From Acidobacteriota bacterium (GTDB lineage Bacteria; Acidobacteriota; Terriglobia; Terriglobales; Acidobacteriaceae), in the NCBI GenBank assembly GCA_021779935.1, contig JAJXZT010000003.1, positions 1 to 64,000 on the forward strand: 64,000 nt of DNA. The letters are read 5' to 3'. The notes beneath the pieces were generated by a model. That model was given only the letters and a program-made list of their open reading frames with translations. It was not told where the DNA came from and searched no databases. Position 1 is the stretch's first letter. Every line of letters starts with the position of its first letter. Below are positions 1 to 64,000 of the stretch, piece by piece. A program made the position numbers and the translations under genes.

Positions 1-1
1 A

Positions 2-709
2 AACCAGGTGCTCGAGTTGCGACGTCAGTTTCGTCCCGGCTATCAGATCGCGCGCCTGACCGAGCTCAGTCCGGCAACTGTCAGCAGAATCCTGCAGCGC
101 GCTCGTCTCAGCCGATGGCGGGATCTGCATCCGCGCCCGCCGGTGGTGCGCTACGAGCATCCCCATCCCGGAGATCTGCTCCACCTCGACATCAAGGGCC
201 TGCCGCAGTATCAGCAGGTCTCCATGCGCGGCGACGGTCGACGCCGTGGCTTGCGCCGACATCCCGGACGAAAGGCGCTGCATGTCGCCATCGATGACCA
301 CTCGCGCCTAGCCTTCTCCCAACTCCTCCCCGATCAGAAGACGGAGACCACACTCGGCTTCCTGCGAGACGCCATGGCTTTCTATGCCCAACACCACATC
401 ACCGTGCGCGCTCTGCTTACCGACAACGGCAGCAGCTATCGCTCCGACCGCTTTCGCCAGGAGTGCGCTCGTCTCGGCCTCAAACACCACCGTACCCGTC
501 CCTACACCCCGCGCACCAACGGCAAGGCGGAACGCTTCATCCAGACCGCCCTGCGCGAGTGGGTCTACGCTCAGCACTGGGACAACTCCGAGCAACGCGA
601 TGCGCAGCTGCCGGCATGGCTCAACTACTACAACCACACTCGCCCGCATGGTAGTCTCGGTTACGCGCCGCCCATCAGCCGTACCAAACCGGTGGGAACA
701 ACGTCTTGA
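2..709 (+). CDS. IS481-family transposase, 5' part cut by window edge
   Basis: The reading frame is open to the left window edge, so only the C-terminal 235 residues are present. A helix-turn-helix remnant (SPATVSRILQRARL) is followed by an rve-type integrase core. The three expected acidic residues lie in LLHLDIKGL, LLTDNGSSYRS and TNGKAERFIQT, and the C-terminal YNHTRPHGSLGYAPP motif is typical of IS481/IS3-like DDE transposases. The catalytic half looks intact. No terminal inverted repeat could be identified after the stop. The IS481 assignment rests on the family look of the core, not on element ends. Confidence 0.88.
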   Translation, partial: NQVLELRRQFRPGYQIARLTELSPATVSRILQRARLSRWRDLHPRPPVVRYEHPHPGDLLHLDIKGLPQYQQVSMRGDGRRRGLRRHPGRKALHVAIDDHSRLAFSQLLPDQKTETTLGFLRDAMAFYAQHHITVRALLTDNGSSYRSDRFRQECARLGLKHHRTRPYTPRTNGKAERFIQTALREWVYAQHWDNSEQRDAQLPAWLNYYNHTRPHGSLGYAPPISRTKPVGTTS

Positions 710-743
710 CCATCTACAGGCACCCACAGGCATCCGCGCCACA

Positions 744-803
744 CAAGCAAAAGTCAAAGTCAACTGCCCCACTCAAGCAAAAGCGGCTTGAATGGGCCAC
801 CCG
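744..803. repeat. Palindromic intergenic repeat (family B) with AAGCAAAAG tract
   Basis: This copy reads CCCCACTCAAGCAAAAG then CGGCTTGAATGGGCCACCC. The halves CAAGC and GCTTG pair inside an outer CCCCAC/GTGGGG-like frame. Related copies lie near 2342, 3802, 7732, 8949, 10272, 12517, 13649 and 63851. It fills the gap between the transposase and the DAHP synthase gene. Confidence 0.75.
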
Positions 804-855
804 AAATCCAGAAGGTCTCACCCGTTACAATGTTTCCATCATGGGTGTGAGGCGC

Positions 856-1908
856 ATGTCCTATCAAACAGATGATGTCCGGATTCAATGGACCAAGGTT
901 CTGCTGCCGCCGGCGTTCCTGGAGGAGGAGCTGCCGGCGAGCGAGGCGGTTTCCAACACGGTTCACCGGTTTCGCGGCGAAATCAGCGAGATTCTCCATG
1001 GGCGGGACCGGCGGTTGCTGGTGGTGGTGGGGCCGTGTTCGATTCACGACGTAACGGCCGCGCGCGAATATGCGGGGCGGCTGCGCGAGGCCATCACGGA
1101 GTTTGGCCGTGAACTGTGCATCGTGATGCGCGTGTATTTCGAGAAGCCGCGCACGACAATTGGATGGAAAGGGCTGATCAACGATCCGCACCTCGATGGG
1201 TCTTTCCAGATCAACGAAGGGCTGCGCATCGCGCGGCATCTGCTGGTGGACCTGGCGGAGATGGGAGTTCCGGCGGGCACGGAGTTCCTGGACATGATTA
1301 CGCCGCAATACCTGGCGGGGCTGGTGAGCTGGGGCGCGATTGGCGCAAGGACTACGGAGAGCCAGATTCACAGGGAACTGGTGTCGGGGCTGTCGTGTCC
1401 GGTGGGATTCAAGAACGGCACTTCGGGCAACGTGGGCATCGCGATTGAAGCGATTCTGTCGGCGGCGAATCCGCACACGTTTCTGGGCCACAGCAAGTAT
1501 GGGCAGTCGGCGATCTTTGCCACCTCGGGAAACCCGGAGTGTCACGTGATTCTGCGCGGGGGCCGCAAGGAGACGAATTACGACGCGGCAAGCGTGGCAC
1601 ACGTCTGCGAGTTGCTGGAACGCGCCGGACTGCGGCAGCAGGCGATGATCGATTGCAGCCATGCGAACAGTTCGAAAGACCACATGAGGCAGATCGAGGT
1701 TTGTCGCAATGTCATGCGGCAGATTGCGGAGGGCGACCAGCGCATCATTGGCGTGATGCTGGAAAGCAACCTGGTGGCAGGGGCACAAAAGTTGGCGCAG
1801 GGAAAAAAGCTCGTCTATGGACAGAGCATCACGGACGCATGCCTGGGGTGGGAAGAGAGTCGGGAACTGCTAAGAGAGCTGGCAGAGGCAGTGCGAAGAA
1901 GACGCTAG
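856..1908 (+). CDS. aroG: 3-deoxy-7-phosphoheptulonate synthase (DAHP synthase), AroG type
   Basis: This enzyme condenses phosphoenolpyruvate with erythrose 4-phosphate in the first step of the shikimate pathway. The 350-residue product matches the length of the E. coli AroF/G/H class. It carries GPCSIHD, RVYFEKPRTT, GWKGLINDPH, GARTTESQ and SHANSSK, which supply the substrate and metal ligands. The ATG at 856 is chosen because MSYQTDDVRIQW aligns with the start of E. coli AroG. An in-frame ATG at 841 is the alternative, and a TACAAT hexamer at 826-831 could be a -10 box. The TAG stop is immediately continued by a heptad repeat. Shikimate kinase lies 3.3 kb downstream but is not in the same operon. 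Confidence 0.95.
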   Translation: MSYQTDDVRIQWTKVLLPPAFLEEELPASEAVSNTVHRFRGEISEILHGRDRRLLVVVGPCSIHDVTAAREYAGRLREAITEFGRELCIVMRVYFEKPRTTIGWKGLINDPHLDGSFQINEGLRIARHLLVDLAEMGVPAGTEFLDMITPQYLAGLVSWGAIGARTTESQIHRELVSGLSCPVGFKNGTSGNVGIAIEAILSAANPHTFLGHSKYGQSAIFATSGNPECHVILRGGRKETNYDAASVAHVCELLERAGLRQQAMIDCSHANSSKDHMRQIEVCRNVMRQIAEGDQRIIGVMLESNLVAGAQKLAQGKKLVYGQSITDACLGWEESRELLRELAEAVRRRR

Positions 1909-1930
1909 GTACTGGGTACTAGGTGCCAGG
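1909..1930 (+). repeat. GGTACTA-type heptad repeat directly after aroG stop
   Basis: The tract reads GTACTGGGTACTAGGTGCCAGG, period 7. The aroG stop codon TAG is continuous with the first unit, which reads TAG-GTACTG. Sister tracts follow other genes at 3774, 6506, 7632, 13572 and 24163. Confidence 0.8.
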
Positions 1931-2089
1931 AAAGACAAAAGCAAGGATCAACGCAGAGGGATTTTCGAATTGCCGAATTGCCGGATTTTCGAATTGAAAA
2001 GCAAAGAATCGCCACGGATGAGCACGGATTCACACGGATGGATTGTGGGCGAAAGTCAAATGCAAGGATGAACGCAGAGGGCGCCGAGG

Positions 2090-2125
2090 AATTGTCGATT
2101 TACGATTGCTGATTGACGATTGGAA
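2090..2125. repeat. GATTnnn heptad repeat (family E), copy 1
   Basis: The tract is AATTGTC followed by GATTTAC, GATTGCT, GATTGAC and GATTGG. Nearly identical copies occur at 14878-14910 and, in the opposite orientation, at 63951-63984. Confidence 0.8.
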
Positions 2126-2341
2126 GGCGGAGGAGTTCTCACCACCGAGGCACGGAGACACAGAGGAAAAGCAGACTTGCATCGAGGATCAAGAGCATAG
2201 ATTGCAGATAGCCGAAGTCGAATACCCACCTAAGTAATGCCCCCGCAAAAATCCATTGCGAATCCCCCTCGTGCCTCTTCGTGCGCAATCGTCATCTAGG
2301 GGAATTGCGGGCCTTCTGATACATTGTGCGTTCGAAGGAAC

Positions 2342-2375
2342 TACCCCGCCCAAGCGGAGCTTGGACGGGGCACCC
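2342..2375. repeat. Family B palindromic repeat
   Basis: The arms are ACCCCGCCCAAGC and GCTTGGACGGGGCACCC around a short GGA centre. It lies 28 bp before the MFS gene start and resembles the copy at 7732-7767. Confidence 0.75.
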
Positions 2376-2402
2376 AAAAACAGATTGACAAGGGGTTCAA
2401 GC

Positions 2403-3773
2403 ATGGCGGATGCAAGTGCAGCAGTAGTGGAGCGGCCGAAACCGAGCAGGTTTTTCCGGTGGATGGTGCTGGTTTTTGTAAGCCTGGCGATGTTCGGCAA
2501 TTACTACGTTTACGACTGCATTGCGCCGGTGGCCGATTTGCTGTCGAAGCAACTGCATTTTACCGACGCCAACATCGGGCTGCTGCAGGGCATCTACAGC
2601 GTGCCCAACATCTTCATGGTGCTGATCGGCGGCATCATCGTGGACCGCATCGGCACGCGCAAGTCGATCTTCCTTTTCGGAGTGCTGTGCATGATCGGGG
2701 CGTTGATTCCGGCGTATCCCTACGGGCTCTCGCACGTGCTGCATGTCGATCTGCTATGGGTGATGGCCATCGGGCGGCTGGTGTTCGGACTGGGCGCGGA
2801 GTCGCTGATTGTAGCGGTGACGACGGCGGTGGCGAAGTGGTTCAAAGGCAAGGAGCTGAGCTTTGCGTTCGGCATCAACCTGATGATCGCGCGCTTCGGT
2901 TCGCTACTGGCACAGAACTCGCCAAGCTGGGCGAAATCGGCGTACGCAAGCTGGCACGGGCCGATGATGATCGCGGTGGTTTTCGGCACGTTCTGCATTA
3001 TCGGACCGCTGCTCTACTGGGGGATGGAAGCCTACGCGGAGAAACGCTACACGCTGGGGCAGGGTTCGACGGACAAGGTCGTATTCAAGGACATCTTTAA
3101 TTTCGGCACATCGTACTGGTACATCGTGGCGCTGTGTATCGTGTTCTACTCGGCGATCTTCCCGTTCGAAACCTTTGCATACAAATTCTTTATCGACGTG
3201 CATCACGCGACACGCGAAGCGGCCGGATTCCTGGTGGGGATGCTGACGTTCTTCACGATGATCGGAACGCCGCTGTTCGGGCTGTTCGCGGACAAGATTG
3301 GAAAGCGCGCGCTGCTGATGATGTTCGGATCGCTGGCGCTGATTCCGGTATACCTGATTATGGGGTACGTGCAATCGAGCAGCCATGTGGGGCTGCATGT
3401 GCCGTTCCTGGGGACTTTCCAACTGCCGTCGGTGCTGCTGGGAACGATGAGCATGATGGGATTCGCGTTCGCGCTGATTCCGGCAGTGATGTGGCCGTCG
3501 GTGGCATATATCGTGGACGAAAACAAGCTGGGCACGGCGTATGGGCTGATGACGATGATTCAGAACATCGGACTGGCCGGGTTCAACTTCCTGATTGGAT
3601 GGGAAAACGACCTGGCACACGCGAGCGGGACCAACCCCGGCGGGTACCACCTGGGCATGTGGACGTTCTCGATCCTGGGATTCCTGGGAATGACGTTCGC
3701 GTTCCTGCTGCGGCGGAGAGAGATGGGGCCGCATGGACACGGACTGGAGACGATTACGGCGAGCGGGAAATAG
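2403..3773 (+). CDS. MFS transporter, 12 predicted membrane segments
   Basis: The 456-residue protein has the hydrophobic pattern of a 12-helix major facilitator. The loop 2-3 signature GGIIVDRIGTRKS is present, with a related motif (GLFADKIGKR) between the two halves. The ATG at 2403 is preceded by AAGGGG about 7 bp upstream; longer frames run into repeat sequence and were rejected. Substrate cannot be told from sequence. The TAG stop is the first base triplet of a heptad repeat. It likely acts alone, since an ECF sigma gene follows only after a repeat tract. Confidence 0.88.
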   Translation: MADASAAVVERPKPSRFFRWMVLVFVSLAMFGNYYVYDCIAPVADLLSKQLHFTDANIGLLQGIYSVPNIFMVLIGGIIVDRIGTRKSIFLFGVLCMIGALIPAYPYGLSHVLHVDLLWVMAIGRLVFGLGAESLIVAVTTAVAKWFKGKELSFAFGINLMIARFGSLLAQNSPSWAKSAYASWHGPMMIAVVFGTFCIIGPLLYWGMEAYAEKRYTLGQGSTDKVVFKDIFNFGTSYWYIVALCIVFYSAIFPFETFAYKFFIDVHHATREAAGFLVGMLTFFTMIGTPLFGLFADKIGKRALLMMFGSLALIPVYLIMGYVQSSSHVGLHVPFLGTFQLPSVLLGTMSMMGFAFALIPAVMWPSVAYIVDENKLGTAYGLMTMIQNIGLAGFNFLIGWENDLAHASGTNPGGYHLGMWTFSILGFLGMTFAFLLRRREMGPHGHGLETITASGK

Positions 3774-3836
3774 GTATTGGGTACTAGGTGTTAGGTATTA
3801 GGAAAAGCAAAAGAGGCTTGAATGGGCACCCTCAAG
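3774..3836 (+). repeat. Heptad repeat plus family B fragment after MFS gene
   Basis: GTATTGG, GTACTAG, GTGTTAG and GTATTAGG units (3774-3802) run straight on from the MFS stop codon TAG. An AAAGCAAAAGAGGCTTGAATGGGCACCC element follows. The heptad-GGAAAAGCAAA order recurs at 6506, 7632 and 13572. Confidence 0.8.
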
Positions 3837-3961
3837 ATGGGGCATCCGGCACCTTTGGAATTTCCGTATGGACAACAGCGGGCGGAAAAGCGGCATCGAA
3901 CGAACGTAGCAGGGCAAAGAAAGCGAACTTGACACAGGCGAAGACAAAAGAAGCCTCGGGG

Positions 3962-4540
3962 ATGACGGAAGCCGAGGCGATTGAAAAAGCGAAGGCGGGC
4001 GATGCGGAGGCGTTTGAAACGCTCTACGGCCTGCACAAGCGGCGTGTGTATTCGCTGTGCCTGCGGATGACGGGCAACGTGGCGGAGGCGGAAGACCTTA
4101 CACAGGAAGCCTTTCTGCAACTCTACCGGAAGATTGCGACGTTCCGAGGCGAGTCGGCGTTTTCGACGTGGCTGCACAGGCTGTCGGTGAACGTGGTGCT
4201 GATGCATCTGCGGAAGAAGTCGCTGCCGGAAGTTTCTCTGCAGGAGACGCTGGACCCGCAGGATGAAGACGGGCCAACGAAAGAGTTTGGCGCGAAAGAC
4301 CTGGCACTGGCGGGATCAATCGACAGGGTGAACCTGGAACGGGCGATCAGCGGACTGCCGCCGGGGTACCGCGTGATCTTCGTGCTGCACGACATAGAAG
4401 GATATGAGCACAACGAGATCGCGGAGATGATGAAGTGCTCGATTGGCAACAGTAAGTCGCAACTGCACAAGGCAAGGCTGAAGCTGCGCGGAGTGCTGAA
4501 AACGAACCGGACGGAACACAAAGTCCGGCACCAGGAATAA
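3962..4540 (+). CDS. ECF-type RNA polymerase sigma factor
   Basis: The 192-residue protein has sigma region 2 (AEAEDLTQEAFLQLYRKI, about residues 40-60) and region 4 (PPGYRVIFVLHDIEGYEHNEIAEMM, about residues 130-155), with a recognition helix after it. There is no region 1 or 3, so it is an ECF/group 4 factor that directs RNA polymerase to a dedicated regulon. ATG 3962 begins MTEAEAIEKAKAGDAEAF, the normal start of these proteins; the upstream in-frame codons are repeat-derived. The gene 91 bp downstream encodes a zinc-binding anti-sigma-like protein, so the two probably form a regulatory pair. Confidence 0.92.
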   Translation: MTEAEAIEKAKAGDAEAFETLYGLHKRRVYSLCLRMTGNVAEAEDLTQEAFLQLYRKIATFRGESAFSTWLHRLSVNVVLMHLRKKSLPEVSLQETLDPQDEDGPTKEFGAKDLALAGSIDRVNLERAISGLPPGYRVIFVLHDIEGYEHNEIAEMMKCSIGNSKSQLHKARLKLRGVLKTNRTEHKVRHQE

Positions 4541-4631
4541 CGAGAGCCACGCAAGAAGGTGGCCGGAGAAGCAAAGGCAATGGGGCGATTGGGGATTGGG
4601 AAGAGAGAAGAGCGCCCCGGGGAGAAAAACA

Positions 4632-4958
4632 ATGACGTGCGTTGAATTCCAGCGGGTCCTGCCATTCATTATCGAGACGGGCGGAAACGCGGAAGAAGAA
4701 AGCCACCTGCAGACGTGCGCGATCTGCAAAGACCTGGTGGAAGACCTGCGGTATATCGCGGACCAGGCAAAACTGCTGGTTCCGATGGAAGATCCAAACC
4801 CGCGCGTGTGGGAAGAAATTCAGAAGTCAGTGGAACAGGAAGGGCTGGTGAAAACGGGAACGTTACGCAAAGGGCTCCCGGGACGAAGCAGCCTGCTGTG
4901 GCTGGTTCCGATGGCGGCAGCGCTGGTGACAACGGCGATGCACTTCGGGCTGGAATAA
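4632..4958 (+). CDS. Probable anti-sigma factor, HxxxCxxC zinc motif plus membrane helix
   Basis: The 108-residue protein has an N-terminal His-Leu-Gln-Thr-Cys-Ala-Ile-Cys motif (HxxxCxxC), as in zinc-associated anti-sigma domains, and one hydrophobic C-terminal segment (LLWLVPMAAALVTTAM) likely to anchor it in the inner membrane. The start at 4632 has GGGGAGA 6-7 bp upstream. It probably sequesters the preceding ECF factor until a signal is sensed. Partnership is inferred from adjacency. Confidence 0.8.
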   Translation: MTCVEFQRVLPFIIETGGNAEEESHLQTCAICKDLVEDLRYIADQAKLLVPMEDPNPRVWEEIQKSVEQEGLVKTGTLRKGLPGRSSLLWLVPMAAALVTTAMHFGLE

Positions 4959-5040
4959 AGCGAGGGTTTGCGAAGAAAGTTTTTCCTTCAAGAGAGAAAC
5001 GGAGTGGCCCGCGCCGAGCGGGATTCCGTCTGCAGACAAA

Positions 5041-5072
5041 GGGGGTGCTGGCTAAACAGGCACCCCCTTCCC
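5041..5072 (+). terminator. Hairpin after anti-sigma gene
   Basis: An 8-bp perfect stem, GGGGGTGC (5041-5048) with GCACCCCC (5060-5067), is followed by a pyrimidine-rich TTCCCTTT. It lies 82 bp after the anti-sigma stop and is a plausible weak intrinsic terminator. Confidence 0.5.
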
Positions 5073-5192
5073 TTTCGTGCCAGCATGGCCGTTTGCGGAA
5101 TGGTAGAATCCGCGCAGAAAGCAATCATTCCGCTGGTTTGCGAGGCCATGCGCCCGCCGGAGAACGAGGACCGCGCCGTCGAAGTGCCAACG

Positions 5193-5729
5193 ATGAACGA
5201 ACAACCGAAAGCGCGCCTGGTGTTCCTGGTGGGATTCATGGGCGCGGGCAAGACGAGCGTGGGACGCGAGGCGGCAAGAGTGCTCGGATGGCCGTTCGTG
5301 GACCTGGACGACGAAGTGGAAGCGGCGGCGGGATGCAGCGTTGCGGAAATCTTCCACGAAAAAGGCGAAGCGGAGTTCCGAAAACTGGAACACGAGGCAC
5401 TGCGGCAGCTGATCGAGAAGACGAACGGAGCGGCGGTCATCGCGCTAGGCGGCGGAGCGTTCGTGCAGGAGGCCAACGCGGTGCTGATCCGCGAGGCGGA
5501 CGGTATATCGATATTACTCGATGCTCCGGTGGAGGAGCTGCGGAGACGCTGCAAGGAAGCGGGACGGGAGCGTCCACTGGCGAGCGACGAAGAACGCTTC
5601 CGCAGGTTGTACGAGGAAAGGCTGCCGGCATACGCAACGGCGGATGAGAAGATTTCGACCGCGGGCAGAAACGTGCCGACGGTCGCAAAAGCAGTACGCC
5701 GCGCGATCATGGCGCGGCAAAAACATTAG
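5193..5729 (+). CDS. aroK: Shikimate kinase
   Basis: This enzyme phosphorylates shikimate with ATP at its 3-hydroxyl in aromatic amino acid synthesis. The 178-residue protein has the P-loop GFMGAGKTSVG, the shikimate-binding DLDDEVE, the RKLEHEAL segment and the GGGAF loop, all in the expected order. ATG 5193 gives the normal family length; in-frame ATGs at 5148 and 5085 would add unconserved residues. Its stop lies 29 bp before an exported-protein gene, so the two may be co-transcribed. Confidence 0.94.
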   Translation: MNEQPKARLVFLVGFMGAGKTSVGREAARVLGWPFVDLDDEVEAAAGCSVAEIFHEKGEAEFRKLEHEALRQLIEKTNGAAVIALGGGAFVQEANAVLIREADGISILLDAPVEELRRRCKEAGRERPLASDEERFRRLYEERLPAYATADEKISTAGRNVPTVAKAVRRAIMARQKH

Positions 5730-5758
5730 CTCCGAAGAGGAGCAGGCGCGGAGGCAAT

Positions 5759-6502
5759 GTGACGAAGAAGCGGATATCGGCGGCGTTGGGAGCGGTGCTG
5801 GCGGTGACGGCACTGGCGGGAAGTGCATTCGCTCGTCACGCGGAAGACAAGAACGGGAAGGTCGTGGACTCGGGGTCGTTCGGCGTGTACGTCTCGGGAA
5901 AGCGCGTGGCGACGGAGACGTTCACGATCAAGCAATTCGCTGATTCGAGCCTGACGACGTCGAAGTTCGAGATGAACGACGGGAACACGAAGCGAGTCCA
6001 GAGCTACGTGATGAAGCTGGCGTCGAACGGAAACCTGATCAGCTACGTGTGGAAGGAAGAGTCCCCGGAAAAAGCCGAGGCGGTGGTGGAACCGCAGGAC
6101 CAGTTCCTGAACGAGCACATCACGACGCCGGACGGCAAGACACATGACCAGCCATTCCTGATGTCGGCGTCAACGGTGATCCTGGACGACTACTTCTTCT
6201 CACAGCGGGAGATTCTGCTGTGGAGATACATTGCAACCCAGTGCCAGCGCAAGCCGGGGCAGACGGAGTGCACACTGCCAAAGGCAGACTTCGGAATAGT
6301 GATTCCGAGACAGCACGTTTCTTCGATGGTGTCCGTGGAGTACGTGGGGCCGGAGCAGTTGGAAATCCATGGCGTACTGGAAAACCTGCGACACTTCAAG
6401 ATGCAGCCCCAAGGTCCGTCGTGGGACCTGTGGTTCGATAACCAGCAAAGACTGGTGCGAGTGTCGATCCCGGAGACGAATACGGAAGTGGTGAGGGATT
6501 AG
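5759..6502 (+). CDS. Exported protein of unknown function
   Basis: The start is GTG at 5759 with GGAGG about 4 bp upstream. The 247-residue product opens with a clear Sec signal (KKRISAALGAVLAVTALAGSAFA, cleavage likely after SAFA). The mature part is a soluble beta-rich sequence with no catalytic motif I recognise, and has two Cys (CQRKPGQTEC) that could form a disulfide. It probably lies in the periplasm. It sits 29 bp after aroK. The stop codon TAG is followed within a few bases by a long heptad repeat. Confidence 0.75.
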   Translation: MTKKRISAALGAVLAVTALAGSAFARHAEDKNGKVVDSGSFGVYVSGKRVATETFTIKQFADSSLTTSKFEMNDGNTKRVQSYVMKLASNGNLISYVWKEESPEKAEAVVEPQDQFLNEHITTPDGKTHDQPFLMSASTVILDDYFFSQREILLWRYIATQCQRKPGQTECTLPKADFGIVIPRQHVSSMVSVEYVGPEQLEIHGVLENLRHFKMQPQGPSWDLWFDNQQRLVRVSIPETNTEVVRD

Positions 6503-6505
6503 GAA

Positions 6506-6556
6506 GGTGTTAGGTGCTGGGTATTAGGTATTAGGTATTAGGTATTAGGTATTAGG
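6506..6556 (+). repeat. Seven-unit heptad repeat, last five units identical GGTATTA
   Basis: Units run GGTGTTA, GGTGCTG, then GGTATTA five times (6520-6554), ending GGAAAAGCAA. This is the most regular copy of the heptad family and starts 4 bp after a stop codon. Confidence 0.95.
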
Positions 6557-6602
6557 AAAAGCAACGGCAAAAGCAGCTACCCAGTTTTGAGAATCCTGCA
6601 AG

Positions 6603-7604
6603 ATGACAGATCATAATCACCGGTCGGACATACTGTTTGCGGCGATGGTCATCGTGCTGATGGCGGCGGCCTGGTATGTGCGCGATGTGCTGCTACTGGT
6701 CTACGTGGCGGCGCTGTTCGCGGTGGTTTTGGGGCCGGCGGTGAGCGCGATCCGCAGGGTGAAGATCAGACGGTGGCGGCCATCGAGAGGCTTCGCCGTG
6801 CTGACGATTATGCTGGGCGTGCTGCTGGGGGTGGGACTGCTGGTGCTGTTCATCGCGCCGCCCATCGTGCGCGACATACAAGCCTTCTCCAAAGACCTGC
6901 CAGGAAAGTTGCAACGGCTGCAGGAGCACTTCCGGAGCCTGCCGCTGGCCGGCCGATTCAATCCATACGAATTGCAGAACTACGCGACGGGAGCGGTGGG
7001 CGGCGCGATGGGGCTGTTCCGCGGGATCGCAGGCGGCGTTTTCGGGTTCGTGAGCTTCGTGGTGCTGCTGGCCTATTTCATCATCGACGGCGAACGGGCC
7101 TTCTACTGGAGCCTGATGTTGGTTCCAGAAGCGGGACGTGAGCGGTTGCAGCGGACGCTGGAGCGGGCGGAAGGCCGGGTGAGCAAGTGGCTGCTGGGAC
7201 AACTGGCACTGATGGCGCTGCTGGGAACGGCCAGCGGAATTACCTTCGGATTGCTGCACGTAAAGTACGCATTCGCGCTCGGCGTCTTTGCCGGACTGGC
7301 GAACATCATTCCCATCATCGGGCCGATCCTCTCGGCCGTGCTGGCTACATCGGTCGCCGCCTTCGACTCGTGGACAAAAGCCGGGGCAGTCATCGTCTTC
7401 TACACCGTCTATCAACAGCTCGAAAACGCCTTCCTGACGCCAAAGATCATGAAGTCCACGGTGAACCTGCCGGCATTGACGGTGATCATCGCACTGGCAA
7501 TCGGCGGAACACTGGCGGGCGTGGCCGGAGCGCTGGTGGCAGTGCCAACAGCAGCGCTGATTGCGGTGCTGGTGGATGAGTATGTGGTGAAAGAAAGCTC
7601 TTAG
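6603..7604 (+). CDS. AI-2E family (PerM/YdiK-like) membrane protein
   Basis: The 333-residue protein has about eight hydrophobic segments in the arrangement of the AI-2 exporter/PerM superfamily. There are two helices at the N terminus, a central amphipathic region (PPIVRDIQAFSKDLPGKL), and the conserved block KYAFALGVFAGLANIIPIIGPILS near residues 220-243. It sits in the inner membrane; transport substrates in this family are varied and mostly unknown. It is monocistronic between repeat tracts. Confidence 0.88.
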   Translation: MTDHNHRSDILFAAMVIVLMAAAWYVRDVLLLVYVAALFAVVLGPAVSAIRRVKIRRWRPSRGFAVLTIMLGVLLGVGLLVLFIAPPIVRDIQAFSKDLPGKLQRLQEHFRSLPLAGRFNPYELQNYATGAVGGAMGLFRGIAGGVFGFVSFVVLLAYFIIDGERAFYWSLMLVPEAGRERLQRTLERAEGRVSKWLLGQLALMALLGTASGITFGLLHVKYAFALGVFAGLANIIPIIGPILSAVLATSVAAFDSWTKAGAVIVFYTVYQQLENAFLTPKIMKSTVNLPALTVIIALAIGGTLAGVAGALVAVPTAALIAVLVDEYVVKESS

Positions 7605-7813
7605 CAATTAGCTGTTGGCAATTAGCAAGCCAGGCGCCAGGTGCTGTGTATTAGGTATTAGGAAAAGCAAAGGCAAAGACGGATAGCGGCTAAAGCTACT
7701 AGCTGCTGAGCCAGATCAAAAGCAAAGTCAAATACCCCACCCAAGCGGAGCTTGGATGGGGCACCCGGCTGCTAAGCTACTAAGCCCGATAAAAGCACAG
7801 TCAAATACCCCAC
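7605..7813. repeat. Repeat-filled gap between convergent genes
   Basis: The gap contains an ATTAGCTGTTGGCAATTAGC tract (from 7605), heptads (7632-7662), a GCTAAAGCTACTAGCTGCTGAGCC octad tract (about 7688-7712), a family B palindrome (7732-7767) and a second GCTGCTAAGCTACTAAGC tract (7768-7790). No gene or strong terminator is seen. Confidence 0.75.
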
Positions 7814-8860
7814 TCAGACTGAAGGGATGTTGGCGGGCGTGAGGCGCGAGAGAGCTCCATTCTCGATCTTGACGTTGCGCAGGAATTCGGCGGCCTTCTC
7901 GGGCAGCACCACGTTGATGAACATTCCTGAGCCGAGTTCGAAGCCGGCGACGCGGGTCAGTCGCGGAATCACACTCAAATACCAGTGATAGTAGGGTGCG
8001 TTGCGGCTCTCCTTGGGAGCGGAGCGGATGGTGAAGTTGTAGTCGGGATCGTCGAGCCCGAGGTAGAGCTTGGCGAGCAAGGTCCGCAAGGTGTAGCCGA
8101 GGTCGGTGAGTTCGTCGTCGGTAACATCTCCAAAACAGGCAAGGTGACGGCGCGGATAGATGTGGGTGCTGAACGGCGTGGGCGAGGCGTAGGACTCAAG
8201 GGCAACAAAGTGGTCGGTGGCAAGCACGATGCGCGCGCCGTCGATGAGCTCCTCCTTGATGGCCTCGCAGAAGATGCACTCGCCATATTCATCGTAGTGA
8301 CGCAGCGACTCATACATGCGCTCGCGCACCTGGTGGGAGATGACGGGCGTGGCGATCAACTGCGAATGCGGATGCTCAAGGCTGGTGCCGGCGCCGACAC
8401 CGTGGTTCTTGAAGAGCGTGACGTGGACGACGCGCGGATCTTCGCAGGCAGAGCGATAACGCTCGCGGTAGACGCGCATGACGTCCGTGACCTGGTGGTC
8501 GCCAAGCTGCGCCAGGTTGAGATCGTGGTCGGGCGTTTCAACAATCACCTCGTGAATGCCAACTCCGTTCAGAGTGCGCCGGGAACGCTCGATTTTGCGC
8601 GTGGGCTCACCTTCAAAAGAGAGCGCGGCGAACTTGTTGGGAATGACGCGCACACTCCACTTCCCCGGTTCGTAGGCCAGACGGCTGAGCTCGGGCGGAG
8701 CAAGGTGCTCGTTGCCCGGACAGAAGGGACAACTGGGCGAGTAACGTGGCAGTTCGTGCTTGTCGCCGCGCTTGACGCGCAGTTCTTCCGGCCGCTTGGC
8801 GCGCTCGGTGGCAATGATGACCCATTCCTTGGTGAAGGGATTCTGACGGAGTTCAGGCAT
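7814..8860 (-). CDS. galT: Galactose-1-phosphate uridylyltransferase
   Basis: This Leloir-pathway enzyme exchanges UMP between UDP-glucose and galactose 1-phosphate. The 348-residue protein shows the catalytic HPHSQ motif, with the nucleophilic His as the second H. Zinc ligand pairs are CPFC near residue 40 and CIFC near residue 195, and NHGVGAGTSLEHPH is in the expected place. The ATG at 8860 is preceded by GAGGTG at 4-5 bp. A longer frame to 9124 has no conserved sequence. No other galactose gene is adjacent. Confidence 0.94.
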   Translation of the reverse strand: MPELRQNPFTKEWVIIATERAKRPEELRVKRGDKHELPRYSPSCPFCPGNEHLAPPELSRLAYEPGKWSVRVIPNKFAALSFEGEPTRKIERSRRTLNGVGIHEVIVETPDHDLNLAQLGDHQVTDVMRVYRERYRSACEDPRVVHVTLFKNHGVGAGTSLEHPHSQLIATPVISHQVRERMYESLRHYDEYGECIFCEAIKEELIDGARIVLATDHFVALESYASPTPFSTHIYPRRHLACFGDVTDDELTDLGYTLRTLLAKLYLGLDDPDYNFTIRSAPKESRNAPYYHWYLSVIPRLTRVAGFELGSGMFINVVLPEKAAEFLRNVKIENGALSRLTPANIPSV

Positions 8861-9191
8861 GAGGCACCTCGGGAAAGAGCTGTTAGCAATTGGCTCTTGG
8901 CAGTTAGAAAAGAGCTGCTGAACTGCTAAATAGGAAGCAACGGCGTACGTCCCATCCTTCGCGGAGCTCAGGGTGGGGAACCTCAACAATGCATAAACAG
9001 GGCGAAGAATAGCACTGAAAGAGGGGCAGGGGCGGTGATAGGTGCGGGGAATCGAAAAAACTGAAAATTGCAGTGCCACAACGACATAACCGGCCCAAAG
9101 CGAGCTTCGGGGATGGTATAACAACTAAAATGCCCATAACTATACGGACCTGGGGGGTCTCCCGGGCCGGAAAGTGAAGTGTAGAAGGTCG
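8861..9191. other. Divergent intergenic region galT/asd with repeats
   Basis: These 331 bases separate two divergent genes. They hold a TTAGCAATTGGCTCTTGGCAGTTAG repeat (about 8881-8906), a GAGCTGCTGAACTGCTAAA tract and a family B palindrome (8949-8982). The part near asd is less repetitive and includes TATAAC (9118-9123), a possible -10 box for asd. No small gene was found. Confidence 0.65.
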
Positions 9192-10247
9192 ATGTCGATA
9201 ACAAAAATACCCGTCGGGATTCTTGGCGCTACCGGGATGGTGGGCCAAAGATTCATTCAACTGCTGGAAAATCACCCATGGTTTGAAGTTGCGTGGCTGG
9301 CCGCGTCGGACCGGTCGTCTGGAAAGAGCTACGCGGAGGCCGCGAAGTGGCGGATGCGCACGGCGATTCCGAAGAAGGTTGCGAAGCTGAAAGTCTCGGC
9401 GGCGTCGCCCGAGGGCGCACCGAAAGTGATTTTCGCGGCGCTGGATTCCGATATTGCGCGCGAACTGGAACCGCAGTTTGCCGAAGCGGGCTGCGCGGTG
9501 ATCTCGAATTCAAGCGCCTACCGCATGGATCCGAGCGTGCCGCTGGTGATTCCGGAGGTGAACCCGGAACATCTGAAGCTGATTGAGACGCAGACGTGGT
9601 GGAAGAAGTCGAAAGGCTTCATGGTGACGAATTCGAACTGCTCGATCATGGGGCTGACGATCGCCCTGGCTCCGCTGCAAAAGGCGTTCGGGCTGGAGAG
9701 CGTGTTCGCGGTGACGATGCAGGCGGTGAGCGGCGCGGGGTATCCCGGCGTGGCATCGCTGGACATCCTGGGCAACGTGATTCCGTTCATCAAGAACGAA
9801 GAAGAAAAGATGCAGGAAGAAGCGCACAAACTGCTGGGCCGGTTAAAGGGCAAGCAGGTGGAGATGGCGCACTTCGGAATGAGCGCGCACTGCAACCGCG
9901 TACCGGTGGAAGACGGACACACGGAATCGATTTCAGTGAAACTGCGGAAAAAGGCATCGGCCGAGAAGATCATCGCGGCGTGGCGGGAGTTTCGCGGGTC
10001 GAGCGAAGTGGCCAGGCTGCCGCACGCTCCGGCGGAACCGATATTCTACGACGAGCGTCCGGACCGTCCGCAGCCGAGGTTTGACGTGGATCGCGGCAAG
10101 GGAATGACGACGACGGTGGGGCGTCTGCGGCCATGCAGCCTGCTGGACTGGAAGTTCACGGTGCTGTCGCACAACACGATTCGCGGCGCGGCAGGAGCGG
10201 CAGTGCTGAACGCGGAGCTGCTGAAGGTTCGGGGATACCTGGGATAA
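9192..10247 (+). CDS. asd: Aspartate-semialdehyde dehydrogenase
   Basis: This enzyme reduces aspartyl phosphate to aspartate semialdehyde with NADPH, the branch point for lysine/DAP, methionine and threonine. The 351-residue protein has the Rossmann loop [10 protein letters not shown] near the N terminus. The active-site cysteine lies in TNSNCSIM and the catalytic His in [14 protein letters not shown] 9192 has AGAAGG just upstream; GTG 9174 is an in-frame alternative. The layout ([10 protein letters not shown], long C-terminal domain) looks like the archaeal/fungal-type branch rather than the E. coli type. It begins the lysine cluster. Confidence 0.93.
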
Positions 10248-10271
10248 AAAGTCGCGAGACACGAGTCGCAA

Positions 10272-10307
10272 GTCCCACCCTTCGCGATGCTCAGGATGGG
10301 GCACCCG
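10272..10307. repeat. Family B palindromic repeat between asd and lysC
   Basis: The element reads GTCCCACCCTTCGCGATGCTCAGGATGGGGCACCCG, with CCCACCCT against AGGATGGGG as arms. The inner CGCGATGCTCAGGA variant recurs at 8949 and 13649. Confidence 0.75.
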
Positions 10308-10361
10308 AAAGACGACCCGAGTGAACAGCGACAAGACCTAGATCGTGAGAGTTAATCCGCA

Positions 10362-11735
10362 ATGATAGTGATGAAATTTGGCGGGACGTCGGTGATGGAC
10401 TCGACCGCCATCGACCGGGCTTGCGAGATCGTAAAAGGACGGCTGGGACGGCGGCCAATCGTGGTGGTGAGCGCGATGTCGAAGGTGACGGACGCGCTGC
10501 TGGCGGCGGGACGCGCGGCCGGCAACGGAGACCGCGACAAGGCTCTGGAGCTGTCGCGTGAACTGCGCGAGCGCCACTACACGACGGCGAGCGAACTGCT
10601 GCATACGGGCCTGTTCACGGAAATCCATACGGACCTGGCCAGTGAGTTCGACACGCTGGATGAGTTATTGCGCGGGATCGTGGCGGTGGGCGAGCTGAGT
10701 CCGCGGACATCGGACTACGTGGTGAGCTACGGCGAGCGGCTGAACAGCAAGATTTGCGCGGCCGCATTCCAGGCTCGCGGGCTGAACGCGGTGGTGGTGG
10801 ACGCGCGCGAAGTACTGATTACGGATAACCAGCACATGAAGGCGATTCCGCAGGTGGACGAGATCGAGCACCGCTGCAAGACGATCGTCAAGCCGCTGGT
10901 GGAAAAGGGCGTGGTGCCGGTGATGGGCGGTTTTATCGGCGCGACAAAGACGGGCGTGCAGACGACGATTGGCCGCGGAGGATCGGACTTTTCGGCGGCG
11001 CTGGTGGGCGCGGCGCTGGACGCGGAGGCGATCGAGATATGGACGGACGTGGACGGAATGATGACGACCGATCCGAGGCTGTGTCCGGACGCGCACCGGG
11101 TAAAAGTCATCAGCTTTGAAGAGGCGGCCGAGTTGGCGTACTTCGGAGCGAAGGTGCTGCACCCGGCGACGGTGCTGCCGGCGGTGCAGAAGAACATCCC
11201 GGTGTGGGTGCTGAATTCGAAGAATCCGAAGAACGAAGGCACGCTGATCGTGGCGCGGGCGCCGAAGTCGCGAAACACGTTTAAGGCAATTGCGGCCAAG
11301 AAACGGATCACGATTGTGGACGTGGTGGCGGCCAGGATGCTGGGCGCGCATGGGTTCCTGAGGGCTATTTTCGAGATCTTCGACCGGCACGGCGCGGCGG
11401 TGGACGTGGTGTCAACGTCGGAGGTAAGCGTGTCGCTGACGGTGGATTCGAACGAGGCGATCCCGGCGGTGGCTGCCGATTTGGAAAAGATTGCCGACGT
11501 AAAGTACGAAGGACGCAAGGCAATTGTGTGCCTGGTGGGAGAGAATATACGAGCGACGCCGGGGATCGCGGCGCAGGTGTTCACGGCGCTGAAGGAGATC
11601 AACGTGCGGATGATTTCGCAGGGCGCGTCGGAGATCAACATCACGTTCGTGATCGACGAGGACGACGTGCCGGAAGCGGTGCGGCGTCTGCATAAGACAT
11701 TCTTTACGAATCCGGACCCTGAAACATTCGATTAG
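10362..11735 (+). CDS. lysC: Aspartate kinase (monofunctional, two ACT domains)
   Basis: This enzyme phosphorylates aspartate to start the lysine/threonine/methionine branch. The 457-residue protein begins MIVMKFGGTSV (kinase KFGGTS motif) and has VSAMSKVTDALL and GRGGSDFSAAL in the catalytic domain. Two C-terminal ACT domains follow (HGFLRAIFEIFDRHGAAVDVVSTSEVSVS and the IRATPGIAAQVFTAL region), which bind feedback inhibitors. There is no homoserine dehydrogenase fusion. No lysine riboswitch is visible upstream, where only a repeat lies. dapB starts 34 bp downstream, so the two are probably one transcript. Confidence 0.95.
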   Translation: MIVMKFGGTSVMDSTAIDRACEIVKGRLGRRPIVVVSAMSKVTDALLAAGRAAGNGDRDKALELSRELRERHYTTASELLHTGLFTEIHTDLASEFDTLDELLRGIVAVGELSPRTSDYVVSYGERLNSKICAAAFQARGLNAVVVDAREVLITDNQHMKAIPQVDEIEHRCKTIVKPLVEKGVVPVMGGFIGATKTGVQTTIGRGGSDFSAALVGAALDAEAIEIWTDVDGMMTTDPRLCPDAHRVKVISFEEAAELAYFGAKVLHPATVLPAVQKNIPVWVLNSKNPKNEGTLIVARAPKSRNTFKAIAAKKRITIVDVVAARMLGAHGFLRAIFEIFDRHGAAVDVVSTSEVSVSLTVDSNEAIPAVAADLEKIADVKYEGRKAIVCLVGENIRATPGIAAQVFTALKEINVRMISQGASEINITFVIDEDDVPEAVRRLHKTFFTNPDPETFD

Positions 11736-11769
11736 TTCCAGGAGCCGTGGTAGGCAAACTGGAGGACTT

Positions 11770-12450
11770 ATGAACTTCGTACTGCTGGGCGCGGGAAAAA
11801 CGGGCTCCATTGTGGCGGAAGTGGCGCGGGAACGTGGTCATACCCTGACGATTATCGGGGCCGGCGAAAACAAGGATGGCAAGGCGCTGACGGCGGAGCG
11901 GCTGGCGGACGTGGACGCAGTCATCGATTTTACGAATCCGCATGCGGTGATTCACAACATTGAGGCCGCGGTGAAAGCACACGCGAACCTGGTGGTGGGA
12001 ACGACGGGCTGGTACGACGAGATTCCGGCGATGAAGAAGCTGGTGGAAGAGGCGGGGACGGGCTTTGTATGGGCGTCGAATTTTTCAATCGGCGTGAACC
12101 TGTTCTTCCACATTCTGCATACGGCGTCGTCGGCAATGAAGTATGGATATGAACCGCAGATACATGAGCGTCACCACGCGGAAAAGAAAGACTCGCCGTC
12201 GGGCACGGCGGTGGTGATGCAGAAGATCATAGCGGACGCGAGCGGCGTGGAAGTTCCGATGGTTTCCGAACGCGAAGGCGACGTGGTGGGCTACCACGAA
12301 TTGACGCTGGACTCGGTGGCGGACACGATCAAGGTGAGCCACGATGCAAAAAACCGGCGAGGATTCGCGGAAGGCGCGGTGCGCGCGGCAGAATGGGTTG
12401 CAGGGAAAAAAGGCTTCTATAACTTCAGAAACATTTTTTCGCATTTGTGA
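11770..12450 (+). CDS. dapB: 4-hydroxy-tetrahydrodipicolinate reductase
   Basis: This enzyme reduces the DapA product with NAD(P)H. The 226-residue protein has the nucleotide-binding start LLGAGKTGSIVAEVA, VIDFTNPHAV, the conserved GTTGWY, and the signature ERHHAEKKDSPSGTA that carries the catalytic His-His and Lys. It is shorter than the E. coli enzyme (about 270 residues), as in some other phyla, and the N-terminal glycine loop reads GAGKTG instead of the usual GxxGxMG. The start has GGAGG 5-6 bp upstream. It lies between lysC and dapA. Confidence 0.93.
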   Translation: MNFVLLGAGKTGSIVAEVARERGHTLTIIGAGENKDGKALTAERLADVDAVIDFTNPHAVIHNIEAAVKAHANLVVGTTGWYDEIPAMKKLVEEAGTGFVWASNFSIGVNLFFHILHTASSAMKYGYEPQIHERHHAEKKDSPSGTAVVMQKIIADASGVEVPMVSEREGDVVGYHELTLDSVADTIKVSHDAKNRRGFAEGAVRAAEWVAGKKGFYNFRNIFSHL

Positions 12451-12474
12451 GGAATGGTCGCGAGTCGCGAGCGG

Positions 12475-12554
12475 GCTGCTAAAGCTACTGAGCTGCTGAG
12501 CCAAGGCAAAGGCAACTACCCCACTCAAGCAAAAGAGGCTTGAATGGGGCACCC
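12475..12554. repeat. GCTGCTAAAGCTACTG octad tract plus family B palindrome
   Basis: An octad-like AGCTACTG-AGCTGCTG-AGCC tract (12475-12503) is followed by a palindrome of the ACCCCACTCAAGC / GCTTGAATGGGGCACCC form (12517-12554). The same order of elements occurs at 7688-7767. Confidence 0.75.
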
Positions 12555-12637
12555 GCGGTTAATCGCGAGGCTCAGGCTGGGCAGCCGGTTGTTGCGTGGG
12601 ACTCAGAATAGCCGGAATTCAAGTGAAGGATGCAGGG

Positions 12638-13525
12638 ATGAAATTGCGCGGTTGCGGCACAGCCATTGTTACACCTTTCAACGCGGATGGATCGATTGAC
12701 GAAGCGGCGCTGCGCTCGCTGGTGGCGTGGCAGGTGGAGTCGAAGATCGACTTCCTGGTGCCGTGCGGAACGACAGGCGAGACTCCGGCGCTGAGCAAGG
12801 ACGAATGGCTGCGCGTGATCGAGGTCACGATTGAAGTGGCGGCGGGGCGCGTGCCCATCGTGGCGGGCGCGACGTCGAACTGCACGCAGGAAGCGGTGGA
12901 GAAGGCAAAGACGGTGGCGAAGATCAGGGGCGTGGATGCCATCCTGACGGCGAATCCCTATTACAACAAGCCAACGCAGGAAGGACAGTTCCAGCACTTC
13001 AAGGCAATCGCGGAAGCCGTGGAGAAGGCGATCGTCATCTACAACGTGCCGGGACGGACGGCGGCAAACCTGGAACCGGCAACGCTGGGACGGCTGGCGC
13101 GGATTCCGAACATCATCGCGGTGAAAGAGGCGTGCGGCAATATCAGCCAGATTGCGGACGTGTTCAACGCGGTGCCGGATGATTTCCTGGTGTTCTCCGG
13201 CGACGACGCGATTACGCTGCCGGTGATTGCGCTGGGTGGAGCAGGAATCGTCTCGGTGGCGTCGAACGAGATTCCGAAAGAGATGGCGGAGATGGCGCGC
13301 GCAGCGCTGGCAAACGACTGGACGACGGCGCGCAAGCTGCACCGCAAGTACCTGCCGCTGATGCAGGCAAACTTCATCGAGAGCAACCCCATGCCGGTAA
13401 AGGCCGTGCTGGCGATGATGGGCCGCATCAAGGACAATTACCGTCTGCCGATGCTGCCGATGAAGGCCGATACGCGGGCGAAGCTGGAAAAAGTGGCACG
13501 CGAGTGCGGCGTGGTGAGCGACTAG
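12638..13525 (+). CDS. dapA: 4-hydroxy-tetrahydrodipicolinate synthase
   Basis: This enzyme condenses pyruvate with aspartate semialdehyde through a Schiff base. The 295-residue TIM-barrel protein has GTAIVTPF, the VPCGTTGETPAL loop, the catalytic Tyr region IVIYNVPGRT, and the Schiff-base Lys in IIAVKEACGN. The ATG at 12638 is chosen because MKLRGCGTAIVTPF is the usual beginning; AAGGA lies 8 bp upstream. The in-frame codon at 12596 is a weaker option. Third of the five lysine-pathway genes in order after lysC. Confidence 0.95.
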   Translation: MKLRGCGTAIVTPFNADGSIDEAALRSLVAWQVESKIDFLVPCGTTGETPALSKDEWLRVIEVTIEVAAGRVPIVAGATSNCTQEAVEKAKTVAKIRGVDAILTANPYYNKPTQEGQFQHFKAIAEAVEKAIVIYNVPGRTAANLEPATLGRLARIPNIIAVKEACGNISQIADVFNAVPDDFLVFSGDDAITLPVIALGGAGIVSVASNEIPKEMAEMARAALANDWTTARKLHRKYLPLMQANFIESNPMPVKAVLAMMGRIKDNYRLPMLPMKADTRAKLEKVARECGVVSD

Positions 13526-13540
13526 ATGGCTGTGCCGCAA

Positions 13541-13683
13541 GAAAGCTGCTGAGCTGCTGGAGCAAGGCAAGGGGTACTAGGTATTAGGTACTGGGTGCTA
13601 GAAAAGGCAGAAGCAAGAAAGCTTCGGAGCAAAACAAAAGCAAGATCCAGCCCGCCTTTCACGATGCTCAGGGTGGGGCACCG
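13541..13683. repeat. Repeat tracts after dapA
   Basis: The gap holds GCTGCTGAGCTGCTGGAGC (13541-13562), heptads GGTACTA/GGTATTA/GGTACTG/GGTGCTA (13572-13600), and a family B palindrome with the TTCACGATGCTCAGGGTGGGGCACC form (13649-13683). Confidence 0.75.
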
Positions 13684-13718
13684 GGAAGGTTCAGATAGTT
13701 GTCACGCGAGGGGCCGTG

Positions 13719-13889
13719 ATGACCATTGAGATGGAAAAGCTGGAACTGGGGCGGCGCTGTCCCAAGTGTGGCGAACGAACCGGCGTTCGGTCGCGACGCA
13801 GATGGTTCGACCGGTTGCGAACCTTCATCACACACGAAGTTCCCTTCCGTTGTTCATCGTGCGGCAAGCGGTTTTTCCGGCAAAGATAA
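13719..13889 (+). CDS. Small zinc-ribbon protein, 56 residues
   Basis: This short frame is well supported. ATG 13719 has GAGGGG about 5 bp upstream (GTG 13716 is an alternative). The product carries two spaced zinc knuckles, CPKCGE (residues 14-19) and CSSCGKRFF (residues 45-53), joined by an Arg-rich loop (RSRRRWFDRLR). Such a layout is a treble-clef/zinc-ribbon that could bind nucleic acid or a protein partner. It lies between dapA and dapD but need not share their function. I do not recognise a named family. Confidence 0.72.
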   Translation: MTIEMEKLELGRRCPKCGERTGVRSRRRWFDRLRTFITHEVPFRCSSCGKRFFRQR

Positions 13890-14036
13890 GAAGAGGCGTA
13901 TCGCGCGTCATCCTTATCTTCCCTTCTTCCCTGCGTTCCCATCGCAAATTCTAACGTCTCTTATCGAGAGAATCGTTGCGCCTGCAACGCGAGAAGTCTA
14001 GGTGGGAAGCGGGCCCTCACGGTATACTGCCGGGCG

Positions 14037-14873
14037 ATGCAATCCTTAAAAACAGAAATTGAACGGCTCTATGCGCTTGGTGCGGAAGCGAAGCAGGACA
14101 AGCGCGCAATGGAAACGTTTCTCGAATTCCGCGATGCGCTGACGCGGGGCGAAATTCGCTCGGCGGAAAAACGCGAGGGACGCTGGCAGGCGAACGCCTG
14201 GGTGAAGCAGGGCATACTGCTCGGCTTCCGGCTGGGCGAGATGGCGCAGATGGACGACGGCGGGACGCTCTCGTTCGTCGACAAGGACACGTTTCCGGCG
14301 CGGCGCTTCAGCGTGGACGACAAGGTGCGCGTGGTTCCGGGAGGATCGTCGGCGCGGCAGGGGGCGTACGTGGCTCCGGGAGCGATCTGCATGCCGCCGA
14401 TGTATATCAACGTGGGCGCATACGTGGACGAAGGCGCGATGGTGGATTCGCACGCACTGGTGGGATCGTGCGCGCAGGTGGGCAAGCGCGTGCACCTGAG
14501 CGCGGCGGCACAGGTGGGCGGAGTGCTGGAGCCGATCAACGCGACGCCAGTGATCATAGAGGACGACGTGCTGGTGGGCGGCAACTGCGGCATCTACGAA
14601 GGCACACAGGTGTTGCGGCGCGCAGTGCTGGGTTCGGGCGTGATCCTGACGCGCTCAACGCCGCTGTTCGACACGGTAAAGGGCGAGATTTATCGCGCGA
14701 CGGCGGAGCAACCGCTGGTGGTGCCGGAAAACGCAGTGGTGGTGCCTGGAGCGCGGGCGATCACGAAAGGCAAAGGCCAGGAGTGGGGACTGTCGCTGTA
14801 TACGCCGGTGATCGTGAAGTATCGCGACGAAAAGACGGATAAGGGAGTGGAGTTGGAAGACCTTCTCAGGTAG
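14037..14873 (+). CDS. dapD: 2,3,4,5-tetrahydropyridine-2,6-dicarboxylate N-succinyltransferase
   Basis: This enzyme transfers succinyl from succinyl-CoA to tetrahydrodipicolinate, so the organism uses the succinylase branch to diaminopimelate. The 278-residue protein has an N-terminal helical part and a left-handed beta-helix of hexapeptide repeats (for example [19 protein letters not shown], then [13 protein letters not shown]). A conserved [10 protein letters not shown] stretch and the VVPGAR region also match DapD. The start at ATG 14037 has no strong Shine-Dalgarno sequence. Confidence 0.94.
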
Positions 14874-14877
14874 GAGG

Positions 14878-15018
14878 ATTGTCGATTGATGATTGCTGAT
14901 TGACGATTGGGAAGAGATTTTCGAATTTTCGAATTGCCGGATTTTCGAATTGAGTGGGAACCCACCCGAAAGCAAAAACAAAAGATCACCACAGAGGTCA
15001 CGAAGGAACACTAAGGAA
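14878..15018. repeat. Repeat tracts between dapD and symporter gene
   Basis: The stretch holds family E heptads (14878-14910: GATTGAT, GATTGCT, GATTGAC, GATTGG), a GATTTTCGAATTTTCGAATTGCC octad tract (about 14916-14951) and a CACCACAGAGGTCACGAAGG tract (about 14985-15018). Confidence 0.75.
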
Positions 15019-15064
15019 GAATATCGCCGAAGCAGCCTCGGTAAAACGGTGAGTATCCAGAGGA

Positions 15065-16438
15065 ATGGGCCGATTCATGAAGAATAAGTCGCTGATTGCG
15101 GGCTTGGGGTTGTTTGCCGTTGCAGCAGTTGCGTACGCGCTCCAGTCGTGGTTGGGAGTGGTGGTGTCGCCGGTGGCGCTGCTGACGCTGCGCTGGCTGG
15201 GGATTGCGGCGCTGTGCCTGTACGGGCTCGCCAAACGCTCGCTGACGGCGTGGATACTGGTGGCGATGGTCATCGGCGCGGAGATTGGGCACGACTGGCC
15301 GCACGTGGCCGTAAATCTGCGCGTCATCAGCATCATCTTCCTGCGGCTGATCAAGACGATTATCGCCCCGCTGCTCTTCGCCACGCTGGTGAGCGGAATT
15401 GCCGCGCACGCCGATTTGAAAAAAGTCGGGCGGATGGGCGTGAAGGCGATCATCTACTTCGAACTGGTGACGACGGTCGCGCTGTTCATAGGACTGGGCG
15501 CAATCAACCTGACGAAGGCGGGAGTGGGCGCGGCGGTTCCGCCGACGCCTGCGAGCGAGCAACTGGCGGTGCAGAAATCGACGGCATCGGAGATTGTGCT
15601 GCACGCGTTTCCGGAAAACATTGCAAAGTCGATTGCCGATGGACAGGTATTGCAGGTGGTGGTCTTCAGCATCCTGTTCGGCATTGCGCTGGCGATGGTG
15701 AAGGAAGAAAAGCGCAAGCCGATGGTGACGTTCGTGGAAAGCCTGACGGAGACGATGTTCAAGTTCACGAACGTGGTGATGCTGCTGGCTCCGTTTGGCG
15801 CGGGTGCGGCGATTGCATACACGGTGGGAACGACGGGCCTCGGCATTCTGGGCAACCTGGCGGAGTTGCTGGCGACGCTGTACGCGGCGCTGATCGTGTT
15901 CATCGGCGGAGTGCTGCTGCCGATTGCATACTTTACCGGGGTGCCGCTGAAGCGATTCATCAAAGCTGTGGCGGGGCCGGTATCGATCGCATTCGCGACG
16001 TCGAGCTCGGAGGCGGCATTGCCGCGAGCAATGGAATCGATGGAAGCAATGGGCGTGCCGCGGCAGGTGGTGTCGTTCGTGCTGCCAACGGGATACAGCT
16101 TCAACCTGGACGGTTCCACGCTCTACCTCTCGCTGGCGGCGATCTTCGTGGCGCAGGCGGGCAAGGTCCATCTCTCCTTCGGACAACAACTGCTGCTGCT
16201 GCTGACGCTGATGCTGACGAGCAAAGGCGTGGCGGGCGTGTCACGAGCCGCGCTGGTGATCCTGCTGGGAACGGCAGGGTCGTTTGGACTGCCGATTGAA
16301 CCGATCTTTATCCTGCTGGGCATCGACCAGTTGATGGACATGGCGCGCACGGCGGTGAACGTGCTGGGCAATTGCCTGGCAACGGTGGTGGTGGCGAAGT
16401 GGGAGGGAGACTTTAAGGAATTGCCGGTTGCCGAGTGA
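15065..16438 (+). CDS. Dicarboxylate/amino acid:cation symporter (DAACS/GltP-like)
   Basis: The 457-residue membrane protein belongs to the glutamate/dicarboxylate symporter family. RLIKTIIAPLLFATLVSGIA matches the conserved region after helix 2. The hairpin-1 serine-rich motif is AFATSSSEAALPRAME. LPTGYSFNLDGSTLYLSLAAIFVAQ is the helix 7 NMDG-like motif, here NLDG. SKGVAGVSRAALVIL is hairpin 2. It should import glutamate, aspartate or C4-dicarboxylates with Na+ or H+. ATG 15065 sits directly behind AGAGGA; ATG 15077 is an in-frame alternative. Repeats lie on both sides, so it is probably monocistronic. Confidence 0.92.
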   Translation: MGRFMKNKSLIAGLGLFAVAAVAYALQSWLGVVVSPVALLTLRWLGIAALCLYGLAKRSLTAWILVAMVIGAEIGHDWPHVAVNLRVISIIFLRLIKTIIAPLLFATLVSGIAAHADLKKVGRMGVKAIIYFELVTTVALFIGLGAINLTKAGVGAAVPPTPASEQLAVQKSTASEIVLHAFPENIAKSIADGQVLQVVVFSILFGIALAMVKEEKRKPMVTFVESLTETMFKFTNVVMLLAPFGAGAAIAYTVGTTGLGILGNLAELLATLYAALIVFIGGVLLPIAYFTGVPLKRFIKAVAGPVSIAFATSSSEAALPRAMESMEAMGVPRQVVSFVLPTGYSFNLDGSTLYLSLAAIFVAQAGKVHLSFGQQLLLLLTLMLTSKGVAGVSRAALVILLGTAGSFGLPIEPIFILLGIDQLMDMARTAVNVLGNCLATVVVAKWEGDFKELPVAE

Positions 16439-16443
16439 AAAGA

Positions 16444-16462
16444 GATTGCCGGATTTTCGAAT
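16444..16462. repeat. GATTGCCGGATTTTCGAATT octad fragment
   Basis: A short copy of the octad family (GATTGCC, GGATTTTC, GAATTTG) lies between convergent symporter and EcsC genes. Longer copies are at 1959 and 14916. Confidence 0.65.
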
Positions 16463-16490
16463 TTGAAGAACAAAACGTAGCGCAGACAGG

Positions 16491-17180
16491 TCAAGCGCGG
16501 GTGGAAGGACCGAGGACGATTTGAGCGTCGAGGCGGCGCTGGCGTTCGATGAGATGTTTTTCGCGGAAGTGGGCGATGGCGCGCTTTCCCCAGGCGCGAA
16601 CAAAATAAAAATTCAACACGGCTCCTACCACAGAACTGGCAATGGGAATGGCGCGAGCGGCGGCTTTTTCAGCGAAGTCGGCACTGACAGTTGCGGCGAT
16701 GCGCTGGATGACGCTGGGCACGAAGCGATTGACGACGGTCTTTTCGAGCACTTCGCGGCTGATATCGACACCGGCGGCGCTGGCGGCGGCGACCCAGAGT
16801 TCGGCAATCTCATTCTCGGTGTTGAACTGGAATCCATAGACGAGGCTGAGCTTCTGGATCATGCGCATGGTGATGGCGGCCAGGATGCTGAGATCGGGGA
16901 TGATGGTAAAAAGCCCGCCGAGGCCAAGGCCGGCGCCTTCGGCAACCGCCACCTTAATGCCGCTTCTCACGACATCCTGCGCGACATCGTCAAGCTGTTC
17001 GATAGGCACGGAGAAGATGCCGTCGTAGGTGCTGGCGGGAATGCTGTAGGCGACACGCATGCGGAGAAGAAACTCGCCGGAGTCGACCTTGATGGACTGA
17101 TAGGCGCGCGCGAGGGCGATGTTGAGCGCACGCTCCATGCGGCGCGCCAGCCATGACTTTTTGGGTGTGCCGTTGGCCAT
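16491..17180 (-). CDS. EcsC-family protein
   Basis: The 229-residue protein matches the EcsC domain pattern. An amphipathic N-terminal helix is followed by a glycine/alanine-rich hydrophobic segment (VAEGAGLGLGGLFTIIPDLSILAAITMRMIQKL) and paired helices (EKAAARAIPIASSVVGAVLNFYFV). Family members are associated with membranes and have no enzymatic assignment. It is transcribed divergently from RNase J with about 190 bp between the starts. Confidence 0.8.
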   Translation of the reverse strand: MANGTPKKSWLARRMERALNIALARAYQSIKVDSGEFLLRMRVAYSIPASTYDGIFSVPIEQLDDVAQDVVRSGIKVAVAEGAGLGLGGLFTIIPDLSILAAITMRMIQKLSLVYGFQFNTENEIAELWVAAASAAGVDISREVLEKTVVNRFVPSVIQRIAATVSADFAEKAAARAIPIASSVVGAVLNFYFVRAWGKRAIAHFREKHLIERQRRLDAQIVLGPSTRA

Positions 17181-17367
17181 GAATCCTACATTGACAGTAT
17201 AGGACGGGTGGCGGGAAAGTCCATGCGCGGCTCACAGCGGGTGGACGCGGCGCTGTGCTAGCATCTAAAGAGTAGGCGCACGCCGCGAAACCAGTGCAAA
17301 CCAGCCGTATTCGCGGCCGTATCCCAAGGTCGCGCCAAGGGACCGAAGGATCTCTCACCGAAAAACT

Positions 17368-19038
17368 ATGCCATCAGGCAAATTGCAAGTAATACCGCTG
17401 GGCGGACTCGGCGAATTCGGCATGAATTGCATGGCGATTCGCTGGCAGGACGACATAATCGTCATCGACGCCGGCATGATGTTCCCGGAAGCGGAGCTGT
17501 TGGGCGTCGACATCGTTGTCCCCGACCTCTCGTACTTGATTGAAAACCGCGAGCACGTGCGGGCCGTGATCCTGACGCACGGACACGAAGACCACATTGG
17601 CGCGGTGCCGTGGCTGATTTCGGAGATGAACATCCCGATCTACGGCACGGAGTTCACGCTGGCATACGTGGAAGACAAGCTGGAAGAACACGGCCTGCTG
17701 GACGACGCGGAGCTGAACGAAATTCGCGCGGGCGAACGCTTCAAGGTGGGGCCATTCACGATCCATCCGATACAGGTGACGCACAGCCTGGTGGATTGCG
17801 TGGCGCTGGCGATCCATACGCCGCTGGGAGTGCTGATCCATACGGGCGATTTCAAGGTGGACCCGACGCCGACGGACAACAAGCTGTTCGACCTGCACGC
17901 CTTTGCCGAGTATGGCAAGGAGGGCGTGCTGGCGCTGTTGCAGGATTCGACGAACGTGGAGCGCCACGGCTATACGCCGAGCGAACGCGCGGTGCGGCCG
18001 CGATTCGAAGAGATCTTTTCGCAGACAAGGCAGCGGCTGTTCATCTCGTGCTTCTCATCGTCGATTCACCGGATAAAGCTGGCGCTGGAGATGGCGCAGC
18101 AGTATGGACGCAAGGTGGCGCTGGTGGGGCGGTCGATGAACGAGTCGACAGAGATCGCACAGGACCTGGGTTACATCGACACACCGAGCGGGCTGTTGAT
18201 TAATCCGGGACAGATTAAAGATTACCCGCGCGACAAGGTGCTGGTGATGATCAGCGGTACGCAAGGCGAGCCGATGTCGGGGCTGTCGCGAGCGGCGGTG
18301 GACAATCACAAGCACGCACGGATCGAAGGCGGAGACACGGTGGTGCTTTCGTCGCGCATCATTCCGGGGAACGAGAAGGCAATCTATCGCGTGATCGATC
18401 ACCTGTTCCGTCGCAACGCGCACGTGATTTACGAAGACGGATCGATGCCGCCGGTGCACGTCAGCGGACACGCGAGCCAGGAAGAACTGAAGCTGATCAT
18501 CAACCTGGTGAGGCCAAGATACTTCATCCCGATCCACGGCGAGTACAGGCAGTTGAAGCTGCACGCGGAGCTGGCCGGATCGATGCGCGGCGCGGTGGGC
18601 AACGTGCTGCTGATCGAGAGCGGAGACATCCTGGAGTTCGACGAACTGGGCGCACGCAAGGCGGGCGAGGCGTCGGTGGGACGCATCTGCATCGACTCGG
18701 GTTCAAGCGGCGACGTGGTGGAGGAACTGATCATCCGCGACCGGAAGCACCTGAGCGAAGACGGCTTCGTGCTGCCAATCATCGCCATCAACAAGCTGAC
18801 GGGAAAGATCGAGAGCCAGCCGGAGATCGTGATGAGAGGCTTTGCCGGAGCGCCGTCAGACAACGGCTTTGTGGAACTGGCGAAGCAGACGGTGCTGGCC
18901 ACGCTGGAACACTCTTCCAAGGAAGAGATGGCGGACTACGGGCTGATCAAGGAAAAAATCCGGCAGGACCTGAAGCGGTACATCAACAAGAATACGCAGA
19001 GAAGGCCGCTGATTATGCCGGTGATATTGGAAGTGTGA
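17368..19038 (+). CDS. rnj: Ribonuclease J
   Basis: RNase J is a metallo-beta-lactamase/beta-CASP ribonuclease with endo- and 5'-3' exo-activity in RNA decay and maturation. The 556-residue protein has the zinc motif THGHEDHIG (His71, His73, Asp75, His76), then HTGDFKVD. Beta-CASP motifs follow, including SCFSSSIHR, SGTQGEPMSGL and VHVSGHASQEE, and IPIHGEY. The C-terminal tail (IREKI-like LIKEKIRQDLKRYINKNTQRRP) mediates dimerisation in homologues. The start ATG 17368 is the first in frame and gives full family length. Confidence 0.95.
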   Translation: MPSGKLQVIPLGGLGEFGMNCMAIRWQDDIIVIDAGMMFPEAELLGVDIVVPDLSYLIENREHVRAVILTHGHEDHIGAVPWLISEMNIPIYGTEFTLAYVEDKLEEHGLLDDAELNEIRAGERFKVGPFTIHPIQVTHSLVDCVALAIHTPLGVLIHTGDFKVDPTPTDNKLFDLHAFAEYGKEGVLALLQDSTNVERHGYTPSERAVRPRFEEIFSQTRQRLFISCFSSSIHRIKLALEMAQQYGRKVALVGRSMNESTEIAQDLGYIDTPSGLLINPGQIKDYPRDKVLVMISGTQGEPMSGLSRAAVDNHKHARIEGGDTVVLSSRIIPGNEKAIYRVIDHLFRRNAHVIYEDGSMPPVHVSGHASQEELKLIINLVRPRYFIPIHGEYRQLKLHAELAGSMRGAVGNVLLIESGDILEFDELGARKAGEASVGRICIDSGSSGDVVEELIIRDRKHLSEDGFVLPIIAINKLTGKIESQPEIVMRGFAGAPSDNGFVELAKQTVLATLEHSSKEEMADYGLIKEKIRQDLKRYINKNTQRRPLIMPVILEV

Positions 19039-19070
19039 AGAAAGCTGCTGCGCTAAAACTCAAGAATGCA

Positions 19071-19111
19071 GCGGACGAAGAGGTTGCCGGTACATCGGCT
19101 TCGTCCGCAGT
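19071..19111. terminator. Hairpin between convergent rnj and reductase genes
   Basis: A 10-bp perfect stem GCGGACGAAG (19071-19080) / CTTCGTCCGC (19099-19108) is followed by AGTTT. It sits 33 bp after the rnj stop and just before the end of the opposing gene. Confidence 0.5.
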
Positions 19112-19123
19112 TTGGCGCCTGGC

Positions 19124-19843
19124 TCAGTAGCCCGCGAAATCCTCGGCACGCACGTCGTCTTCATCGACGCCAGCAGCGGTGAGAATTTCACGTATCGCGG
19201 AAACCATGGCTGGCGGTCCGGCAACGTAGTAGATGGGGCCGCTCAAGTCGGGCAGATGCCGGCGCAGCAGCTCCGGCGAGATATTTCCACGCTCTCCCGT
19301 CCATCCCACAGGCACGGAATCTCCACTTAACGACGGGACGAAGTGGAAGGATTCAACCGACTTCACAAGCCGGTTGAGCTCATCATAGAAAGCCATTCCC
19401 TCTACATCACGATTGGAATAGAAGAGCCATAAGAGCGGATGTTCCGCACCCGCGGCGGCAGAGGCAATCATGCTATGGAATGGCGTGATGCCAATGCCTC
19501 CAGCGAGAAGAACCGCGGGCTTGCTGAGATTCTTGTGGAGGGTGAAGGAACCCATGGGACCCGCCATCTGCACGGGGAAGCCAGCCGGAGCGGAGGCGAG
19601 TACGCGCTTGAACGCGGTATTGCGATTGCGGGTGGCAAAGAGCAGATATGGATCGGACGGCGCTCCGGCGAAGGAAAACGTGCGGATATTGCCCTCGGCA
19701 TCGGTCTCCGGAGGATCGACAAGGGTCAGGTCCGCGCTTTGTCCGGGCTTGAAGGTGAAGCCCTCGGGGCGCTGAAAGTAATACGCCATGGTGCCGTCCG
19801 CGATCTTCTCGGTGCGAACGAGGTGGATGATGTAATCGCTCAT
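19124..19843 (-). CDS. Ferredoxin-NADP reductase-like flavoprotein
   Basis: The 239-residue protein has a flavin-binding N-terminal barrel with RTFSFAG in place of the usual RxYS motif. An NAD(P) domain follows with VLLAGGIGITPFHSMI and YYVAGPPAMV. It is a single FNR module without an iron-sulfur or globin domain, so its electron partner is unknown. Start 19843 (MSDYIIHLVR) is chosen by family alignment. No clear ribosome binding site precedes it, and the longer frame to 19984 adds an unconserved tail overlapping the opposite gene. Confidence 0.85.
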   Translation of the reverse strand: MSDYIIHLVRTEKIADGTMAYYFQRPEGFTFKPGQSADLTLVDPPETDAEGNIRTFSFAGAPSDPYLLFATRNRNTAFKRVLASAPAGFPVQMAGPMGSFTLHKNLSKPAVLLAGGIGITPFHSMIASAAAGAEHPLLWLFYSNRDVEGMAFYDELNRLVKSVESFHFVPSLSGDSVPVGWTGERGNISPELLRRHLPDLSGPIYYVAGPPAMVSAIREILTAAGVDEDDVRAEDFAGY

Positions 19844-19957
19844 ATTCGTTAATAGATTGCGAAATAGCCGCAGGGATACAGAAATGATTTCAGTGGGGGG
19901 CAACCTGGCGCCGATTGCTGTTGCGGCGGCACGGTTTCTCCGGTAGAACTGGCAGCC

Positions 19958-21169
19958 ATGGGGCCGGCTGGGGATATGGATCACAAAATCTCATCTGCAC
20001 GAAAAGCCGCGCGGGTAGCGTGGGTTGCGCTGGTGGTCGCGCTGCTGATTGCGGCGGCGTACCGTCCGGTGACGCACGCGCTGCGAGCGGCGTCGGTGCT
20101 GCTGACAATCCAGAACCCGAACGCGCAAGGATGGCTGGCACACTACGGGACGAACCCGGTGGACGTGCAGGATGCGCCGTTCACGGTGAACGGGTTGGCG
20201 AATCCGGCACGGCTCTATGTGCCGCGAGGAGTAGCGAACGCGCCGGCAATCGTCATTGTGCATGGAGTGCATCATCTCGGCATCGATGAGCCGCGGCTGA
20301 TGGGATTTGCGCGGGCGCTGGCCGGACACGGATTCCTGGTGATGACTCCGCTGGTGGCGGACATGGCGGATTATCGCGTGACGCCGCAGTGCATCAACGT
20401 GATTGGCGAAGCGGCACATGCGCTGAAAGTGCGTTCAGGGGCAAAGCGTGTCGGCGTGCTCGGGCTGAGTTTTGCCGGAGGGCTGGCGCTGATGGCGGCG
20501 GACAATCCGCGATACGCGCCGGACATCGCGTGGGTGGCGGCGGTGGGCGCGCACGACGACCTGCAACGCGTGCTGGAGTTCTACGCGACGAACCAGATTG
20601 CAGCGCCGGATGGGACGATCAAAAAGATGCAGGCGCACGAGTATGGCTGCCTGGTGGTGGTCTACGATCATCCGGAATTGTTCTTCGCCCCGCAGGACGT
20701 GGACGAGGCGCGCAAGGCGCTGCGCTACCAACTGTGGGAAGACATGGCGAAGGCCAGGGCGGAGGCGGCGAAGCTGTCGCCGGAAGGGCAGAAGAAGATG
20801 GACCTGCTCTTCGACCATCGCACGGACATCCTGGGGCCGGAAATCCTGGCGAACATCGCCAAGCACTCGGCGGAAATGGCAGAAGTTTCTCCGCATGGAC
20901 ACGTGGCCAACGTGCGAGTTCCGGTGTTTTTACTGGCGGGGGCAGCGGACAATGTGATTCCGCCGACGGAGACCTTATGGCTCGAACGTGACCTGCCACC
21001 GGGAACTGTGCGCGAGTGCCTGATCAGTCCGGTGGTAAGCCATGTGGAACTGGAAGGCAAGCCGACGTTGAAGAACCGGCTGGAACTTGTACACTTTATG
21101 ACAGAGCTGCTGAATGAGGCCGACCGGAGTTCGCGTCCGGTTGTCGCCGATGTGAGCAGCGCTCGCTAA
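19958..21169 (+). CDS. Exported or membrane-anchored alpha/beta hydrolase
   Basis: The protein (up to 403 residues) starts with a hydrophobic anchor (VAWVALVVALLIAAAYRP). It then has an alpha/beta hydrolase fold resembling dienelactone hydrolase: oxyanion region IVHGVHHLG, nucleophile elbow GLSFAGG, and a C-terminal LLAGAADNVIPPTE where the acid residue is expected. A C-terminal VSHVELEG could supply the catalytic His. Start 19958 or 19976 (MDHKISS) are both possible; 19976 has GGGGAT upstream. The substrate cannot be inferred. The threonine dehydratase gene follows 33 bp later. Confidence 0.75.
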   Translation: MGPAGDMDHKISSARKAARVAWVALVVALLIAAAYRPVTHALRAASVLLTIQNPNAQGWLAHYGTNPVDVQDAPFTVNGLANPARLYVPRGVANAPAIVIVHGVHHLGIDEPRLMGFARALAGHGFLVMTPLVADMADYRVTPQCINVIGEAAHALKVRSGAKRVGVLGLSFAGGLALMAADNPRYAPDIAWVAAVGAHDDLQRVLEFYATNQIAAPDGTIKKMQAHEYGCLVVVYDHPELFFAPQDVDEARKALRYQLWEDMAKARAEAAKLSPEGQKKMDLLFDHRTDILGPEILANIAKHSAEMAEVSPHGHVANVRVPVFLLAGAADNVIPPTETLWLERDLPPGTVRECLISPVVSHVELEGKPTLKNRLELVHFMTELLNEADRSSRPVVADVSSAR

Positions 21170-21202
21170 CGTTCCGGCGTAAGCAACGGGACAACAAAAT
21201 TC

Positions 21203-22195
21203 ATGGTCACACTCGAAGAAATCAAACTGGCACAGAAACGGCTCCAGGGCGTGGCGGTGCGTACGCCACTGGTGCGCTACTTCCCTCCGGCAACGGAGCG
21301 TGGATATGGCGCGCTGGAGCAACTCTACTTCAAACCGGAAAGCATGCAGCCGATCGGCAGCTTCAAGCTGCGCGGGGCATACAACAAAGTGGCTTCGCTG
21401 GCGCCGGAGGAGCGCGCCCGGGGAGTGATTACCTACTCCAGCGGAAACCACGCGCAGGGCGTGGCGTACGCGGCGCGGGAAATGAATACGAAGGCGGTGA
21501 TCGTGATGCCGCGCAACGCTCCGAAGATCAAGAAGGAAGCCACGGCGGCGCTGGGAGCGGAGATCGTAGAAGTGGGAACGGGGAGCGAGGAGCGCAGGGC
21601 GAAGGCCGAAGAACTCGCGGCAAAGCACGGCTACGTGGTGATTCCTCCCTATAACGACGAGCAGATTATTGCCGGACAGGGAACGGTGGGGCTGGAGATT
21701 GCGGAGGAGATGCCGGACGTGGAACTGGTGCTGGCGCCGATTGGCGGCGGAGGACTTTCCAGCGGCACCGCGACGGCGCTGAAGCTGAGCGGCTCACGAG
21801 CCAAGGTGATTGGCGTGGAACCGGCGCTGGCCAACGACGCGCAACAAAGTCTGCGGGCGGGCAAGATCGTGGAGATCACGGCGGAACGGGCGTCAAGCAC
21901 GATTGCCGACGGACTGCGCACGCAGAGCATAGGGGCGCTGAACTTTGAACATATTCGCAGATACGTGGACGACATCGTGACGGTGACGGAAGACGAGATT
22001 CGCGAGGCGATGCGGCGCATGGTGATGAACGCGCGGATGGTGGCCGAACCGAGCGGCGCGGTGACCTTCGCGGCGTGGCTCTTCCATCGCGAAAAGATGC
22101 CGGAGAGCGCAAAGACAGTGGCGGTGATAAGCGGCGGAAACGCGGAACCGAACCTGCTGGCGGAGATTCTGGGTGGAGAATGGAAGGCCGAATAA
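21203..22195 (+). CDS. Threonine/serine dehydratase, PLP-dependent
   Basis: The 330-residue protein has the fold-type II PLP lysine in GSFKLRGAYNK, the phosphate/substrate loop SSGNHAQGVAYAA, the glycine-rich PIGGGGLSSGTA, and a C-terminal ISGGNAEPN. It lacks the C-terminal ACT-like regulatory domain of long biosynthetic IlvA, so it matches the short, TdcB-like class that deaminates threonine or serine to 2-oxo acids. Serine racemase is a close alternative. An exported-protein gene follows 17 bp later with a strong AGGAGG inside the stop region, so the two form an operon. Confidence 0.9.
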   Translation: MVTLEEIKLAQKRLQGVAVRTPLVRYFPPATERGYGALEQLYFKPESMQPIGSFKLRGAYNKVASLAPEERARGVITYSSGNHAQGVAYAAREMNTKAVIVMPRNAPKIKKEATAALGAEIVEVGTGSEERRAKAEELAAKHGYVVIPPYNDEQIIAGQGTVGLEIAEEMPDVELVLAPIGGGGLSSGTATALKLSGSRAKVIGVEPALANDAQQSLRAGKIVEITAERASSTIADGLRTQSIGALNFEHIRRYVDDIVTVTEDEIREAMRRMVMNARMVAEPSGAVTFAAWLFHREKMPESAKTVAVISGGNAEPNLLAEILGGEWKAE

Positions 22196-22212
22196 TTGAG
22201 GAGGGCGACGCG

Positions 22213-23166
22213 ATGAAGATGCAAATTCTGAAACTGATGGTGGCATGCGCGGTGCTGCTGGGCGCAACGGCAGCGCTGGCAACCGACTATGCAATCGAGT
22301 ACGGCATCACGATCCGCCCGATGGTGGTTTATCTTTCGCCGGATACGACATCGGCCAAGCTGGCGACGGTGGACCGCGGGCGCGAGATGGCGGTGCTGGG
22401 GCGGACGCCGGGGTGGGTTCACGTGCTGGCAACGATTTCGACGGGCGTGACCGGCGAAGGAAAAGATATGTCTGGGTGGATTCTGGACAAGGGGCTGATC
22501 ACGAAGGCCACTCCACTGGGCGACCAGATCATGTTCGGCGAAGCGGCGGATTCCGAGTACCAGGCGAGCATCAATAACGGGCGCAAGGGCGCGGCTGGCG
22601 ATGCGCGACGGCTCTATTACTACGTCTATGAATACTTCCCGCAGTCTCCGCCGGCGGGCGAGGCGCTGTACCGCTCGGCCGACATCCGCTGGCAACTGGA
22701 TAAGGCGGACCTGGAGTCGCGGCCTTCGGCAAAGGCAAATCCGGGAGAGCGGCTGCCAATCGAAGAACGGTACATGAAGCTGGTGATGAAGAAGTTTCCG
22801 GGGACGAAGTGGGCGGACAAGGCGGCGTTCCGGTTGATCGATAACAAGCTGTGCGGCGAGTGGGCGGCGGAAGCGAAGTGCCCGCTGAAGGAAGCCGACG
22901 TCTACCTGAAATACGCCAAGGATTACGCGAATTCGCCAGAAGCGGCCGAGGCGCTCTACGACGCGGCTTGGCGATATGCGGCGCTGATCGAGATATATAA
23001 GGCGAATGGCGAGGCAAAAAAGGCTCCCGAGGCGGAGCAGAAGGCATTGGACCTGGCGCAGCAGGTGATCGCGAAAAATGCGGGAGCCGATTGGACCACG
23101 CGCGCGCAACGTCTGATATATATGTTGCAGAAGAAAATTTCTGCGTACGGAAATGCAGTAGATTGA
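22213..23166 (+). CDS. Exported protein with SH3-like and TPR-like parts
   Basis: The start ATG 22213 follows AGGAGG by 8 bp. The 317-residue product has a signal peptide (KLMVACAVLLGATAALA). A bacterial SH3-like segment follows (VVYLSPDTTSAKLATVDRG...GWVHVLA...SGWILDKGLI, about residues 35-100). Helical tetratricopeptide-like repeats then include FPQSPPAGEALYRSADIRW and YANSPEAAEALYDAAWRYA. This resembles proteins that bind peptidoglycan or envelope partners in the periplasm. Function unknown. It is co-transcribed with the dehydratase by position, which may mean nothing functionally. Confidence 0.82.
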   Translation: MKMQILKLMVACAVLLGATAALATDYAIEYGITIRPMVVYLSPDTTSAKLATVDRGREMAVLGRTPGWVHVLATISTGVTGEGKDMSGWILDKGLITKATPLGDQIMFGEAADSEYQASINNGRKGAAGDARRLYYYVYEYFPQSPPAGEALYRSADIRWQLDKADLESRPSAKANPGERLPIEERYMKLVMKKFPGTKWADKAAFRLIDNKLCGEWAAEAKCPLKEADVYLKYAKDYANSPEAAEALYDAAWRYAALIEIYKANGEAKKAPEAEQKALDLAQQVIAKNAGADWTTRAQRLIYMLQKKISAYGNAVD

Positions 23167-23270
23167 CCCGGCAACAGCGGGGGCCGAACGCGGCCGAATG
23201 GCTGCGTTTTTCTTTTGTGCGGGAGATGCGGAAGTGACCTGCGGCGATTTCGCCGCGCGGTGGAGGAAGA

Positions 23271-24161
23271 GTGAACAGTTACGTGCTGGCGGTAATTCTC
23301 GGCATTGTGGAAGGCTTGACGGAATTTTTGCCCGTCAGCTCAACGGCGCACCTGCGCATTCTGCAGGACTGGGCCAACCAGCAGTGGCCATACCTGCACT
23401 GCGGGCTGGAAGATCCCTACTGGAAGATGTTCGCGATCGTCATTCAACTGGGCGCGATCCTGACGCTGCCGATCTACTTCCGCAAACGTATCGCGAAGTT
23501 CCTCTCCACCTTCCCCAAGGGCGAGCGCGGTGACCGCACGATCTGGACGCATCCGCTGTCGCTGACGATGATCGCGTTCGTGTGCACGGCAGGGCCGGCA
23601 TTCCTGATGACGAAAGTGATAGGCAAGCACCTGGAGAGCCTCTACATCATGTCCGGCTCGCTGATCATCGGCGGCGTCATCATGTGGGTGGTGGACGCGC
23701 TCTACGAAAAAGGCGTGCTGAAAGGCACCACGGATCACATGGAAGATATGAGCTTCGGGCAGGCAGTGTGGATCGGCATCTGCCAGATCGCTTCGGCGGT
23801 CTTCCCCGGCACGTCGCGCTCGATGTCGACGATTGCCGCCGGACAACTGGTGAATATGTCGCGCACCTCGGCGCTGGAATTTTCGTTCTTCCTCTCGATA
23901 CCGACGATGGCCGCGGCAACCGTGTACGACCTGTTCAAGTCGATCCACGGCAGCCACGGAGAACCGAGCGCACTGGGCAGCATCACGTTCAACGCACAGT
24001 CGTGGATCCTGCTCGGCATCGGCTTCGTGGTTTCATTCATCGTGGCCTACGGCGTGGTGGCGTGGTTCATGAACTGGGTTCGCACGCGCGGCTTCGTGCC
24101 GTTTGCCATCTATCGCATCCTGGCGGGAGCGGTGGTGTTGTGGTGGGCAATGAAGAAATAA
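23271..24161 (+). CDS. uppP: Undecaprenyl-diphosphatase (BacA/UppP type)
   Basis: This enzyme recycles undecaprenyl pyrophosphate to the monophosphate carrier lipid for peptidoglycan synthesis. The 296-residue membrane protein begins at GTG 23271 behind GGAGGAAGA. It carries both signature motifs, GIVEGLTEFLPVSSTAHL (residues 10-27) and the FPGTSRSMSTIAAG loop (about residues 180-195). It is slightly longer than E. coli UppP (273) because of a central hydrophilic insertion. The gene ends 2 bp before a repeat tract. Confidence 0.95.
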   Translation: MNSYVLAVILGIVEGLTEFLPVSSTAHLRILQDWANQQWPYLHCGLEDPYWKMFAIVIQLGAILTLPIYFRKRIAKFLSTFPKGERGDRTIWTHPLSLTMIAFVCTAGPAFLMTKVIGKHLESLYIMSGSLIIGGVIMWVVDALYEKGVLKGTTDHMEDMSFGQAVWIGICQIASAVFPGTSRSMSTIAAGQLVNMSRTSALEFSFFLSIPTMAAATVYDLFKSIHGSHGEPSALGSITFNAQSWILLGIGFVVSFIVAYGVVAWFMNWVRTRGFVPFAIYRILAGAVVLWWAMKK

Positions 24162-24162
24162 A

Positions 24163-24280
24163 GGTATTAGGTACCAGGTGTTAGGTACTGGAAAGCCCGG
24201 TTTACTGCGCGGGCATATGATTTTTCCAATACCGAAAACCTGATACCTGGTACCTAATGCCTAGCACCTAATACCTAACC
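24163..24280. repeat. Inverted pair of heptad repeats around a GC hairpin
   Basis: A plus-strand heptad tract (24163-24193, GGTATTA/GGTACCA/GGTGTTA/GGTACTG) faces a minus-strand tract (24221-24280, rich in TACCTAA units). Between them is a small GCCCG (24195-24199)/CGGGC (24210-24214) hairpin. The whole could fold into one long imperfect hairpin between uppP and ftsK. Confidence 0.85.
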
Positions 24281-24393
24281 CCCTTGGCCGATTTTCTGGC
24301 CGGAAAAACGGCGAAAGTTTGACATAATCGATTTGCTCTGGCGTACTTCGGGCAAGGTCGTGCCGCAGCCATCCGGACTACGGTCGGGATGGA

Positions 24394-26895
24394 GTGTTGG
24401 CCGCCGTGCCAGACGCCCTTATGACGTTACTATCGCGTCCGTTTCTACCGACTGGCAATAAGCGGTTAAATGAGCTGGTCGGGTTCCTGTATTTCGTTGT
24501 CGCGATCCTCCTCTTCCTCGCGCTGGCGTCGTACTCTGCCCTGGATCCCTCGCTGAATACGGCCTCGACGCCGCCCGCCGGACATCCGGCGCGCAACCTG
24601 ATCGGCGTGTTTGGCGCGTACTCGAGCGACATTCTGCTGCAGACGCTGGGCATCGCGGCTTTCCTGATTCCAATCTTCGGCGCAATGCTGGCGCTGCGCT
24701 GGTTCCGCTCAAGAAAAGTGGACGGGTGGGGCGTGAAGATGGCCGGCGCAATGTCGCTGATCGTCTTCTTCGCGGCGTTCCTCTCGCTGCTGCCATGGCA
24801 GTGGAAGTGGCTGCACATGATTCCGGTGCAGGGCCTGGTGGGCAGCCTGGTGGGCGACGTGATGGTGCACTACTTGAACGTAGCGGGCGCATACATCGTG
24901 GCGCTGGCGGCCATCGCGGTGGCGCTGTTCCTCTCGACGACATTTACCTTCGGCGCAATGAAAATGTGGTTCCTCACCCGCTTCAGCTTCTTCTTCGCGC
25001 TGCGCGATCGCTACCAGGATTGGCGCGAACGGCGCGCGAAGGCACATCAGCAGAAGCTGCTGGATAAGAAGCGCATTGTGGCGGCGAAGGCGGAAGAGGC
25101 TCGCCAGAAAGCGGCGGAAAAAGCCGCGGCATTCGCGGCAAAAGCCAAGCCCGTGGTGGCGAACGTCCCCGGTGTGCAGACGGTAGCAGCGAGGATCGTG
25201 GAGCCGCTGGGAGCACGTCCCGAGACAGTGCAGACATCGCAGGAGAAAACCGGAATTGAACGCGCGCTGGAGCTGGAAGAAACGCGAGGGCGAGGGGCGC
25301 CTGCGGTTCCAATGCAGGCTCCGGCAACGCGCAGCGTGGCGGAAGTGGCGGAGCCGGCGGTGACGTCGCGCCTGGACGCGCAGCCGAAGACGAAGACGAC
25401 GCTGCCGAAAGTGCAGGGCGGATGGAAGCTGCCGTCGAGCTCGCTGCTGCATCGTCCCGACGCGCGGCATGAGTATGACGAGAACGAACTGAAGGACCTG
25501 GCGCAGACGTTGACGGAAAAATGCTCGGAGTTCGATGTGCTGGGACAGGTGGTGCAGATCAATCCCGGCCCGGTGGTGACGACATACGAGTTCAAGCCGG
25601 AAGCGGGCATCAAGCTGAGCCGCATTACAAGCCTGTCGGAAGACCTCTGCCTGGCAATGCGCGCGGAGAGCATCCTGATCGAGCGCATGTCCGGCAAGTC
25701 GACGGTGGGCATACAGGTTCCGAACGAGCAGCGGGAGACGATCTGGCTGCGCGAAGTGGTGGAGAGCCATGAATTCGCCACGGACAAATCGAAGCTGACG
25801 TTCGCGATGGGCAAGGACATCAACGGGCGCATCGTGGTGTCAGAGTTGAACACGATGCCACACCTGCTGATCGCGGGCTCGACGGGCTCGGGCAAGTCGG
25901 TGGCAATCAACGCGTTCATCATGTCGATCCTGTACAAGGCATCGCCGGACCAGGTGAGGCTCATCCTGGTCGATCCGAAGCGCGTGGAACTGGGCAACTA
26001 CGATGGCGTGCCGCATCTCTACACGCCAATCATCAGCGAGCCGAAACTGGCGTCGAACGCGCTGCGTAACGCGGTGCGCGAGATGGAGCGGCGACTGAAG
26101 CTGCTGGCCAAGCGCGGCGTGCGCAACATCGACCAGTACAACCGGCTGTTCGAAGAAGGCACGACGCCGAGTTTGTTCGAGGAAGGCGAAGAGGAAGAAA
26201 AACCGCTGCCGTACATTGTCATCATCGTGGACGAACTGGCCGACCTGATGATGGTGGACGGGGCGAACGTGGAAGAGTCGATCACGCGGCTGGCACAGAT
26301 GGCACGCGCAATCGGCATCCACCTGGTTCTGGCGACGCAACGGCCGTCGGTGGACGTGATCACGGGCTTGATCAAGGCAAACTTCCCGGCACGCATGTCG
26401 TTCCGCGTGGCGACGAAGGTGGACTCGCGCACGATTCTGGACGCGAACGGCGCGGAACAACTGCTGGGCAAGGGCGACATGCTCTACCTGCCATCGGGCT
26501 CGGCGCGGGTGCATCGCGTACACGCTCCGTTCGTGACGGAAAAGGAAATCGCGGCGGTGGTGGAGTTCTGGAAAGCGCAATCGACGGCGGAGTACGACCA
26601 GAGCTTCCTGGCAGCGCCAAAGGAAGAGGGCAACAGCGTCCGCGGCGAAACCAACGAGAATGGCGAAAACGAGGACGACGAACTCTACCAGGACGCAGTG
26701 AAGCTGGTGCTGGAATTCGGCAAGGCTTCGACATCGCTGATCCAGCGGCGGTTGCGCGTGGGCTATGGACGCGCGGCACACCTGATCGACATGATGGAGC
26801 AGGACGGGATCGTGGGCGCGGCGGACGGCCCGAAACCGCGCGAGGTGTTGAAGCGTCCCGACTGGCTGGCCGAGGTGGAGGATACGCTGAGGTAG
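24394..26895 (+). CDS. ftsK: DNA translocase FtsK
   Basis: FtsK links division to chromosome dimer resolution by pumping DNA toward dif. The protein of up to 833 residues has four to five N-terminal membrane helices (residues 25-185), then a charged Ala/Lys/Glu linker. The RecA-type motor has Walker A GSTGSGKSVAINAF (about residue 493) and Walker B IIVDELADLMM. The C-terminal winged-helix gamma domain (YQDAVKLVLEFGKASTSLIQRRLRVGYGRAAHLIDMME) reads KOPS sites in homologues. GTG 24394 and ATG 24421 are both plausible starts; neither has a strong ribosome binding site. Confidence 0.95.
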   Translation: MLAAVPDALMTLLSRPFLPTGNKRLNELVGFLYFVVAILLFLALASYSALDPSLNTASTPPAGHPARNLIGVFGAYSSDILLQTLGIAAFLIPIFGAMLALRWFRSRKVDGWGVKMAGAMSLIVFFAAFLSLLPWQWKWLHMIPVQGLVGSLVGDVMVHYLNVAGAYIVALAAIAVALFLSTTFTFGAMKMWFLTRFSFFFALRDRYQDWRERRAKAHQQKLLDKKRIVAAKAEEARQKAAEKAAAFAAKAKPVVANVPGVQTVAARIVEPLGARPETVQTSQEKTGIERALELEETRGRGAPAVPMQAPATRSVAEVAEPAVTSRLDAQPKTKTTLPKVQGGWKLPSSSLLHRPDARHEYDENELKDLAQTLTEKCSEFDVLGQVVQINPGPVVTTYEFKPEAGIKLSRITSLSEDLCLAMRAESILIERMSGKSTVGIQVPNEQRETIWLREVVESHEFATDKSKLTFAMGKDINGRIVVSELNTMPHLLIAGSTGSGKSVAINAFIMSILYKASPDQVRLILVDPKRVELGNYDGVPHLYTPIISEPKLASNALRNAVREMERRLKLLAKRGVRNIDQYNRLFEEGTTPSLFEEGEEEEKPLPYIVIIVDELADLMMVDGANVEESITRLAQMARAIGIHLVLATQRPSVDVITGLIKANFPARMSFRVATKVDSRTILDANGAEQLLGKGDMLYLPSGSARVHRVHAPFVTEKEIAAVVEFWKAQSTAEYDQSFLAAPKEEGNSVRGETNENGENEDDELYQDAVKLVLEFGKASTSLIQRRLRVGYGRAAHLIDMMEQDGIVGAADGPKPREVLKRPDWLAEVEDTLR

Positions 26896-26903
26896 AGCGA
26901 GGT

Positions 26904-26930
26904 TTCACCACAGAGGCGCAGAGAGAATGA
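26904..26930. repeat. CACCACAGAGGCGCAGAG repeat fragment
   Basis: The short tract TTTCACCACAGAGGCGCAGAGAG belongs to the same family as those at 2138 and 14985. It lies just after the ftsK stop. Confidence 0.6.
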
Positions 26931-26941
26931 AGTTTACAAGC

Positions 26942-26967
26942 AAAGGCGCGGATGGCTCCGCGCCTTT
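26942..26967. terminator. Bidirectional terminator hairpin, ftsK/minus-strand gene
   Basis: A 10-bp perfect stem AAAGGCGCGG (26942-26951) / CCGCGCCTTT (26958-26967) with a 6-base loop. The flanking A and T runs suit termination from either side of these convergent genes. Confidence 0.7.
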
Positions 26968-26990
26968 CGTGCGTTTAAAGGTTCTCTTCC

Positions 26991-27746
26991 CTACTCCGGC
27001 ACCGCCGAGACGTCTTCATCCTTTTTCGGTGGAGGCGTTTTAGCGGGCGCCTGCTGGCCGGGCTCCACGGTCGGAACCGGATCACCTTCGTCAGGCGGCT
27101 TCTCGGTGCTCCACTTGAGAGAGTGCAGCACATCCTCGTATGCCTTGAACTCGGCTGGAGTGAAGGGCGCGTTGTTTTTCGTCAGGTAGCAGGCTACGAC
27201 GAATGGCGAGTCGGCGCCGGAGTTGAGATAAGCCACATCTTCATAGAACTTGTTGGCGGAGGAGACCACGGACTTGCCCATGGTGGCCCAGACGGGGTGC
27301 GCAATCTGGACGTCGCCAAATTGCGCGTCGGGATATTCCTTGAGATAGTTCGCCTTGTCGACTTCCCACTGCTGGTTCAGGTCCTCGGATTTCTTGTAAA
27401 GGACACGCACACGAACGGTGGTTCCGTTGAGCAGAGAGTCCTTGTCTTGAGGAATGAACACGATGTGAACCTGGTACTTGATGGCTTCCTTCTCGGTGTC
27501 ACCGCGCCAGCCGAGCGGCTCAAGGGTGCGGAAAACGAAAACCTTTCCGTGAACCATTCCCCAAACGAGAAGCGAAAGCGGGCCCTTGGGCTGCACAACG
27601 TACGTGGTTGTGCCGGGCGCCTGCTGAGTAGCGGCAGCCTTCTCCGGCTTGTCTTCCTTCTTTTTCTTTTTCCGTGGAAATGCAAACAGTGAGCCGCCCA
27701 ATAAAAGGACGGCCACCATAGTGGCGGCAATCATTCTTTTCTGCAT
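26991..27746 (-). CDS. Exported protein of unknown function
   Basis: The start ATG 27746 has GAGGA 5-6 bp upstream (ATG 27758 is an alternative). The 251-residue product has a signal-like N terminus (RMIAATMVAVLLLGGSLFA). A Lys-rich stretch (RKKKKKEDKPEK) and a central domain with no motif I recognise follow. The C-terminal tail is Pro/Lys/Glu-rich (PGQQAPAKTPPPKKDED). It probably is periplasmic or surface-located. Transcribed in the same direction as the DUF2339 gene upstream with about 90 bp between. Confidence 0.72.
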   Translation of the reverse strand: MQKRMIAATMVAVLLLGGSLFAFPRKKKKKEDKPEKAAATQQAPGTTTYVVQPKGPLSLLVWGMVHGKVFVFRTLEPLGWRGDTEKEAIKYQVHIVFIPQDKDSLLNGTTVRVRVLYKKSEDLNQQWEVDKANYLKEYPDAQFGDVQIAHPVWATMGKSVVSSANKFYEDVAYLNSGADSPFVVACYLTKNNAPFTPAEFKAYEDVLHSLKWSTEKPPDEGDPVPTVEPGQQAPAKTPPPKKDEDVSAVPE

Positions 27747-27837
27747 GAGGGTCCTCATCCCCTTCGAAGATGGTTGCGATATTGTAGGACGCAAAGCTGG
27801 CGCGGAAAAGAAGATTCCTGCCAAAAAGAATTCCCTG

Positions 27838-29628
27838 TTATCGATGTTCCTGGTTGATGAGTCCGAGCCAGTTCTTCTGGTAGGCGAAGGAGATGGCGAG
27901 CAGGATGACGCCGAGAAGAATGAAGCTGGCAATGCGGTAGACGCGGTCGAGCGCGGAAACGTCGTAGATGAAAACCTTGAGGATGGTGGCGGCGATGAGC
28001 ACAATGGCCTGCCAGCGCAAAAAAGCGGTACGCCGCCAGAAGCCGATACACATCAGTCCGACGCCGTAAGCCATGGCGATGGCCGAGTAGGCGAAGTCGC
28101 GCTCAGTGTGGAGGGCGCGAAGGTTCTGCCAGTATTCGGGGGTGACGACGGCGCCGTAACCCTGTCGCAGCACGATGGATTGCTGGGTGAAGTAATCGGC
28201 AACCTCAAGGCCAAGCGCGAGCAGGGCAAGCACGTTGAACAGCACGACGCCAACACCGAGGACGGCGCCGAAGCGCTCGGCGTCCGGCTGCCGGCGCTGC
28301 TGCCAGATCATGTAACCAAGGACGGCGATTGCCGCAAGGTAAAGTCCGAAGCGTTCGTTGAAGAAAAGCGTCTCGGCCCGCGTGGTCGAAATGAAAAGAA
28401 CGAGGTGCGCAATCGCCGCGAGGAAAACGGCGCAGGCAGCGGCCTTGACCTTGGGCAGCACGACTCGCGAGCCGGCCCAGAAGAGCGCGGCGGATTCGGC
28501 AAGCCAGCCAAGCGTGATCCAGTGGCCGTCAAGCTTCAGCGGAATGGCCAGCGTAAAAAATCCAATGGCCGCGGCGAAATGGATGAGCGGCACGATGGGC
28601 TCGCCACGGCTGCCCTCGCTCTCGCGGCGATTGGCGGCAGCTCCCAGGGCATAGAAGAAAATGGCGAGGCCGAGCGCATAGGCCGCAGCGCGCTGGTTGG
28701 CGTCGAGCCCGGTCATCATGGAACGCACTTCAAGGAAAAACACGGCGCCATTGAGCAACGGGAGAAAAATCACCACCTGCTCTTCCATGCGGGAACGGCG
28801 GACGGGACTGGCGGCAACGATGGGGCCGAGAGCGAAGGTCACGAAAAATACGCCGGCGAAGAAAATGGTGACGCCGTATTGCGAGTCCGAATAGTAGGTG
28901 TTGCACCACGCGATGTAGAGCGCAAGCGTGCCGAGGAAGGCTCCGAAGAGGATGCGCGGCCAGGGACGGAAGCGCTGCACGGCCAGTGCGCCGAAATTGA
29001 GCAGCGCAAGATAGGAGAAGAGTTCGGCTTCGCGGTTCTGCCCGGTGGAAAGCAGCACGGGGGTGAGAAATCCGCCGACGAGCGCCATGCCGGCAATGAC
29101 TTCGGCATTCTGCGAGAGAGCCATCCATGCGGTTGCGGCCGTCACCAGCACCATGGCGGCAAAGGCCACGCTGGCGGAGACGAGCTGATACTGCTGGCAC
29201 GATGCCCAGAGCGAGAGATAAAGCACGCCGATGCCGACGGCCTTCAGCGACCATGAAAAGAGCGGATAGTTGCGGCGGCGAAAGCGCTCGCTCCAGAGGG
29301 TGACGGCGACGCCGGCGACCAGGCCGATGAGGACGCGGAAGCCCGGCCCGATCCACTCGTTATCAAATGCGAACTTCAGGAAGTACGATACGCCAACGAG
29401 TACGGCGACGATCCCGGCGCGATTCAGCCACTGCGAGCCAATTCGGTCTTCGAGCGAAGCGGCCGGACGGGCGGCGGCAGGCGACGGAATGCGCGGAGGC
29501 GCAACGGGCGGAAGCGGCGGTGCAATGGGCTCGCTCCGGCCCTCCACGAGACGTTCAAGATGGCTCACCCGCTGGGAAAGCCGCTCGACAGTGGCGCGCA
29601 ACTGCCGCAGTTCTTCTTCGTCGCCCAT
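27838..29628 (-). CDS. Large DUF2339-type membrane protein
   Basis: The 596-residue protein starts with a coiled-coil ([26 protein letters not shown]) and a Pro-rich linker. The block [28 protein letters not shown] is typical of DUF2339 (YqhA-like) polytopic proteins. About 14 or more further hydrophobic helices follow. No catalytic function is known for the family. The gene is divergent from the YjbQ gene, 90 bp away. Confidence 0.85.
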
Positions 29629-29718
29629 GGCACTGGAAGACTAAACGGTTCCGGGGGTGCACGCAACCGGATACGTAACGCCACTTGCGTGTTACCGTAT
29701 TGGTGCGAGGAACCACGC

Positions 29719-30132
29719 ATGAAATTCCATACTGAGTATCTTCAGTTCTATACCGACAAGCACCGCGCTTATGTACATATCACGCCGCAGGTAGAAGCGG
29801 CGGTCGTCAAAAGCGGCATCAAGGAAGGCATGGTTCTGGTTTCTGCCATGCACATCACGTCGGGCGTCTACGTCAACGACAATGAAGACGGATTGATCCA
29901 CGATATCGACGAGTGGCTGGAGAAGCTGGCGCCATTTCGCAAAGAATACAAGCATCACGAAACGGGCGAGGATAACGGCGACTCGCACCTGAAAGCGCTG
30001 CTGATCCATCACGAAGTGATTTTGCCGGTGACCAATGGCAAGCTTGACCTTGGAACGTGGCAGCGGGTTTTTTACGCCGAGTTCGACGGACAACGGAACA
30101 AGCGCGTGATCGTCAAGGTCATGGGCGAATAG
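29719..30132 (+). CDS. YjbQ/UPF0047 family protein
   Basis: The 137-residue protein has the family's conserved His/Asp positions: [23 protein letters not shown], and [20 protein letters not shown]. Members are beta-barrel trimers; some have weak thiamine-phosphate synthase activity, but the true role is unsettled. ATG 29719 gives the standard family length, with GCGAGG upstream. A strong hairpin follows the stop, so it is a single-gene unit. Confidence 0.9.
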
Positions 30133-30143
30133 CTTTCGGCATC

Positions 30144-30185
30144 ACACTGGCCGGTACATGTCCATCCGGCCAGTGTCCCTTTCTC
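30144..30185 (+). terminator. Intrinsic terminator after YjbQ gene
   Basis: An 11-bp perfect stem ACACTGGCCGG (30144-30154) / CCGGCCAGTGT (30166-30176) is followed by CCCTTTCT. It lies 12 bp after the stop codon. Confidence 0.75.
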
Positions 30186-30511
30186 CAAATTTCCGCAATT
30201 CCCTGCGCAACACTACCGCGGTTGCACGATTTCCCATGCTCGTTCGTACGTTTACTAATTGAACATCAGACCACTGCCATCCGTAATCGTCCACGGAAGG
30301 TAACTGTACTGATTCGCATTTGAAAACCTGCATGGATACTGGTATTCCTACGCCATGCAATGTGGGCGCATGTGGGGAGTATTACTCAATTGTTAACTTT
30401 TCGCGTGTAGATTTTTCCGATTGATTTCTTAATTACCGGGTAAAAATCTCCACTTCTGCACAGGCCGAAAAATGGCACGCGCAAGCGGTTGGGAACAGAG
30501 GAGTTGGGAAT
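30186..30511. other. Intergenic region upstream of tonB-like gene
   Basis: These 326 bases carry no gene or member of the repeat families. The part from about 30380 is AT-rich and probably holds the promoter of the TonB-like gene, but no hexamer pair stands out. AGAGGAG at 30498-30504 is a fair ribosome binding site for the downstream ATG. Confidence 0.5.
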
Positions 30512-31684
30512 ATGGCTCACTTCGACATTTCGGCAGGTCAGTTGCGAGTACCACCGGCAGAGGCGACTTCCTCCCGCTCGCGTGAGAGCAATGGTCGCCT
30601 CACGATGACAGCCGGAGTAGCGGACATGGATACGCCCCAGGAATTTACGTTCGGACAGATGCCGGCGACACAAACGCGCTGGCAGTCGTTTGCGACAAGC
30701 TATTTCCTGCAGATAGCGATGATCGCCGTGGTTGTGGCGGTGACGCTGAGTACGCCAACGATCGTGTTGAGGCAACCGAACTTCCAGAACGTCGAGCTGA
30801 TTGCGCCCGTGGAGACGCCTCGGGTGGAAGCGAAGGTGAGGCCGAGAGCGATCACGGCTCCGCCGAAGGCACGGCTGCGAGAGATTGCTCCGGAGCAGGC
30901 GAGAGTGATGCCGGCACCCGTGCTTCCAAGGCGCATGGAAGTGGCGAAAGTGACGCCGCCAGTGTTGAGTCCGCAGCACGTACCGGTGCCGAAGTTCGAT
31001 TCGCTGGCGACGAATGAACCGGCGATGCCGAAGCTGGCGCGCCAGGTGAAAACGAACGTGTTCGCCGGAAGTTCGGCAAAACCAACGCTGATGCACAAGA
31101 CGGTGGCCGAAGTACAGACCGGCGGATTCGGCGACCCGAACGGAGTGCCGGTGAACAAGCACGGCAGCGATCATCCGACGATCGCGGCGCTGGGATCGTT
31201 TGACCTTCCGCAGGACGGAGGATATGGCAATGGCAGCGGCGGAACGCACGGCGCTCGCGGTGTGATTGCCAGCGCGGGATTCGGCAATGGAATGGCTTCA
31301 GCGACTGGCGGGCACGGCAACGGCCGGCCGGGACGCGTGCAGTTGGCATCGTTCGGCAACGGTGGCGAGGTGGCGGGTACGGCACGGTCGCGAGCGAGCG
31401 TGCAGCAACAGGCAGACACGAAGCCGGTGACGATTGAAAGCAAACCGAAGCCGGTCTATACGGCGGCGGCGCTGGCACGCAGGATCGAAGGCGAAGTTCT
31501 CGTGAAAGTGACATTCACGGCCAATGGACAAGTAGTGGTGAACCACGTGATTCGCGGGTTGGGTTATGGATTGGATGATGCCGCAATCCGTGCGGCGCAG
31601 GGCATACGGTTTGCCCCGGCGGAGCGCGACGGACGTGCAGTGGATTCCACGGCGACACTGCATATCGTGTTCCAGCTTTCGTAA
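30512..31684 (+). CDS. TonB-like energy transducer
   Basis: The 390-residue protein has a cytoplasmic start, one membrane helix (FLQIAMIAVVVAVTLST, about residues 70-88), then a long Pro/Ala/Val-rich periplasmic region and a Gly/Asn-rich stretch (GGYGNGSGGTHGARG). The C-terminal TonB domain reads RIEGEVLVKVTFTANGQVVVNHVIRGLGYGLDDAAIRAAQGIRFAPAERDG, cut here by description. It would couple inner-membrane energy to an outer-membrane partner. No exbB/exbD is adjacent. It is 31 bp upstream of the degenerate M48 gene, probably one operon. Confidence 0.85.
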   Translation: MAHFDISAGQLRVPPAEATSSRSRESNGRLTMTAGVADMDTPQEFTFGQMPATQTRWQSFATSYFLQIAMIAVVVAVTLSTPTIVLRQPNFQNVELIAPVETPRVEAKVRPRAITAPPKARLREIAPEQARVMPAPVLPRRMEVAKVTPPVLSPQHVPVPKFDSLATNEPAMPKLARQVKTNVFAGSSAKPTLMHKTVAEVQTGGFGDPNGVPVNKHGSDHPTIAALGSFDLPQDGGYGNGSGGTHGARGVIASAGFGNGMASATGGHGNGRPGRVQLASFGNGGEVAGTARSRASVQQQADTKPVTIESKPKPVYTAAALARRIEGEVLVKVTFTANGQVVVNHVIRGLGYGLDDAAIRAAQGIRFAPAERDGRAVDSTATLHIVFQLS

Positions 31685-31715
31685 GGCCGTAACGGAACGA
31701 CGAGGAGTGAATTCG

Positions 31716-33461
31716 ATGAACCGCAAAGTTTCGAAGATTTGCATGTTGGTCCTGGTGCTGGGAGTGGCGGCTATAGCTATTGCGCAGGCGCGTCCGGCGA
31801 CGGCGTTTGACGGTCTGGTGGACCGGGTGACAGCACAAGAAGCGGCGAACATGAAAACGCTGCGCCAGTACACGCCCATCGTGGAAACGTACATACAGGA
31901 CATGAAGCCGAATAACGAACTGGGCGAGGTTCCGGCGGGCGATCACTATTTCCTGGGGCGCGTGTCGTTCCAGAAGAGACTGGAAGACCAATCGTTTGTC
32001 ACCCATCGCGGCTTCACCAAGCGGTGGCTGCACCGGGTAACGGACGTGGCGCGTAACCGCTATCTGCCGGACGGATTTGCACAGATGGCGATTATTGACA
32101 GCTCGGGCTTCAACCGCCAGAACTACAACTTCCACTACGTGGGGAGGGAATTCCTGGGCTCGCTGCGCTGCGTGGTGATCGACGTTTCGCCGAAGAAACA
32201 CGTTCACGGCAGCCGTTTCCTGGGACGCATCTGGGTGGAGGACCAGGACGACAACATTGTGCGCTTCAATGGGACATACGTTCCACAGGCGGCGAACGGA
32301 TCTTATGTGCACTTTGACACGTGGCGATTGAACATGGCCCCGGGCGTCTGGCTTCCGGCATATGTCTACAGCGAAGAGCTGGGCAAGGAGTCAAAGTTAG
32401 ACCGGACGTTCCGCTTCAAGGCGCAAACGCGCTTCTGGGGATATGACGTGGGGACTGCGGCGAGGGAGAGCGAATTCACGCAGGTCCTGGTGGACACAAA
32501 CGACACGGTAAAGGACCAGAGCAAGAGCACCGAGGACCTCTCTCCGGTGGCGAGCCAACGCGAGTGGGATCGGCAGGCGGAAGACAACGTGCTGGAGCGG
32601 CTGCAAACGGCCGGCCTGCTGGCAAAGTCCGGCGACGTCGACAAGGTGTTGGCGACGGTGGTCAACAACCTGGAGATCACGAATAATCTAAACATTGAAC
32701 CGCCGGTTCGCGCGCGTGTATTGTTGACGACGCCAATCGAAAGCTTCGCCATCGGGCACACAATTGTCCTGAGCCGCGGACTGCTGGACGTGTTGCCAGA
32801 CGAGGCAAGCCTGGCGGCAGTGCTGGCGCGCGAGCTTGCGAACATCACGTTGGGACATAACGTTAACACCAGCTATGCGTTCAGCGACCGCATGCAGTTC
32901 CCCGACTACCAGGCATTCAACCGGCTGCACTTCGGTGACAATCCGGTACAGGAAGAAGCCGCCGAAAAGCGGGCGGTCGAGTACCTGAAAAACTCTCCGT
33001 ACAAGGACAAACTGGTGGACGTGGGACTGTTTTTACGGCAGTTGCAGAACCGCCAGAAAGATCTGCCGAACCTGATCCGCGCGCATCTTGGCAATACGCT
33101 GACGCTGCGCGACAACGGAGCAGAACTGACGTCGCTGATGAACAGCGCTCCGAAGCTCGATCCGAAGAATCTCAACCAGATCGCGGCACTGCCACTTGGG
33201 GGGCGCATCAAGGTCGATCCCTGGAACGACAGCGTGGAGATGCTGAAGAACAAGCCGGTGGCGCTGATTTCGCCGAATGAGAAGATGCCATTTGAAGTCA
33301 CGCCGTTCTTCCCTTACCTGACCCGTCTGAATGAGACAACGGTGAACGATGCGGAGGCACCTCAGCAAACCCCAGCCGCGGCCCCGGTAAATAACAAGAA
33401 CCGGACGCCGGTAAACGGCAGCGCAAAAGTAGCAGTAAATGACGGAAGCAGTAACCAGTAA
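31716..33461 (+). CDS. Exported M48-like protein with degenerate protease motif
   Basis: The 581-residue protein has a signal peptide (ICMLVLVLGVAAIAIAQA) and a long N-terminal domain of unknown type. An M48-like segment (residues about 340-430) follows. Where M48 peptidases read HELxH, this reads ARELANITLGH, so the zinc-binding His residues are Arg372 and Asn376; Glu373 is kept. The downstream ExxxD ligand region is EEAAEKRA. It therefore is probably not a zinc protease and may be a scaffold. GAGGAG lies 8 bp before ATG 31716. It is co-transcribed with the TonB-like gene by spacing. Confidence 0.8.
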   Translation: MNRKVSKICMLVLVLGVAAIAIAQARPATAFDGLVDRVTAQEAANMKTLRQYTPIVETYIQDMKPNNELGEVPAGDHYFLGRVSFQKRLEDQSFVTHRGFTKRWLHRVTDVARNRYLPDGFAQMAIIDSSGFNRQNYNFHYVGREFLGSLRCVVIDVSPKKHVHGSRFLGRIWVEDQDDNIVRFNGTYVPQAANGSYVHFDTWRLNMAPGVWLPAYVYSEELGKESKLDRTFRFKAQTRFWGYDVGTAARESEFTQVLVDTNDTVKDQSKSTEDLSPVASQREWDRQAEDNVLERLQTAGLLAKSGDVDKVLATVVNNLEITNNLNIEPPVRARVLLTTPIESFAIGHTIVLSRGLLDVLPDEASLAAVLARELANITLGHNVNTSYAFSDRMQFPDYQAFNRLHFGDNPVQEEAAEKRAVEYLKNSPYKDKLVDVGLFLRQLQNRQKDLPNLIRAHLGNTLTLRDNGAELTSLMNSAPKLDPKNLNQIAALPLGGRIKVDPWNDSVEMLKNKPVALISPNEKMPFEVTPFFPYLTRLNETTVNDAEAPQQTPAAAPVNNKNRTPVNGSAKVAVNDGSSNQ

Positions 33462-33479
33462 ATCGCAGGATCCTCATTC

Positions 33480-33508
33480 GCGGCTCGCTCCGGCGTGCCG
33501 CTTTTTTT
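33480..33508 (+). terminator. Intrinsic terminator after M48-like gene
   Basis: GCGGC (33480-33484) pairs with GCCGC (33497-33501), followed directly by seven T. The stem is short, but further pairs in the loop are possible. Confidence 0.65.
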
Positions 33509-33623
33509 GCTCGCAAAATGGAGAATAAGACGATTGTTCACGCGTCACAGACAGGATGTAACGATGTGCCCGAGAATTGCATTTCTTCCATGCAGGCGGA
33601 GGCCCCGCCCGAAGGAGCAGGCA

Positions 33624-34064
33624 ATGATCCAAGGCAACGTTACACTAACCCAGCCCCTCTCCAGCAGCCGTCAGTTCGTGGCGGTGAGCGGTACGGGACA
33701 CGCAACCGTGCTCGACGACGGCAATGGCGATACAGGCGCAAAGCCGATCGAACTGATGGCGCTGGGAATGGCCGGCTGTACGGCATTCGACGTCATCAAC
33801 ATTCTGCGCAAGAAACGGCAGCAGGTTACGGGCTACTCGGTGAAGATCGAGGCCGACCAAGCGGTAGATCCTCCGCAGGTGTTCACGAAGGTGCGCATTC
33901 ATCACATCATTACGGGAATCGACGTACAGGCCCAGGCGGTGGAAGACGCAATCAAATTGTCGGAAGAGAAATATTGCTCGGTGGGAGTGATGGTGCAGCG
34001 CAGCGGCGCGGAAGTGCACGCGACCTACGAGATCGTGCAGGCGCCAGCGCCGGTCACGGCATAA
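33624..34064 (+). CDS. OsmC/Ohr-family protein
   Basis: The 146-residue protein matches OsmC-type peroxidase folds: GDTGAKPIELMALGMAGCTAFDVINIL carries the first Cys (residue about 51) and SEEKYCSVGVMVQRSG the second. In the family these Cys reduce organic peroxides using dithiols. The YhfA-like branch has the same spacing. AAGGAG lies 7 bp before ATG 33624. It is a single gene ending at a bidirectional terminator shared with rho. Confidence 0.9.
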   Translation: MIQGNVTLTQPLSSSRQFVAVSGTGHATVLDDGNGDTGAKPIELMALGMAGCTAFDVINILRKKRQQVTGYSVKIEADQAVDPPQVFTKVRIHHIITGIDVQAQAVEDAIKLSEEKYCSVGVMVQRSGAEVHATYEIVQAPAPVTA

Positions 34065-34076
34065 AAAAATTTGGAC

Positions 34077-34110
34077 ACAGTAAAGCCCGGCGCGAGCCGG
34101 GCTTTGCTGT
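34077..34110. terminator. Bidirectional terminator between osmC-like gene and rho
   Basis: A 14-bp stem ACAGTAAAGCCCGG (34077-34090) / CCGGGCTTTGCTGT (34097-34110) with one T-G pair. The genes on either side converge, with the rho stop at 34127. Confidence 0.8.
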
Positions 34111-34126
34111 ATCACCTCTGATCCAA

Positions 34127-35377
34127 CTAGATGGAGCTCATGTTGGAGAGGAAGTCGGCGTTGGCGCGGGTTTTGCTCAGCTTGTCGATGAGTAATTCCA
34201 TGGCCTCGACCGGCGAGAGCGGGGTGAGCACCTTGCGCAGCACCCAGATGCGCGCCAGGTCTTCCTTGGGAATGAGCAACTCTTCCTTACGCGTGCCGGA
34301 GCGCTGGATATCGATGGCCGGAAAGACTCGTTTGTCGACGAGCTTACGGTCAAGAATGATTTCCATGTTGCCCGTGCCCTTGAATTCTTCAAAGATGACA
34401 TCGTCCATGCGCGAACCGGTTTCGATGAGAGCGGTGGCGCAGATGGTCAGCGAGCCGCCTTCCTCGATGTTGCGGGCCGCACCGAAGAAACGCTTCGGGC
34501 GCTGGAGCGCATTGGAGTCGACGCCGCCGGAGAGCACCTTGCCCGAGGGCGGAACGATGGTGTTATAGGCGCGCGCCAGGCGGGTGATGGAGTCGAGCAG
34601 GATGACGACGTCGCGCTTGTGCTCGACGAGGCGCTTGGCCTTCTCGATGACCATCTCGGCGACCTGTACGTGGCGTGCGGCCGGCTCGTCGAAGGTCGAA
34701 CTGATGACCTCGCCCTTGACCGAGCGCTGCATGTCCGTGACTTCTTCCGGACGCTCGTCGATGAGCAGCACGATGAGCACGACTTCCGGATGATTGGTCG
34801 TGATGGAGTTCGCCAGGTTCTGCAACAGCATGGTTTTGCCGGTACGCGGGGGAGCGACGATGAGGCCGCGCTGTCCCTTGCCGATCGGAGTCAGCAGGTC
34901 CATGACGCGCGCGCTGATGTTCTCGCGAACCGTTTCCAGCTTGATGCGTTCCTGTGGATAGAGCGGGGTCAGGTTGTCGAAGAGAATCTTGTTGCGGGCC
35001 TCTTCCGGCGACTCGAAATTGACCGCCTCGATTTTGACCAGCGCGAAGTATTTTTCGCCCTCATGCGGAGGACGTACCTGACCGCTGATGGTGTCGCCGG
35101 TCTTGAGATCGAACTTGCGGATCTGCGAGGGCGAGACGTAAATATCGTCCGGGCCGGGCAGATAGTTGTAGTCGGGAGAACGGAGGAAGCCATAGCCATC
35201 GGGGAGGATTTCCAACACACCTTCAGCGAAGATGTGGCCCTCTTTTTCGCTCTGAGCCTGGAGGATCTTGAAGATCAAGTCCTGTTTGCGAAGTCCGCTG
35301 GCGCCGGGAAGGTCCAACTGGCGAGCTATCTTGGTTAGCTCTGTTATGTTCTTTTCTTTAAGTTCAGCGATTGTCAT
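34127..35377 (-). CDS. rho: Transcription termination factor Rho
   Basis: Rho is the hexameric RNA helicase that ends transcription. The 416-residue protein has the N-terminal helical domain ([19 protein letters not shown]), the cold-shock RNA-binding fold ([16 protein letters not shown]), and the ATPase core with Walker [10 protein letters not shown]. The Q-loop region [14 protein letters not shown] and the R-loop [10 protein letters not shown] are also in place. ATG 35377 is preferred over GTG 35383, with GGTGAT upstream. It follows a small omega-like gene by 128 bp on the same strand. Confidence 0.96.
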
Positions 35378-35505
35378 GATCACCTACGGGAAGTTGTAGA
35401 GGGAGAATGGAAGATGTTGCTGCTGCGCATGAACGCGCCCGGCGGAAGACATCGTCCTGGCGGGATTCCCCGGCACCCACTGGGCGCCGGGGTCCACAGA
35501 GATCG

Positions 35506-35721
35506 TCAAGCAGCGCGCCGCTGCGCCTCGTTTGCGTTCAAGGGCTCGGACAAAACCTTCTGCCGGTCAGTCACTGCGATCCGGCTCAGAACTTCGTTTG
35601 TCGTATCCTGAATGGCTGTGTACGGTTTGTGAAACCGGCGAGTTGCCTTGGATGCAAGCTGGCAGAGCATATAACGGTTCTGCACAGTATGTAAAGCTTG
35701 AAAAACCTTATCAGAGCGCAT
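35506..35721 (-). CDS. Small conserved protein, probable RNA polymerase omega-like subunit
   Basis: A 71-residue frame just upstream of rho is supported by a strong CAGGAGAGG ribosome binding site ending about 5 bp before ATG 35721. The product contains NRYMLCQLASKATRRFHKP and then DTTNEVLSRIAV. This resembles the omega (RpoZ) pattern NRxxLxxxAxKRaR...TTxxALxEI in simplified form, so I suggest a divergent omega. The match is by eye and partial. A different conserved small protein is possible. It would fit with rho as a transcription-machinery pair. Confidence 0.6.
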   Translation of the reverse strand: MRSDKVFQALHTVQNRYMLCQLASKATRRFHKPYTAIQDTTNEVLSRIAVTDRQKVLSEPLNANEAQRRAA

Positions 35722-36534
35722 GATTCCTCTCCTGATGAATCCAGTTTGCTTCGGGAGCCGAGCGGGCGAGCCGACTGGTCAAATAGAATGTACGCCGCAC
35801 CGGGAAAGTCCTACATTGACCATTGAGCGGCTAATGCCCCGAATACCCATTGGATGCCGATCAATCAACGTAAGTTTCTCAAACGCGACAAACTACTAAT
35901 CCGCACGTTACTTCGCTGTTCTGAGGCACAATATGCGTTACGGTTCCGAAACCCACTTCCTTGCGAGAAGTTGTTGTTGGAATCTACTCAGTCCAGCCAG
36001 AGGGAGCGGCGGAGTACTTCAGGATCACCCATTCAGCAGATCATGGGGATCACCAAGCAACACACTAACTTAGACAACTCTGACCTTCCGGTCAAGTAAT
36101 TTCTTTGTCCTCGTAACTTATCGAAAAAAAAGACACTTAACGGGAAACGGTGAGGCGAAGTTACCACATTTTCACCGGTCTGCAAGACGCTGGTTTCAAA
36201 AAAACGGCGGCGCGGCCAAACTACCAACCTTAGAGGCACGTGCCGCGAACCCCCTGCGTTCAACTTCCTGAAGTCGCTGGCGATTCATTCGCCATGCTGG
36301 GCGTATCGTGCCTGAAAGCGATTTTGGTGTCAGTCCCCCGTTTTGGGGATTCGTCCACCACTATTAGGCCGCAGATTGGCCGGGACCGGCTCCAGCGGCC
36401 CTGGCGGGGTTAGCACATTCCCCCGTGACCGGGGTTACTGCATCCCTTCCCGTGCCTGTGGTTCGCTTGGCCTTGCAATCACAATCCGCCGTGGGCCCAA
36501 ACGTCTTTGTTGTTCTTTACCCAAGGAGAACACG
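35722..36534. other. Long gene-free region upstream of asnA
   Basis: About 813 bases without a convincing gene. The part from 35850 to 36190 is AT-richer than the surroundings; two weak ORFs there (35407-35694 and 35854-36099) have no recognisable protein character. From about 36290 to 36450 the plus strand has several local stems, for example CCCCCGTTTTGGGG (36336-36349) and CCCCCGTGACCGGGG (36420-36434). This could be a structured asnA leader, but it matches no riboswitch I know. Confidence 0.5.
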
Positions 36535-37677
36535 ATGGCAACCATCGCAACAGATAAGCGGGCCGATTTGGCAGGCCCGGGTATTGGCGACTACGCCGAA
36601 CTCGAAAAAATCCTACCCTCCGACTACAAATCGCTCCTCACCCGCCGGGAGACACAGATCGCACTGGCGAAAGTGAAGCAGTACATCGAAGACAACCTCT
36701 GCAAGCAACTGAACCTGATGATGGTCTCGGTGCCGCTGATCGTGGATGTGGAAAGCGGCGTCAACGACATGCTGGACCGCGATGGTTCGCGCACCCCCAT
36801 CCAGTTCCATATCTCCAACGACCGCGACAAGCATCCGGTGGACGCACAGGTGGTGCAGGCGGCGACGAAGTGGAAGAGAGTGGCGCTGAAGCAGTTCGAG
36901 TGCAAGCCCGGCGAAGGCATCTGCACGGACATGCGCGCCGTGCGCAAGGACTACTTCCTCGACCACGACCATAGCTGCTACGTGGACCAGTGGGACTGGG
37001 AGCGCGTCATCACGGCCAACGAGCGCAGCGTCGACTTCCTGAAGACGATTGTGCGGCGCATCTGGAAGGTGATTACCGGCGCGGAGAAATACGCGCAGGA
37101 ACTGTTTCCGCAACTGAAGGACCCGCGCTATCCGAACCTGCCGGAGGAGCTGACCTTCCTGCAGGCGGAAGAGATCCTGGAGATGTTCCCCGACCTGCCG
37201 CGCAAGCAGCGCGAGACACGCATCCTGCAGAAATATCCGGCGGTATTCATCATCGGCATCGGATGGCCGCTCAAGGACGGCTATCCGCACGAGATGCGCG
37301 CGGCCGACTACGACGACTGGGTGACGGACACGAGCCGGGAGACGGGCAAACCGACGCACGGATTGAACGGCGACATCCTCGTTTGGAACAACGTGACCAA
37401 GCGGCGGCATGAACTGACGTCGATGGGCATCCGCGTGAACCCGGAGACACTGAAGCTGCAACTGCAAATGTCAAAGCAGGAGCACTTCATGAACTTCCCG
37501 TATCACAAGGCGATCCTGAACAGCGAGATTCCGCTCTCCATTGGAGGCGGCATTGGACAGGCACGCACGATGATGCAACTGCTCCGCAAGGCGCACCTCG
37601 GCGAAGTGACGGTCACGGTGTGGCCGAAGATCCTCAAGGAGATGTGCGCAAAGAAGAATATCTTCGTGCTGGAGTAA
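36535..37677 (+). CDS. asnA: Aspartate--ammonia ligase
   Basis: This enzyme makes asparagine from aspartate and ammonia with ATP-to-AMP cleavage. The 380-residue protein has the class II synthetase-like blocks VYVDQWDWERV (SYVDQWDWERVI here), PDYDDW-like AADYDDW, LNGDILVWN, SSMGIRV-like TSMGIRVNPETL and SIGGGIGQARTMM, as in E. coli AsnA (330 residues). The extra residues are mostly at the N terminus and in the middle. AAGGAG lies 6 bp before ATG 36535. The gene is preceded by an unusually long leader and followed by a terminator. Confidence 0.95.
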   Translation: MATIATDKRADLAGPGIGDYAELEKILPSDYKSLLTRRETQIALAKVKQYIEDNLCKQLNLMMVSVPLIVDVESGVNDMLDRDGSRTPIQFHISNDRDKHPVDAQVVQAATKWKRVALKQFECKPGEGICTDMRAVRKDYFLDHDHSCYVDQWDWERVITANERSVDFLKTIVRRIWKVITGAEKYAQELFPQLKDPRYPNLPEELTFLQAEEILEMFPDLPRKQRETRILQKYPAVFIIGIGWPLKDGYPHEMRAADYDDWVTDTSRETGKPTHGLNGDILVWNNVTKRRHELTSMGIRVNPETLKLQLQMSKQEHFMNFPYHKAILNSEIPLSIGGGIGQARTMMQLLRKAHLGEVTVTVWPKILKEMCAKKNIFVLE

Positions 37678-37713
37678 GAGCCATTAGCTCTTAGCTCTAG
37701 GCCTCTAGCAATC

Positions 37714-37744
37714 AAGGCGCAGTCTTCGCGGGCTGCGCCTTTGC
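37714..37744 (+). terminator. Intrinsic terminator after asnA
   Basis: A 9-bp stem AAGGCGCAG (37714-37722) / CTGCGCCTT (37733-37741) followed by TTGCC. A repeat-like ATTAGCTCTTAGCTC tract lies between it and the asnA stop. Confidence 0.6.
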
Positions 37745-37850
37745 CATTTGGTGCAACCGGATGGCCAGGTAACTTTGGTTTCCCGCAATTGTTGATGTTT
37801 CACCCAATTGTGACGAGCGTCCTATTTGGGTTGGCCGAGGCGTTCTTAAG

Positions 37851-38513
37851 ATGCAGAACATGAACAATTCCACTACGTATTTGCAGTCGCAAAACCGGAA
37901 GCCGTTCATCGTGGGGCTGGGAGGACCGTCGTGCACGGGGAAATCGACTCTCGCCAAACGGCTCGCGGCAAGGCTCGGCGGCAAAACGATTTCGATGGAG
38001 TCGTATTACAACGATCTCTCGCACCTGGCTGCCAGCGAGCGCCCGAAGTGCAACTTCGACGCTCCGGAAGCGCTGGATGCCGCGCTGCTTGACCGTCATG
38101 TGAGCGAGTTTGCGCAGGGCCGCGACATCGAAGTCCCCATCTACGATTTTGCCAACCACATACGCACCACAGGACAGCACGAGCTGCTGAAGAGCGCGCC
38201 GCTGCTGATCGTGGAAGGAATCCTGGTGCTCTATTGGCCCGAACTGCGTTCGAACTACGATCTGAGCGTCTACCTGGAAGCGCCGGACGACGTCTGCTTC
38301 CAGCGCCGCAGGGTTCGCGACATCGTGGAGCGTCAGCGCTCGCAGGAGTTCATTCGCCAGCAATACTTCGACACCGTGGTGCCGATGGCCCACCAGTACG
38401 TCTACCCGACGAAGCATTACGCGGACACGGTCATCGATGCCTCGCGGGAGATCAGCGTGGTGGAAACGGAACTGACGGCAAAGATTTCGGAAGCGATGCA
38501 GGTGAAAGCGTAA
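37851..38513 (+). CDS. udk: Uridine kinase
   Basis: This enzyme phosphorylates uridine or cytidine in pyrimidine salvage. The 220-residue protein has the P-loop GGPSCTGKSTLAKRL, SYYNDLSHL, the YDFANH motif for the substrate lid, and VEGILVLYWPELR, followed by RRRVRDIVERQRSQ. This order is typical of the uridine kinase/PRK family; pantothenate or phosphoribulokinase are less likely by length. ATG 37851 or 37860 may be used; neither has a clear ribosome binding site. Confidence 0.88.
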   Translation: MQNMNNSTTYLQSQNRKPFIVGLGGPSCTGKSTLAKRLAARLGGKTISMESYYNDLSHLAASERPKCNFDAPEALDAALLDRHVSEFAQGRDIEVPIYDFANHIRTTGQHELLKSAPLLIVEGILVLYWPELRSNYDLSVYLEAPDDVCFQRRRVRDIVERQRSQEFIRQQYFDTVVPMAHQYVYPTKHYADTVIDASREISVVETELTAKISEAMQVKA

Positions 38514-38527
38514 GAATTCGGGCGTCG

Positions 38528-38965
38528 CTACCCCAGGATGTGCTCCGGCGTGAACTTGATTCCGTGCTTGCGGAGCAGCGCCATGAACTCGGCTTCGTAG
38601 GTAACGCGCTGGTGGTGTTCCGCTTGTTTGCGGATGAATTCGCGGACCTTCTCCAGGTTCGAAGCGCTGACGCTGAAGGCGCCGTAACCCTGCTGCCACG
38701 CGAACAGGTGTCCCGCTTCGTTCATCCACTTCGAGGAATTTCCCTTCAAGGCGCGCATCAGGACGGCGAGTGAGATTTTCGGCGGCATCACGGCAATGAT
38801 GTGCACGTGATCGCTTGTCCCGCCGATCTCCGCGAGTTCCACGCCATACTCACTGGCGATTCCGCGCAGGTACGTCCACATACCCTCCAGATCGCGGATA
38901 AACTGCCGGCGTTCCTGCGTGGAAAAGACGATGTGAAGGTAATTGCGGGCGTAGGCGTGGGACAT
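38528..38965 (-). CDS. IS200/REP-type (Y1) transposase relative, tyrosine replaced
   Basis: The 145-residue protein is a single-stranded-DNA HUH transposase relative. It has the metal-binding His-Val-His in SDHVHII (His53, His55) and the WQQGYGAFSVSAS segment typical of these proteins. The helix that normally holds the nucleophile (often YIxxQxxHH) reads EFIRKQAEHH, with Phe110 at the tyrosine position. It therefore may be inactive or domesticated. No TnpB gene and no paired ends were seen. It sits tail-to-tail with udk, 14 bp away. Confidence 0.85.
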   Translation of the reverse strand: MSHAYARNYLHIVFSTQERRQFIRDLEGMWTYLRGIASEYGVELAEIGGTSDHVHIIAVMPPKISLAVLMRALKGNSSKWMNEAGHLFAWQQGYGAFSVSASNLEKVREFIRKQAEHHQRVTYEAEFMALLRKHGIKFTPEHILG

Positions 38966-39073
38966 GACGGTTCGCCGGGGATGGCCCCTCCTTTTGCGTA
39001 CTCGAAAAATCGGGCGGAGGACAGCCGCTATACCGTCCAACCGCCCAGCTTTCGGGAAGAACAACCTCTTACG

Positions 39074-40621
39074 TCAGGCCCAGTACGTTCGGTCGAGCGT
39101 ACGGTACTGAATGGCCTCTGCGATGTGTTTCGTCTGAATCTGCGCGTCGCCTTCAAGATCGGCGACCGTGCGCGCCACCTTCAGAATGCGGTCATGGGCG
39201 CGCGCGCTCAGTCCCTGCTGGGTGATGGCGCGCTCCAGCAGGTGTTCGCAGTCGGCGGAAAGTTCGCAGAACTGGCGTATCTGGCGCGTTCCCATCTGCG
39301 CGTTGGAATAAATCTTTTCGCCGGCGGCGCGAAGGCGCTTGAGTTGCGTCTCGCGGGCGCGCATCACACGATCGCGAATCTGCGTGGAGCCCTCGGGCGA
39401 CGCCCCGCCGCGCAGTTCCTTGTAATTCACCGCGGGCACGTCGATATGTATGTCGATACGGTCGAGCAGCGGGCCGGAAATCTTGGCGATGTAGCGCTGG
39501 ATCATCGGCGGCGTGCAGTGGCACTCGCGCGTGCGGTCGTTAAAGAACCCGCATGGACACGGATTCATGGCGGCGGCCAGCATGAATCGCGCCGGGAAGG
39601 TGAGCGACATGGAGGCACGGGCAATCGACACCGTACCGTCTTCCAGCGGCTGCCGCATTACCTCGAGCACGTTGCGCGGAAACTCCGGCAGCTCGTCAAG
39701 AAAGAGCACACCGTTGTGCGCCAGCGAAACTTCTCCGGGACGCGGCACCGCTCCGCCGCCGATCAGCCCGGCGTCGCTGATGGTGTGGTGCGGCGAACGG
39801 AATGGCCGGGAGTTGACCAGGCCGGCGCGCGCATCGAGCACACCGGCCACGGAGTGGATCTTCGTCGTCTCCAGCGCCTCCTCGAACGTGAATGGCGGGA
39901 GAATGGTCGGCATGCGCTTGGCAAGCATCGTCTTGCCGCCACCGGGAGGGCCGATCATCAGGATGTTGTGCCCCCCGGCGCAGGCCACTTCCATGGCGCG
40001 CTTGGCGGTGTGCTGTCCGCGCACGTCCTTGAAGTCGACGGAGAACTGCTCGGTCTGGGCGATGAGTTTCGAAGTATCGATCTCAATGGGCGCAGTGCCG
40101 TTGCCGGTATTGATCAGATGCACCACGTCCATCAGCGAGCGCATCGGGTAGACCTTGACGCCTTCCACCACGGCGGCCTCGCGGGCATTCTCTTCCGGCA
40201 CCAGCAGGTTCTGGATCTTCCGGGCACGCGCGGCAACGGCGATGGGCAACACACCACGCACCGGACGAATGCCGCCATCGAGCGAGAGTTCGCCGACGAT
40301 GACGAAATCGTCGAGCGTCTGCTTGTTGATGCCGCCATAGGCTCCGAGAATTCCGAGCGCCATCGGCAGATCGAAACCGCTTCCCTCTTTCTTGAGATCG
40401 GCGGGAGCGAGATTGATGGTGATGTGGGTGGTGGGAATGTCGTAGCCGCAGTTCTTGAGCGCGGAGCGGACGCGTTCTCGGCTTTCGCGCACGGAGGCGT
40501 CAGGCAGGCCGACGGTGACGAAGCTGTCCTTTTCGAGCTTGATGCCGGAGACATCCACTTCGACGTCGATGATGTTCGCATCGATTCCGTACACGGCGGC
40601 ACTGAGCGTTTTGAAGAGCAT
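39074..40621 (-). CDS. comM: YifB/ComM-family Mg-chelatase-like ATPase
   Basis: The 515-residue protein has the N-terminal S16-like domain ([19 protein letters not shown], then [21 protein letters not shown]-type block). It also has the AAA+ motor with Walker [14 protein letters not shown], the [19 protein letters not shown] block, and the four-Cys insert NPCPCGFF...RECHC. ComM acts as a branch-migration helicase during natural transformation in other bacteria. The start is ATG 40621 ([14 protein letters not shown]). No dprA or other competence gene is adjacent. Confidence 0.92.
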
Positions 40622-40714
40622 AGCTGTAAGAAACGGCTTCCCATGCTCTAACACTTATGTGCCCGACCGATGTGTTTGAAGTCACGTTTCGCCGTGATGT
40701 GCACATCGCGCGCA

Positions 40715-40743
40715 ATAAAAACGGGCCAGGAATCCCCGGCCCG
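40715..40743 (-). terminator. Intrinsic terminator of thiolase gene
   Basis: On the minus strand CGGGCC and GGCCCG (40743-40738 and 40727-40722) enclose a 10-base loop, followed by TTTTTATT. It lies 26 bp after the thiolase stop. Confidence 0.75.
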
Positions 40744-40768
40744 CAAGCGTGAAGTTTTTGCAATTCGC

Positions 40769-41959
40769 TTATCGTTCCACGGCCAGCGCCACGGCGTTGC
40801 CGCCGCCGAGACAGAGTGCCGCAATACCGCGCTTCGCGTTGCGCTTCTCCATTTCATAGAGCAGCGTGACGAGGATGCGGCAGCCGCTGGCGCCGATGGG
40901 ATGTCCGAGAGCGACCGCTCCGCCGTTGACATTGACCTTGGCGAGATCGAGACCGAGTTCGCGCGTGACGCCAATGGCGGCCACGGAGAACGCCTCGTTG
41001 ATTTCGTAGAGATCGACATCGGCATCCGTCCAGCCGGCTTTCTTCCACACCTGGCGAACGGCATCCACCGGGGCCATCATCACCCACTCGGGCGCGAGTC
41101 CGCTGGTGGCCTGCGCAACGATGCGCGCCAATGGCTTCAGTCCAAGTTCCTTTGCGCGCGCGGCGCTCATCACCACGACTGCCGCAGCGCCGTCGTTGGT
41201 GCTGGGAGCGTTTCCGGCGGTGACGGTGCCGTCCTTCTTGAAGGCCGGCTTCAGCTTGCGCAGGGTCTCCGGAGTGGTATCGGCGCGTGGACTTTCGTCG
41301 GTATCGAAAAATGTCGACGCGGCACCCTTCTTGCCGGGAATCTCAACCGGGACGATTTCATCCTTGAAGCGTCCGGCGGCGATGGCGGCAACGGCTTTGC
41401 GATGGGAGTTGACGGCGTAGTCGTCCTGCTCCTCGCGCGTGATGCCGTACTTTACGGCAACGTTCTCGCCGGTATTGCCCATGTGGTAGTCGTTGTACTT
41501 GTCCCAGAGGCCGTCATTGACCATGGAGTCGATGAGCTGGCCATTGCCAAGGCGATAGCCGGTACGCGCCTTGGTGAGCAGGTACGGCGCGTTGGACATG
41601 GACTCCATGCCGCCGGCGACAACGATATCGGCGTTGCCCGTCTGGATGGCTTGGGCGGCGAGGCCCACGGACTTCAGTCCCGAGCCGCAGACCTTGTTGA
41701 TGGTCATGGCGCCAACGGCGGGCGCGAGACCTCCGTAGATGGCAGCCTGGCGCGCCGGGTTCTGACCGATGCCCGCCTGAACGACGTTGCCCATGATGCA
41801 TTCACTGACCAGGTTGGGATCGAGGCCAGCGCGCTTTACGGCTTCGCGCACGGCGATGGCGCCGAGCTGCGGGGCGGAAAAATCCTGCAACGCCCCGAGA
41901 AACTTGCCAACCGGCGTGCGAACACCGGATACGATTACAACGTCTTCAAGCTGCGCCAT
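40769..41959 (-). CDS. Acetyl-CoA acetyltransferase (thiolase)
   Basis: The 396-residue thiolase has the nucleophilic Cys in [13 protein letters not shown] (about residue 89). [28 protein letters not shown] (catalytic His) and the second Cys in [12 protein letters not shown] are also present. It condenses two acetyl-CoA or splits acetoacetyl-CoA. Start ATG 41959 ([18 protein letters not shown]) is normal for the family; the much longer open frame upstream is antisense to a CPBP gene and was ignored. No other beta-oxidation or PHB genes lie beside it. Confidence 0.94.
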
Positions 41960-42043
41960 GAGAAAAGGACTCCTGCGAGTTAGTTTGCTATCGCCAAAAC
42001 AAACAATTATAAGAGCGGGGTAGGGGAAAGGATACAAGCACGG

Positions 42044-42805
42044 ATGGAACCCATCGAAATTCCGAATACGCCGGTGCAGGCGTCGCTTCCGGCTGAGACA
42101 AAGCCCGAGCACGCCGCCATCGCTCCCATGTGGCACACGGTTGCCCTGATTGCGATCCTCATCCTGTTTTCCTGGGGCAACGCGCAGAGCGACCACTCGA
42201 AAATGATGAAGCATGGAGTCGCGCCCTTCTATCTGCTCACGATGATCTGGGAATGGATTCTCTTCTTCTACGTGTGGTGGGGCATCCGCAAGCGCAAGGT
42301 CACGATGAAGGAACTGGTGGGCGGGCGCTGGAACAAGGTGGAGGACGCTCTGATCGACGTGGTGATCGCCGCGAGCTTCTGGTTCGTGGCGCTGATTGTG
42401 CTGGCGCTGCTGGCCAAGCTGCTGCACCTGACAGGAGGCGCGGGGCAGTTCGAAGAAGTGCGCAAACAGATTGGATTCCTGGTGCCGCACTCGGCAATCG
42501 AGGTGGCGATGTGGGTGGGACTGTGCGCGACGGCGGGCATCTGCGAGGAAGTCGTCTTCCGCGGCTACCTGCAACGGCAGTTCGCGGCAATGGGACGCAA
42601 CGTCTGGGTGGGCATCGTACTTTCGGGTATCTGTTTCGGCTCGGCGCATGGCTATGAAGGTGTGCGACGCATGATGCTGATCGCCGTCTATGGAATGATG
42701 TTCGGCGTGCTGGCGCACTATCGCAAGAGTCTGCGACCGGGAATGATGGCGCACGGCTTGCACGATCTTGTCACCGGACTGGTGCTAAGAGCGTTCATCA
42801 AGTGA
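42044..42805 (+). CDS. CPBP-family intramembrane protease
   Basis: The 253-residue membrane protein has the family motif [11 protein letters not shown] (Glu-Glu and Arg), the second motif GSAHGYEG with His, and a late HGLHDLVTG. Members cleave prenylated or membrane peptides, or act in bacteriocin immunity. It is divergent from the thiolase gene. A weak hairpin with a T run follows the stop (about 42859-42912). Confidence 0.88.
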
Positions 42806-42858
42806 GTGAAGAACGACATTCGTGACGGAAATTTTGCTTCCGCGAAGACGAAAAAATG

Positions 42859-42912
42859 GCGAGAGAGGAGTGCAAACGGTTGCGCACTTCGACTCTCGTC
42901 ATACTTTTTTCC
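42859..42912 (+). terminator. Imperfect hairpin with T run after CPBP gene
   Basis: CGAGAGAGGAGTGC and GCGCACTTCGACTCTCG can pair with small bulges, followed by CATACTTTTTTCC. The stem is imperfect, so termination is only plausible. Confidence 0.45.
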
Positions 42913-42941
42913 TTGACATGAAAATTGAATCAACTTATACA
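42913..42941 (+). promoter_or_regulatory. Near-consensus sigma-70 promoter for the 22-residue peptide gene
   Basis: TTGACA (42913-42918) and TATACA (42936-42941) are 17 bp apart, the optimal spacer. The region is AT-rich. It lies 67 bp upstream of the small ORF at 43008. It is the best promoter match seen in the window. Confidence 0.8.
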
Positions 42942-43007
42942 ACTAGGAAATTGCATCGGTGACGTTGCAATTGATCGATGTCAAAATCGAAAGGGAGAAT
43001 AGACAAA

Positions 43008-43076
43008 ATGGCAACGAAAAAGGCTGCAAAGAAACCCGCGAAGAAGGCTGCCAAGAAGACCGCAAAGAAGAAGTAG
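43008..43076 (+). CDS. 22-residue Lys/Ala peptide, histone H1-tail-like
   Basis: The frame reads MATKKAAKKPAKKAAKKTAK then KK and a TAG stop. The sequence is built of AAKK units with one Pro, like the tails of histone H1 or the AlgP/Hc1 class of bacterial DNA-binding proteins. GGGAGA lies 9-10 bp before the ATG, a strong promoter lies 67 bp upstream and a strong terminator 22 bp after the stop, so the transcript is dedicated to it. No other domain is present. Role is not proven; DNA or RNA condensation is the natural guess. Confidence 0.72.
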   Translation: MATKKAAKKPAKKAAKKTAKKK

Positions 43077-43098
43077 TTTGGTCTCAGGCTAAAACGTT

Positions 43099-43130
43099 GG
43101 GGGACGCCAAGGCGTCCCCCGAAGTTTTTT
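43099..43130 (+). terminator. Strong terminator after Lys/Ala peptide gene
   Basis: GGGGGACGCC (43099-43108) pairs perfectly with GGCGTCCCCC (43111-43120); a T run (43125-43130) follows four bases later. The inner pairs must open to form a loop. Confidence 0.85.
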
Positions 43131-43183
43131 GCGGACACATCACTTCCATTCCACGCACGCTCCGCACCCGCATTTTTACTGGC

Positions 43184-43897
43184 TCAATCGATGATGGCTC
43201 GAACCGCTGCGAGGGCCGCGATGGCCGCCGTCTCCGCGCGCAGAATCGTGGAGCCAAGCGAAGCGGACTTCCATCCGGCATCGTTGAAGAGACGCAATTC
43301 GTCCTCCGCCCATCCACCTTCAGGCCCCACGGCGAGCGCAATGGACCCCTCGCGACGATCGTCGTCGAAGAGGTCGCGCAACTTCGTGTTTGTCTCCGTT
43401 TCGGCCAAAATGATCCTCTCGGAGGCATCAAAGTGAAAAATATTTTTTAGCTTCACCGGGTCGTCAATCGAAGGGGGAAGAACCCTTCGCGACTGTTGCG
43501 ATGACTCATGAGCAATTCTTCGCCAACGCTCCACTCGCTTCGGCGCCGCGACGGCCAGATGAGAGTCCGTGCGACGCGCGATGACCGGAACGATCCTGGT
43601 CGCGCCGAGCTCGGTACATTTCTCGACGGCCCACTCGAAACGATCGAACTTGAAGACGGCGAGGATCATCGCGATCTCAAGTTGACTGGCGGATTCCACT
43701 TCTTCCGCCAGTTCGAACTCGACTCGATCGTCGCCAACGCTGATGACGCGCGCTCGACGCAAGACTCCGCCGGCGGCCACATCGAACTCCTGCCCGACAC
43801 GTGCGCGCAGGACACGCGCCAGGTGCGCCGCGTGCTGGCCGGTAAGTGCGGCGCGGTTGGCATCGAATTCGTCGGCAATCCAGCGGCGGCGGGTCAT
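43184..43897 (-). CDS. rsmE: 16S rRNA (uracil-1498-N3) methyltransferase
   Basis: RsmE methylates U1498 of 16S rRNA with S-adenosylmethionine. The 237-residue SPOUT protein has the N-terminal PUA-like part (HLARVLRARVGQEFDV), the KCTELGATRIVPV block, ALAVGPEGGWAEDE, and LGSTILRAETAAIAAL in the knot. Start ATG 43897 (MTRRRWIADEF). It is separated from dnaJ upstream by a repeat tract, so they may share transcripts only partly. Confidence 0.93.
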   Translation of the reverse strand: MTRRRWIADEFDANRAALTGQHAAHLARVLRARVGQEFDVAAGGVLRRARVISVGDDRVEFELAEEVESASQLEIAMILAVFKFDRFEWAVEKCTELGATRIVPVIARRTDSHLAVAAPKRVERWRRIAHESSQQSRRVLPPSIDDPVKLKNIFHFDASERIILAETETNTKLRDLFDDDRREGSIALAVGPEGGWAEDELRLFNDAGWKSASLGSTILRAETAAIAALAAVRAIID

Positions 43898-43936
43898 GGG
43901 TAGTCGCGAGTCACTAGTCGTCAGTCCAAAGCAAAA

Positions 43937-43998
43937 ACCGCGGAGCGCACGGACCAACACAGATTTGTCTCCATCCGCGGTGATCCGCGAAAATCCGC
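43937..43998. repeat. CACGGACnnn/ATCCGCGG repeat tract
   Basis: The tract between dnaJ and rsmE includes CGCACGGACCAACACAGATTTG and repeated ATCCGCGG/GATCCGCG units. It is a member of the CACGGATnnnCACGG family seen at 2005-2042. Confidence 0.6.
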
Positions 43999-44023
43999 GG
44001 CTGGTCTTCGTCTACGGCTTTCA

Positions 44024-45148
44024 CTAGGCGAAGATGTTCTTCACCTTGCTGAGCAGCGAGCGGCGCTCGGGCTTGTTATCAACGCTGAAGGTGGAGTGCA
44101 GCTCCTGTAACAGTTCGCGCTGGCGTTTGTTCAGCTTTGCCGGCGTCTCGATCTTCACTTCCACGAAGAGATCACCGCGACCGCTGCTGTTGAGTACCGG
44201 GACTCCCTTGTGGCGCAAGCGGAAGGTGGTGCCGGACTGCGTGCCTTCGGGCACCTTGAGGGTGGCGTCTCCTTCGAGTGTGGGAATGCGAATCTCCGCG
44301 CCGAGCGCCGCCTGCGAGAACGAGATGGGCACGGCGCAATAGAGGTCCTTGCCTTCGCGTTCAAAGAAGGGATGCTCCTTAACCTTGAGCACTACGTAAA
44401 CGTCACCGGCGGGGCCGCCATGCAGGCCCGCGTCGCCGTGCCCGGAGTAGAGGATGCGCGTGCCCTCTTCGACTCCGGCGGGAATTTTGACTTCGATGGG
44501 GTGGTCGCGCGTCACCAGTCCTTCGCCCTTGCAACGCTTGCACGGATCCTCGATTACGGTGCCGAGTCCCTGACATGCGGGACAGGTCCGCGCAATGCTG
44601 AAGAATCCCTGCTGGTAGCGCACCTGGCCGCGTCCGCCGCACTGGCGACACTGCGTAGGTTGACGGCCAGCGGAGGCGCCGGTGCCGTGACACTGTTCAC
44701 AGACCTCGCGACGGCGCACATTGACGTGCTTGACCGTGCCGAACGCAGCTTCCTCGAAACCGATGGTGATGTCTTCGCGAAGATCGGCGCCGCGTTGCGC
44801 GTGGCCTCGCCGTCGCGAACCGCCACCACCGAAGAGATCGCCGAAGCCGAACATCTCGCCAAAGATGTCGCCCAGATCGACGGATTCGAACCCGCCACCG
44901 GGGAAGCCATTCGAACTGACACCCTGGTGTCCGAAGCGGTCATATTGCGCGCGCTTCTGGCTGTCGCTGAGGATGGTGTAGGCCTCGCTGCACTCCTTGA
45001 ACTTCTCTTCCGCGCCGGGGTCGTCCGGATTGCGGTCGGGATGGTACTGCATCGCCAGCCTGCGGTAGGCGCTCTTGATCTCAACATCGGTCGCCGTGCG
45101 CTCAATGCCAAGCACTTCGTAGTAATCGCGTTTTGACTGTGTAGCCAG
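44024..45148 (-). CDS. dnaJ: Chaperone DnaJ, probable CTG start
   Basis: DnaJ stimulates DnaK ATPase and delivers substrates. The J domain has YHPDRNPDD, and then a Gly/Phe region. Four CxxCxGxG zinc motifs follow: [24 protein letters not shown] and CKRCKGEG. The first standard start codon in frame (GTG 45115) would remove KRDYYE, the beginning of the J domain. The frame extends upstream to CTG 45148 ([14 protein letters not shown]), preceded by GCGGAG 7 bp away. No ATG, GTG or TTG lies between. With CTG the protein is 374 residues, normal length. It follows grpE by about 75 bp. Confidence 0.93.
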
Positions 45149-45224
45149 GGTTCACTCCGCGAGGCCGAAAAAGGGCGACCTCTCCATACTTCAGAATTCA
45201 TCGGCGGAACATCATACGCGCCGC

Positions 45225-45818
45225 CTACTTGTTGGGATTCTGCGCCACGCGCACCATGGCCGGGCGCAAGAGGCGATCCTTGATCTTATATCCGCGCTGC
45301 AACTCGTCCACCACGTGGTTGTCCGGCACTTCCTCGGTTTCCACCGTCTGGATGGCCTGGTGGAGATTGGGATCAAATGGCTGTCCCAAGGCTTCCAGCG
45401 GCTCCACGCCCAGCTTCGACAGCACGTCATGGAACTGGCGGTCGATCAGGTCGACGCCGGCGCGAAAATCCTCCGCCGAAGACGATTGCGTCTTCAGTGC
45501 GCGGTCCAGGCTGTCCAGGATGGGAAGAAACAATTTCAAGGCTTCCGCCAGCGCGTAGTCGCGATAGTCCTGCTGTTCCTTGACGCTGCGCTTGCGGTAA
45601 TTGTCGAACTCCGCCTGCACGCGCGCCAGCCGGTCGAGATACGTGGCGTTTTCCTGCTTCAATCGCGCAATCTCTTCCTCGGACACGCCGGCCTGAGCCG
45701 CCTGGCCCTCGGCCGAAGCCGCCTCTGCCGCCGACGGGTTTTCCTGCCCGTCCGATGCGGGGAGTTCGTGATCGATATCGACCGATGCCAACTTGGATTT
45801 TCCGTTGCCCTTCGTCAT
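45225..45818 (-). CDS. grpE: Nucleotide exchange factor GrpE
   Basis: GrpE releases ADP from DnaK. The 197-residue protein has an acidic, variable N terminus and the long coiled coil (LKQENATYLDRLARVQAEFDNYRKR). The beta domain follows with PNLHQAIQTVETEEVPDNHVVDELQRGYKI. It starts 7 bp after hrcA and precedes dnaJ on the same strand, a usual heat-shock operon order. dnaK itself is not in the window. Confidence 0.95.
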   Translation of the reverse strand: MTKGNGKSKLASVDIDHELPASDGQENPSAAEAASAEGQAAQAGVSEEEIARLKQENATYLDRLARVQAEFDNYRKRSVKEQQDYRDYALAEALKLFLPILDSLDRALKTQSSSAEDFRAGVDLIDRQFHDVLSKLGVEPLEALGQPFDPNLHQAIQTVETEEVPDNHVVDELQRGYKIKDRLLRPAMVRVAQNPNK

Positions 45819-45825
45819 GCCCCTA

Positions 45826-46872
45826 CTATTCCGAGTCGTTCAGAATTTTGTCAAACAGCCGCGCAATGTACGACACCGCGGTAATGGTGTGCTGGTAGTC
45901 CATGCGTGTGGGCCCAATCACCGCGACGCGTCCGAAGACTTCGTCGCCCACTCTCGCCGGCGCTCCAATCAGCACAAAATTGTGGAGGTCCGGCATGGTC
46001 TCTTCCAGCCCGATGACCACTCGCACCGTCTCCTGGCGCGAATCCAGGTAGGCCGACAGCAGATCGACGATGCGCTGCTTCTCTTCCAGCGTCTGCAGCA
46101 ACTGCCGCAGTCGCTCGGTGTCTTCCGTGCCGCCCAGCAGGTTCGCCGTGCCTTCCACAAATACGTCGTGCGACGCGACATCGGCCGAAAGTGCGCCATG
46201 CCTGTAGAGCTGCTCCAGCGAACGCATCAACGAGTCATATTCGCTGCGCTCGCGCTCCAGACGCCGTTGCAGCTCTTCCTGCACCTTGTCCAGCGCCCAG
46301 CCGCGGAAATTCTCGTTGATGTATCGCGCCGCCAGGTCAAGTTCCTGCTGTGCGATTTCGTGCGAGACGCGGAGCACGCGGTCGCGCACAAGGCCGTTGC
46401 GCATCACCACCACGGCCAGAACTCTCTGATCCGCCAGCCGCTGGAAGTGAACATGCTCCAGCGAATTCTTCTTCGTCTCCAGCGTCATGGCCACGCCCAC
46501 GCCGCGCGACATCAGCGACAGCACGTGCGAAGTGCGCTCCATGAACTCCTGCACATCCGTGGCGCCGTGGAAGACACCCTGAATCGAACGCTCGTCCTCT
46601 TCGCTCAGGCGCGCATCGCCGGAGAGCCGCTGGACATAATAACGATAGCCCTCGACGCTCGGCACGCGTCCGGCGGAAGTATGCGGCTGCTCGAGGAAGC
46701 CGGAGTCGGCGAGATCGGCCATTACGTTGCGAATGGTGGCCGCGCTCAGGCCCTCGCTGTTTTTGCGGACGAGAGTGCGCGAACCCACGGGTTCGCCGGT
46801 CGAGATATAGGTCTCGACGATAGCCGTCAGGATTTCCTGTTCGCGTCTGCCGATTGGAGCCGGATTGGTCAT
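45826..46872 (-). CDS. hrcA: Heat-shock repressor HrcA
   Basis: HrcA binds CIRCE elements and represses chaperone genes at normal temperature. The 348-residue protein has the winged helix (ILTAIVETYISTGEPVGSRTLV, SAATIRNVMADLADSGFLEQPHTSAGRVPS) and the dimerisation and inserted domains. A CIRCE element sits 104 bp upstream of its start, so the operon represses itself. The next gene, grpE, starts only 7 bp after the stop. Confidence 0.95.
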   Translation of the reverse strand: MTNPAPIGRREQEILTAIVETYISTGEPVGSRTLVRKNSEGLSAATIRNVMADLADSGFLEQPHTSAGRVPSVEGYRYYVQRLSGDARLSEEDERSIQGVFHGATDVQEFMERTSHVLSLMSRGVGVAMTLETKKNSLEHVHFQRLADQRVLAVVVMRNGLVRDRVLRVSHEIAQQELDLAARYINENFRGWALDKVQEELQRRLERERSEYDSLMRSLEQLYRHGALSADVASHDVFVEGTANLLGGTEDTERLRQLLQTLEEKQRIVDLLSAYLDSRQETVRVVIGLEETMPDLHNFVLIGAPARVGDEVFGRVAVIGPTRMDYQHTITAVSYIARLFDKILNDSE

Positions 46873-47318
46873 CTTACGTCTCCGGCACGCCTGCTACATC
46901 TGCTTTAAATACAGCATGTTAGCCTCGCGAAAACGAGGCCCGCGTGCGTTGAGGGACGGTACACCCTGACTCATTTTAGCACTGAAGGCCGGGGAGTGCT
47001 AAGACTCCGGCGCAGGAAGGTTGAGGGACTCCGTATCAGAAAAACGGGTACCGGCGATTCGCCGCAACAGGCAGTGCGAACCTGACCAGCACGGAGATTC
47101 CTGTTTATGGCAGACAAGAACAGCGCGGAGACCGTAGTGAGCAATTTGGAACAGGCACGCCCCAAGATTTTTCTTACCCTTGCTCAATTGAGATTTCAGA
47201 GGAAATCAAGTCTGCTCCGTTGAAGGTCAGTGCAGTTTTCAGGCTCGCACGCTGCAAGGCGCGGACAAATTGGGCCATCTTTATTAGACAAAATTCCAAG
47301 CTTCATCCAAGGAGAAAC
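46873..47318. other. Divergent region hrcA / BON gene, holding CIRCE
   Basis: These 446 bases hold the CIRCE element (46976-47002) and the promoter of hrcA, then the leader of the BON lipoprotein gene. A 38-residue frame at 47107-47223 starts behind CGGAG, but its product has no family resemblance and it was left out. Confidence 0.6.
46976..47002 (-). promoter_or_regulatory. CIRCE operator
   Basis: The consensus TTAGCACTC-N9-GAGTGCTAA is matched with one change: TTAGCACTG (46976-46984), nine bases, GAGTGCTAA (46994-47002). On the minus strand TAAAAT overlaps the end of the element and may be the -10 box. HrcA binding here would block the operon promoter. Confidence 0.92.
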
Positions 47319-47867
47319 ATGAAAACGTACAAACTGTGCTTAGTTCTACTGGCGCTGTTCGTAATTGGGACCCTTGCAGGGTGCTCAAAACGGACCACGC
47401 AATCACCCGCTGTTGAGGACAACATCCGCACTGCGCTCGATCAAGCCAGCCTCAAAGATGTCTCCGTAAGCCAGGATCGCGACAAAGGTGTAGTGACCCT
47501 TGGCGGACACGTCGCAACTGACGCGGATAAATCACAAGCCGAATCGATTGCAACGTCACTCGCGGCCGGACAGGTTGTCGCGAATCAGATTGCCGTGATT
47601 CCTCCCGGCGGCGAAAACGCTGCAAAGGCGGTGAACTCCGATCTCGACAAGGGTATCGAGAGCAACCTGCACGCCGCTCTCATCCAAAACAAGCTTGAGA
47701 AGAGCGTCAAATTCGAAGTCAAAAATGGCGTGGTCACGCTCAGCGGATTAGTCAACTCACAATCCAAGCGCGACCAGGCCGGAGAGATCGCTACTGCGGT
47801 TCCAAATGTGCAGCAGGTGGTGAATACCCTGCAGATTAAGAACCAGAAGGCCACTTCGTCGAACTGA
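47319..47867 (+). CDS. BON-domain lipoprotein
   Basis: The 182-residue protein has a lipoprotein signal ending in LAGC (Cys 22). Two BON domains follow: AVEDNIRTALDQASLKDVSVSQ..GVVTLGGHVAT and GIESNLHAALIQN..VKFEVKNGVVTLSGLVNS. BON proteins bind phospholipid surfaces and help keep the envelope intact under stress. The ATG at 47319 follows AAGGAG by 4-5 bp. A CsbD gene follows at 64 bp, so a small stress-gene cluster is likely. Confidence 0.88.
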   Translation: MKTYKLCLVLLALFVIGTLAGCSKRTTQSPAVEDNIRTALDQASLKDVSVSQDRDKGVVTLGGHVATDADKSQAESIATSLAAGQVVANQIAVIPPGGENAAKAVNSDLDKGIESNLHAALIQNKLEKSVKFEVKNGVVTLSGLVNSQSKRDQAGEIATAVPNVQQVVNTLQIKNQKATSSN

Positions 47868-47931
47868 GAGTTGCCGGATGCCGGAAAAAATTCTGGTTCA
47901 CACCGGCGAATCGCCGGAAGAGGAAAACAAG

Positions 47932-48111
47932 ATGAAAGAGAGCACGAAAGATCAACTCAAGGGTAAGGCACACGAGGTAAAGGGCGCCGTCAAGGAAAAG
48001 GCGGGCCAGGTAACCGACAATCGGGAACTCGAAGCCGAAGGCCGCCAGGAAAAGTTTGGCGGAAAGATCCAAAAGAAGATCGGACAAGTTGAGAAAGTTC
48101 TGGAGAAGTAA
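47932..48111 (+). CDS. CsbD-family small stress protein
   Basis: The 59-residue protein matches CsbD: MKESTKDQLKGKAHEVKGAVKEKAGQVTDNREL and a repeated GxxKEKxGQV-type half (GGKIQKKIGQVEKVLEK). CsbD proteins are induced by general stress; their function is unknown. ATG 47932 has AAGAGGA 8 bp upstream; the longer frame from 47878 adds unconserved residues. Confidence 0.88.
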   Translation: MKESTKDQLKGKAHEVKGAVKEKAGQVTDNRELEAEGRQEKFGGKIQKKIGQVEKVLEK

Positions 48112-48168
48112 GTAGCAAAGTAGAGATACTGTCACGTGCGGAATGTAAGTAGCTCATTGGCAGGCGCC

Positions 48169-48196
48169 CACGTTCAGGGTCGAGGCCCTGAACGTG
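48169..48196. terminator. 11-bp hairpin after csbD-like gene
   Basis: CACGTTCAGGG (48169-48179) pairs perfectly with CCCTGAACGTG (48186-48196). No T run follows, so it may be a terminator or an RNA stabiliser. Confidence 0.5.
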
Positions 48197-48284
48197 AGCA
48201 GTCGCGTTCCGCTAAAGGCAATTCCCGTTGAGTGGGTTCCGGTTGATCTGATGTAACGTGTTATCGATCTTTCTGGAGGGAGCC

Positions 48285-48593
48285 ATGGCAAGAGCCTTTC
48301 GTCTTTATTTAGTCGCCACAATTTTGTTCGTTATCGGAATCTTCCTTGTCGGGCAACAGTGGAAGGGAGATGCGGGGATCACCTTGGGATACCCGTTGTC
48401 CTCGTGCTCGGTGCACCTGAACGGAGCGGCCAACGGAGGCGTGGCATTCGCGGGAACACTGGTCGTCGCGATCTCGGCTATTCTCGCGGTGATCGCGTTC
48501 TGCATCGGAATCGTGGGACTGTTCCGGGTGACGAAGGCGGAGAAAGTGCGCGAGAAGCCGAAGAGCCCGACGGATACGAATACGACGACGTGA
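48285..48593 (+). CDS. Small membrane protein
   Basis: The 102-residue protein has two hydrophobic segments (LYLVATILFVIGIFLVG, and a second from VAFAGTLVVAISAILAVIAFCIGIVGLF) and a polar C terminus. GGAGGG lies 4 bp before ATG 48285. No family is recognised. It ends the stress-like cluster before the restriction-modification genes. Confidence 0.7.
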   Translation: MARAFRLYLVATILFVIGIFLVGQQWKGDAGITLGYPLSSCSVHLNGAANGGVAFAGTLVVAISAILAVIAFCIGIVGLFRVTKAEKVREKPKSPTDTNTTT

Positions 48594-48687
48594 TGAATGC
48601 ACTGAGTTGTTCGGGATGAAAGGTTCATCGCGAGCCCTATTTTAGTCGTTGCATGAAGCACGAACTTTCCGTAACTTTGTTCTTAAT

Positions 48688-49545
48688 ATGCGGCTTGCGT
48701 ATCAATCGGCCTTGGGACGTCTCTATGAGGCGGACTGCGTAGAATTCCTCAAGACAATTCCGTCGGAGTCTGTTCACACGTTTTTTGCAGATCCGCCGTT
48801 CAATCTCAGAAAGGAATACGGCAAAAAAGGGTCTGATTCGTTACCGGACCACGAATATCTTGAATGGAGCTGTAGCTGGCTTGATGAGGCCGCGCGAGTT
48901 CTCGTTCCCGGCGGCGCGTTGTTTGTCTACAATCTTCCCAAGTGGCTGATCTCGTACGGGGCACACCTGAATTCAAATTCCGCATTGACATTCAAGCACT
49001 GGATCGCGATCGACAAGGCTCATAGTTTGCCTATTCCTAATCGACTTTCGCCAAGCCACTACGGGATGCTCTATTACGTCAAGGGCGCTCGTCCAAGAGT
49101 GTTTGACCGGGACGCAGTGCGTATTCCGATTGCTGTCTGCCGTCATTGCGGTAAAGATGTCAAAGACTATGGCGGCCACAAGAAGTACCTCAATCCGAAA
49201 GGCCTCAATCTGAGCGATGTGTGGGACGACATACCACCCGTTCGGCATCGGAAATACAAGTACAGGACACCCAACGAACTAGCTCCCCAGATAGTGGAGC
49301 GTGTCATCCTTCTTTCGACAAAGCCTGGTGACGTTATCTGCGATCCATTTGTTGGAGGGGGGACAACAGCCTGCGTTGCCGAAAGGTTGGGACGGAAATG
49401 GCTATGCGCCGATCTGAATACGGTCTCCGCCGCAATAAGAAGGCTGTCGGATCTTGAAAACGGTGTACACCCAGTTTGGAAAAGCTCCTCAAAAACTCGC
49501 CCTGTGCCAAACGATTCGATTACAGAGCTGCCGCTCTTCCGTTAA
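48688..49545 (+). CDS. Type II DNA methyltransferase of BamHI-like system
   Basis: The 285-residue protein is an amino-methyltransferase of the beta order. Catalytic motif IV FADPPF (residues 35-38 DPPF) comes first and the S-adenosylmethionine motif DPFVGGGTT (residues 219-227) near the C terminus. Members methylate N4 of cytosine or N6 of adenine; adjacency to a BamHI-like endonuclease suggests protection of the same site. ATG 48688 (MRLAYQSALGRLYEADC) is chosen; a TTG at 48649 is in frame. It converges on the endonuclease, and both stops share the TTAA at 49542-49545. Base composition is AT-richer than the neighbours. Confidence 0.92.
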   Translation: MRLAYQSALGRLYEADCVEFLKTIPSESVHTFFADPPFNLRKEYGKKGSDSLPDHEYLEWSCSWLDEAARVLVPGGALFVYNLPKWLISYGAHLNSNSALTFKHWIAIDKAHSLPIPNRLSPSHYGMLYYVKGARPRVFDRDAVRIPIAVCRHCGKDVKDYGGHKKYLNPKGLNLSDVWDDIPPVRHRKYKYRTPNELAPQIVERVILLSTKPGDVICDPFVGGGTTACVAERLGRKWLCADLNTVSAAIRRLSDLENGVHPVWKSSSKTRPVPNDSITELPLFR

Positions 49546-50315
49546 CCCCTCTTGCTGTTGCCGTCGTTCCCAGTGGACACGAAATCCCGTAGGTCAGTGC
49601 TCTCAAATAATCTATCGTGTTCAACCTCTATGACGGCCAGAATGCCTTTCTGTATCAGCGTCCCGAAGCGGTTCCAAAAGTAGAAGTAGGGTTGAAGTTC
49701 CCGTATATTACCGATTCGGTCTGTCAGGTGCGGATATAACTTCGAGGAAGGAACGACTAATACGGCAGCGTCGGTTAGGCCTCCCATAAGGGCCAAGCAC
49801 ATTTTGTTCAGCGATCGATGCGACGAAGAAATATTCCCCGTTTCCCACTCAACTGCCGTTCTGAATCCACCCTTTGTTTTGAACCAGAAATCCAAGTCGC
49901 CGACGCTCTCGTTCAGTTCGATTCTGTCTGAATGTTCTACCTGCGGGTAATTTGGAAAAGACACCTTCTCGTCTTCTCGAAGACGCCTAAAAAATGGCAC
50001 GAGGCTCAATGGCTTCTCAGCCTTCCAGTGCTTCTTAGCCATCCAACTTCTGAACTGGTCACGAAGTGGACGAACTCCATTTCTCAGAGTCTTTTTCTTC
50101 TCGCCGACTGTCTTAATGACTCCCACTTCATCCGTGTATGTGCCACCCACGCGGATGGTAACGATCTTGGGAATCCTGAAGTCTTTCGCGCTTTTATTGT
50201 CGGGCCATCGCATCGCCCTGATTGCATTCGAAATAGCCTCATGCGCCTGATGCCAATCGGCACTCTCGACAATCTGACCCGAATCAGACAAAACGTAAGT
50301 ATTGATTATCTTCAC
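49542..50315 (-). CDS. BamHI-like type II restriction endonuclease
   Basis: The 257-residue protein is very like BamHI in its core. AVEWETGNISSSHRSLNKM (Glu156 and Glu158) matches the BamHI segment with catalytic Glu111 and Glu113. KLYPHLTDRIGNIRELQPYF matches the segment after it, and the tail TGNDGNSKRG matches the BamHI GSDGMSKR region. An Asp at 140 or 142 fits the first catalytic position. BamHI itself cuts GGATCC; the same site is likely but not certain here. The start is GTG 50315, overlapping the controller stop by 4 bp with AGGAGGG upstream. It is about 45 residues longer than BamHI, mainly at the N terminus. Confidence 0.9.
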   Translation of the reverse strand: MKIINTYVLSDSGQIVESADWHQAHEAISNAIRAMRWPDNKSAKDFRIPKIVTIRVGGTYTDEVGVIKTVGEKKKTLRNGVRPLRDQFRSWMAKKHWKAEKPLSLVPFFRRLREDEKVSFPNYPQVEHSDRIELNESVGDLDFWFKTKGGFRTAVEWETGNISSSHRSLNKMCLALMGGLTDAAVLVVPSSKLYPHLTDRIGNIRELQPYFYFWNRFGTLIQKGILAVIEVEHDRLFESTDLRDFVSTGNDGNSKRG

Positions 50316-50554
50316 CGGCGACCCTCCTCAAACATGAAGAGTTCGGCCACCGGGATTCTCAAAGCGGACGCAATACTCTCAAGATTTTCAAAGGACGGAG
50401 AGTTGCGCCCACGTTCAATTAGGCTCAGAAAATCGACAGAAATTCCCGCTTTTTCAGCAAATTGCTCTTGCGTAAAGCCAGCAGTCAGGCGAAGCGTACG
50501 AACACGCTTACCAAAACGTTCGCGGAGTGTTTTACGTTTCTCTTTTGTCGGCAC
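50312..50554 (-). CDS. Controller (C) protein, XRE-type helix-turn-helix
   Basis: The 80-residue protein has a helix-turn-helix (TQEQFAEKAGISVDFLSLIERG, about residues 28-49), the NSPSFENLESIASALRIP follow-up helix, and the size of restriction-modification controller proteins. Its GTG start at 50554 has no Shine-Dalgarno sequence, which fits the leaderless mRNAs known for some controllers. Two operator-like dyads lie 13-50 bp upstream. It overlaps the endonuclease by 4 bp (GTGA), so it should time endonuclease expression after methylation. Confidence 0.9.
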   Translation of the reverse strand: MPTKEKRKTLRERFGKRVRTLRLTAGFTQEQFAEKAGISVDFLSLIERGRNSPSFENLESIASALRIPVAELFMFEEGRR

Positions 50555-50567
50555 GACAGAATTGTTA

Positions 50568-50584
50568 CCGTAATACCATTACGG
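50568..50584 (-). promoter_or_regulatory. Controller operator dyad 1
   Basis: CCGTAAT (50568-50574), three bases, ATTACGG (50578-50584): a perfect dyad just upstream of the controller start. It is the better of two similar sites 21 bp apart. Confidence 0.7.
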
Positions 50585-50588
50585 GTAC

Positions 50589-50607
50589 ACCGAATGAGAT
50601 TACGGGT
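50589..50607 (-). promoter_or_regulatory. Controller operator dyad 2
   Basis: The right half ATTACGGGT (50599-50607) repeats that of dyad 1 and the left half ACCGAAT (50589-50595) is degenerate; centre 21 bp from dyad 1. TTGACC on the minus strand (50605-50610) is a possible -35 box beside it. Confidence 0.6.
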
Positions 50608-50669
50608 CAAACTCAGAACAAGAACGCCCGGCATTCTCAGAAGGCGTTGCAAAGAGCATCCCCAAAATC

Positions 50670-50707
50670 AAAAGCCCCACGCGCCTCTCGGCCTGCATGG
50701 GGCTTTT
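50670..50707. terminator. Terminator of mrp, stem with A/T flanks
   Basis: AAAAGCCCCA (50670-50679) pairs with TGGGGCTTTT (50698-50707) over 10 bp. It lies 17 bp after the mrp stop on the minus strand and could act in both directions. Confidence 0.8.
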
Positions 50708-50723
50708 CTATTTCCGACTTCTT

Positions 50724-51575
50724 CTACTGAATCTGAATCACGTCTCCGCCCGAGGACGCCTTGAGTTCCTCGACGCGTTCTTCCACCTTGTGTGCCAGGT
50801 CGAACATCGGCTTGGCGTGGCCGGACATTTCTCCGGCGAGCACCACCGGGTGTCCGCTATCGCCGGCCTCGCGCGTGTTCGGGTCGAGCGGGATGCGTCC
50901 GAGGAAGGGCACGTTGAACTGCGTGGCCGTGCGTTCGCCGCCACCCATGCCGAAGACATCGATATCGTGGTTGCAATGCGGGCAGACGAAGTAGCTCATG
51001 TTCTCGACGATGCCGATGAGGTCCACCTTCACCTGGCGGAACATCTCAATCGCCTTGCGCGCGTCCTGCAGCGAGACGTCCGACGGCGTGGTGACGACGA
51101 TGGCGCCCGTCAGCGGGACGGTCTGCACCAGCGAGATCACGACGTCGCCCGTGCCCGGAGGCAGGTCGATGACGAGATAGTCGAGCTCGCCCCACTCCAC
51201 TTGTCCCAGGAACTGCTTGATGATCGAGTGCAGCATCGGCCCGCGCCAAATCAGCGGCTTGTCGCCCGGGTTCAACATGCCGACGGAGATGACACGCACG
51301 CCGTAACGCTCGGGCGCGACGATGCGCTCGTTGTCCGCCACCTGCGGCGGTTCGTTCGTGCCCAGCATCAGCGGGACGTTGGGGCCGTAGATGTCGGCGT
51401 CGAGCAGTCCGACCTTGTGGCCGAGCCGCGCCAGCGCCACGGCGAGATTCACCGCCAGCGTGGTCTTGCCTACTCCGCCCTTGCCGGAGCCGACCGCAAT
51501 AATGGACTTGATACCCGGGATGGCCTGCGGGCCTTCCGGAGCGGGACCGTGCGAATGTGCATGCGTGTGAGACAC
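50724..51575 (-). CDS. mrp: Mrp/NBP35-type iron-sulfur cluster carrier ATPase
   Basis: The 283-residue protein has the deviant Walker A GSGKGGVGKTTLAVNLA, switch I region DADIYGPNVPLMLG, VIDLPPGTGDV, and the cluster-binding CPHC (residues about 203-206). A His-rich N-terminal leader (MSHTHAHSHGP) precedes. Members carry Fe-S clusters to target proteins. The N-terminal DUF59 domain of longer homologues is absent. It sits beside the restriction-modification island but points away from it in function. Confidence 0.93.
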   Translation of the reverse strand: MSHTHAHSHGPAPEGPQAIPGIKSIIAVGSGKGGVGKTTLAVNLAVALARLGHKVGLLDADIYGPNVPLMLGTNEPPQVADNERIVAPERYGVRVISVGMLNPGDKPLIWRGPMLHSIIKQFLGQVEWGELDYLVIDLPPGTGDVVISLVQTVPLTGAIVVTTPSDVSLQDARKAIEMFRQVKVDLIGIVENMSYFVCPHCNHDIDVFGMGGGERTATQFNVPFLGRIPLDPNTREAGDSGHPVVLAGEMSGHAKPMFDLAHKVEERVEELKASSGGDVIQIQ

Positions 51576-51751
51576 AGAATGATCCTTTGGGTGAACGATA
51601 ACCTTCGATTATACGAGAAGCGGCGCCACTGCGCCGTGTAACCGCCCTCGACGCCCCATCCGCGCAGTCTTCCCCTGTAATCGCGTGCCCATGATGGGTG
51701 ACACTCCCTACACGAGTCCGTTACGGACGTAATGGGCTGTAACTTGCGATC

Positions 51752-52402
51752 ATGATGGAACCCTGTATCATATCGTCACTTGTCGAAACGGATAAGCCCA
51801 TGTCACTAGCCACTGGAACGATTCGCTACCGTGTCCTCGTCGGCCTTGTATTCACCATCATTGCCGCGTTGATACGAACAGCAGAGTACCCGTGGGCAGG
51901 TCCCGGCTATCCCTACGCAGCCTTCTACCCGTTTGTTTTTCTTGCCGCGCTGGCCGGTGGATTTGTCGCGGCTCTCATCGTGATCGTGTGCGCCATCCTG
52001 CTGAGCGTCAGCTATCCGCCCTTCATCGCCAACGGGTTGGGCTACTTTCTCACGGTTACGATTATCTTCGCGGCGTCGTCGCTGATCGTCGGATGGATGG
52101 GAGAGGTGATTCTGCGGCTGAAGTTCCGGCTGGAGAGAGCGAACGCGGAACTCACGCGCACGGTCGAGGACCTGAAGTCGGCGCTGGCGGATTCACAGTT
52201 GCTGCGCGGACTGCTTCCGATATGCAGCGTCTGCAAACGGATTCGCGATGACCAGGGCTATTGGAAGCAGTTGGAGAACTACATCACCGCGCATTCGCAG
52301 GCCAAGTTCTCTCACGGCCTGTGTCCGGAGTGCGCGCGAAGATCGCTGGCCATGATCGATCTGCCGGACTCGTCCGATTTCCGCAACGAAGATCCACGCT
52401 AG
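51752..52402 (+). CDS. Membrane protein with sensor-like C-terminal Cys motif
   Basis: The 216-residue protein has three to four membrane helices resembling the DUF4118 region of KdpD-type sensors (YPWAGPGYPYAAFYPFVFLAALAGGFVAALI). A coiled coil follows, then LPICSVCKRIRDDQGYWKQLENYITAHS and HGLCPECARRS, a Cys-rich segment often found after PAS domains in histidine kinases. No kinase domain is present, so it may feed a partner or be a remnant. ATG 51752 or ATG 51800 (MSLATGT) is the start; no clear ribosome binding site. Confidence 0.7.
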   Translation: MMEPCIISSLVETDKPMSLATGTIRYRVLVGLVFTIIAALIRTAEYPWAGPGYPYAAFYPFVFLAALAGGFVAALIVIVCAILLSVSYPPFIANGLGYFLTVTIIFAASSLIVGWMGEVILRLKFRLERANAELTRTVEDLKSALADSQLLRGLLPICSVCKRIRDDQGYWKQLENYITAHSQAKFSHGLCPECARRSLAMIDLPDSSDFRNEDPR

Positions 52403-52435
52403 GCATCTCGCGGGGTTTCCCGCTAAATATCAAAA

Positions 52436-52455
52436 GGCGCGGTCATTGCCGCGCC
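52436..52455 (+). terminator. Hairpin after sensor-like gene
   Basis: GGCGCGG (52436-52442) pairs with CCGCGCC (52449-52455), with AAAA before and TCCTCT after. It lies 33 bp after the stop. Confidence 0.5.
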
Positions 52456-52622
52456 TCCTCTACAAAACCCCAAAAACGTGACACCCTCTTCGAGACCCTT
52501 AAATCTTGACCGCGATCAAACTTACAGGCGCTCAACAGTCAGGTCAACGTAACGTTGGTACCCAATTCGTCATACACACACAAGTGCTAACTCTTTTGTC
52601 ACTGCAAGCGTTGTTTTGAGAA

Positions 52623-52659
52623 AAACGGAAGGCGCGGACACTCGCCGCGCCTTCCGTTT
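52623..52659 (-). terminator. Terminator of cydAB
   Basis: A 15-bp perfect stem, AAACGGAAGGCGCGG (52623-52637) / CCGCGCCTTCCGTTT (52645-52659). On the minus strand it lies 13 bp after the cydB stop and is followed by TTTCTC. Confidence 0.75.
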
Positions 52660-52671
52660 GGAGCGATGGAC

Positions 52672-53718
52672 TCAGTAGCCGTGCTCTCCGCTGCCATCCA
52701 GCTTCACCTTGCCGCCGAACATGCGATAGATGAAGACGAAGTAGCCGATGACCAGGATGACGCCGAATATCCACCAGCGCAGCGCGATCACCATTGCATA
52801 GTGACTGGTAACGCTGTTCTGGATGGTCAGGTCATACTGCGGGTTGGTTGCGGGAAGCACGACCGGGTAGAGCGCGAAGACACAGCCCACCAGCATCAGC
52901 GTGAGATAGGCGCATGACGACAGGAACGCGCCCATATCGTTGCCCTTGCGCCGGTAGAGCAGCATCATCACGATGCTGGCGAGGACTCCCAGGGGAATGA
53001 CGTATCCGATGGGAGCGGCCTTGTAGTTGTTCAGCAGTTCGGGACGGATGGAAAGCGTGGCTACCAGGCTCAACAGGGTGAGCACCAGCAGCGCCGGCCA
53101 CAATACACCGGCAACCTTCCGCGTGCGAACATTCAGCTCGCCCTCGGTCTTCAGCGCCACCCAGTGGGCTCCATGGATTGCGAGCGCCACCAGCGCCAAT
53201 ACTCCCGAGAGAACGGTGTACCAGTCCAGAATGCCCGGCCACGGTCCCACGCGCCAGTCGGTAAACAGCGGCAGGAAGAAGTAGTGATCGGCGCCGAGCG
53301 GCACGCCGCGTACTACGTTGCCCAGGGCCGCGCCGTAGAAGATGGCAAGCAGCACGCTGGCGAAGCCGAAGAGGAAGTCGAAGAACGACTTCCACACCGG
53401 GGCGTTGATGTGTGCGCGGAACTCGATGCCGCAGGCGCGCAGCATCAGCAGCCACAACACCATGATCAGCGGCAGGTAGAAACCGCTGAAGCTGGAGGCG
53501 TAGAGCTGCGGAAAGGCAAAGTAGAGCGTGCCGCCGGTTGCCAGCAGCCAGACCTCGTTGCCATCCCACACCGGTCCAACCGAGCGGATTACCATCTTCC
53601 GCTCCTCGTCGGTTTTGGCCACGAACAGGTGAATGATTCCCGCGCCAATATCGAATCCGTCAAGCACGACGTAGGTCGCCAGCATGACGGCAACAATGCA
53701 GAACCAGAGTGTCGCCAT
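52672..53718 (-). CDS. cydB: Cytochrome bd-type ubiquinol oxidase subunit II
   Basis: The 348-residue membrane protein has the CydB order: N-terminal VLDGFDIGAGII, GPVWDGNEVWLL, and later segments (RACGIEFRAHI, YFFLPLFTDW). With CydA it forms a quinol oxidase of high oxygen affinity that does not pump protons. The ATG overlaps the cydA stop by one base (TAATG), giving coupled translation. Confidence 0.94.
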   Translation of the reverse strand: MATLWFCIVAVMLATYVVLDGFDIGAGIIHLFVAKTDEERKMVIRSVGPVWDGNEVWLLATGGTLYFAFPQLYASSFSGFYLPLIMVLWLLMLRACGIEFRAHINAPVWKSFFDFLFGFASVLLAIFYGAALGNVVRGVPLGADHYFFLPLFTDWRVGPWPGILDWYTVLSGVLALVALAIHGAHWVALKTEGELNVRTRKVAGVLWPALLVLTLLSLVATLSIRPELLNNYKAAPIGYVIPLGVLASIVMMLLYRRKGNDMGAFLSSCAYLTLMLVGCVFALYPVVLPATNPQYDLTIQNSVTSHYAMVIALRWWIFGVILVIGYFVFIYRMFGGKVKLDGSGEHGY

Positions 53719-55064
53719 TAGTGCACCTCCCCGCTGGAAGCCGTCACCGGCTCGGGACCGTGTTCCAGTTCGCGGTAGATGAGCAGCGCAAACAGCAGCG
53801 AGAGCACGGTGTACATCCCCATGAAGCCGATGAGTGTAAACATGCCGTTCGCCGCGGAAACGCTGGTCGAGTAGCCTGCGTTGGTGCGCAACAGGCCGTA
53901 GACAAGCCAGGGCTGACGCCCGATCTCCGCCGTCATCCATCCCGCCGTGTTGGCAATGTAGGGGAACGGGAAACTCAGCATCAGTATCCAGAGCATCCAG
54001 CGCGCCTCGAACAGCTTCTTGCGCCAGAGCAGGATACCGGCGATCAGCATGATGGCCATGAAGATCGTCCCCAGGCCCACCATGATGTGATAGGCGTAGT
54101 AAAGCAGCGGAATGTTTGTCGGCCAGTCTTCCTTCGGAAACGCGTCGAGCCCCTTCACTTCCGAATTCCAATTGCGATTCACCAGGAAGCTCAGCATCTT
54201 GGGAACGATGATTGGGTTGTCGATCGTCTTGGTCTCGACGTTTGGCTGCCCGATGATGACCAACCCCACGCCGTTCTTCGTGTCGAAGTTCGCCTCCATC
54301 GCCGCCAGTGCCGCCGGTTGATGCTTCGCCAGGTTAAGGCCCTGTCCATCGCCGGTGGGACCGATCAAAAGCAGCGCGAAGAAGAACCCGGAAATCACGC
54401 CGACCTTGATGAACAGCTTCGACTGCTCAATGTGCTTGTGGCTCAGCAGGTAGAACGAACCGACGGCCATCATGACGAATGCGCCCGTCAGGCCCGCTCC
54501 CGCCATGTTGTGGCAATACTGCCAGAGCGCCCATGGGTTCAGCACCAGCGACCAGAAACTCGACAGCGAAAGCGATCCGTCCGGCAGTGTGACGTAGCCC
54601 ACGGGATGCTGCATCCAGGCGTCGGTCGCCACAATGAAGTATCCGGAGAGCCACGAGCCGAGGAAGACCAGCATCGCCGACCACCAGTGCGCCCACTTGC
54701 TCAGCCGCTTTTCGCCATAGAGGAACAACCCAAGGAAGGATGACTCCAGAAAGAATGCAAAAACGCCTTCCATGGCGAGAGTCTGACCAATAACGCCGCC
54801 GGCGTATCTCGAAAACAGCGACCAGTTGGTGCCGAACTGGAATTCCATGGGAATGCCCGTGACAACACCAATCGCGAAGTTGATGCCGAAAATTTTGGCC
54901 CAGAAGCGGGCCGCTTTGTTGTACTTATCATCGTTCTTCCAGATGGCCAGCGTCTTGAGCACGACGATGAGCGGCGCAAGACCCATGGTCAACTGGGGAA
55001 ACAGGTAGTGGTAGGTAATGGTGAAGGCAAATTGCAGGCGATGTATCAGGAATGCACTGTCCAT
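53718..55064 (-). CDS. cydA: Cytochrome bd-type ubiquinol oxidase subunit I
   Basis: The 448-residue protein carries the haem-binding helices. HRLQFAFTITYHYLFPQLTMG has the first axial His, TGIPMEFQFGTNW and MEGVFAFFLESSFLGL follow, and GRQPWLVYGLLRT is near the C terminus. It is shorter than E. coli CydA (522) because the quinol loop is short, as in the cyanide-insensitive branch. It is probably expressed at low oxygen; a CRP/FNR-type palindrome lies 182 bp upstream. Confidence 0.95.
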   Translation of the reverse strand: MDSAFLIHRLQFAFTITYHYLFPQLTMGLAPLIVVLKTLAIWKNDDKYNKAARFWAKIFGINFAIGVVTGIPMEFQFGTNWSLFSRYAGGVIGQTLAMEGVFAFFLESSFLGLFLYGEKRLSKWAHWWSAMLVFLGSWLSGYFIVATDAWMQHPVGYVTLPDGSLSLSSFWSLVLNPWALWQYCHNMAGAGLTGAFVMMAVGSFYLLSHKHIEQSKLFIKVGVISGFFFALLLIGPTGDGQGLNLAKHQPAALAAMEANFDTKNGVGLVIIGQPNVETKTIDNPIIVPKMLSFLVNRNWNSEVKGLDAFPKEDWPTNIPLLYYAYHIMVGLGTIFMAIMLIAGILLWRKKLFEARWMLWILMLSFPFPYIANTAGWMTAEIGRQPWLVYGLLRTNAGYSTSVSAANGMFTLIGFMGMYTVLSLLFALLIYRELEHGPEPVTASSGEVH

Positions 55065-55321
55065 CGTTTGTCCTCAATGGGGACCGTCGGATGAATGGCG
55101 CCCGACTGGGCATGACGGCAACGGCTACAGCCGTGGATTCCGGCGCCGCGCTCACCCCTCCCCCGCGCGATGCCGGACGGACTGTGACGCCGCCGGACGA
55201 TCTCGATCCCCTGTCACATTCTCTTGGTTACGTGTCATTCGCTTCTGTGATGATTGTCACATGACGATGTTTAATTTTCGGAAAACGCCACTCCTCCCTT
55301 CTCGCAAGAATCCGGGGTCCC
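55065..55321. other. Upstream region of cydAB
   Basis: The gene-free interval from the cydA start to the next terminator holds GTCACA/TGTGAC half-sites near 55213 and a full palindrome at 55246-55261. The promoter of cydAB must be here but its hexamers are not evident. Confidence 0.6.
55246..55261 (-). promoter_or_regulatory. CRP/FNR-type operator upstream of cydA
   Basis: TGTGA (55246-55250), six bases, TCACA (55257-55261) matches the CRP consensus exactly and is 182 bp upstream of cydA. Crp/Fnr relatives commonly govern bd oxidases, so it is a good candidate for oxygen or energy control. Confidence 0.6.
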
Positions 55322-55358
55322 CGCAAAACAAAACGCCGGGAGATGTCAGCTCCCGGCG
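55322..55358 (-). terminator. Terminator of thioesterase gene
   Basis: On the minus strand CGCCGGGAG and CTCCCGGCG (55358-55350, 55342-55334) form a 9-bp stem, then TTTTGTTTTG. It lies 25 bp after the thioesterase stop. Confidence 0.85.
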
Positions 55359-55382
55359 CGCTAAAAACCTCCGCAACGCGGG

Positions 55383-55892
55383 TCACGCCTTCTTCGCGTC
55401 CATGCGGCGCTGACGCTCGGCGCGCTGGAAGTCCCTCCGGCGCGCGGCATCGTCGTAGCGCCGTTTTTCTTCGTCGCTCTCCGCGATCACCTGCGGCACC
55501 GGGCGTTTGCGTCCGTGGCGATCGACGGCCACGAACGTCAGGTAGGCGGAGCTGACATGGCGACGGTCGCCAGTCGTGTAGCTCTCCACCCAGACCTTCA
55601 CGCCAATCTCCATCGACGTATGGAAGACGCGATTGACCGACGACTTGAAGATCACAACGTCGCCAACATGCACCGGGACAAGAAAATCGAGGTGGTCGAT
55701 GGAAGCCGTGACCACGTAACTGCGCGAGTGGCGGTGGGCGGCAAGCGCTCCAGCCAGGTCGATCCAGTGCATCAGGCGTCCGCCGAGCAACGCCCCGAGC
55801 GGGTTCGTGTCGTTCGGCAGGACCATTTCCACCATCTCTGATTGCGATTCCTTGACGGCTTTTGCGGGAAGACTTGTTTCGTCCTGTTCCAT
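55383..55892 (-). CDS. Hotdog-fold acyl-CoA thioesterase (YciA-like)
   Basis: The 169-residue protein has the acyl-CoA thioesterase pattern NPLGALLGGRLMHWIDLAGALAAHRHS (with the catalytic Asp) and VVTASIDHLDFLVPVHVGDVVIFKSSV, then a charged C-terminal tail. It hydrolyses acyl-CoA to free acid and CoA; chain length is unknown. It is followed by a strong terminator. Confidence 0.9.
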   Translation of the reverse strand: MEQDETSLPAKAVKESQSEMVEMVLPNDTNPLGALLGGRLMHWIDLAGALAAHRHSRSYVVTASIDHLDFLVPVHVGDVVIFKSSVNRVFHTSMEIGVKVWVESYTTGDRRHVSSAYLTFVAVDRHGRKRPVPQVIAESDEEKRRYDDAARRRDFQRAERQRRMDAKKA

Positions 55893-55988
55893 GATTTCGT
55901 TTTTCCGATGGGCCGCGAGTTGCGGCGTAATGAAATTGAATTTGTCCCTGAACTTGATATGGATGCGACGCCGTGTCCGCCGGTCGCT

Positions 55989-56402
55989 TTATCGGCCCGG
56001 ACTCCGCGCCAGATAGGCCGCCAGGTATTGCCGAGCCTGCGCAACTATCCGCGGATCGGCGCCGTCCGTCCGGCACTCGCCGTCCTGCGCGAACTCCAGC
56101 GTCCCATGCCCGGCGGGAAGATGATTGCGCTCGCACGCAAAATGCAGCGTGATCCGTTCTCCATCGTCGCGCGCCACGGCAAACCGCACCGCATCGGCCA
56201 CGCGGTCCTTCGGCAGCCGCGGACACCCGCAGGCATAGCCCACGTTGCAGCCGTCCTTCAATTCCTCCGCCGCGGGACGCGTGCCTTCGAAACCCGGCGC
56301 TTGGCAAATCCCCGTGAATCCGTCGCCCAGCGGAAGCCGCGAACGATGCGGCCACAACTCCAGCTCGCAACGCTCCTCCGGAATGAAATACGGACACGCC
56401 AC
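55989..56402 (-). CDS. Small Cys-rich protein, conserved look
   Basis: The 137-residue protein starts at GTG 56402 (MACPYFIPEE) with CGGAG 6 bp upstream. It has eight Cys (3, 12, 33, 52, 58, 60, 90, 110) including a CGC pair, suitable for metal or Fe-S binding. The N-terminal CPYF(I/M)P start is shared by a small class of bacterial proteins I do not know by name. It lies 96 bp upstream of the thioesterase gene on the same strand. Confidence 0.72.
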   Translation of the reverse strand: MACPYFIPEERCELELWPHRSRLPLGDGFTGICQAPGFEGTRPAAEELKDGCNVGYACGCPRLPKDRVADAVRFAVARDDGERITLHFACERNHLPAGHGTLEFAQDGECRTDGADPRIVAQARQYLAAYLARSPGR

Positions 56403-56644
56403 GCTCGCTCCGACGATCTTCTACTGAACTCGATATTCTACCCTGCCTCGTGCCCTGAGATTGACGGTAACCCGGGGCACCTGCCTCACAGCGCAGAGTC
56501 GCTACGAAGAATACGAAGAAAAGGAATCTCCCAAAAATACAACCCGGCGAGAGGGGGTACAATGGCGCCATTGTCGAGTTCAAAAGTGAAAATCCATTTA
56601 AGACCACAGCCGCACGCTCTGATGGCAAAAGGAGACTCGCACGG

Positions 56645-57121
56645 ATGAAACCGAAAAACACAATCTGTCTCTGGTTCGACAAGGACGCACTTGATGCGGC
56701 CCGTTTCTACGCCGCCACCTTTCCGGACAGTGTAGTGACCGCCGTTCACAAGGCGCCTGCCGATTACCCGGGCGGAAAGGCGGGCGATGTTTTGACGGTG
56801 GAGTTCACCGTAGTGGGCATTCCGTGCCTTGGTCTCAATGGTGGTCCGGCGTTCAGGCACAACGAAGCCTTCTCATTCCAGATCGCAACCGACGATCAGG
56901 CGGAGACGGATCGCTACTGGAATGCGATCGTCGGCAATGGCGGTCAGGAAAGCGCGTGCGGTTGGTGCAAGGATCGCTGGGGCCTCTCCTGGCAGATCAC
57001 TCCACGCGCGCTGACCGATGGGCTTGCGGCCGGTGGCGCTGAGGCAGAGCGCGTCTTCGCGGCAATGATGCCGATGACGAAAATCGATATCGCTACGATC
57101 GAGTCGGCTCGACGCGGCTGA
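56645..57121 (+). CDS. VOC/PhnB-like protein (3-demethylubiquinone methyltransferase-like fold)
   Basis: The 158-residue protein has the PhnB-type glyoxalase fold: ICLWFDKDALDAARFYAATFPDS, then VLTVEFTVVGIPCLGLNGGPAF, FQIATDDQAETDRYWNAIV, CGWCKDRWGLSWQITPRAL. The catalytic role of these proteins is mostly unknown. GGAGAC upstream of ATG 56645 may serve as ribosome binding site. Confidence 0.88.
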   Translation: MKPKNTICLWFDKDALDAARFYAATFPDSVVTAVHKAPADYPGGKAGDVLTVEFTVVGIPCLGLNGGPAFRHNEAFSFQIATDDQAETDRYWNAIVGNGGQESACGWCKDRWGLSWQITPRALTDGLAAGGAEAERVFAAMMPMTKIDIATIESARRG

Positions 57122-57166
57122 CGATGACTGTGATGGACGAGAGGATACGGCGCAGCGTCAGGATCT

Positions 57167-57194
57167 CTCGAAACTCGAAACTTGAAACTCGAAA
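57167..57194 (+). repeat. CTCGAAA heptad repeat, four units
   Basis: CTCGAAA, CTCGAAA, CTTGAAA, CTCGAAA lie in tandem between the VOC and TPR genes. It is period 7 like the GGTATTA family but has a different word. Confidence 0.85.
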
Positions 57195-57218
57195 CTGCCG
57201 TTCCGCTAAGATACAGCC

Positions 57219-57539
57219 ATGGCCAACCCTGAACGCATGCAGCAGTTGAAGGAAATTCTGGCGCAGGACCCGGCGAACGTCCTCGCCCGCTACGCTCTCG
57301 GCATGGAACTCTCCGGCGCGGGCGAAGTCGATGCCGCGGTAGCGGAGTTCGAAACGCTTGTCGGCAAGAACCCGGACTATGCGAATGCCTACTTCATGGC
57401 CGCGCAGGCGCTTGCCGGGGCGGAGCGCAAGGATGAGGCGCGAGCATGGCTCCAGCGAGGATTGCAGGCGGCGCAGCGAAGCGGCAACCAGCACGCAGCC
57501 AGTGAAATGCAGGGGATGCTCGACGAACTGGACTTCTAG
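57219..57539 (+). CDS. Small tetratricopeptide-repeat protein
   Basis: The 106-residue protein has about two and a half TPR units (NVLARYALGMELSGAGEVDAAVAEFETLV and PDYANAYFMAAQALAGAERKDEARAWLQRGL). It is probably a protein-binding module in the cytoplasm. The ATG at 57219 is the first in the frame. Confidence 0.85.
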   Translation: MANPERMQQLKEILAQDPANVLARYALGMELSGAGEVDAAVAEFETLVGKNPDYANAYFMAAQALAGAERKDEARAWLQRGLQAAQRSGNQHAASEMQGMLDELDF

Positions 57540-57556
57540 ACTTTCTCCAACGAACA

Positions 57557-57580
57557 AGGGACCGGGGTCGCCGGTCCCTG
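57557..57580. terminator. Hairpin between convergent TPR and S41 genes
   Basis: GGGACCGG (57558-57565) pairs with CCGGTCCC (57571-57578) over a 5-base loop. There is no T run on the plus side; TTGTT follows on the minus side. Confidence 0.5.
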
Positions 57581-57601
57581 TCAACTGCACACATACAACT
57601 C

Positions 57602-58918
57602 TTACATCGAAGCCTTGTCCTTGCCGGTCACAATCACTTCCGGCTTTGGTTCCGGCAAGCCCAGTTTCTTGCGCGCCAGTTGTTCAGCGACGCCAAGACA
57701 GGTGTCGCGCTTCCCCTTGATGTCTTCGACGGTTGGCAGGCACTGCACGTCGGGCTTCACGCCGCGTCCCTCCAGGTTGTCGCCGTTGGGAAACTTAACC
57801 TGACCAATCGTGACTTCCACGCCAAAGGGGACGATGGTGTCCGTACCGATCTTTTCCGGATAGAGCCTCGCCGCCTCGCAGCGCCCCGAAGAGACATCGC
57901 CGATAACGGTCGCTCCATATTGGAGCTGCGCGTGACGGGCAAAAATCTCCGCCGAGCTTGCGCTGCGCGAATCGATGAGGACAAATACGGCGGCATCCAG
58001 CAGGGGACGCACGGGCTTCACCTTCATCGGCTCCGGCCCCTTGCGGCCCTCGATGTCGGCAATCACGGTGTCCTTATTGGTGAAATGCCCTGCAAAGGAC
58101 CGCAGCGTGTCGATGGAGCCGCCGGGATTCGAACGGAGATCGATGATGATCGCCTTGGATTCCTTTACCTTGTTCAGAAGATTGGAAACAAAGTCGCCGC
58201 TCTCCATGAACGACGGCAGTTGCACGTATCCGATGCCATCCTTCGGGACATTGTAGTGGTACTGCTCCGCGTCGTTTTCCGCTTCGCGCACAAGCTCCCA
58301 GATGCTGTCCATCTTGGTCAGGTCGGCGACGACCGGCTTCTGAATCACCTTGGCCTCGATGTGGATCTTCGAGAGCTGCGAACCGCGCCGCACCGCTACG
58401 TCCATGGCGGTTACCGGCTGCAACGCACGAAAGAAGAGCATCATCAGGTCGAAATCCTGGCGGCGGGCATTGAAGCCGTTTACGGTTACGATCTGGTCGC
58501 CGAGCTGTAACCCGGCCTTCTCGGCAGCGCCACCCTTTTCGAGCTTCGTAATCAGCACGCGGTCGCCGACCGACAAGGCATCAAAGCCGAACTTGAGGCT
58601 GACGGGGCGTTGCGGGGGAAGAAATACGGTATGGGAGTCGTTGAGTGAATTGGCCAGCTCGAAGATCGCCGTGATCATGTCACTGACGTTCTGCGCCTTG
58701 TCGATTTTCTGTCGCGCCTCGACCGTCTTCGCCTTCCAGTCCAGCCCCTTGAACTTTGCGTCGTAGAAATTCTTCTCAATGTCCTTCGAAACGGTGGTGA
58801 GGATATCCTTCATTCGCGCCCGCTCAAAAGAGAGCGAATCGGCCGCCGCATGCAACGGCATCAACAGGCACCACAGAACAACAAGACAACCAGGAAGAGC
58901 AGTAAACCGCTTGTCCAT
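57602..58918 (-). CDS. S41-family (CtpA-like) exported peptidase with PDZ domain
   Basis: The 438-residue protein has a signal peptide (LVVLWCLLMPLHAAA). A PDZ domain follows (VLITKLEKGGAAEKAGLQLGDQIVTVNGF, about residues 115-185), then the S41 core. The catalytic Ser lies in DSRSASSAEIFA, after IIDLRSNPGGSIDTL. Where C-terminal processing peptidases have the base Lys in a GKG motif this reads SSGRCEA, so the mechanism may differ. GGAGG lies 4 bp before ATG 58918. It would act on misfolded or tailed periplasmic proteins. Confidence 0.88.
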   Translation of the reverse strand: MDKRFTALPGCLVVLWCLLMPLHAAADSLSFERARMKDILTTVSKDIEKNFYDAKFKGLDWKAKTVEARQKIDKAQNVSDMITAIFELANSLNDSHTVFLPPQRPVSLKFGFDALSVGDRVLITKLEKGGAAEKAGLQLGDQIVTVNGFNARRQDFDLMMLFFRALQPVTAMDVAVRRGSQLSKIHIEAKVIQKPVVADLTKMDSIWELVREAENDAEQYHYNVPKDGIGYVQLPSFMESGDFVSNLLNKVKESKAIIIDLRSNPGGSIDTLRSFAGHFTNKDTVIADIEGRKGPEPMKVKPVRPLLDAAVFVLIDSRSASSAEIFARHAQLQYGATVIGDVSSGRCEAARLYPEKIGTDTIVPFGVEVTIGQVKFPNGDNLEGRGVKPDVQCLPTVEDIKGKRDTCLGVAEQLARKKLGLPEPKPEVIVTGKDKASM

Positions 58919-59000
58919 AGAGCCTCCGACCGAGCACGCCAGACTACACTTTTGGGCCAGTGAATGCACCGGTTTTTGATGGGCGATCCGGGTTCAGATC

Positions 59001-59027
59001 AAAAAAGAGGCCGTATATACCGGCCCT
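59001..59027 (-). terminator. Terminator of SDR gene
   Basis: On the minus strand GGCCG and CGGCC (59025-59021 and 59013-59009) bracket a 7-base loop and are followed by CTCTTTTTT. It lies about 28 bp after the SDR stop. Confidence 0.7.
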
Positions 59028-59054
59028 GATCAAGATTCCAAATTCGTCGTGCTC

Positions 59055-59840
59055 CTAGCCCTTCATCACCTTCATCATCGCCCACTCGAACGGCCCGGGC
59101 AGCCAGCGATAAAGCCCGATCACCAGCCGGTTGTGCCAAGGCACCACCAGTTCCCTCTTGCTGCCGAGATATCCACGCAGCACTGCCCGCGCCACGCGAT
59201 CAGCCGTGATGCCACGTTTCACCGACGACGGTACCGCGCGCGATTCCTTGCCGCGTATGGCGTTTGCGCTGAACTCGGTGCTCACGTATCCGGGACAGAT
59301 GTTCACCACCTTCACGCCCGTGTTTCGCAACTCAAGCCGTGCCGCGCGGGTAATCGCGTTGACCGCGTGCTTGGTCGCACCATAGGCGGCCATGTAAGGC
59401 ACGGCAATGTGTCCGGCGACGCTGGAAATATTGACGATCGTTCCGCTGCCCTGTTCGCGCATTCGCGGAATCACGACCTGCATCGCGTCGATCAGTCCAA
59501 AGAGATTTGTGTCGAACATGCGGCGGCAGGCGGCCATGTCCATCCTGGCCACGGCGTCCACCAGCCCGAAGCCCGCGTTGTTCACCCAGATGTCGATGCC
59601 TCCGAAGCGCTGAACAGCAAACGCCAGCAGCGCTGTGATCTCCTCGCGCTTCGTCACGTCGCAGGCGAAGGCCGCCGTGCGATCCTTGTTGCCAAGACGT
59701 TCCCGCGCCGCCTCCACGCGCTCCACATCGCGCGAGCTGAGCACCACCGATGCGCCTTCCGCCAGGAACAACTTCGCCACCGCCTCGCCGATCCCCATCG
59801 ACCCGCCGGTAATCACCGCCACTTTTCTCGTCATTCGCAT
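59055..59840 (-). CDS. Short-chain dehydrogenase/reductase
   Basis: The 261-residue protein has the cofactor motif TGGSMGIGEAVA, NNAGFG, the catalytic Ser in NISSVAGH, and YGATKHAV with Tyr and Lys. The C-terminal extension (GLYRWLPGPFEWAMMKVMKG) is amphipathic and may associate with membrane, as in classical C2-type SDRs. Substrate unknown. ATG 59840 or 59834 may start it. Confidence 0.9.
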   Translation of the reverse strand: MRMTRKVAVITGGSMGIGEAVAKLFLAEGASVVLSSRDVERVEAARERLGNKDRTAAFACDVTKREEITALLAFAVQRFGGIDIWVNNAGFGLVDAVARMDMAACRRMFDTNLFGLIDAMQVVIPRMREQGSGTIVNISSVAGHIAVPYMAAYGATKHAVNAITRAARLELRNTGVKVVNICPGYVSTEFSANAIRGKESRAVPSSVKRGITADRVARAVLRGYLGSKRELVVPWHNRLVIGLYRWLPGPFEWAMMKVMKG

Positions 59841-59940
59841 AAGCCGTGCACCATCTCTCTTTACGTTCCTTCACACTGTAGCGCTTTTATTTTCGCGGGA
59901 TGCAAAAGTCAAGCACCATCCACCAGAGCGCCATCTTCTT

Positions 59941-59972
59941 GTCACATTTACGTGTGACGCGCGGCGTATAAT
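59941..59972 (+). promoter_or_regulatory. Dyad GTCACA-N6-TGTGAC with downstream TATAAT
   Basis: A perfect dyad (GTCACA 59941-59946, TGTGAC 59953-59958) lies nine bases before a consensus TATAAT (59967-59972), so it would overlap the -35 region of the promoter of the MoxR/VWA pair. The half-sites are in the opposite order to CRP sites. Confidence 0.5.
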
Positions 59973-60108
59973 CGAACCCAGTCAGCACAGCGTCCGGGCG
60001 CCGGCCGTTCGGGGTCCCTGTCGGACGTATTGATGGGGAAGGGTGGGCCGCTGGTCGCCGCCAATTCCTGGCGGCACGAAATCCCGGTCGCGGGAGGACT
60101 TCGGCCCC

Positions 60109-61611
60109 ATGTCTCTGCCTCGCACTCTTGGCGAACTCCGTAAAAGTTCATTCGATGAAAAGCGCCTGCGCGACCGTCGCGTAAAAGACGAGCTGCGCGA
60201 GAACCTTGTCGCGCGCCTGCGCCAGGGCGGCCCGATTTTTCCCGGCATCGTCGGGTATGACGACACGGTGGTGCCGCAGATCGTCAACGCCGTTCTCTCG
60301 CGACACAATTTCATCCTGCTCGGGCTGCGCGGACAGGCGAAGAGCCGCATCCTGCGCGCGCTCACTTCACTGCTCGACGAACACACGCCTTACATCGCCG
60401 GCTGCGAAATCCGCGACAATCCCTACGCGCCGCTCTGTCGCCGCTGTCGCGAACTCATCGCCGCCGAGGGCGACGCCACGCCCATCGCGTATCTCTCGCG
60501 CGACGAGCGCTACGTGGAAAAGCTCGCCACGCCCGATGTCACCATCGCCGACCTCATCGGCGACATCGATCCCATCAAGGCGGCTCGCGGCGGACACGAT
60601 CTCGGCAGCGAATTCACCGTCCACTACGGACTGCTGCCCCGTGCTAATCGCGGCCTCTTCGCCATCAACGAACTTCCCGACCTCGCCGGCAAAATCCAGG
60701 TCGGCCTCTTCAACATCATGCAGGAAGGCGACGTGCAGATTAAGGGCTACCCGCTGCGCCTGCCGCTCGATGTTGCACTGGTCTTCACCGCCAATCCCGA
60801 GGACTACACGGCGCGCGGAAAAATCATCACGCCGCTCAAGGACCGCATCGGCAGCGAGATTCGCACGCACTATCCCTCCACGCTCGAAGAAGGCATCGCC
60901 ATCACCGCGCAGGAGGCGTGGATCGGCCGCAACGGACACAAACTACTGGTGCCGCAATTCATTCGCGAAGTCATCGAGCAGGTTGCGTTTGTCGCGCGTG
61001 AAGACAAGCGCATCGACAAGCGCTCCGGCGTCAGCCAGCGCCTGCCCATCAGCGTGACGGAAAACGTCGTCTCCAACGCCGAACGCCGCGCCATCGCCGA
61101 AGACTCCGGCTTCGTGGTGCCGCGCATCGCGGACATCTACGCCGCCATGCCATCCATCACCGGCAAGCTCGAACTCGAATACGAGGGAGAACTGAAGGGA
61201 GCCGACTTTGTTGCCCGCGAAATCATTCGCGGCGCCATCGCTCGCGTCTTCGATAAGTATTTCGGTAACGGCGACCTTAAGCAGATCGTCCAGTGGTTCG
61301 ACCTTGGCGGAGAAATTCAAATCAACGACTCCACCCGCACGCGCGACATCGTCAAGAGCCTCGGCAACATCCAGGGGCTGATTGAAAAGACCGGCAAGCT
61401 GCGCGTCGAAGAGATTTCGCGCCCCGAGGTGCAGGTCTCCGCCGCCGAGTTCATCCTCGAAGGCCTCTACGCGCACAAGCACATTGGACGCAGCGAGGAA
61501 CGCGTCTTCACCGCCGGCGAGAAACCGCCGCAACGCGCCGAACGTGAGTATTCGCGCGACGAGGAAGAACGCTTCGAGCAGCGTCGCCGCAACCGGAGGC
61601 CGCTCAACTAG
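60109..61611 (+). CDS. MoxR-type/magnesium-chelatase-like AAA+ ATPase
   Basis: The 500-residue protein has a P-loop GLRGQAKS (residues 72-79), a Cys cluster (CEIRDNPYAPLCRRC) inserted before LIGDIDPIKAA, the sensor region ANRGLFAINELPDLAGKIQ, and VFTANPEDYTARG. It resembles the BchI/ChlI and MoxR families that work with VWA proteins to insert metals or mature enzymes. GGGAGG lies about 11 bp before ATG 60109. A VWA gene follows 18 bp later; a two-gene operon is clear. No chelatase catalytic subunit is nearby. Confidence 0.88.
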   Translation: MSLPRTLGELRKSSFDEKRLRDRRVKDELRENLVARLRQGGPIFPGIVGYDDTVVPQIVNAVLSRHNFILLGLRGQAKSRILRALTSLLDEHTPYIAGCEIRDNPYAPLCRRCRELIAAEGDATPIAYLSRDERYVEKLATPDVTIADLIGDIDPIKAARGGHDLGSEFTVHYGLLPRANRGLFAINELPDLAGKIQVGLFNIMQEGDVQIKGYPLRLPLDVALVFTANPEDYTARGKIITPLKDRIGSEIRTHYPSTLEEGIAITAQEAWIGRNGHKLLVPQFIREVIEQVAFVAREDKRIDKRSGVSQRLPISVTENVVSNAERRAIAEDSGFVVPRIADIYAAMPSITGKLELEYEGELKGADFVAREIIRGAIARVFDKYFGNGDLKQIVQWFDLGGEIQINDSTRTRDIVKSLGNIQGLIEKTGKLRVEEISRPEVQVSAAEFILEGLYAHKHIGRSEERVFTAGEKPPQRAEREYSRDEEERFEQRRRNRRPLN

Positions 61612-61628
61612 CGCTGCGGGGCAATGCG

Positions 61629-62879
61629 ATGAAGCGAATCAAGTACACCAAGTACGTCCCCGGCCTGGCTGACGAGCTCAGCATGGAGGACCTGCTCAGC
61701 GCGCTCTCTGACTACTTTCTCCAGAGCGGCTTTGAAAGCGAGTTCTCCAACTTCTACCAGTTGGGCGAGCGCGAGCAGACGCTCGACGCCTTGCGCGAAG
61801 CCATCCGCAATGCGCTGCTCAACGGCGATCTTTTCGACGAGGAGATGCGGCAACAGCTCGACCAGATGGAGTCCTCGGAAGAGATGGAGGAATTGATCGA
61901 CCAGATTATCCAGCGCATGGAGCGCGAGAATTACGTCTCCATCGCACCGCCGCACGATCCTGCGCAACGCTCCAGCGTGGAAGGACGGGTGGGAGAAAAT
62001 CAGGCCGAGGGCGAAGTCAAATTCGAAGTCACCGACAAAGCGCTCGACTTCCTCGGCTACCGCGCACTGCGCGATCTTCTCGGCTCGTTCGGCAAATCCA
62101 ACTTTGGACGCCACGACACGCGCGACCAGGCCACCGGCATTGAAGCCAGCGGCAGCAGCCGCACGTACGAGTTCGGCGACACGCTCAATCTCGACATCAC
62201 CGCCACGCTCTCCAGCGCCATCCAGCGCGAAGGGCTGAGCCTGCCGCTCAACATCGAGTACTCCGACCTTCAGGTGCACCAGTGCGAATACCAGTCATCG
62301 TGCGCCACCGTGCTCATGCTCGACTGCTCGCACTCCATGATCCTCTACGGCGAAGATCGCTTCACCCCGGCGAAGAAAGTCGCCATGGCGCTCTCGCAAC
62401 TCATCCGCACGCAGTACCCCGGCGACACGCTCAACCTCGTCCTCTTCCACGACTCCGCCGAAGAACTGCCGCTCTCGCAACTGGCACGCGTGCGCGTCGG
62501 ACCGTATTACACCAATACCCGCGAAGGACTCCGCCTCGCGCAACGCATCCTCGCCCGCCAGCGCAAGGACATGAAACAGATCGTGATGATCACCGACGGC
62601 AAACCCTCGGCGCTCACCCTCGAAGACGGACGCATCTACAAGAACGCCTTCGGCCTCGACCCGCTCGTCGTCAGCCAGACGCTCGAAGAGGTTTCGAAGT
62701 GCAAGCGCGCCGGCATCATGATCAATACCTTCATGCTCGCCTCGGATTACGGCCTGGTGCAGTTTGTGCAGAAAGTCACGGAGATGTGCCGCGGCAAGGC
62801 CTACTTCACCACGCCCTACACCCTCGGCGAATACCTGCTCATGGATTACATGTCGCGCAAGACAAAGACCGTGCACTAG
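61629..62879 (+). CDS. VWA-domain partner protein of the AAA+ ATPase
   Basis: The 416-residue protein has an acidic helical N terminus ([23 protein letters not shown]) and a C-terminal von Willebrand A domain with the MIDAS motif LDCSHSM (Asp-x-Ser-x-Ser, about residues 231-236), and TDGKPSAL. It matches ChlD/CoxE-like partners of MoxR ATPases. The start ATG 61629 follows GGGGCAATGCG; the upstream gene ends 18 bp before. Confidence 0.9.
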
Positions 62880-62959
62880 CGCGAATCATCGTTGTTATAT
62901 GTGTCGGTGGAAGCGACGGACTTCAGGCCGTCGATTCGATGCAGGAACACAACACGCGA

Positions 62960-63775
62960 TTACTGCTTTTCTTTTCCGATCCTAGTCCGGATGAGCTCGA
63001 TCGCTTTCCTTGCGTGTTCCCGCTGAAGATATCGACCACTCGCACTATCGAAATTGCTATCCGTTTCTGCAATGTGCTCAAGTCGTGGGATATCGCTTGC
63101 GTCCCCGGCTTTCCCGAGTGCGCGCATGACCCAATCTCGCTTATAGGCATTCGGATCGGCCAAGGCATTTCGAATCGCGTTCAAAACCTCTGTGCGCGTC
63201 GCGTGGTCGAGAACTGTGTAGCTCCGGACTCCCTGTTGCCCAGCCTCCCGGTCACGTTCGATCATCGTCGCCAGCACATACGCTGCGTTCCCGCTTGTGA
63301 TGGGAGGATCGTGAGCAAGCATGCGAAGCAACCTTGGCGCCGCGCCTTTCTGATCCGCGAGCCAGGATGCTAACTCTGAATCCGGGTTGTAGAGCGATGC
63401 CGCGAGTGCCGACGTCGCCCGCGCGTCATGATACTGCTCGGCAATCGTCTCCAGCACCTGCGCGAGGTTGCCGATGTATCCGTCCGAATAACCTTCGCCC
63501 ATCGGCAGATCCACGAGTTTCGCGGGATCGGCCGTCCGAATATATATGTTCTCCTTCTCCTGTAGACCGATAAGAGCAGTTCGAACCTCACTTGACTGCA
63601 GCGCTCCCGGAATGTCCATGAGTTGAGAGAAGGCCGCTGCTCGGTCAGGCCAATGCGGGGACTTTAGTTTCTGAAGGAGTTGAGGGACTGCGCTCATGTC
63701 CTGTGAAAACGAGAGAGCGACGAAGCAGGAGACAAGCAGGACAAGGCTGATAGCCAATTTATATCTTAGCGTCAT
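62960..63775 (-). CDS. Exported HEAT-like repeat protein
   Basis: The 271-residue protein has a signal peptide (LAISLVLLVSCFVALSFS) and helical pairs resembling HEAT repeats (AVPQLLQKLKSPHWPDRAAAFSQLMDI, GNAAYVLATMIERDRE, DWVMRALGKAGDASDIPRLEHIA). No enzyme motif is seen. It converges on the VWA gene and is probably a periplasmic binding scaffold. Confidence 0.7.
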   Translation of the reverse strand: MTLRYKLAISLVLLVSCFVALSFSQDMSAVPQLLQKLKSPHWPDRAAAFSQLMDIPGALQSSEVRTALIGLQEKENIYIRTADPAKLVDLPMGEGYSDGYIGNLAQVLETIAEQYHDARATSALAASLYNPDSELASWLADQKGAAPRLLRMLAHDPPITSGNAAYVLATMIERDREAGQQGVRSYTVLDHATRTEVLNAIRNALADPNAYKRDWVMRALGKAGDASDIPRLEHIAETDSNFDSASGRYLQREHARKAIELIRTRIGKEKQ

Positions 63776-63850
63776 TTCTCTGGGCCGGTGACCCAACCTC
63801 TCGCAGGAAAATCTATCTTTCAATATAGGCACGAAGCGCTGAGCTTTTTG

Positions 63851-63895
63851 TGCCCTACCCTTCTCTCGCGCAGTTTGCGAGAGAGGGTGGGGTAG
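63851..63895. repeat. Long palindrome, family B-like
   Basis: CTACCC-TTCTCTCGC and GCGAGAGA-GGGTGGGGTAG flank a 7-base GCAGTTT loop. The outer CCCTACCC/GGGTGGGG frame resembles family B; the inner stem is different and longer. Confidence 0.8.
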
Positions 63896-63950
63896 TTGCT
63901 TTTGTCCACCAGTTCGACAATTCGTGCCTTCGAAGATTCCGCCATTCTAT

Positions 63951-63984
63951 CCAATCGTCAATCAGCAATCGTAAATCGACAATT
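63951..63984. repeat. Family E heptad repeat, inverted copy
   Basis: CCAATCGTCAATCAGCAATC and GTAAATCGACAATT form the reverse complement of the copy at 2090-2125. It is the last element in the window. Confidence 0.85.
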
Positions 63985-64000
63985 TTCTGCTTGATCCGTG

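Follow-up and report, generated by a model that had tools for sequence, protein, structure and literature searches.

A convergent restriction-modification system of the BamHI/OkrAI family with predicted CCGTAAT-type controller operators in an acidobacterial genome

Results

Organization and base composition of the locus

The window, by which we mean the whole 64,000-nucleotide stretch of DNA that was analysed, contains an apparently intact three-gene type II restriction-modification (RM) system consisting of a methyltransferase (M), a restriction endonuclease (R), and a controller protein (C) (Table 1). All three frames are open in the ORF list of the window. M is convergent with C and R, the stop codons of M and R being interlocked tail to tail in one GTTAAC that supplies a TAA to each, and C lies just upstream of R, overlapping its start by 4 bases. 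The divergent layout of M and C-R with C between M and R is not seen in the window. We observe GC contents of 0.519 (M), 0.490 (R), and 0.498 (C); the island (~0.50; window 0.592) falls within the lowest 0.3% of windows of the same size, and the GC3 of its genes is 0.44-0.57 versus 0.77-0.86 for mrp, hrcA, grpE, and dnaJ. An earlier sequence-only reading had placed M, R, and C genes here, with an XRE-type controller overlapping the endonuclease start and a higher AT content than the flanks. Each of these points is borne out, the gene assignments by Pfam matches to BamHI, N6_N4_Mtase, and HTH_3.

Table 1. Positions of the genes, operators, and insert in the window
Feature	Position	Strand	Description
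CIRCE element	46976..47002		HrcA operator
Insert between hrcA operator and mrp	47003..50723		RM system with genes for a BON-domain protein, CsbD, and a small membrane protein
Degenerate operator at M promoter	48669..48685	+	CCGTAACTTTGTTCTTA; left half-site only
M	48688..49545	+	Beta-order DNA amino-methyltransferase, 285 aa from ATG
R	49542..50315	-	BamHI-family restriction endonuclease, 257 aa
C	50312..50554	-	XRE-family controller protein, 80 aa, GTG start
OR, proximal C operator (predicted)	50568..50584	-	CCGTAATGGTATTACGG; 14-30 bases upstream of C start
OL, distal C operator (predicted)	50589..50605	-	CCGTAATCTCATTCGGT; 35-51 bases upstream of C start

The RM genes are part of an AT-rich insert of 3.7 kb in which three accessory genes lie beside them. 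The distance between mrp and hrcA is 3.85 kb in the window versus ~0.12-0.34 kb in five genomes of the same family (L053, L054, L055, L018, and L020); the neighbours of mrp differ in other relatives. Since the CIRCE element still adjoins hrcA and is parted from mrp by the insert, the insert can be placed roughly between the limits given in Table 1. Only short, chance-like matches were found when we looked for direct or inverted repeats bounding the insert as the mark of a mobile element. The BON-CsbD sequence is found elsewhere in genomes of the family, so the accessory genes need not have come with the RM system. The low GC content, together with the tightness of the mrp-hrcA junction in relatives, supports acquisition of the RM system by horizontal transfer, as the sequence-only reading had suggested.

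The endonuclease is predicted to have the BamHI fold

R matches the Pfam BamHI model (PF02923) at 1.1e-29, with 103.6 bits against a curated cut-off of 22.8, and the PADLOC type II REase model at 4.4e-40; no NCBIfam model matching R was found. Sequence matches in the PDB to OkrAI (2.4e-27) and BamHI (7.6e-15) climb to 8e-70 and 5e-54, respectively, with a profile of 11 relatives. In a full-length profile alignment, BamHI E77, D94, E111, and E113, the catalytic residues of its structures, align with E100, D142, E156, and E158 of R, all four of which are invariant in the 11-sequence alignment. BamHI N116, S118, R122, D154, and R155, which contact DNA in these structures, align with N161, S163, R167, D199, and R200, and all of the catalytic and base-contact residues checked also align with OkrAI.

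An AlphaFold2 model of R (pLDDT 74, pTM 0.74), built from an alignment with two rows from plasmid records left out, superposes on the solved structures of OkrAI, BamHI, BstYI, and BglII with VIA Z scores of 20.0, 19.2, 17.2, and 15.0 (the rest <7), and Foldseek matches the model to OkrAI at E 2e-12. R is therefore predicted to have the BamHI fold. The sequence-only reading had interpreted the system as a divergent relative of BamHI, citing the motifs AVEWETGNISSSHRS, HLTDR, and DGNSKR, all of which are present in R. The alignment of the catalytic Asp/Glu residues with those of BamHI and the superposition at Z 19-20 support this description, which can now be refined by the greater closeness to OkrAI, the convergent gene order, a control layout that looks like that of Esp1396I, and the inserts in R.

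OkrAI (PDB 3odh) is the closest solved endonuclease by both sequence and fold and has the same catalytic and DNA-contact residues; however, at 194 aa versus 257 aa it lacks two inserts of R (approximately residues 52-77 and 105-138). Identity to BamHI (PDB 1bam) is ~26% over the structural alignment, although the BamHI RM system shares with the window its R family, the catalytic and base-contact sets, separate M, R, and C genes, and an amino-methyltransferase. Both inserts are modelled at low confidence and are otherwise seen only in L002, the closest named relative of the system; they could alter recognition. R is the only BamHI-family gene in the whole host genome, and no relatives of it were found in viral contigs or in the phage records searched.

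GGATCC is the best-supported target

The match in family and fold and the retention of all the catalytic and base-contact residues checked make GGATCC the target with the strongest support for R. The five GGATCC sites that the sequence-only reading had listed are found at exactly 9527, 24004, 24543, 33468, and 44544. We count 494 GGATCC in the 4.49 Mb host genome, the lowest density among 41 genomes (the host and 40 relatives). When regressed on CGATCG and GGTACC, two six-base control words of our own choosing, across these 41 non-independent genomes, the residual is -0.60 log units (sd 0.25; ~2.4 sd) and ranks 1/41; against CGATCG alone the scarcity ranks 6/41, so that the result depends on the control words. 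This scarcity is suggestive of selection against the site, as would be expected if the RM system is active.

BstYI recognises RGATCY. Its superposition on the R model, the two inserts common only to R and the L002 enzyme, and the pairing of an M relative with a BglII-like endonuclease (L049, see below) would fit a member of the same family whose inserts and divergence have shifted the target to RGATCY or to a longer site containing GGATCC. We consider such a shift improbable, since every BamHI base-contact residue checked is kept in R and its sequence is far nearer to those of OkrAI and BamHI than to that of BstYI; how altered recognition segments look is illustrated by the L045 enzyme (SDIASSHHW, LAGR).

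The methyltransferase is short and of beta order

M matches the Pfam N6_N4_Mtase model at 7.6e-35 and the PADLOC type II MTase model PDLC03238 at 6.1e-93, the latter over profile positions 119-369 of 428. The catalytic motif IV (ADPPFN) comes first and the cofactor motif I (DPFVGGGTT) last, and M is therefore of the beta order as defined in PMC2890505, where M.BamHI and M.BglII are N4-methylcytosine enzymes. All aligned members of the M family have DPPF as motif IV. The frame is open from a TTG at 48649; the best start is the ATG at 48688, because the L002 protein aligns from that Met (MRLAY versus MRLAH) and the operator lies upstream in the same register. Since M.BamHI makes GGAT(N4mC)C (PMC3646050), our best guess by analogy is that the product of M is likewise N4-methylcytosine.

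M lacks the ~100-aa N-terminal extension present in the classic-layout relatives L006 and L007, plasmid-borne systems in which M is divergent from C-R, whereas in the window M is short and convergent. Several relatives in the phylum share the convergent layout, and a short M accompanies convergent genes in L002, L040-L043, L048, and L051. The long form also occurs in L050 (4637-5878), a BamHI-like system whose M N-terminus matches a helix-turn-helix model with a score under the Pfam cut-off and in which a separate XRE gene precedes R, possibly giving two layers of control. In L049 (1-2407), the neighbours of an M of the same family are an XRE gene and an endonuclease resembling BglII, whose match to PF09195 is below the cut-off; the target is thus not fixed by M alone, and this arrangement suggests that the M family serves different GATC-core endonucleases. 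No partner endonuclease was recognisable for the M-family relatives on Klebsiella and Acetobacter plasmids (L058 and L059).

The controller is preceded by tandem predicted operators

C matches Pfam HTH_3 (5e-15) and PADLOC Control_protein (3.8e-12), and in the PDB it matches C.BclI (1.5e-8), C.AhdI (4e-7), and C.Csp231I (2.9e-5). Two tandem CCGTAAT-type sites, 21 bases apart, precede the gene. They lie within a ~40-base block common to the window, L002, and the relic L047 (ACCCGTAATnTCnTTCGGTGTACyCGTArTGnnAyTACGG), beyond which the bases diverge. OL is invariant or nearly so in the three-way alignment with L002 and L047; in the matrix scan of the window no site scores higher, though OL is itself a training site. 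OR is a 7-3-7 inverted repeat conserved in both relatives, and in L002 it carries a compensating change that alters both arms (CGTAAT/ATTACG to CGTAGT/ACTACG).

Using a matrix built from the six C-promoter sites of the window, L002, and L047, with the M-promoter sites held out, we obtained scores at the M promoter of 4.0 bits in the window, 20.5 bits in L002, and 21.1 bits in L047. The held-out site ranks first in the L002 locus, where it is directly upstream of the ATG, and second in L047. The half-site CCGTAA of the window is 19 bases from the ATG of M, the same distance and register as the full L002 site. The matrix scan gave no strong CCGTAAT box near M or C in L040-L043, L048, L050, or L051. 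We infer that C regulates through the tandem predicted operators at its own promoter, as in a controller-type RM system, and the positions of OL and OR would suit a controller that activates from OL and represses from OR, provided that the transcript begins at the GTG or close to it.

XRE genes of a different helix-turn-helix type overlap the starts of BamHI-like R genes in L041 (3950-4180) and L042 (5869-6201) (QSFVSKYERGERRLD), as does another of a different type in L045 (5286-5528; QSFVSKFERGERRLD). These differing types suggest that the BamHI family has changed controllers several times.

Relatives are sparse and include a decayed copy

Few genomes of the phylum carry BamHI-family genes: the Pfam model finds them in 3 of 396, and a search with the R protein in the class found 11 of 399, fragments included. 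L002, a Terriglobia MAG contig (JAIQET010000003.1), has the same three genes in the same convergent layout, the same C-promoter operators, and the same R inserts, with identities to the window of 64% for R, 78-79% for M, and 69% for C. It differs in its genomic neighbourhood, in the full operator at M, and in a longer C-terminal tail of R. The acidobacterial host proposed in the sequence-only reading agrees with this Terriglobia relative.

L047 (4455-6663), from the same-family genome G084, carries a degraded copy of this subtype. C and the operators are intact there, whereas only approximately the first 65 residues of R are left, with a TGA in frame, and M is in pieces. An unrelated ORF of 302 aa, which weakly matches the type II endonuclease model PDLC03534 (5.4e-6), separates what is left of R from what is left of M. 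Such an orphan controller might trigger early expression of the endonuclease of an incoming relative. In the BamHI-like R of L045 (5525-6121) the recognition segments are changed (WETSDIASSHHW, LAGRIGN), and the L045 stretch yielded no M to match it; this enzyme has either decayed or changed its specificity.

Discussion

In the Esp1396I system C-R and M are convergent, with OL and OR at C-R and OM at the transcription start of M (PMC4041747). The window has the same C-R operon convergent with M and two operators at the C-R promoter, while the Esp1396I operator at the M start has a full predicted counterpart in L002 and L047, of which the window keeps the left half. However, the Esp1396I operators are GACT-based with a central TATA (PMC3758141), in contrast to the CCGTAAT core found here; the comparison made with Esp1396I is one of regulatory layout. 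By analogy, the locus looks like an Esp1396I control layout on BamHI-type enzymes.

Altogether, we think it very likely that the system in the window is of type IIP, belongs to the BamHI/OkrAI family, is intact, was acquired horizontally, and works as follows. R, probably a dimeric PD-(D/E)XK-type enzyme, would most likely cut unmodified GGATCC, and M would most likely place N4-methylcytosine on the inner C of this site, so that the host is protected. C would bind the distal operator first, activating C-R, and then the proximal operator, repressing it, such that R appears only after the chromosome has been protected by M. In this subtype the M promoter would have been a further target of C, as it is in Esp1396I; the M operator of the window has lost half its symmetry, and M is therefore probably little repressed.

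That the locus is a non-functional remnant, with genes intact but silent or with R inactive and the system retained only as a methyltransferase, is highly improbable: decay does occur, as in the same-family L047 copy with its intact C and broken R and M, but the three open frames, the intact catalytic residues and C-promoter operators, and the scarcity of GGATCC in the genome argue for a genuine, probably active BamHI-family system. A bolder account of its history, to which we give some credence though we doubt it, is that a BamHI-type lineage swapped its layout and controller-operator code for an Esp1396I-like CCGTAAT circuit, with the window copy starting to free M and the R inserts tuning recognition.

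The system is a real, ordinary defence system and a new member of the BamHI family with mildly unusual regulation. What distinguishes it is the convergent layout, the short M, the Esp1396I-like operators whose core is unusual, and the inserts in R, which make it a slightly unusual member and not a new kind; similar layouts may already be in REBASE. The BamHI family is thereby extended to one more lineage, and the system provides a natural variant of control wiring that can help to study how a restriction system comes to exchange its controller while its host survives. As a practical warning, DNA containing GGATCC may be cut when the host organism is transformed.
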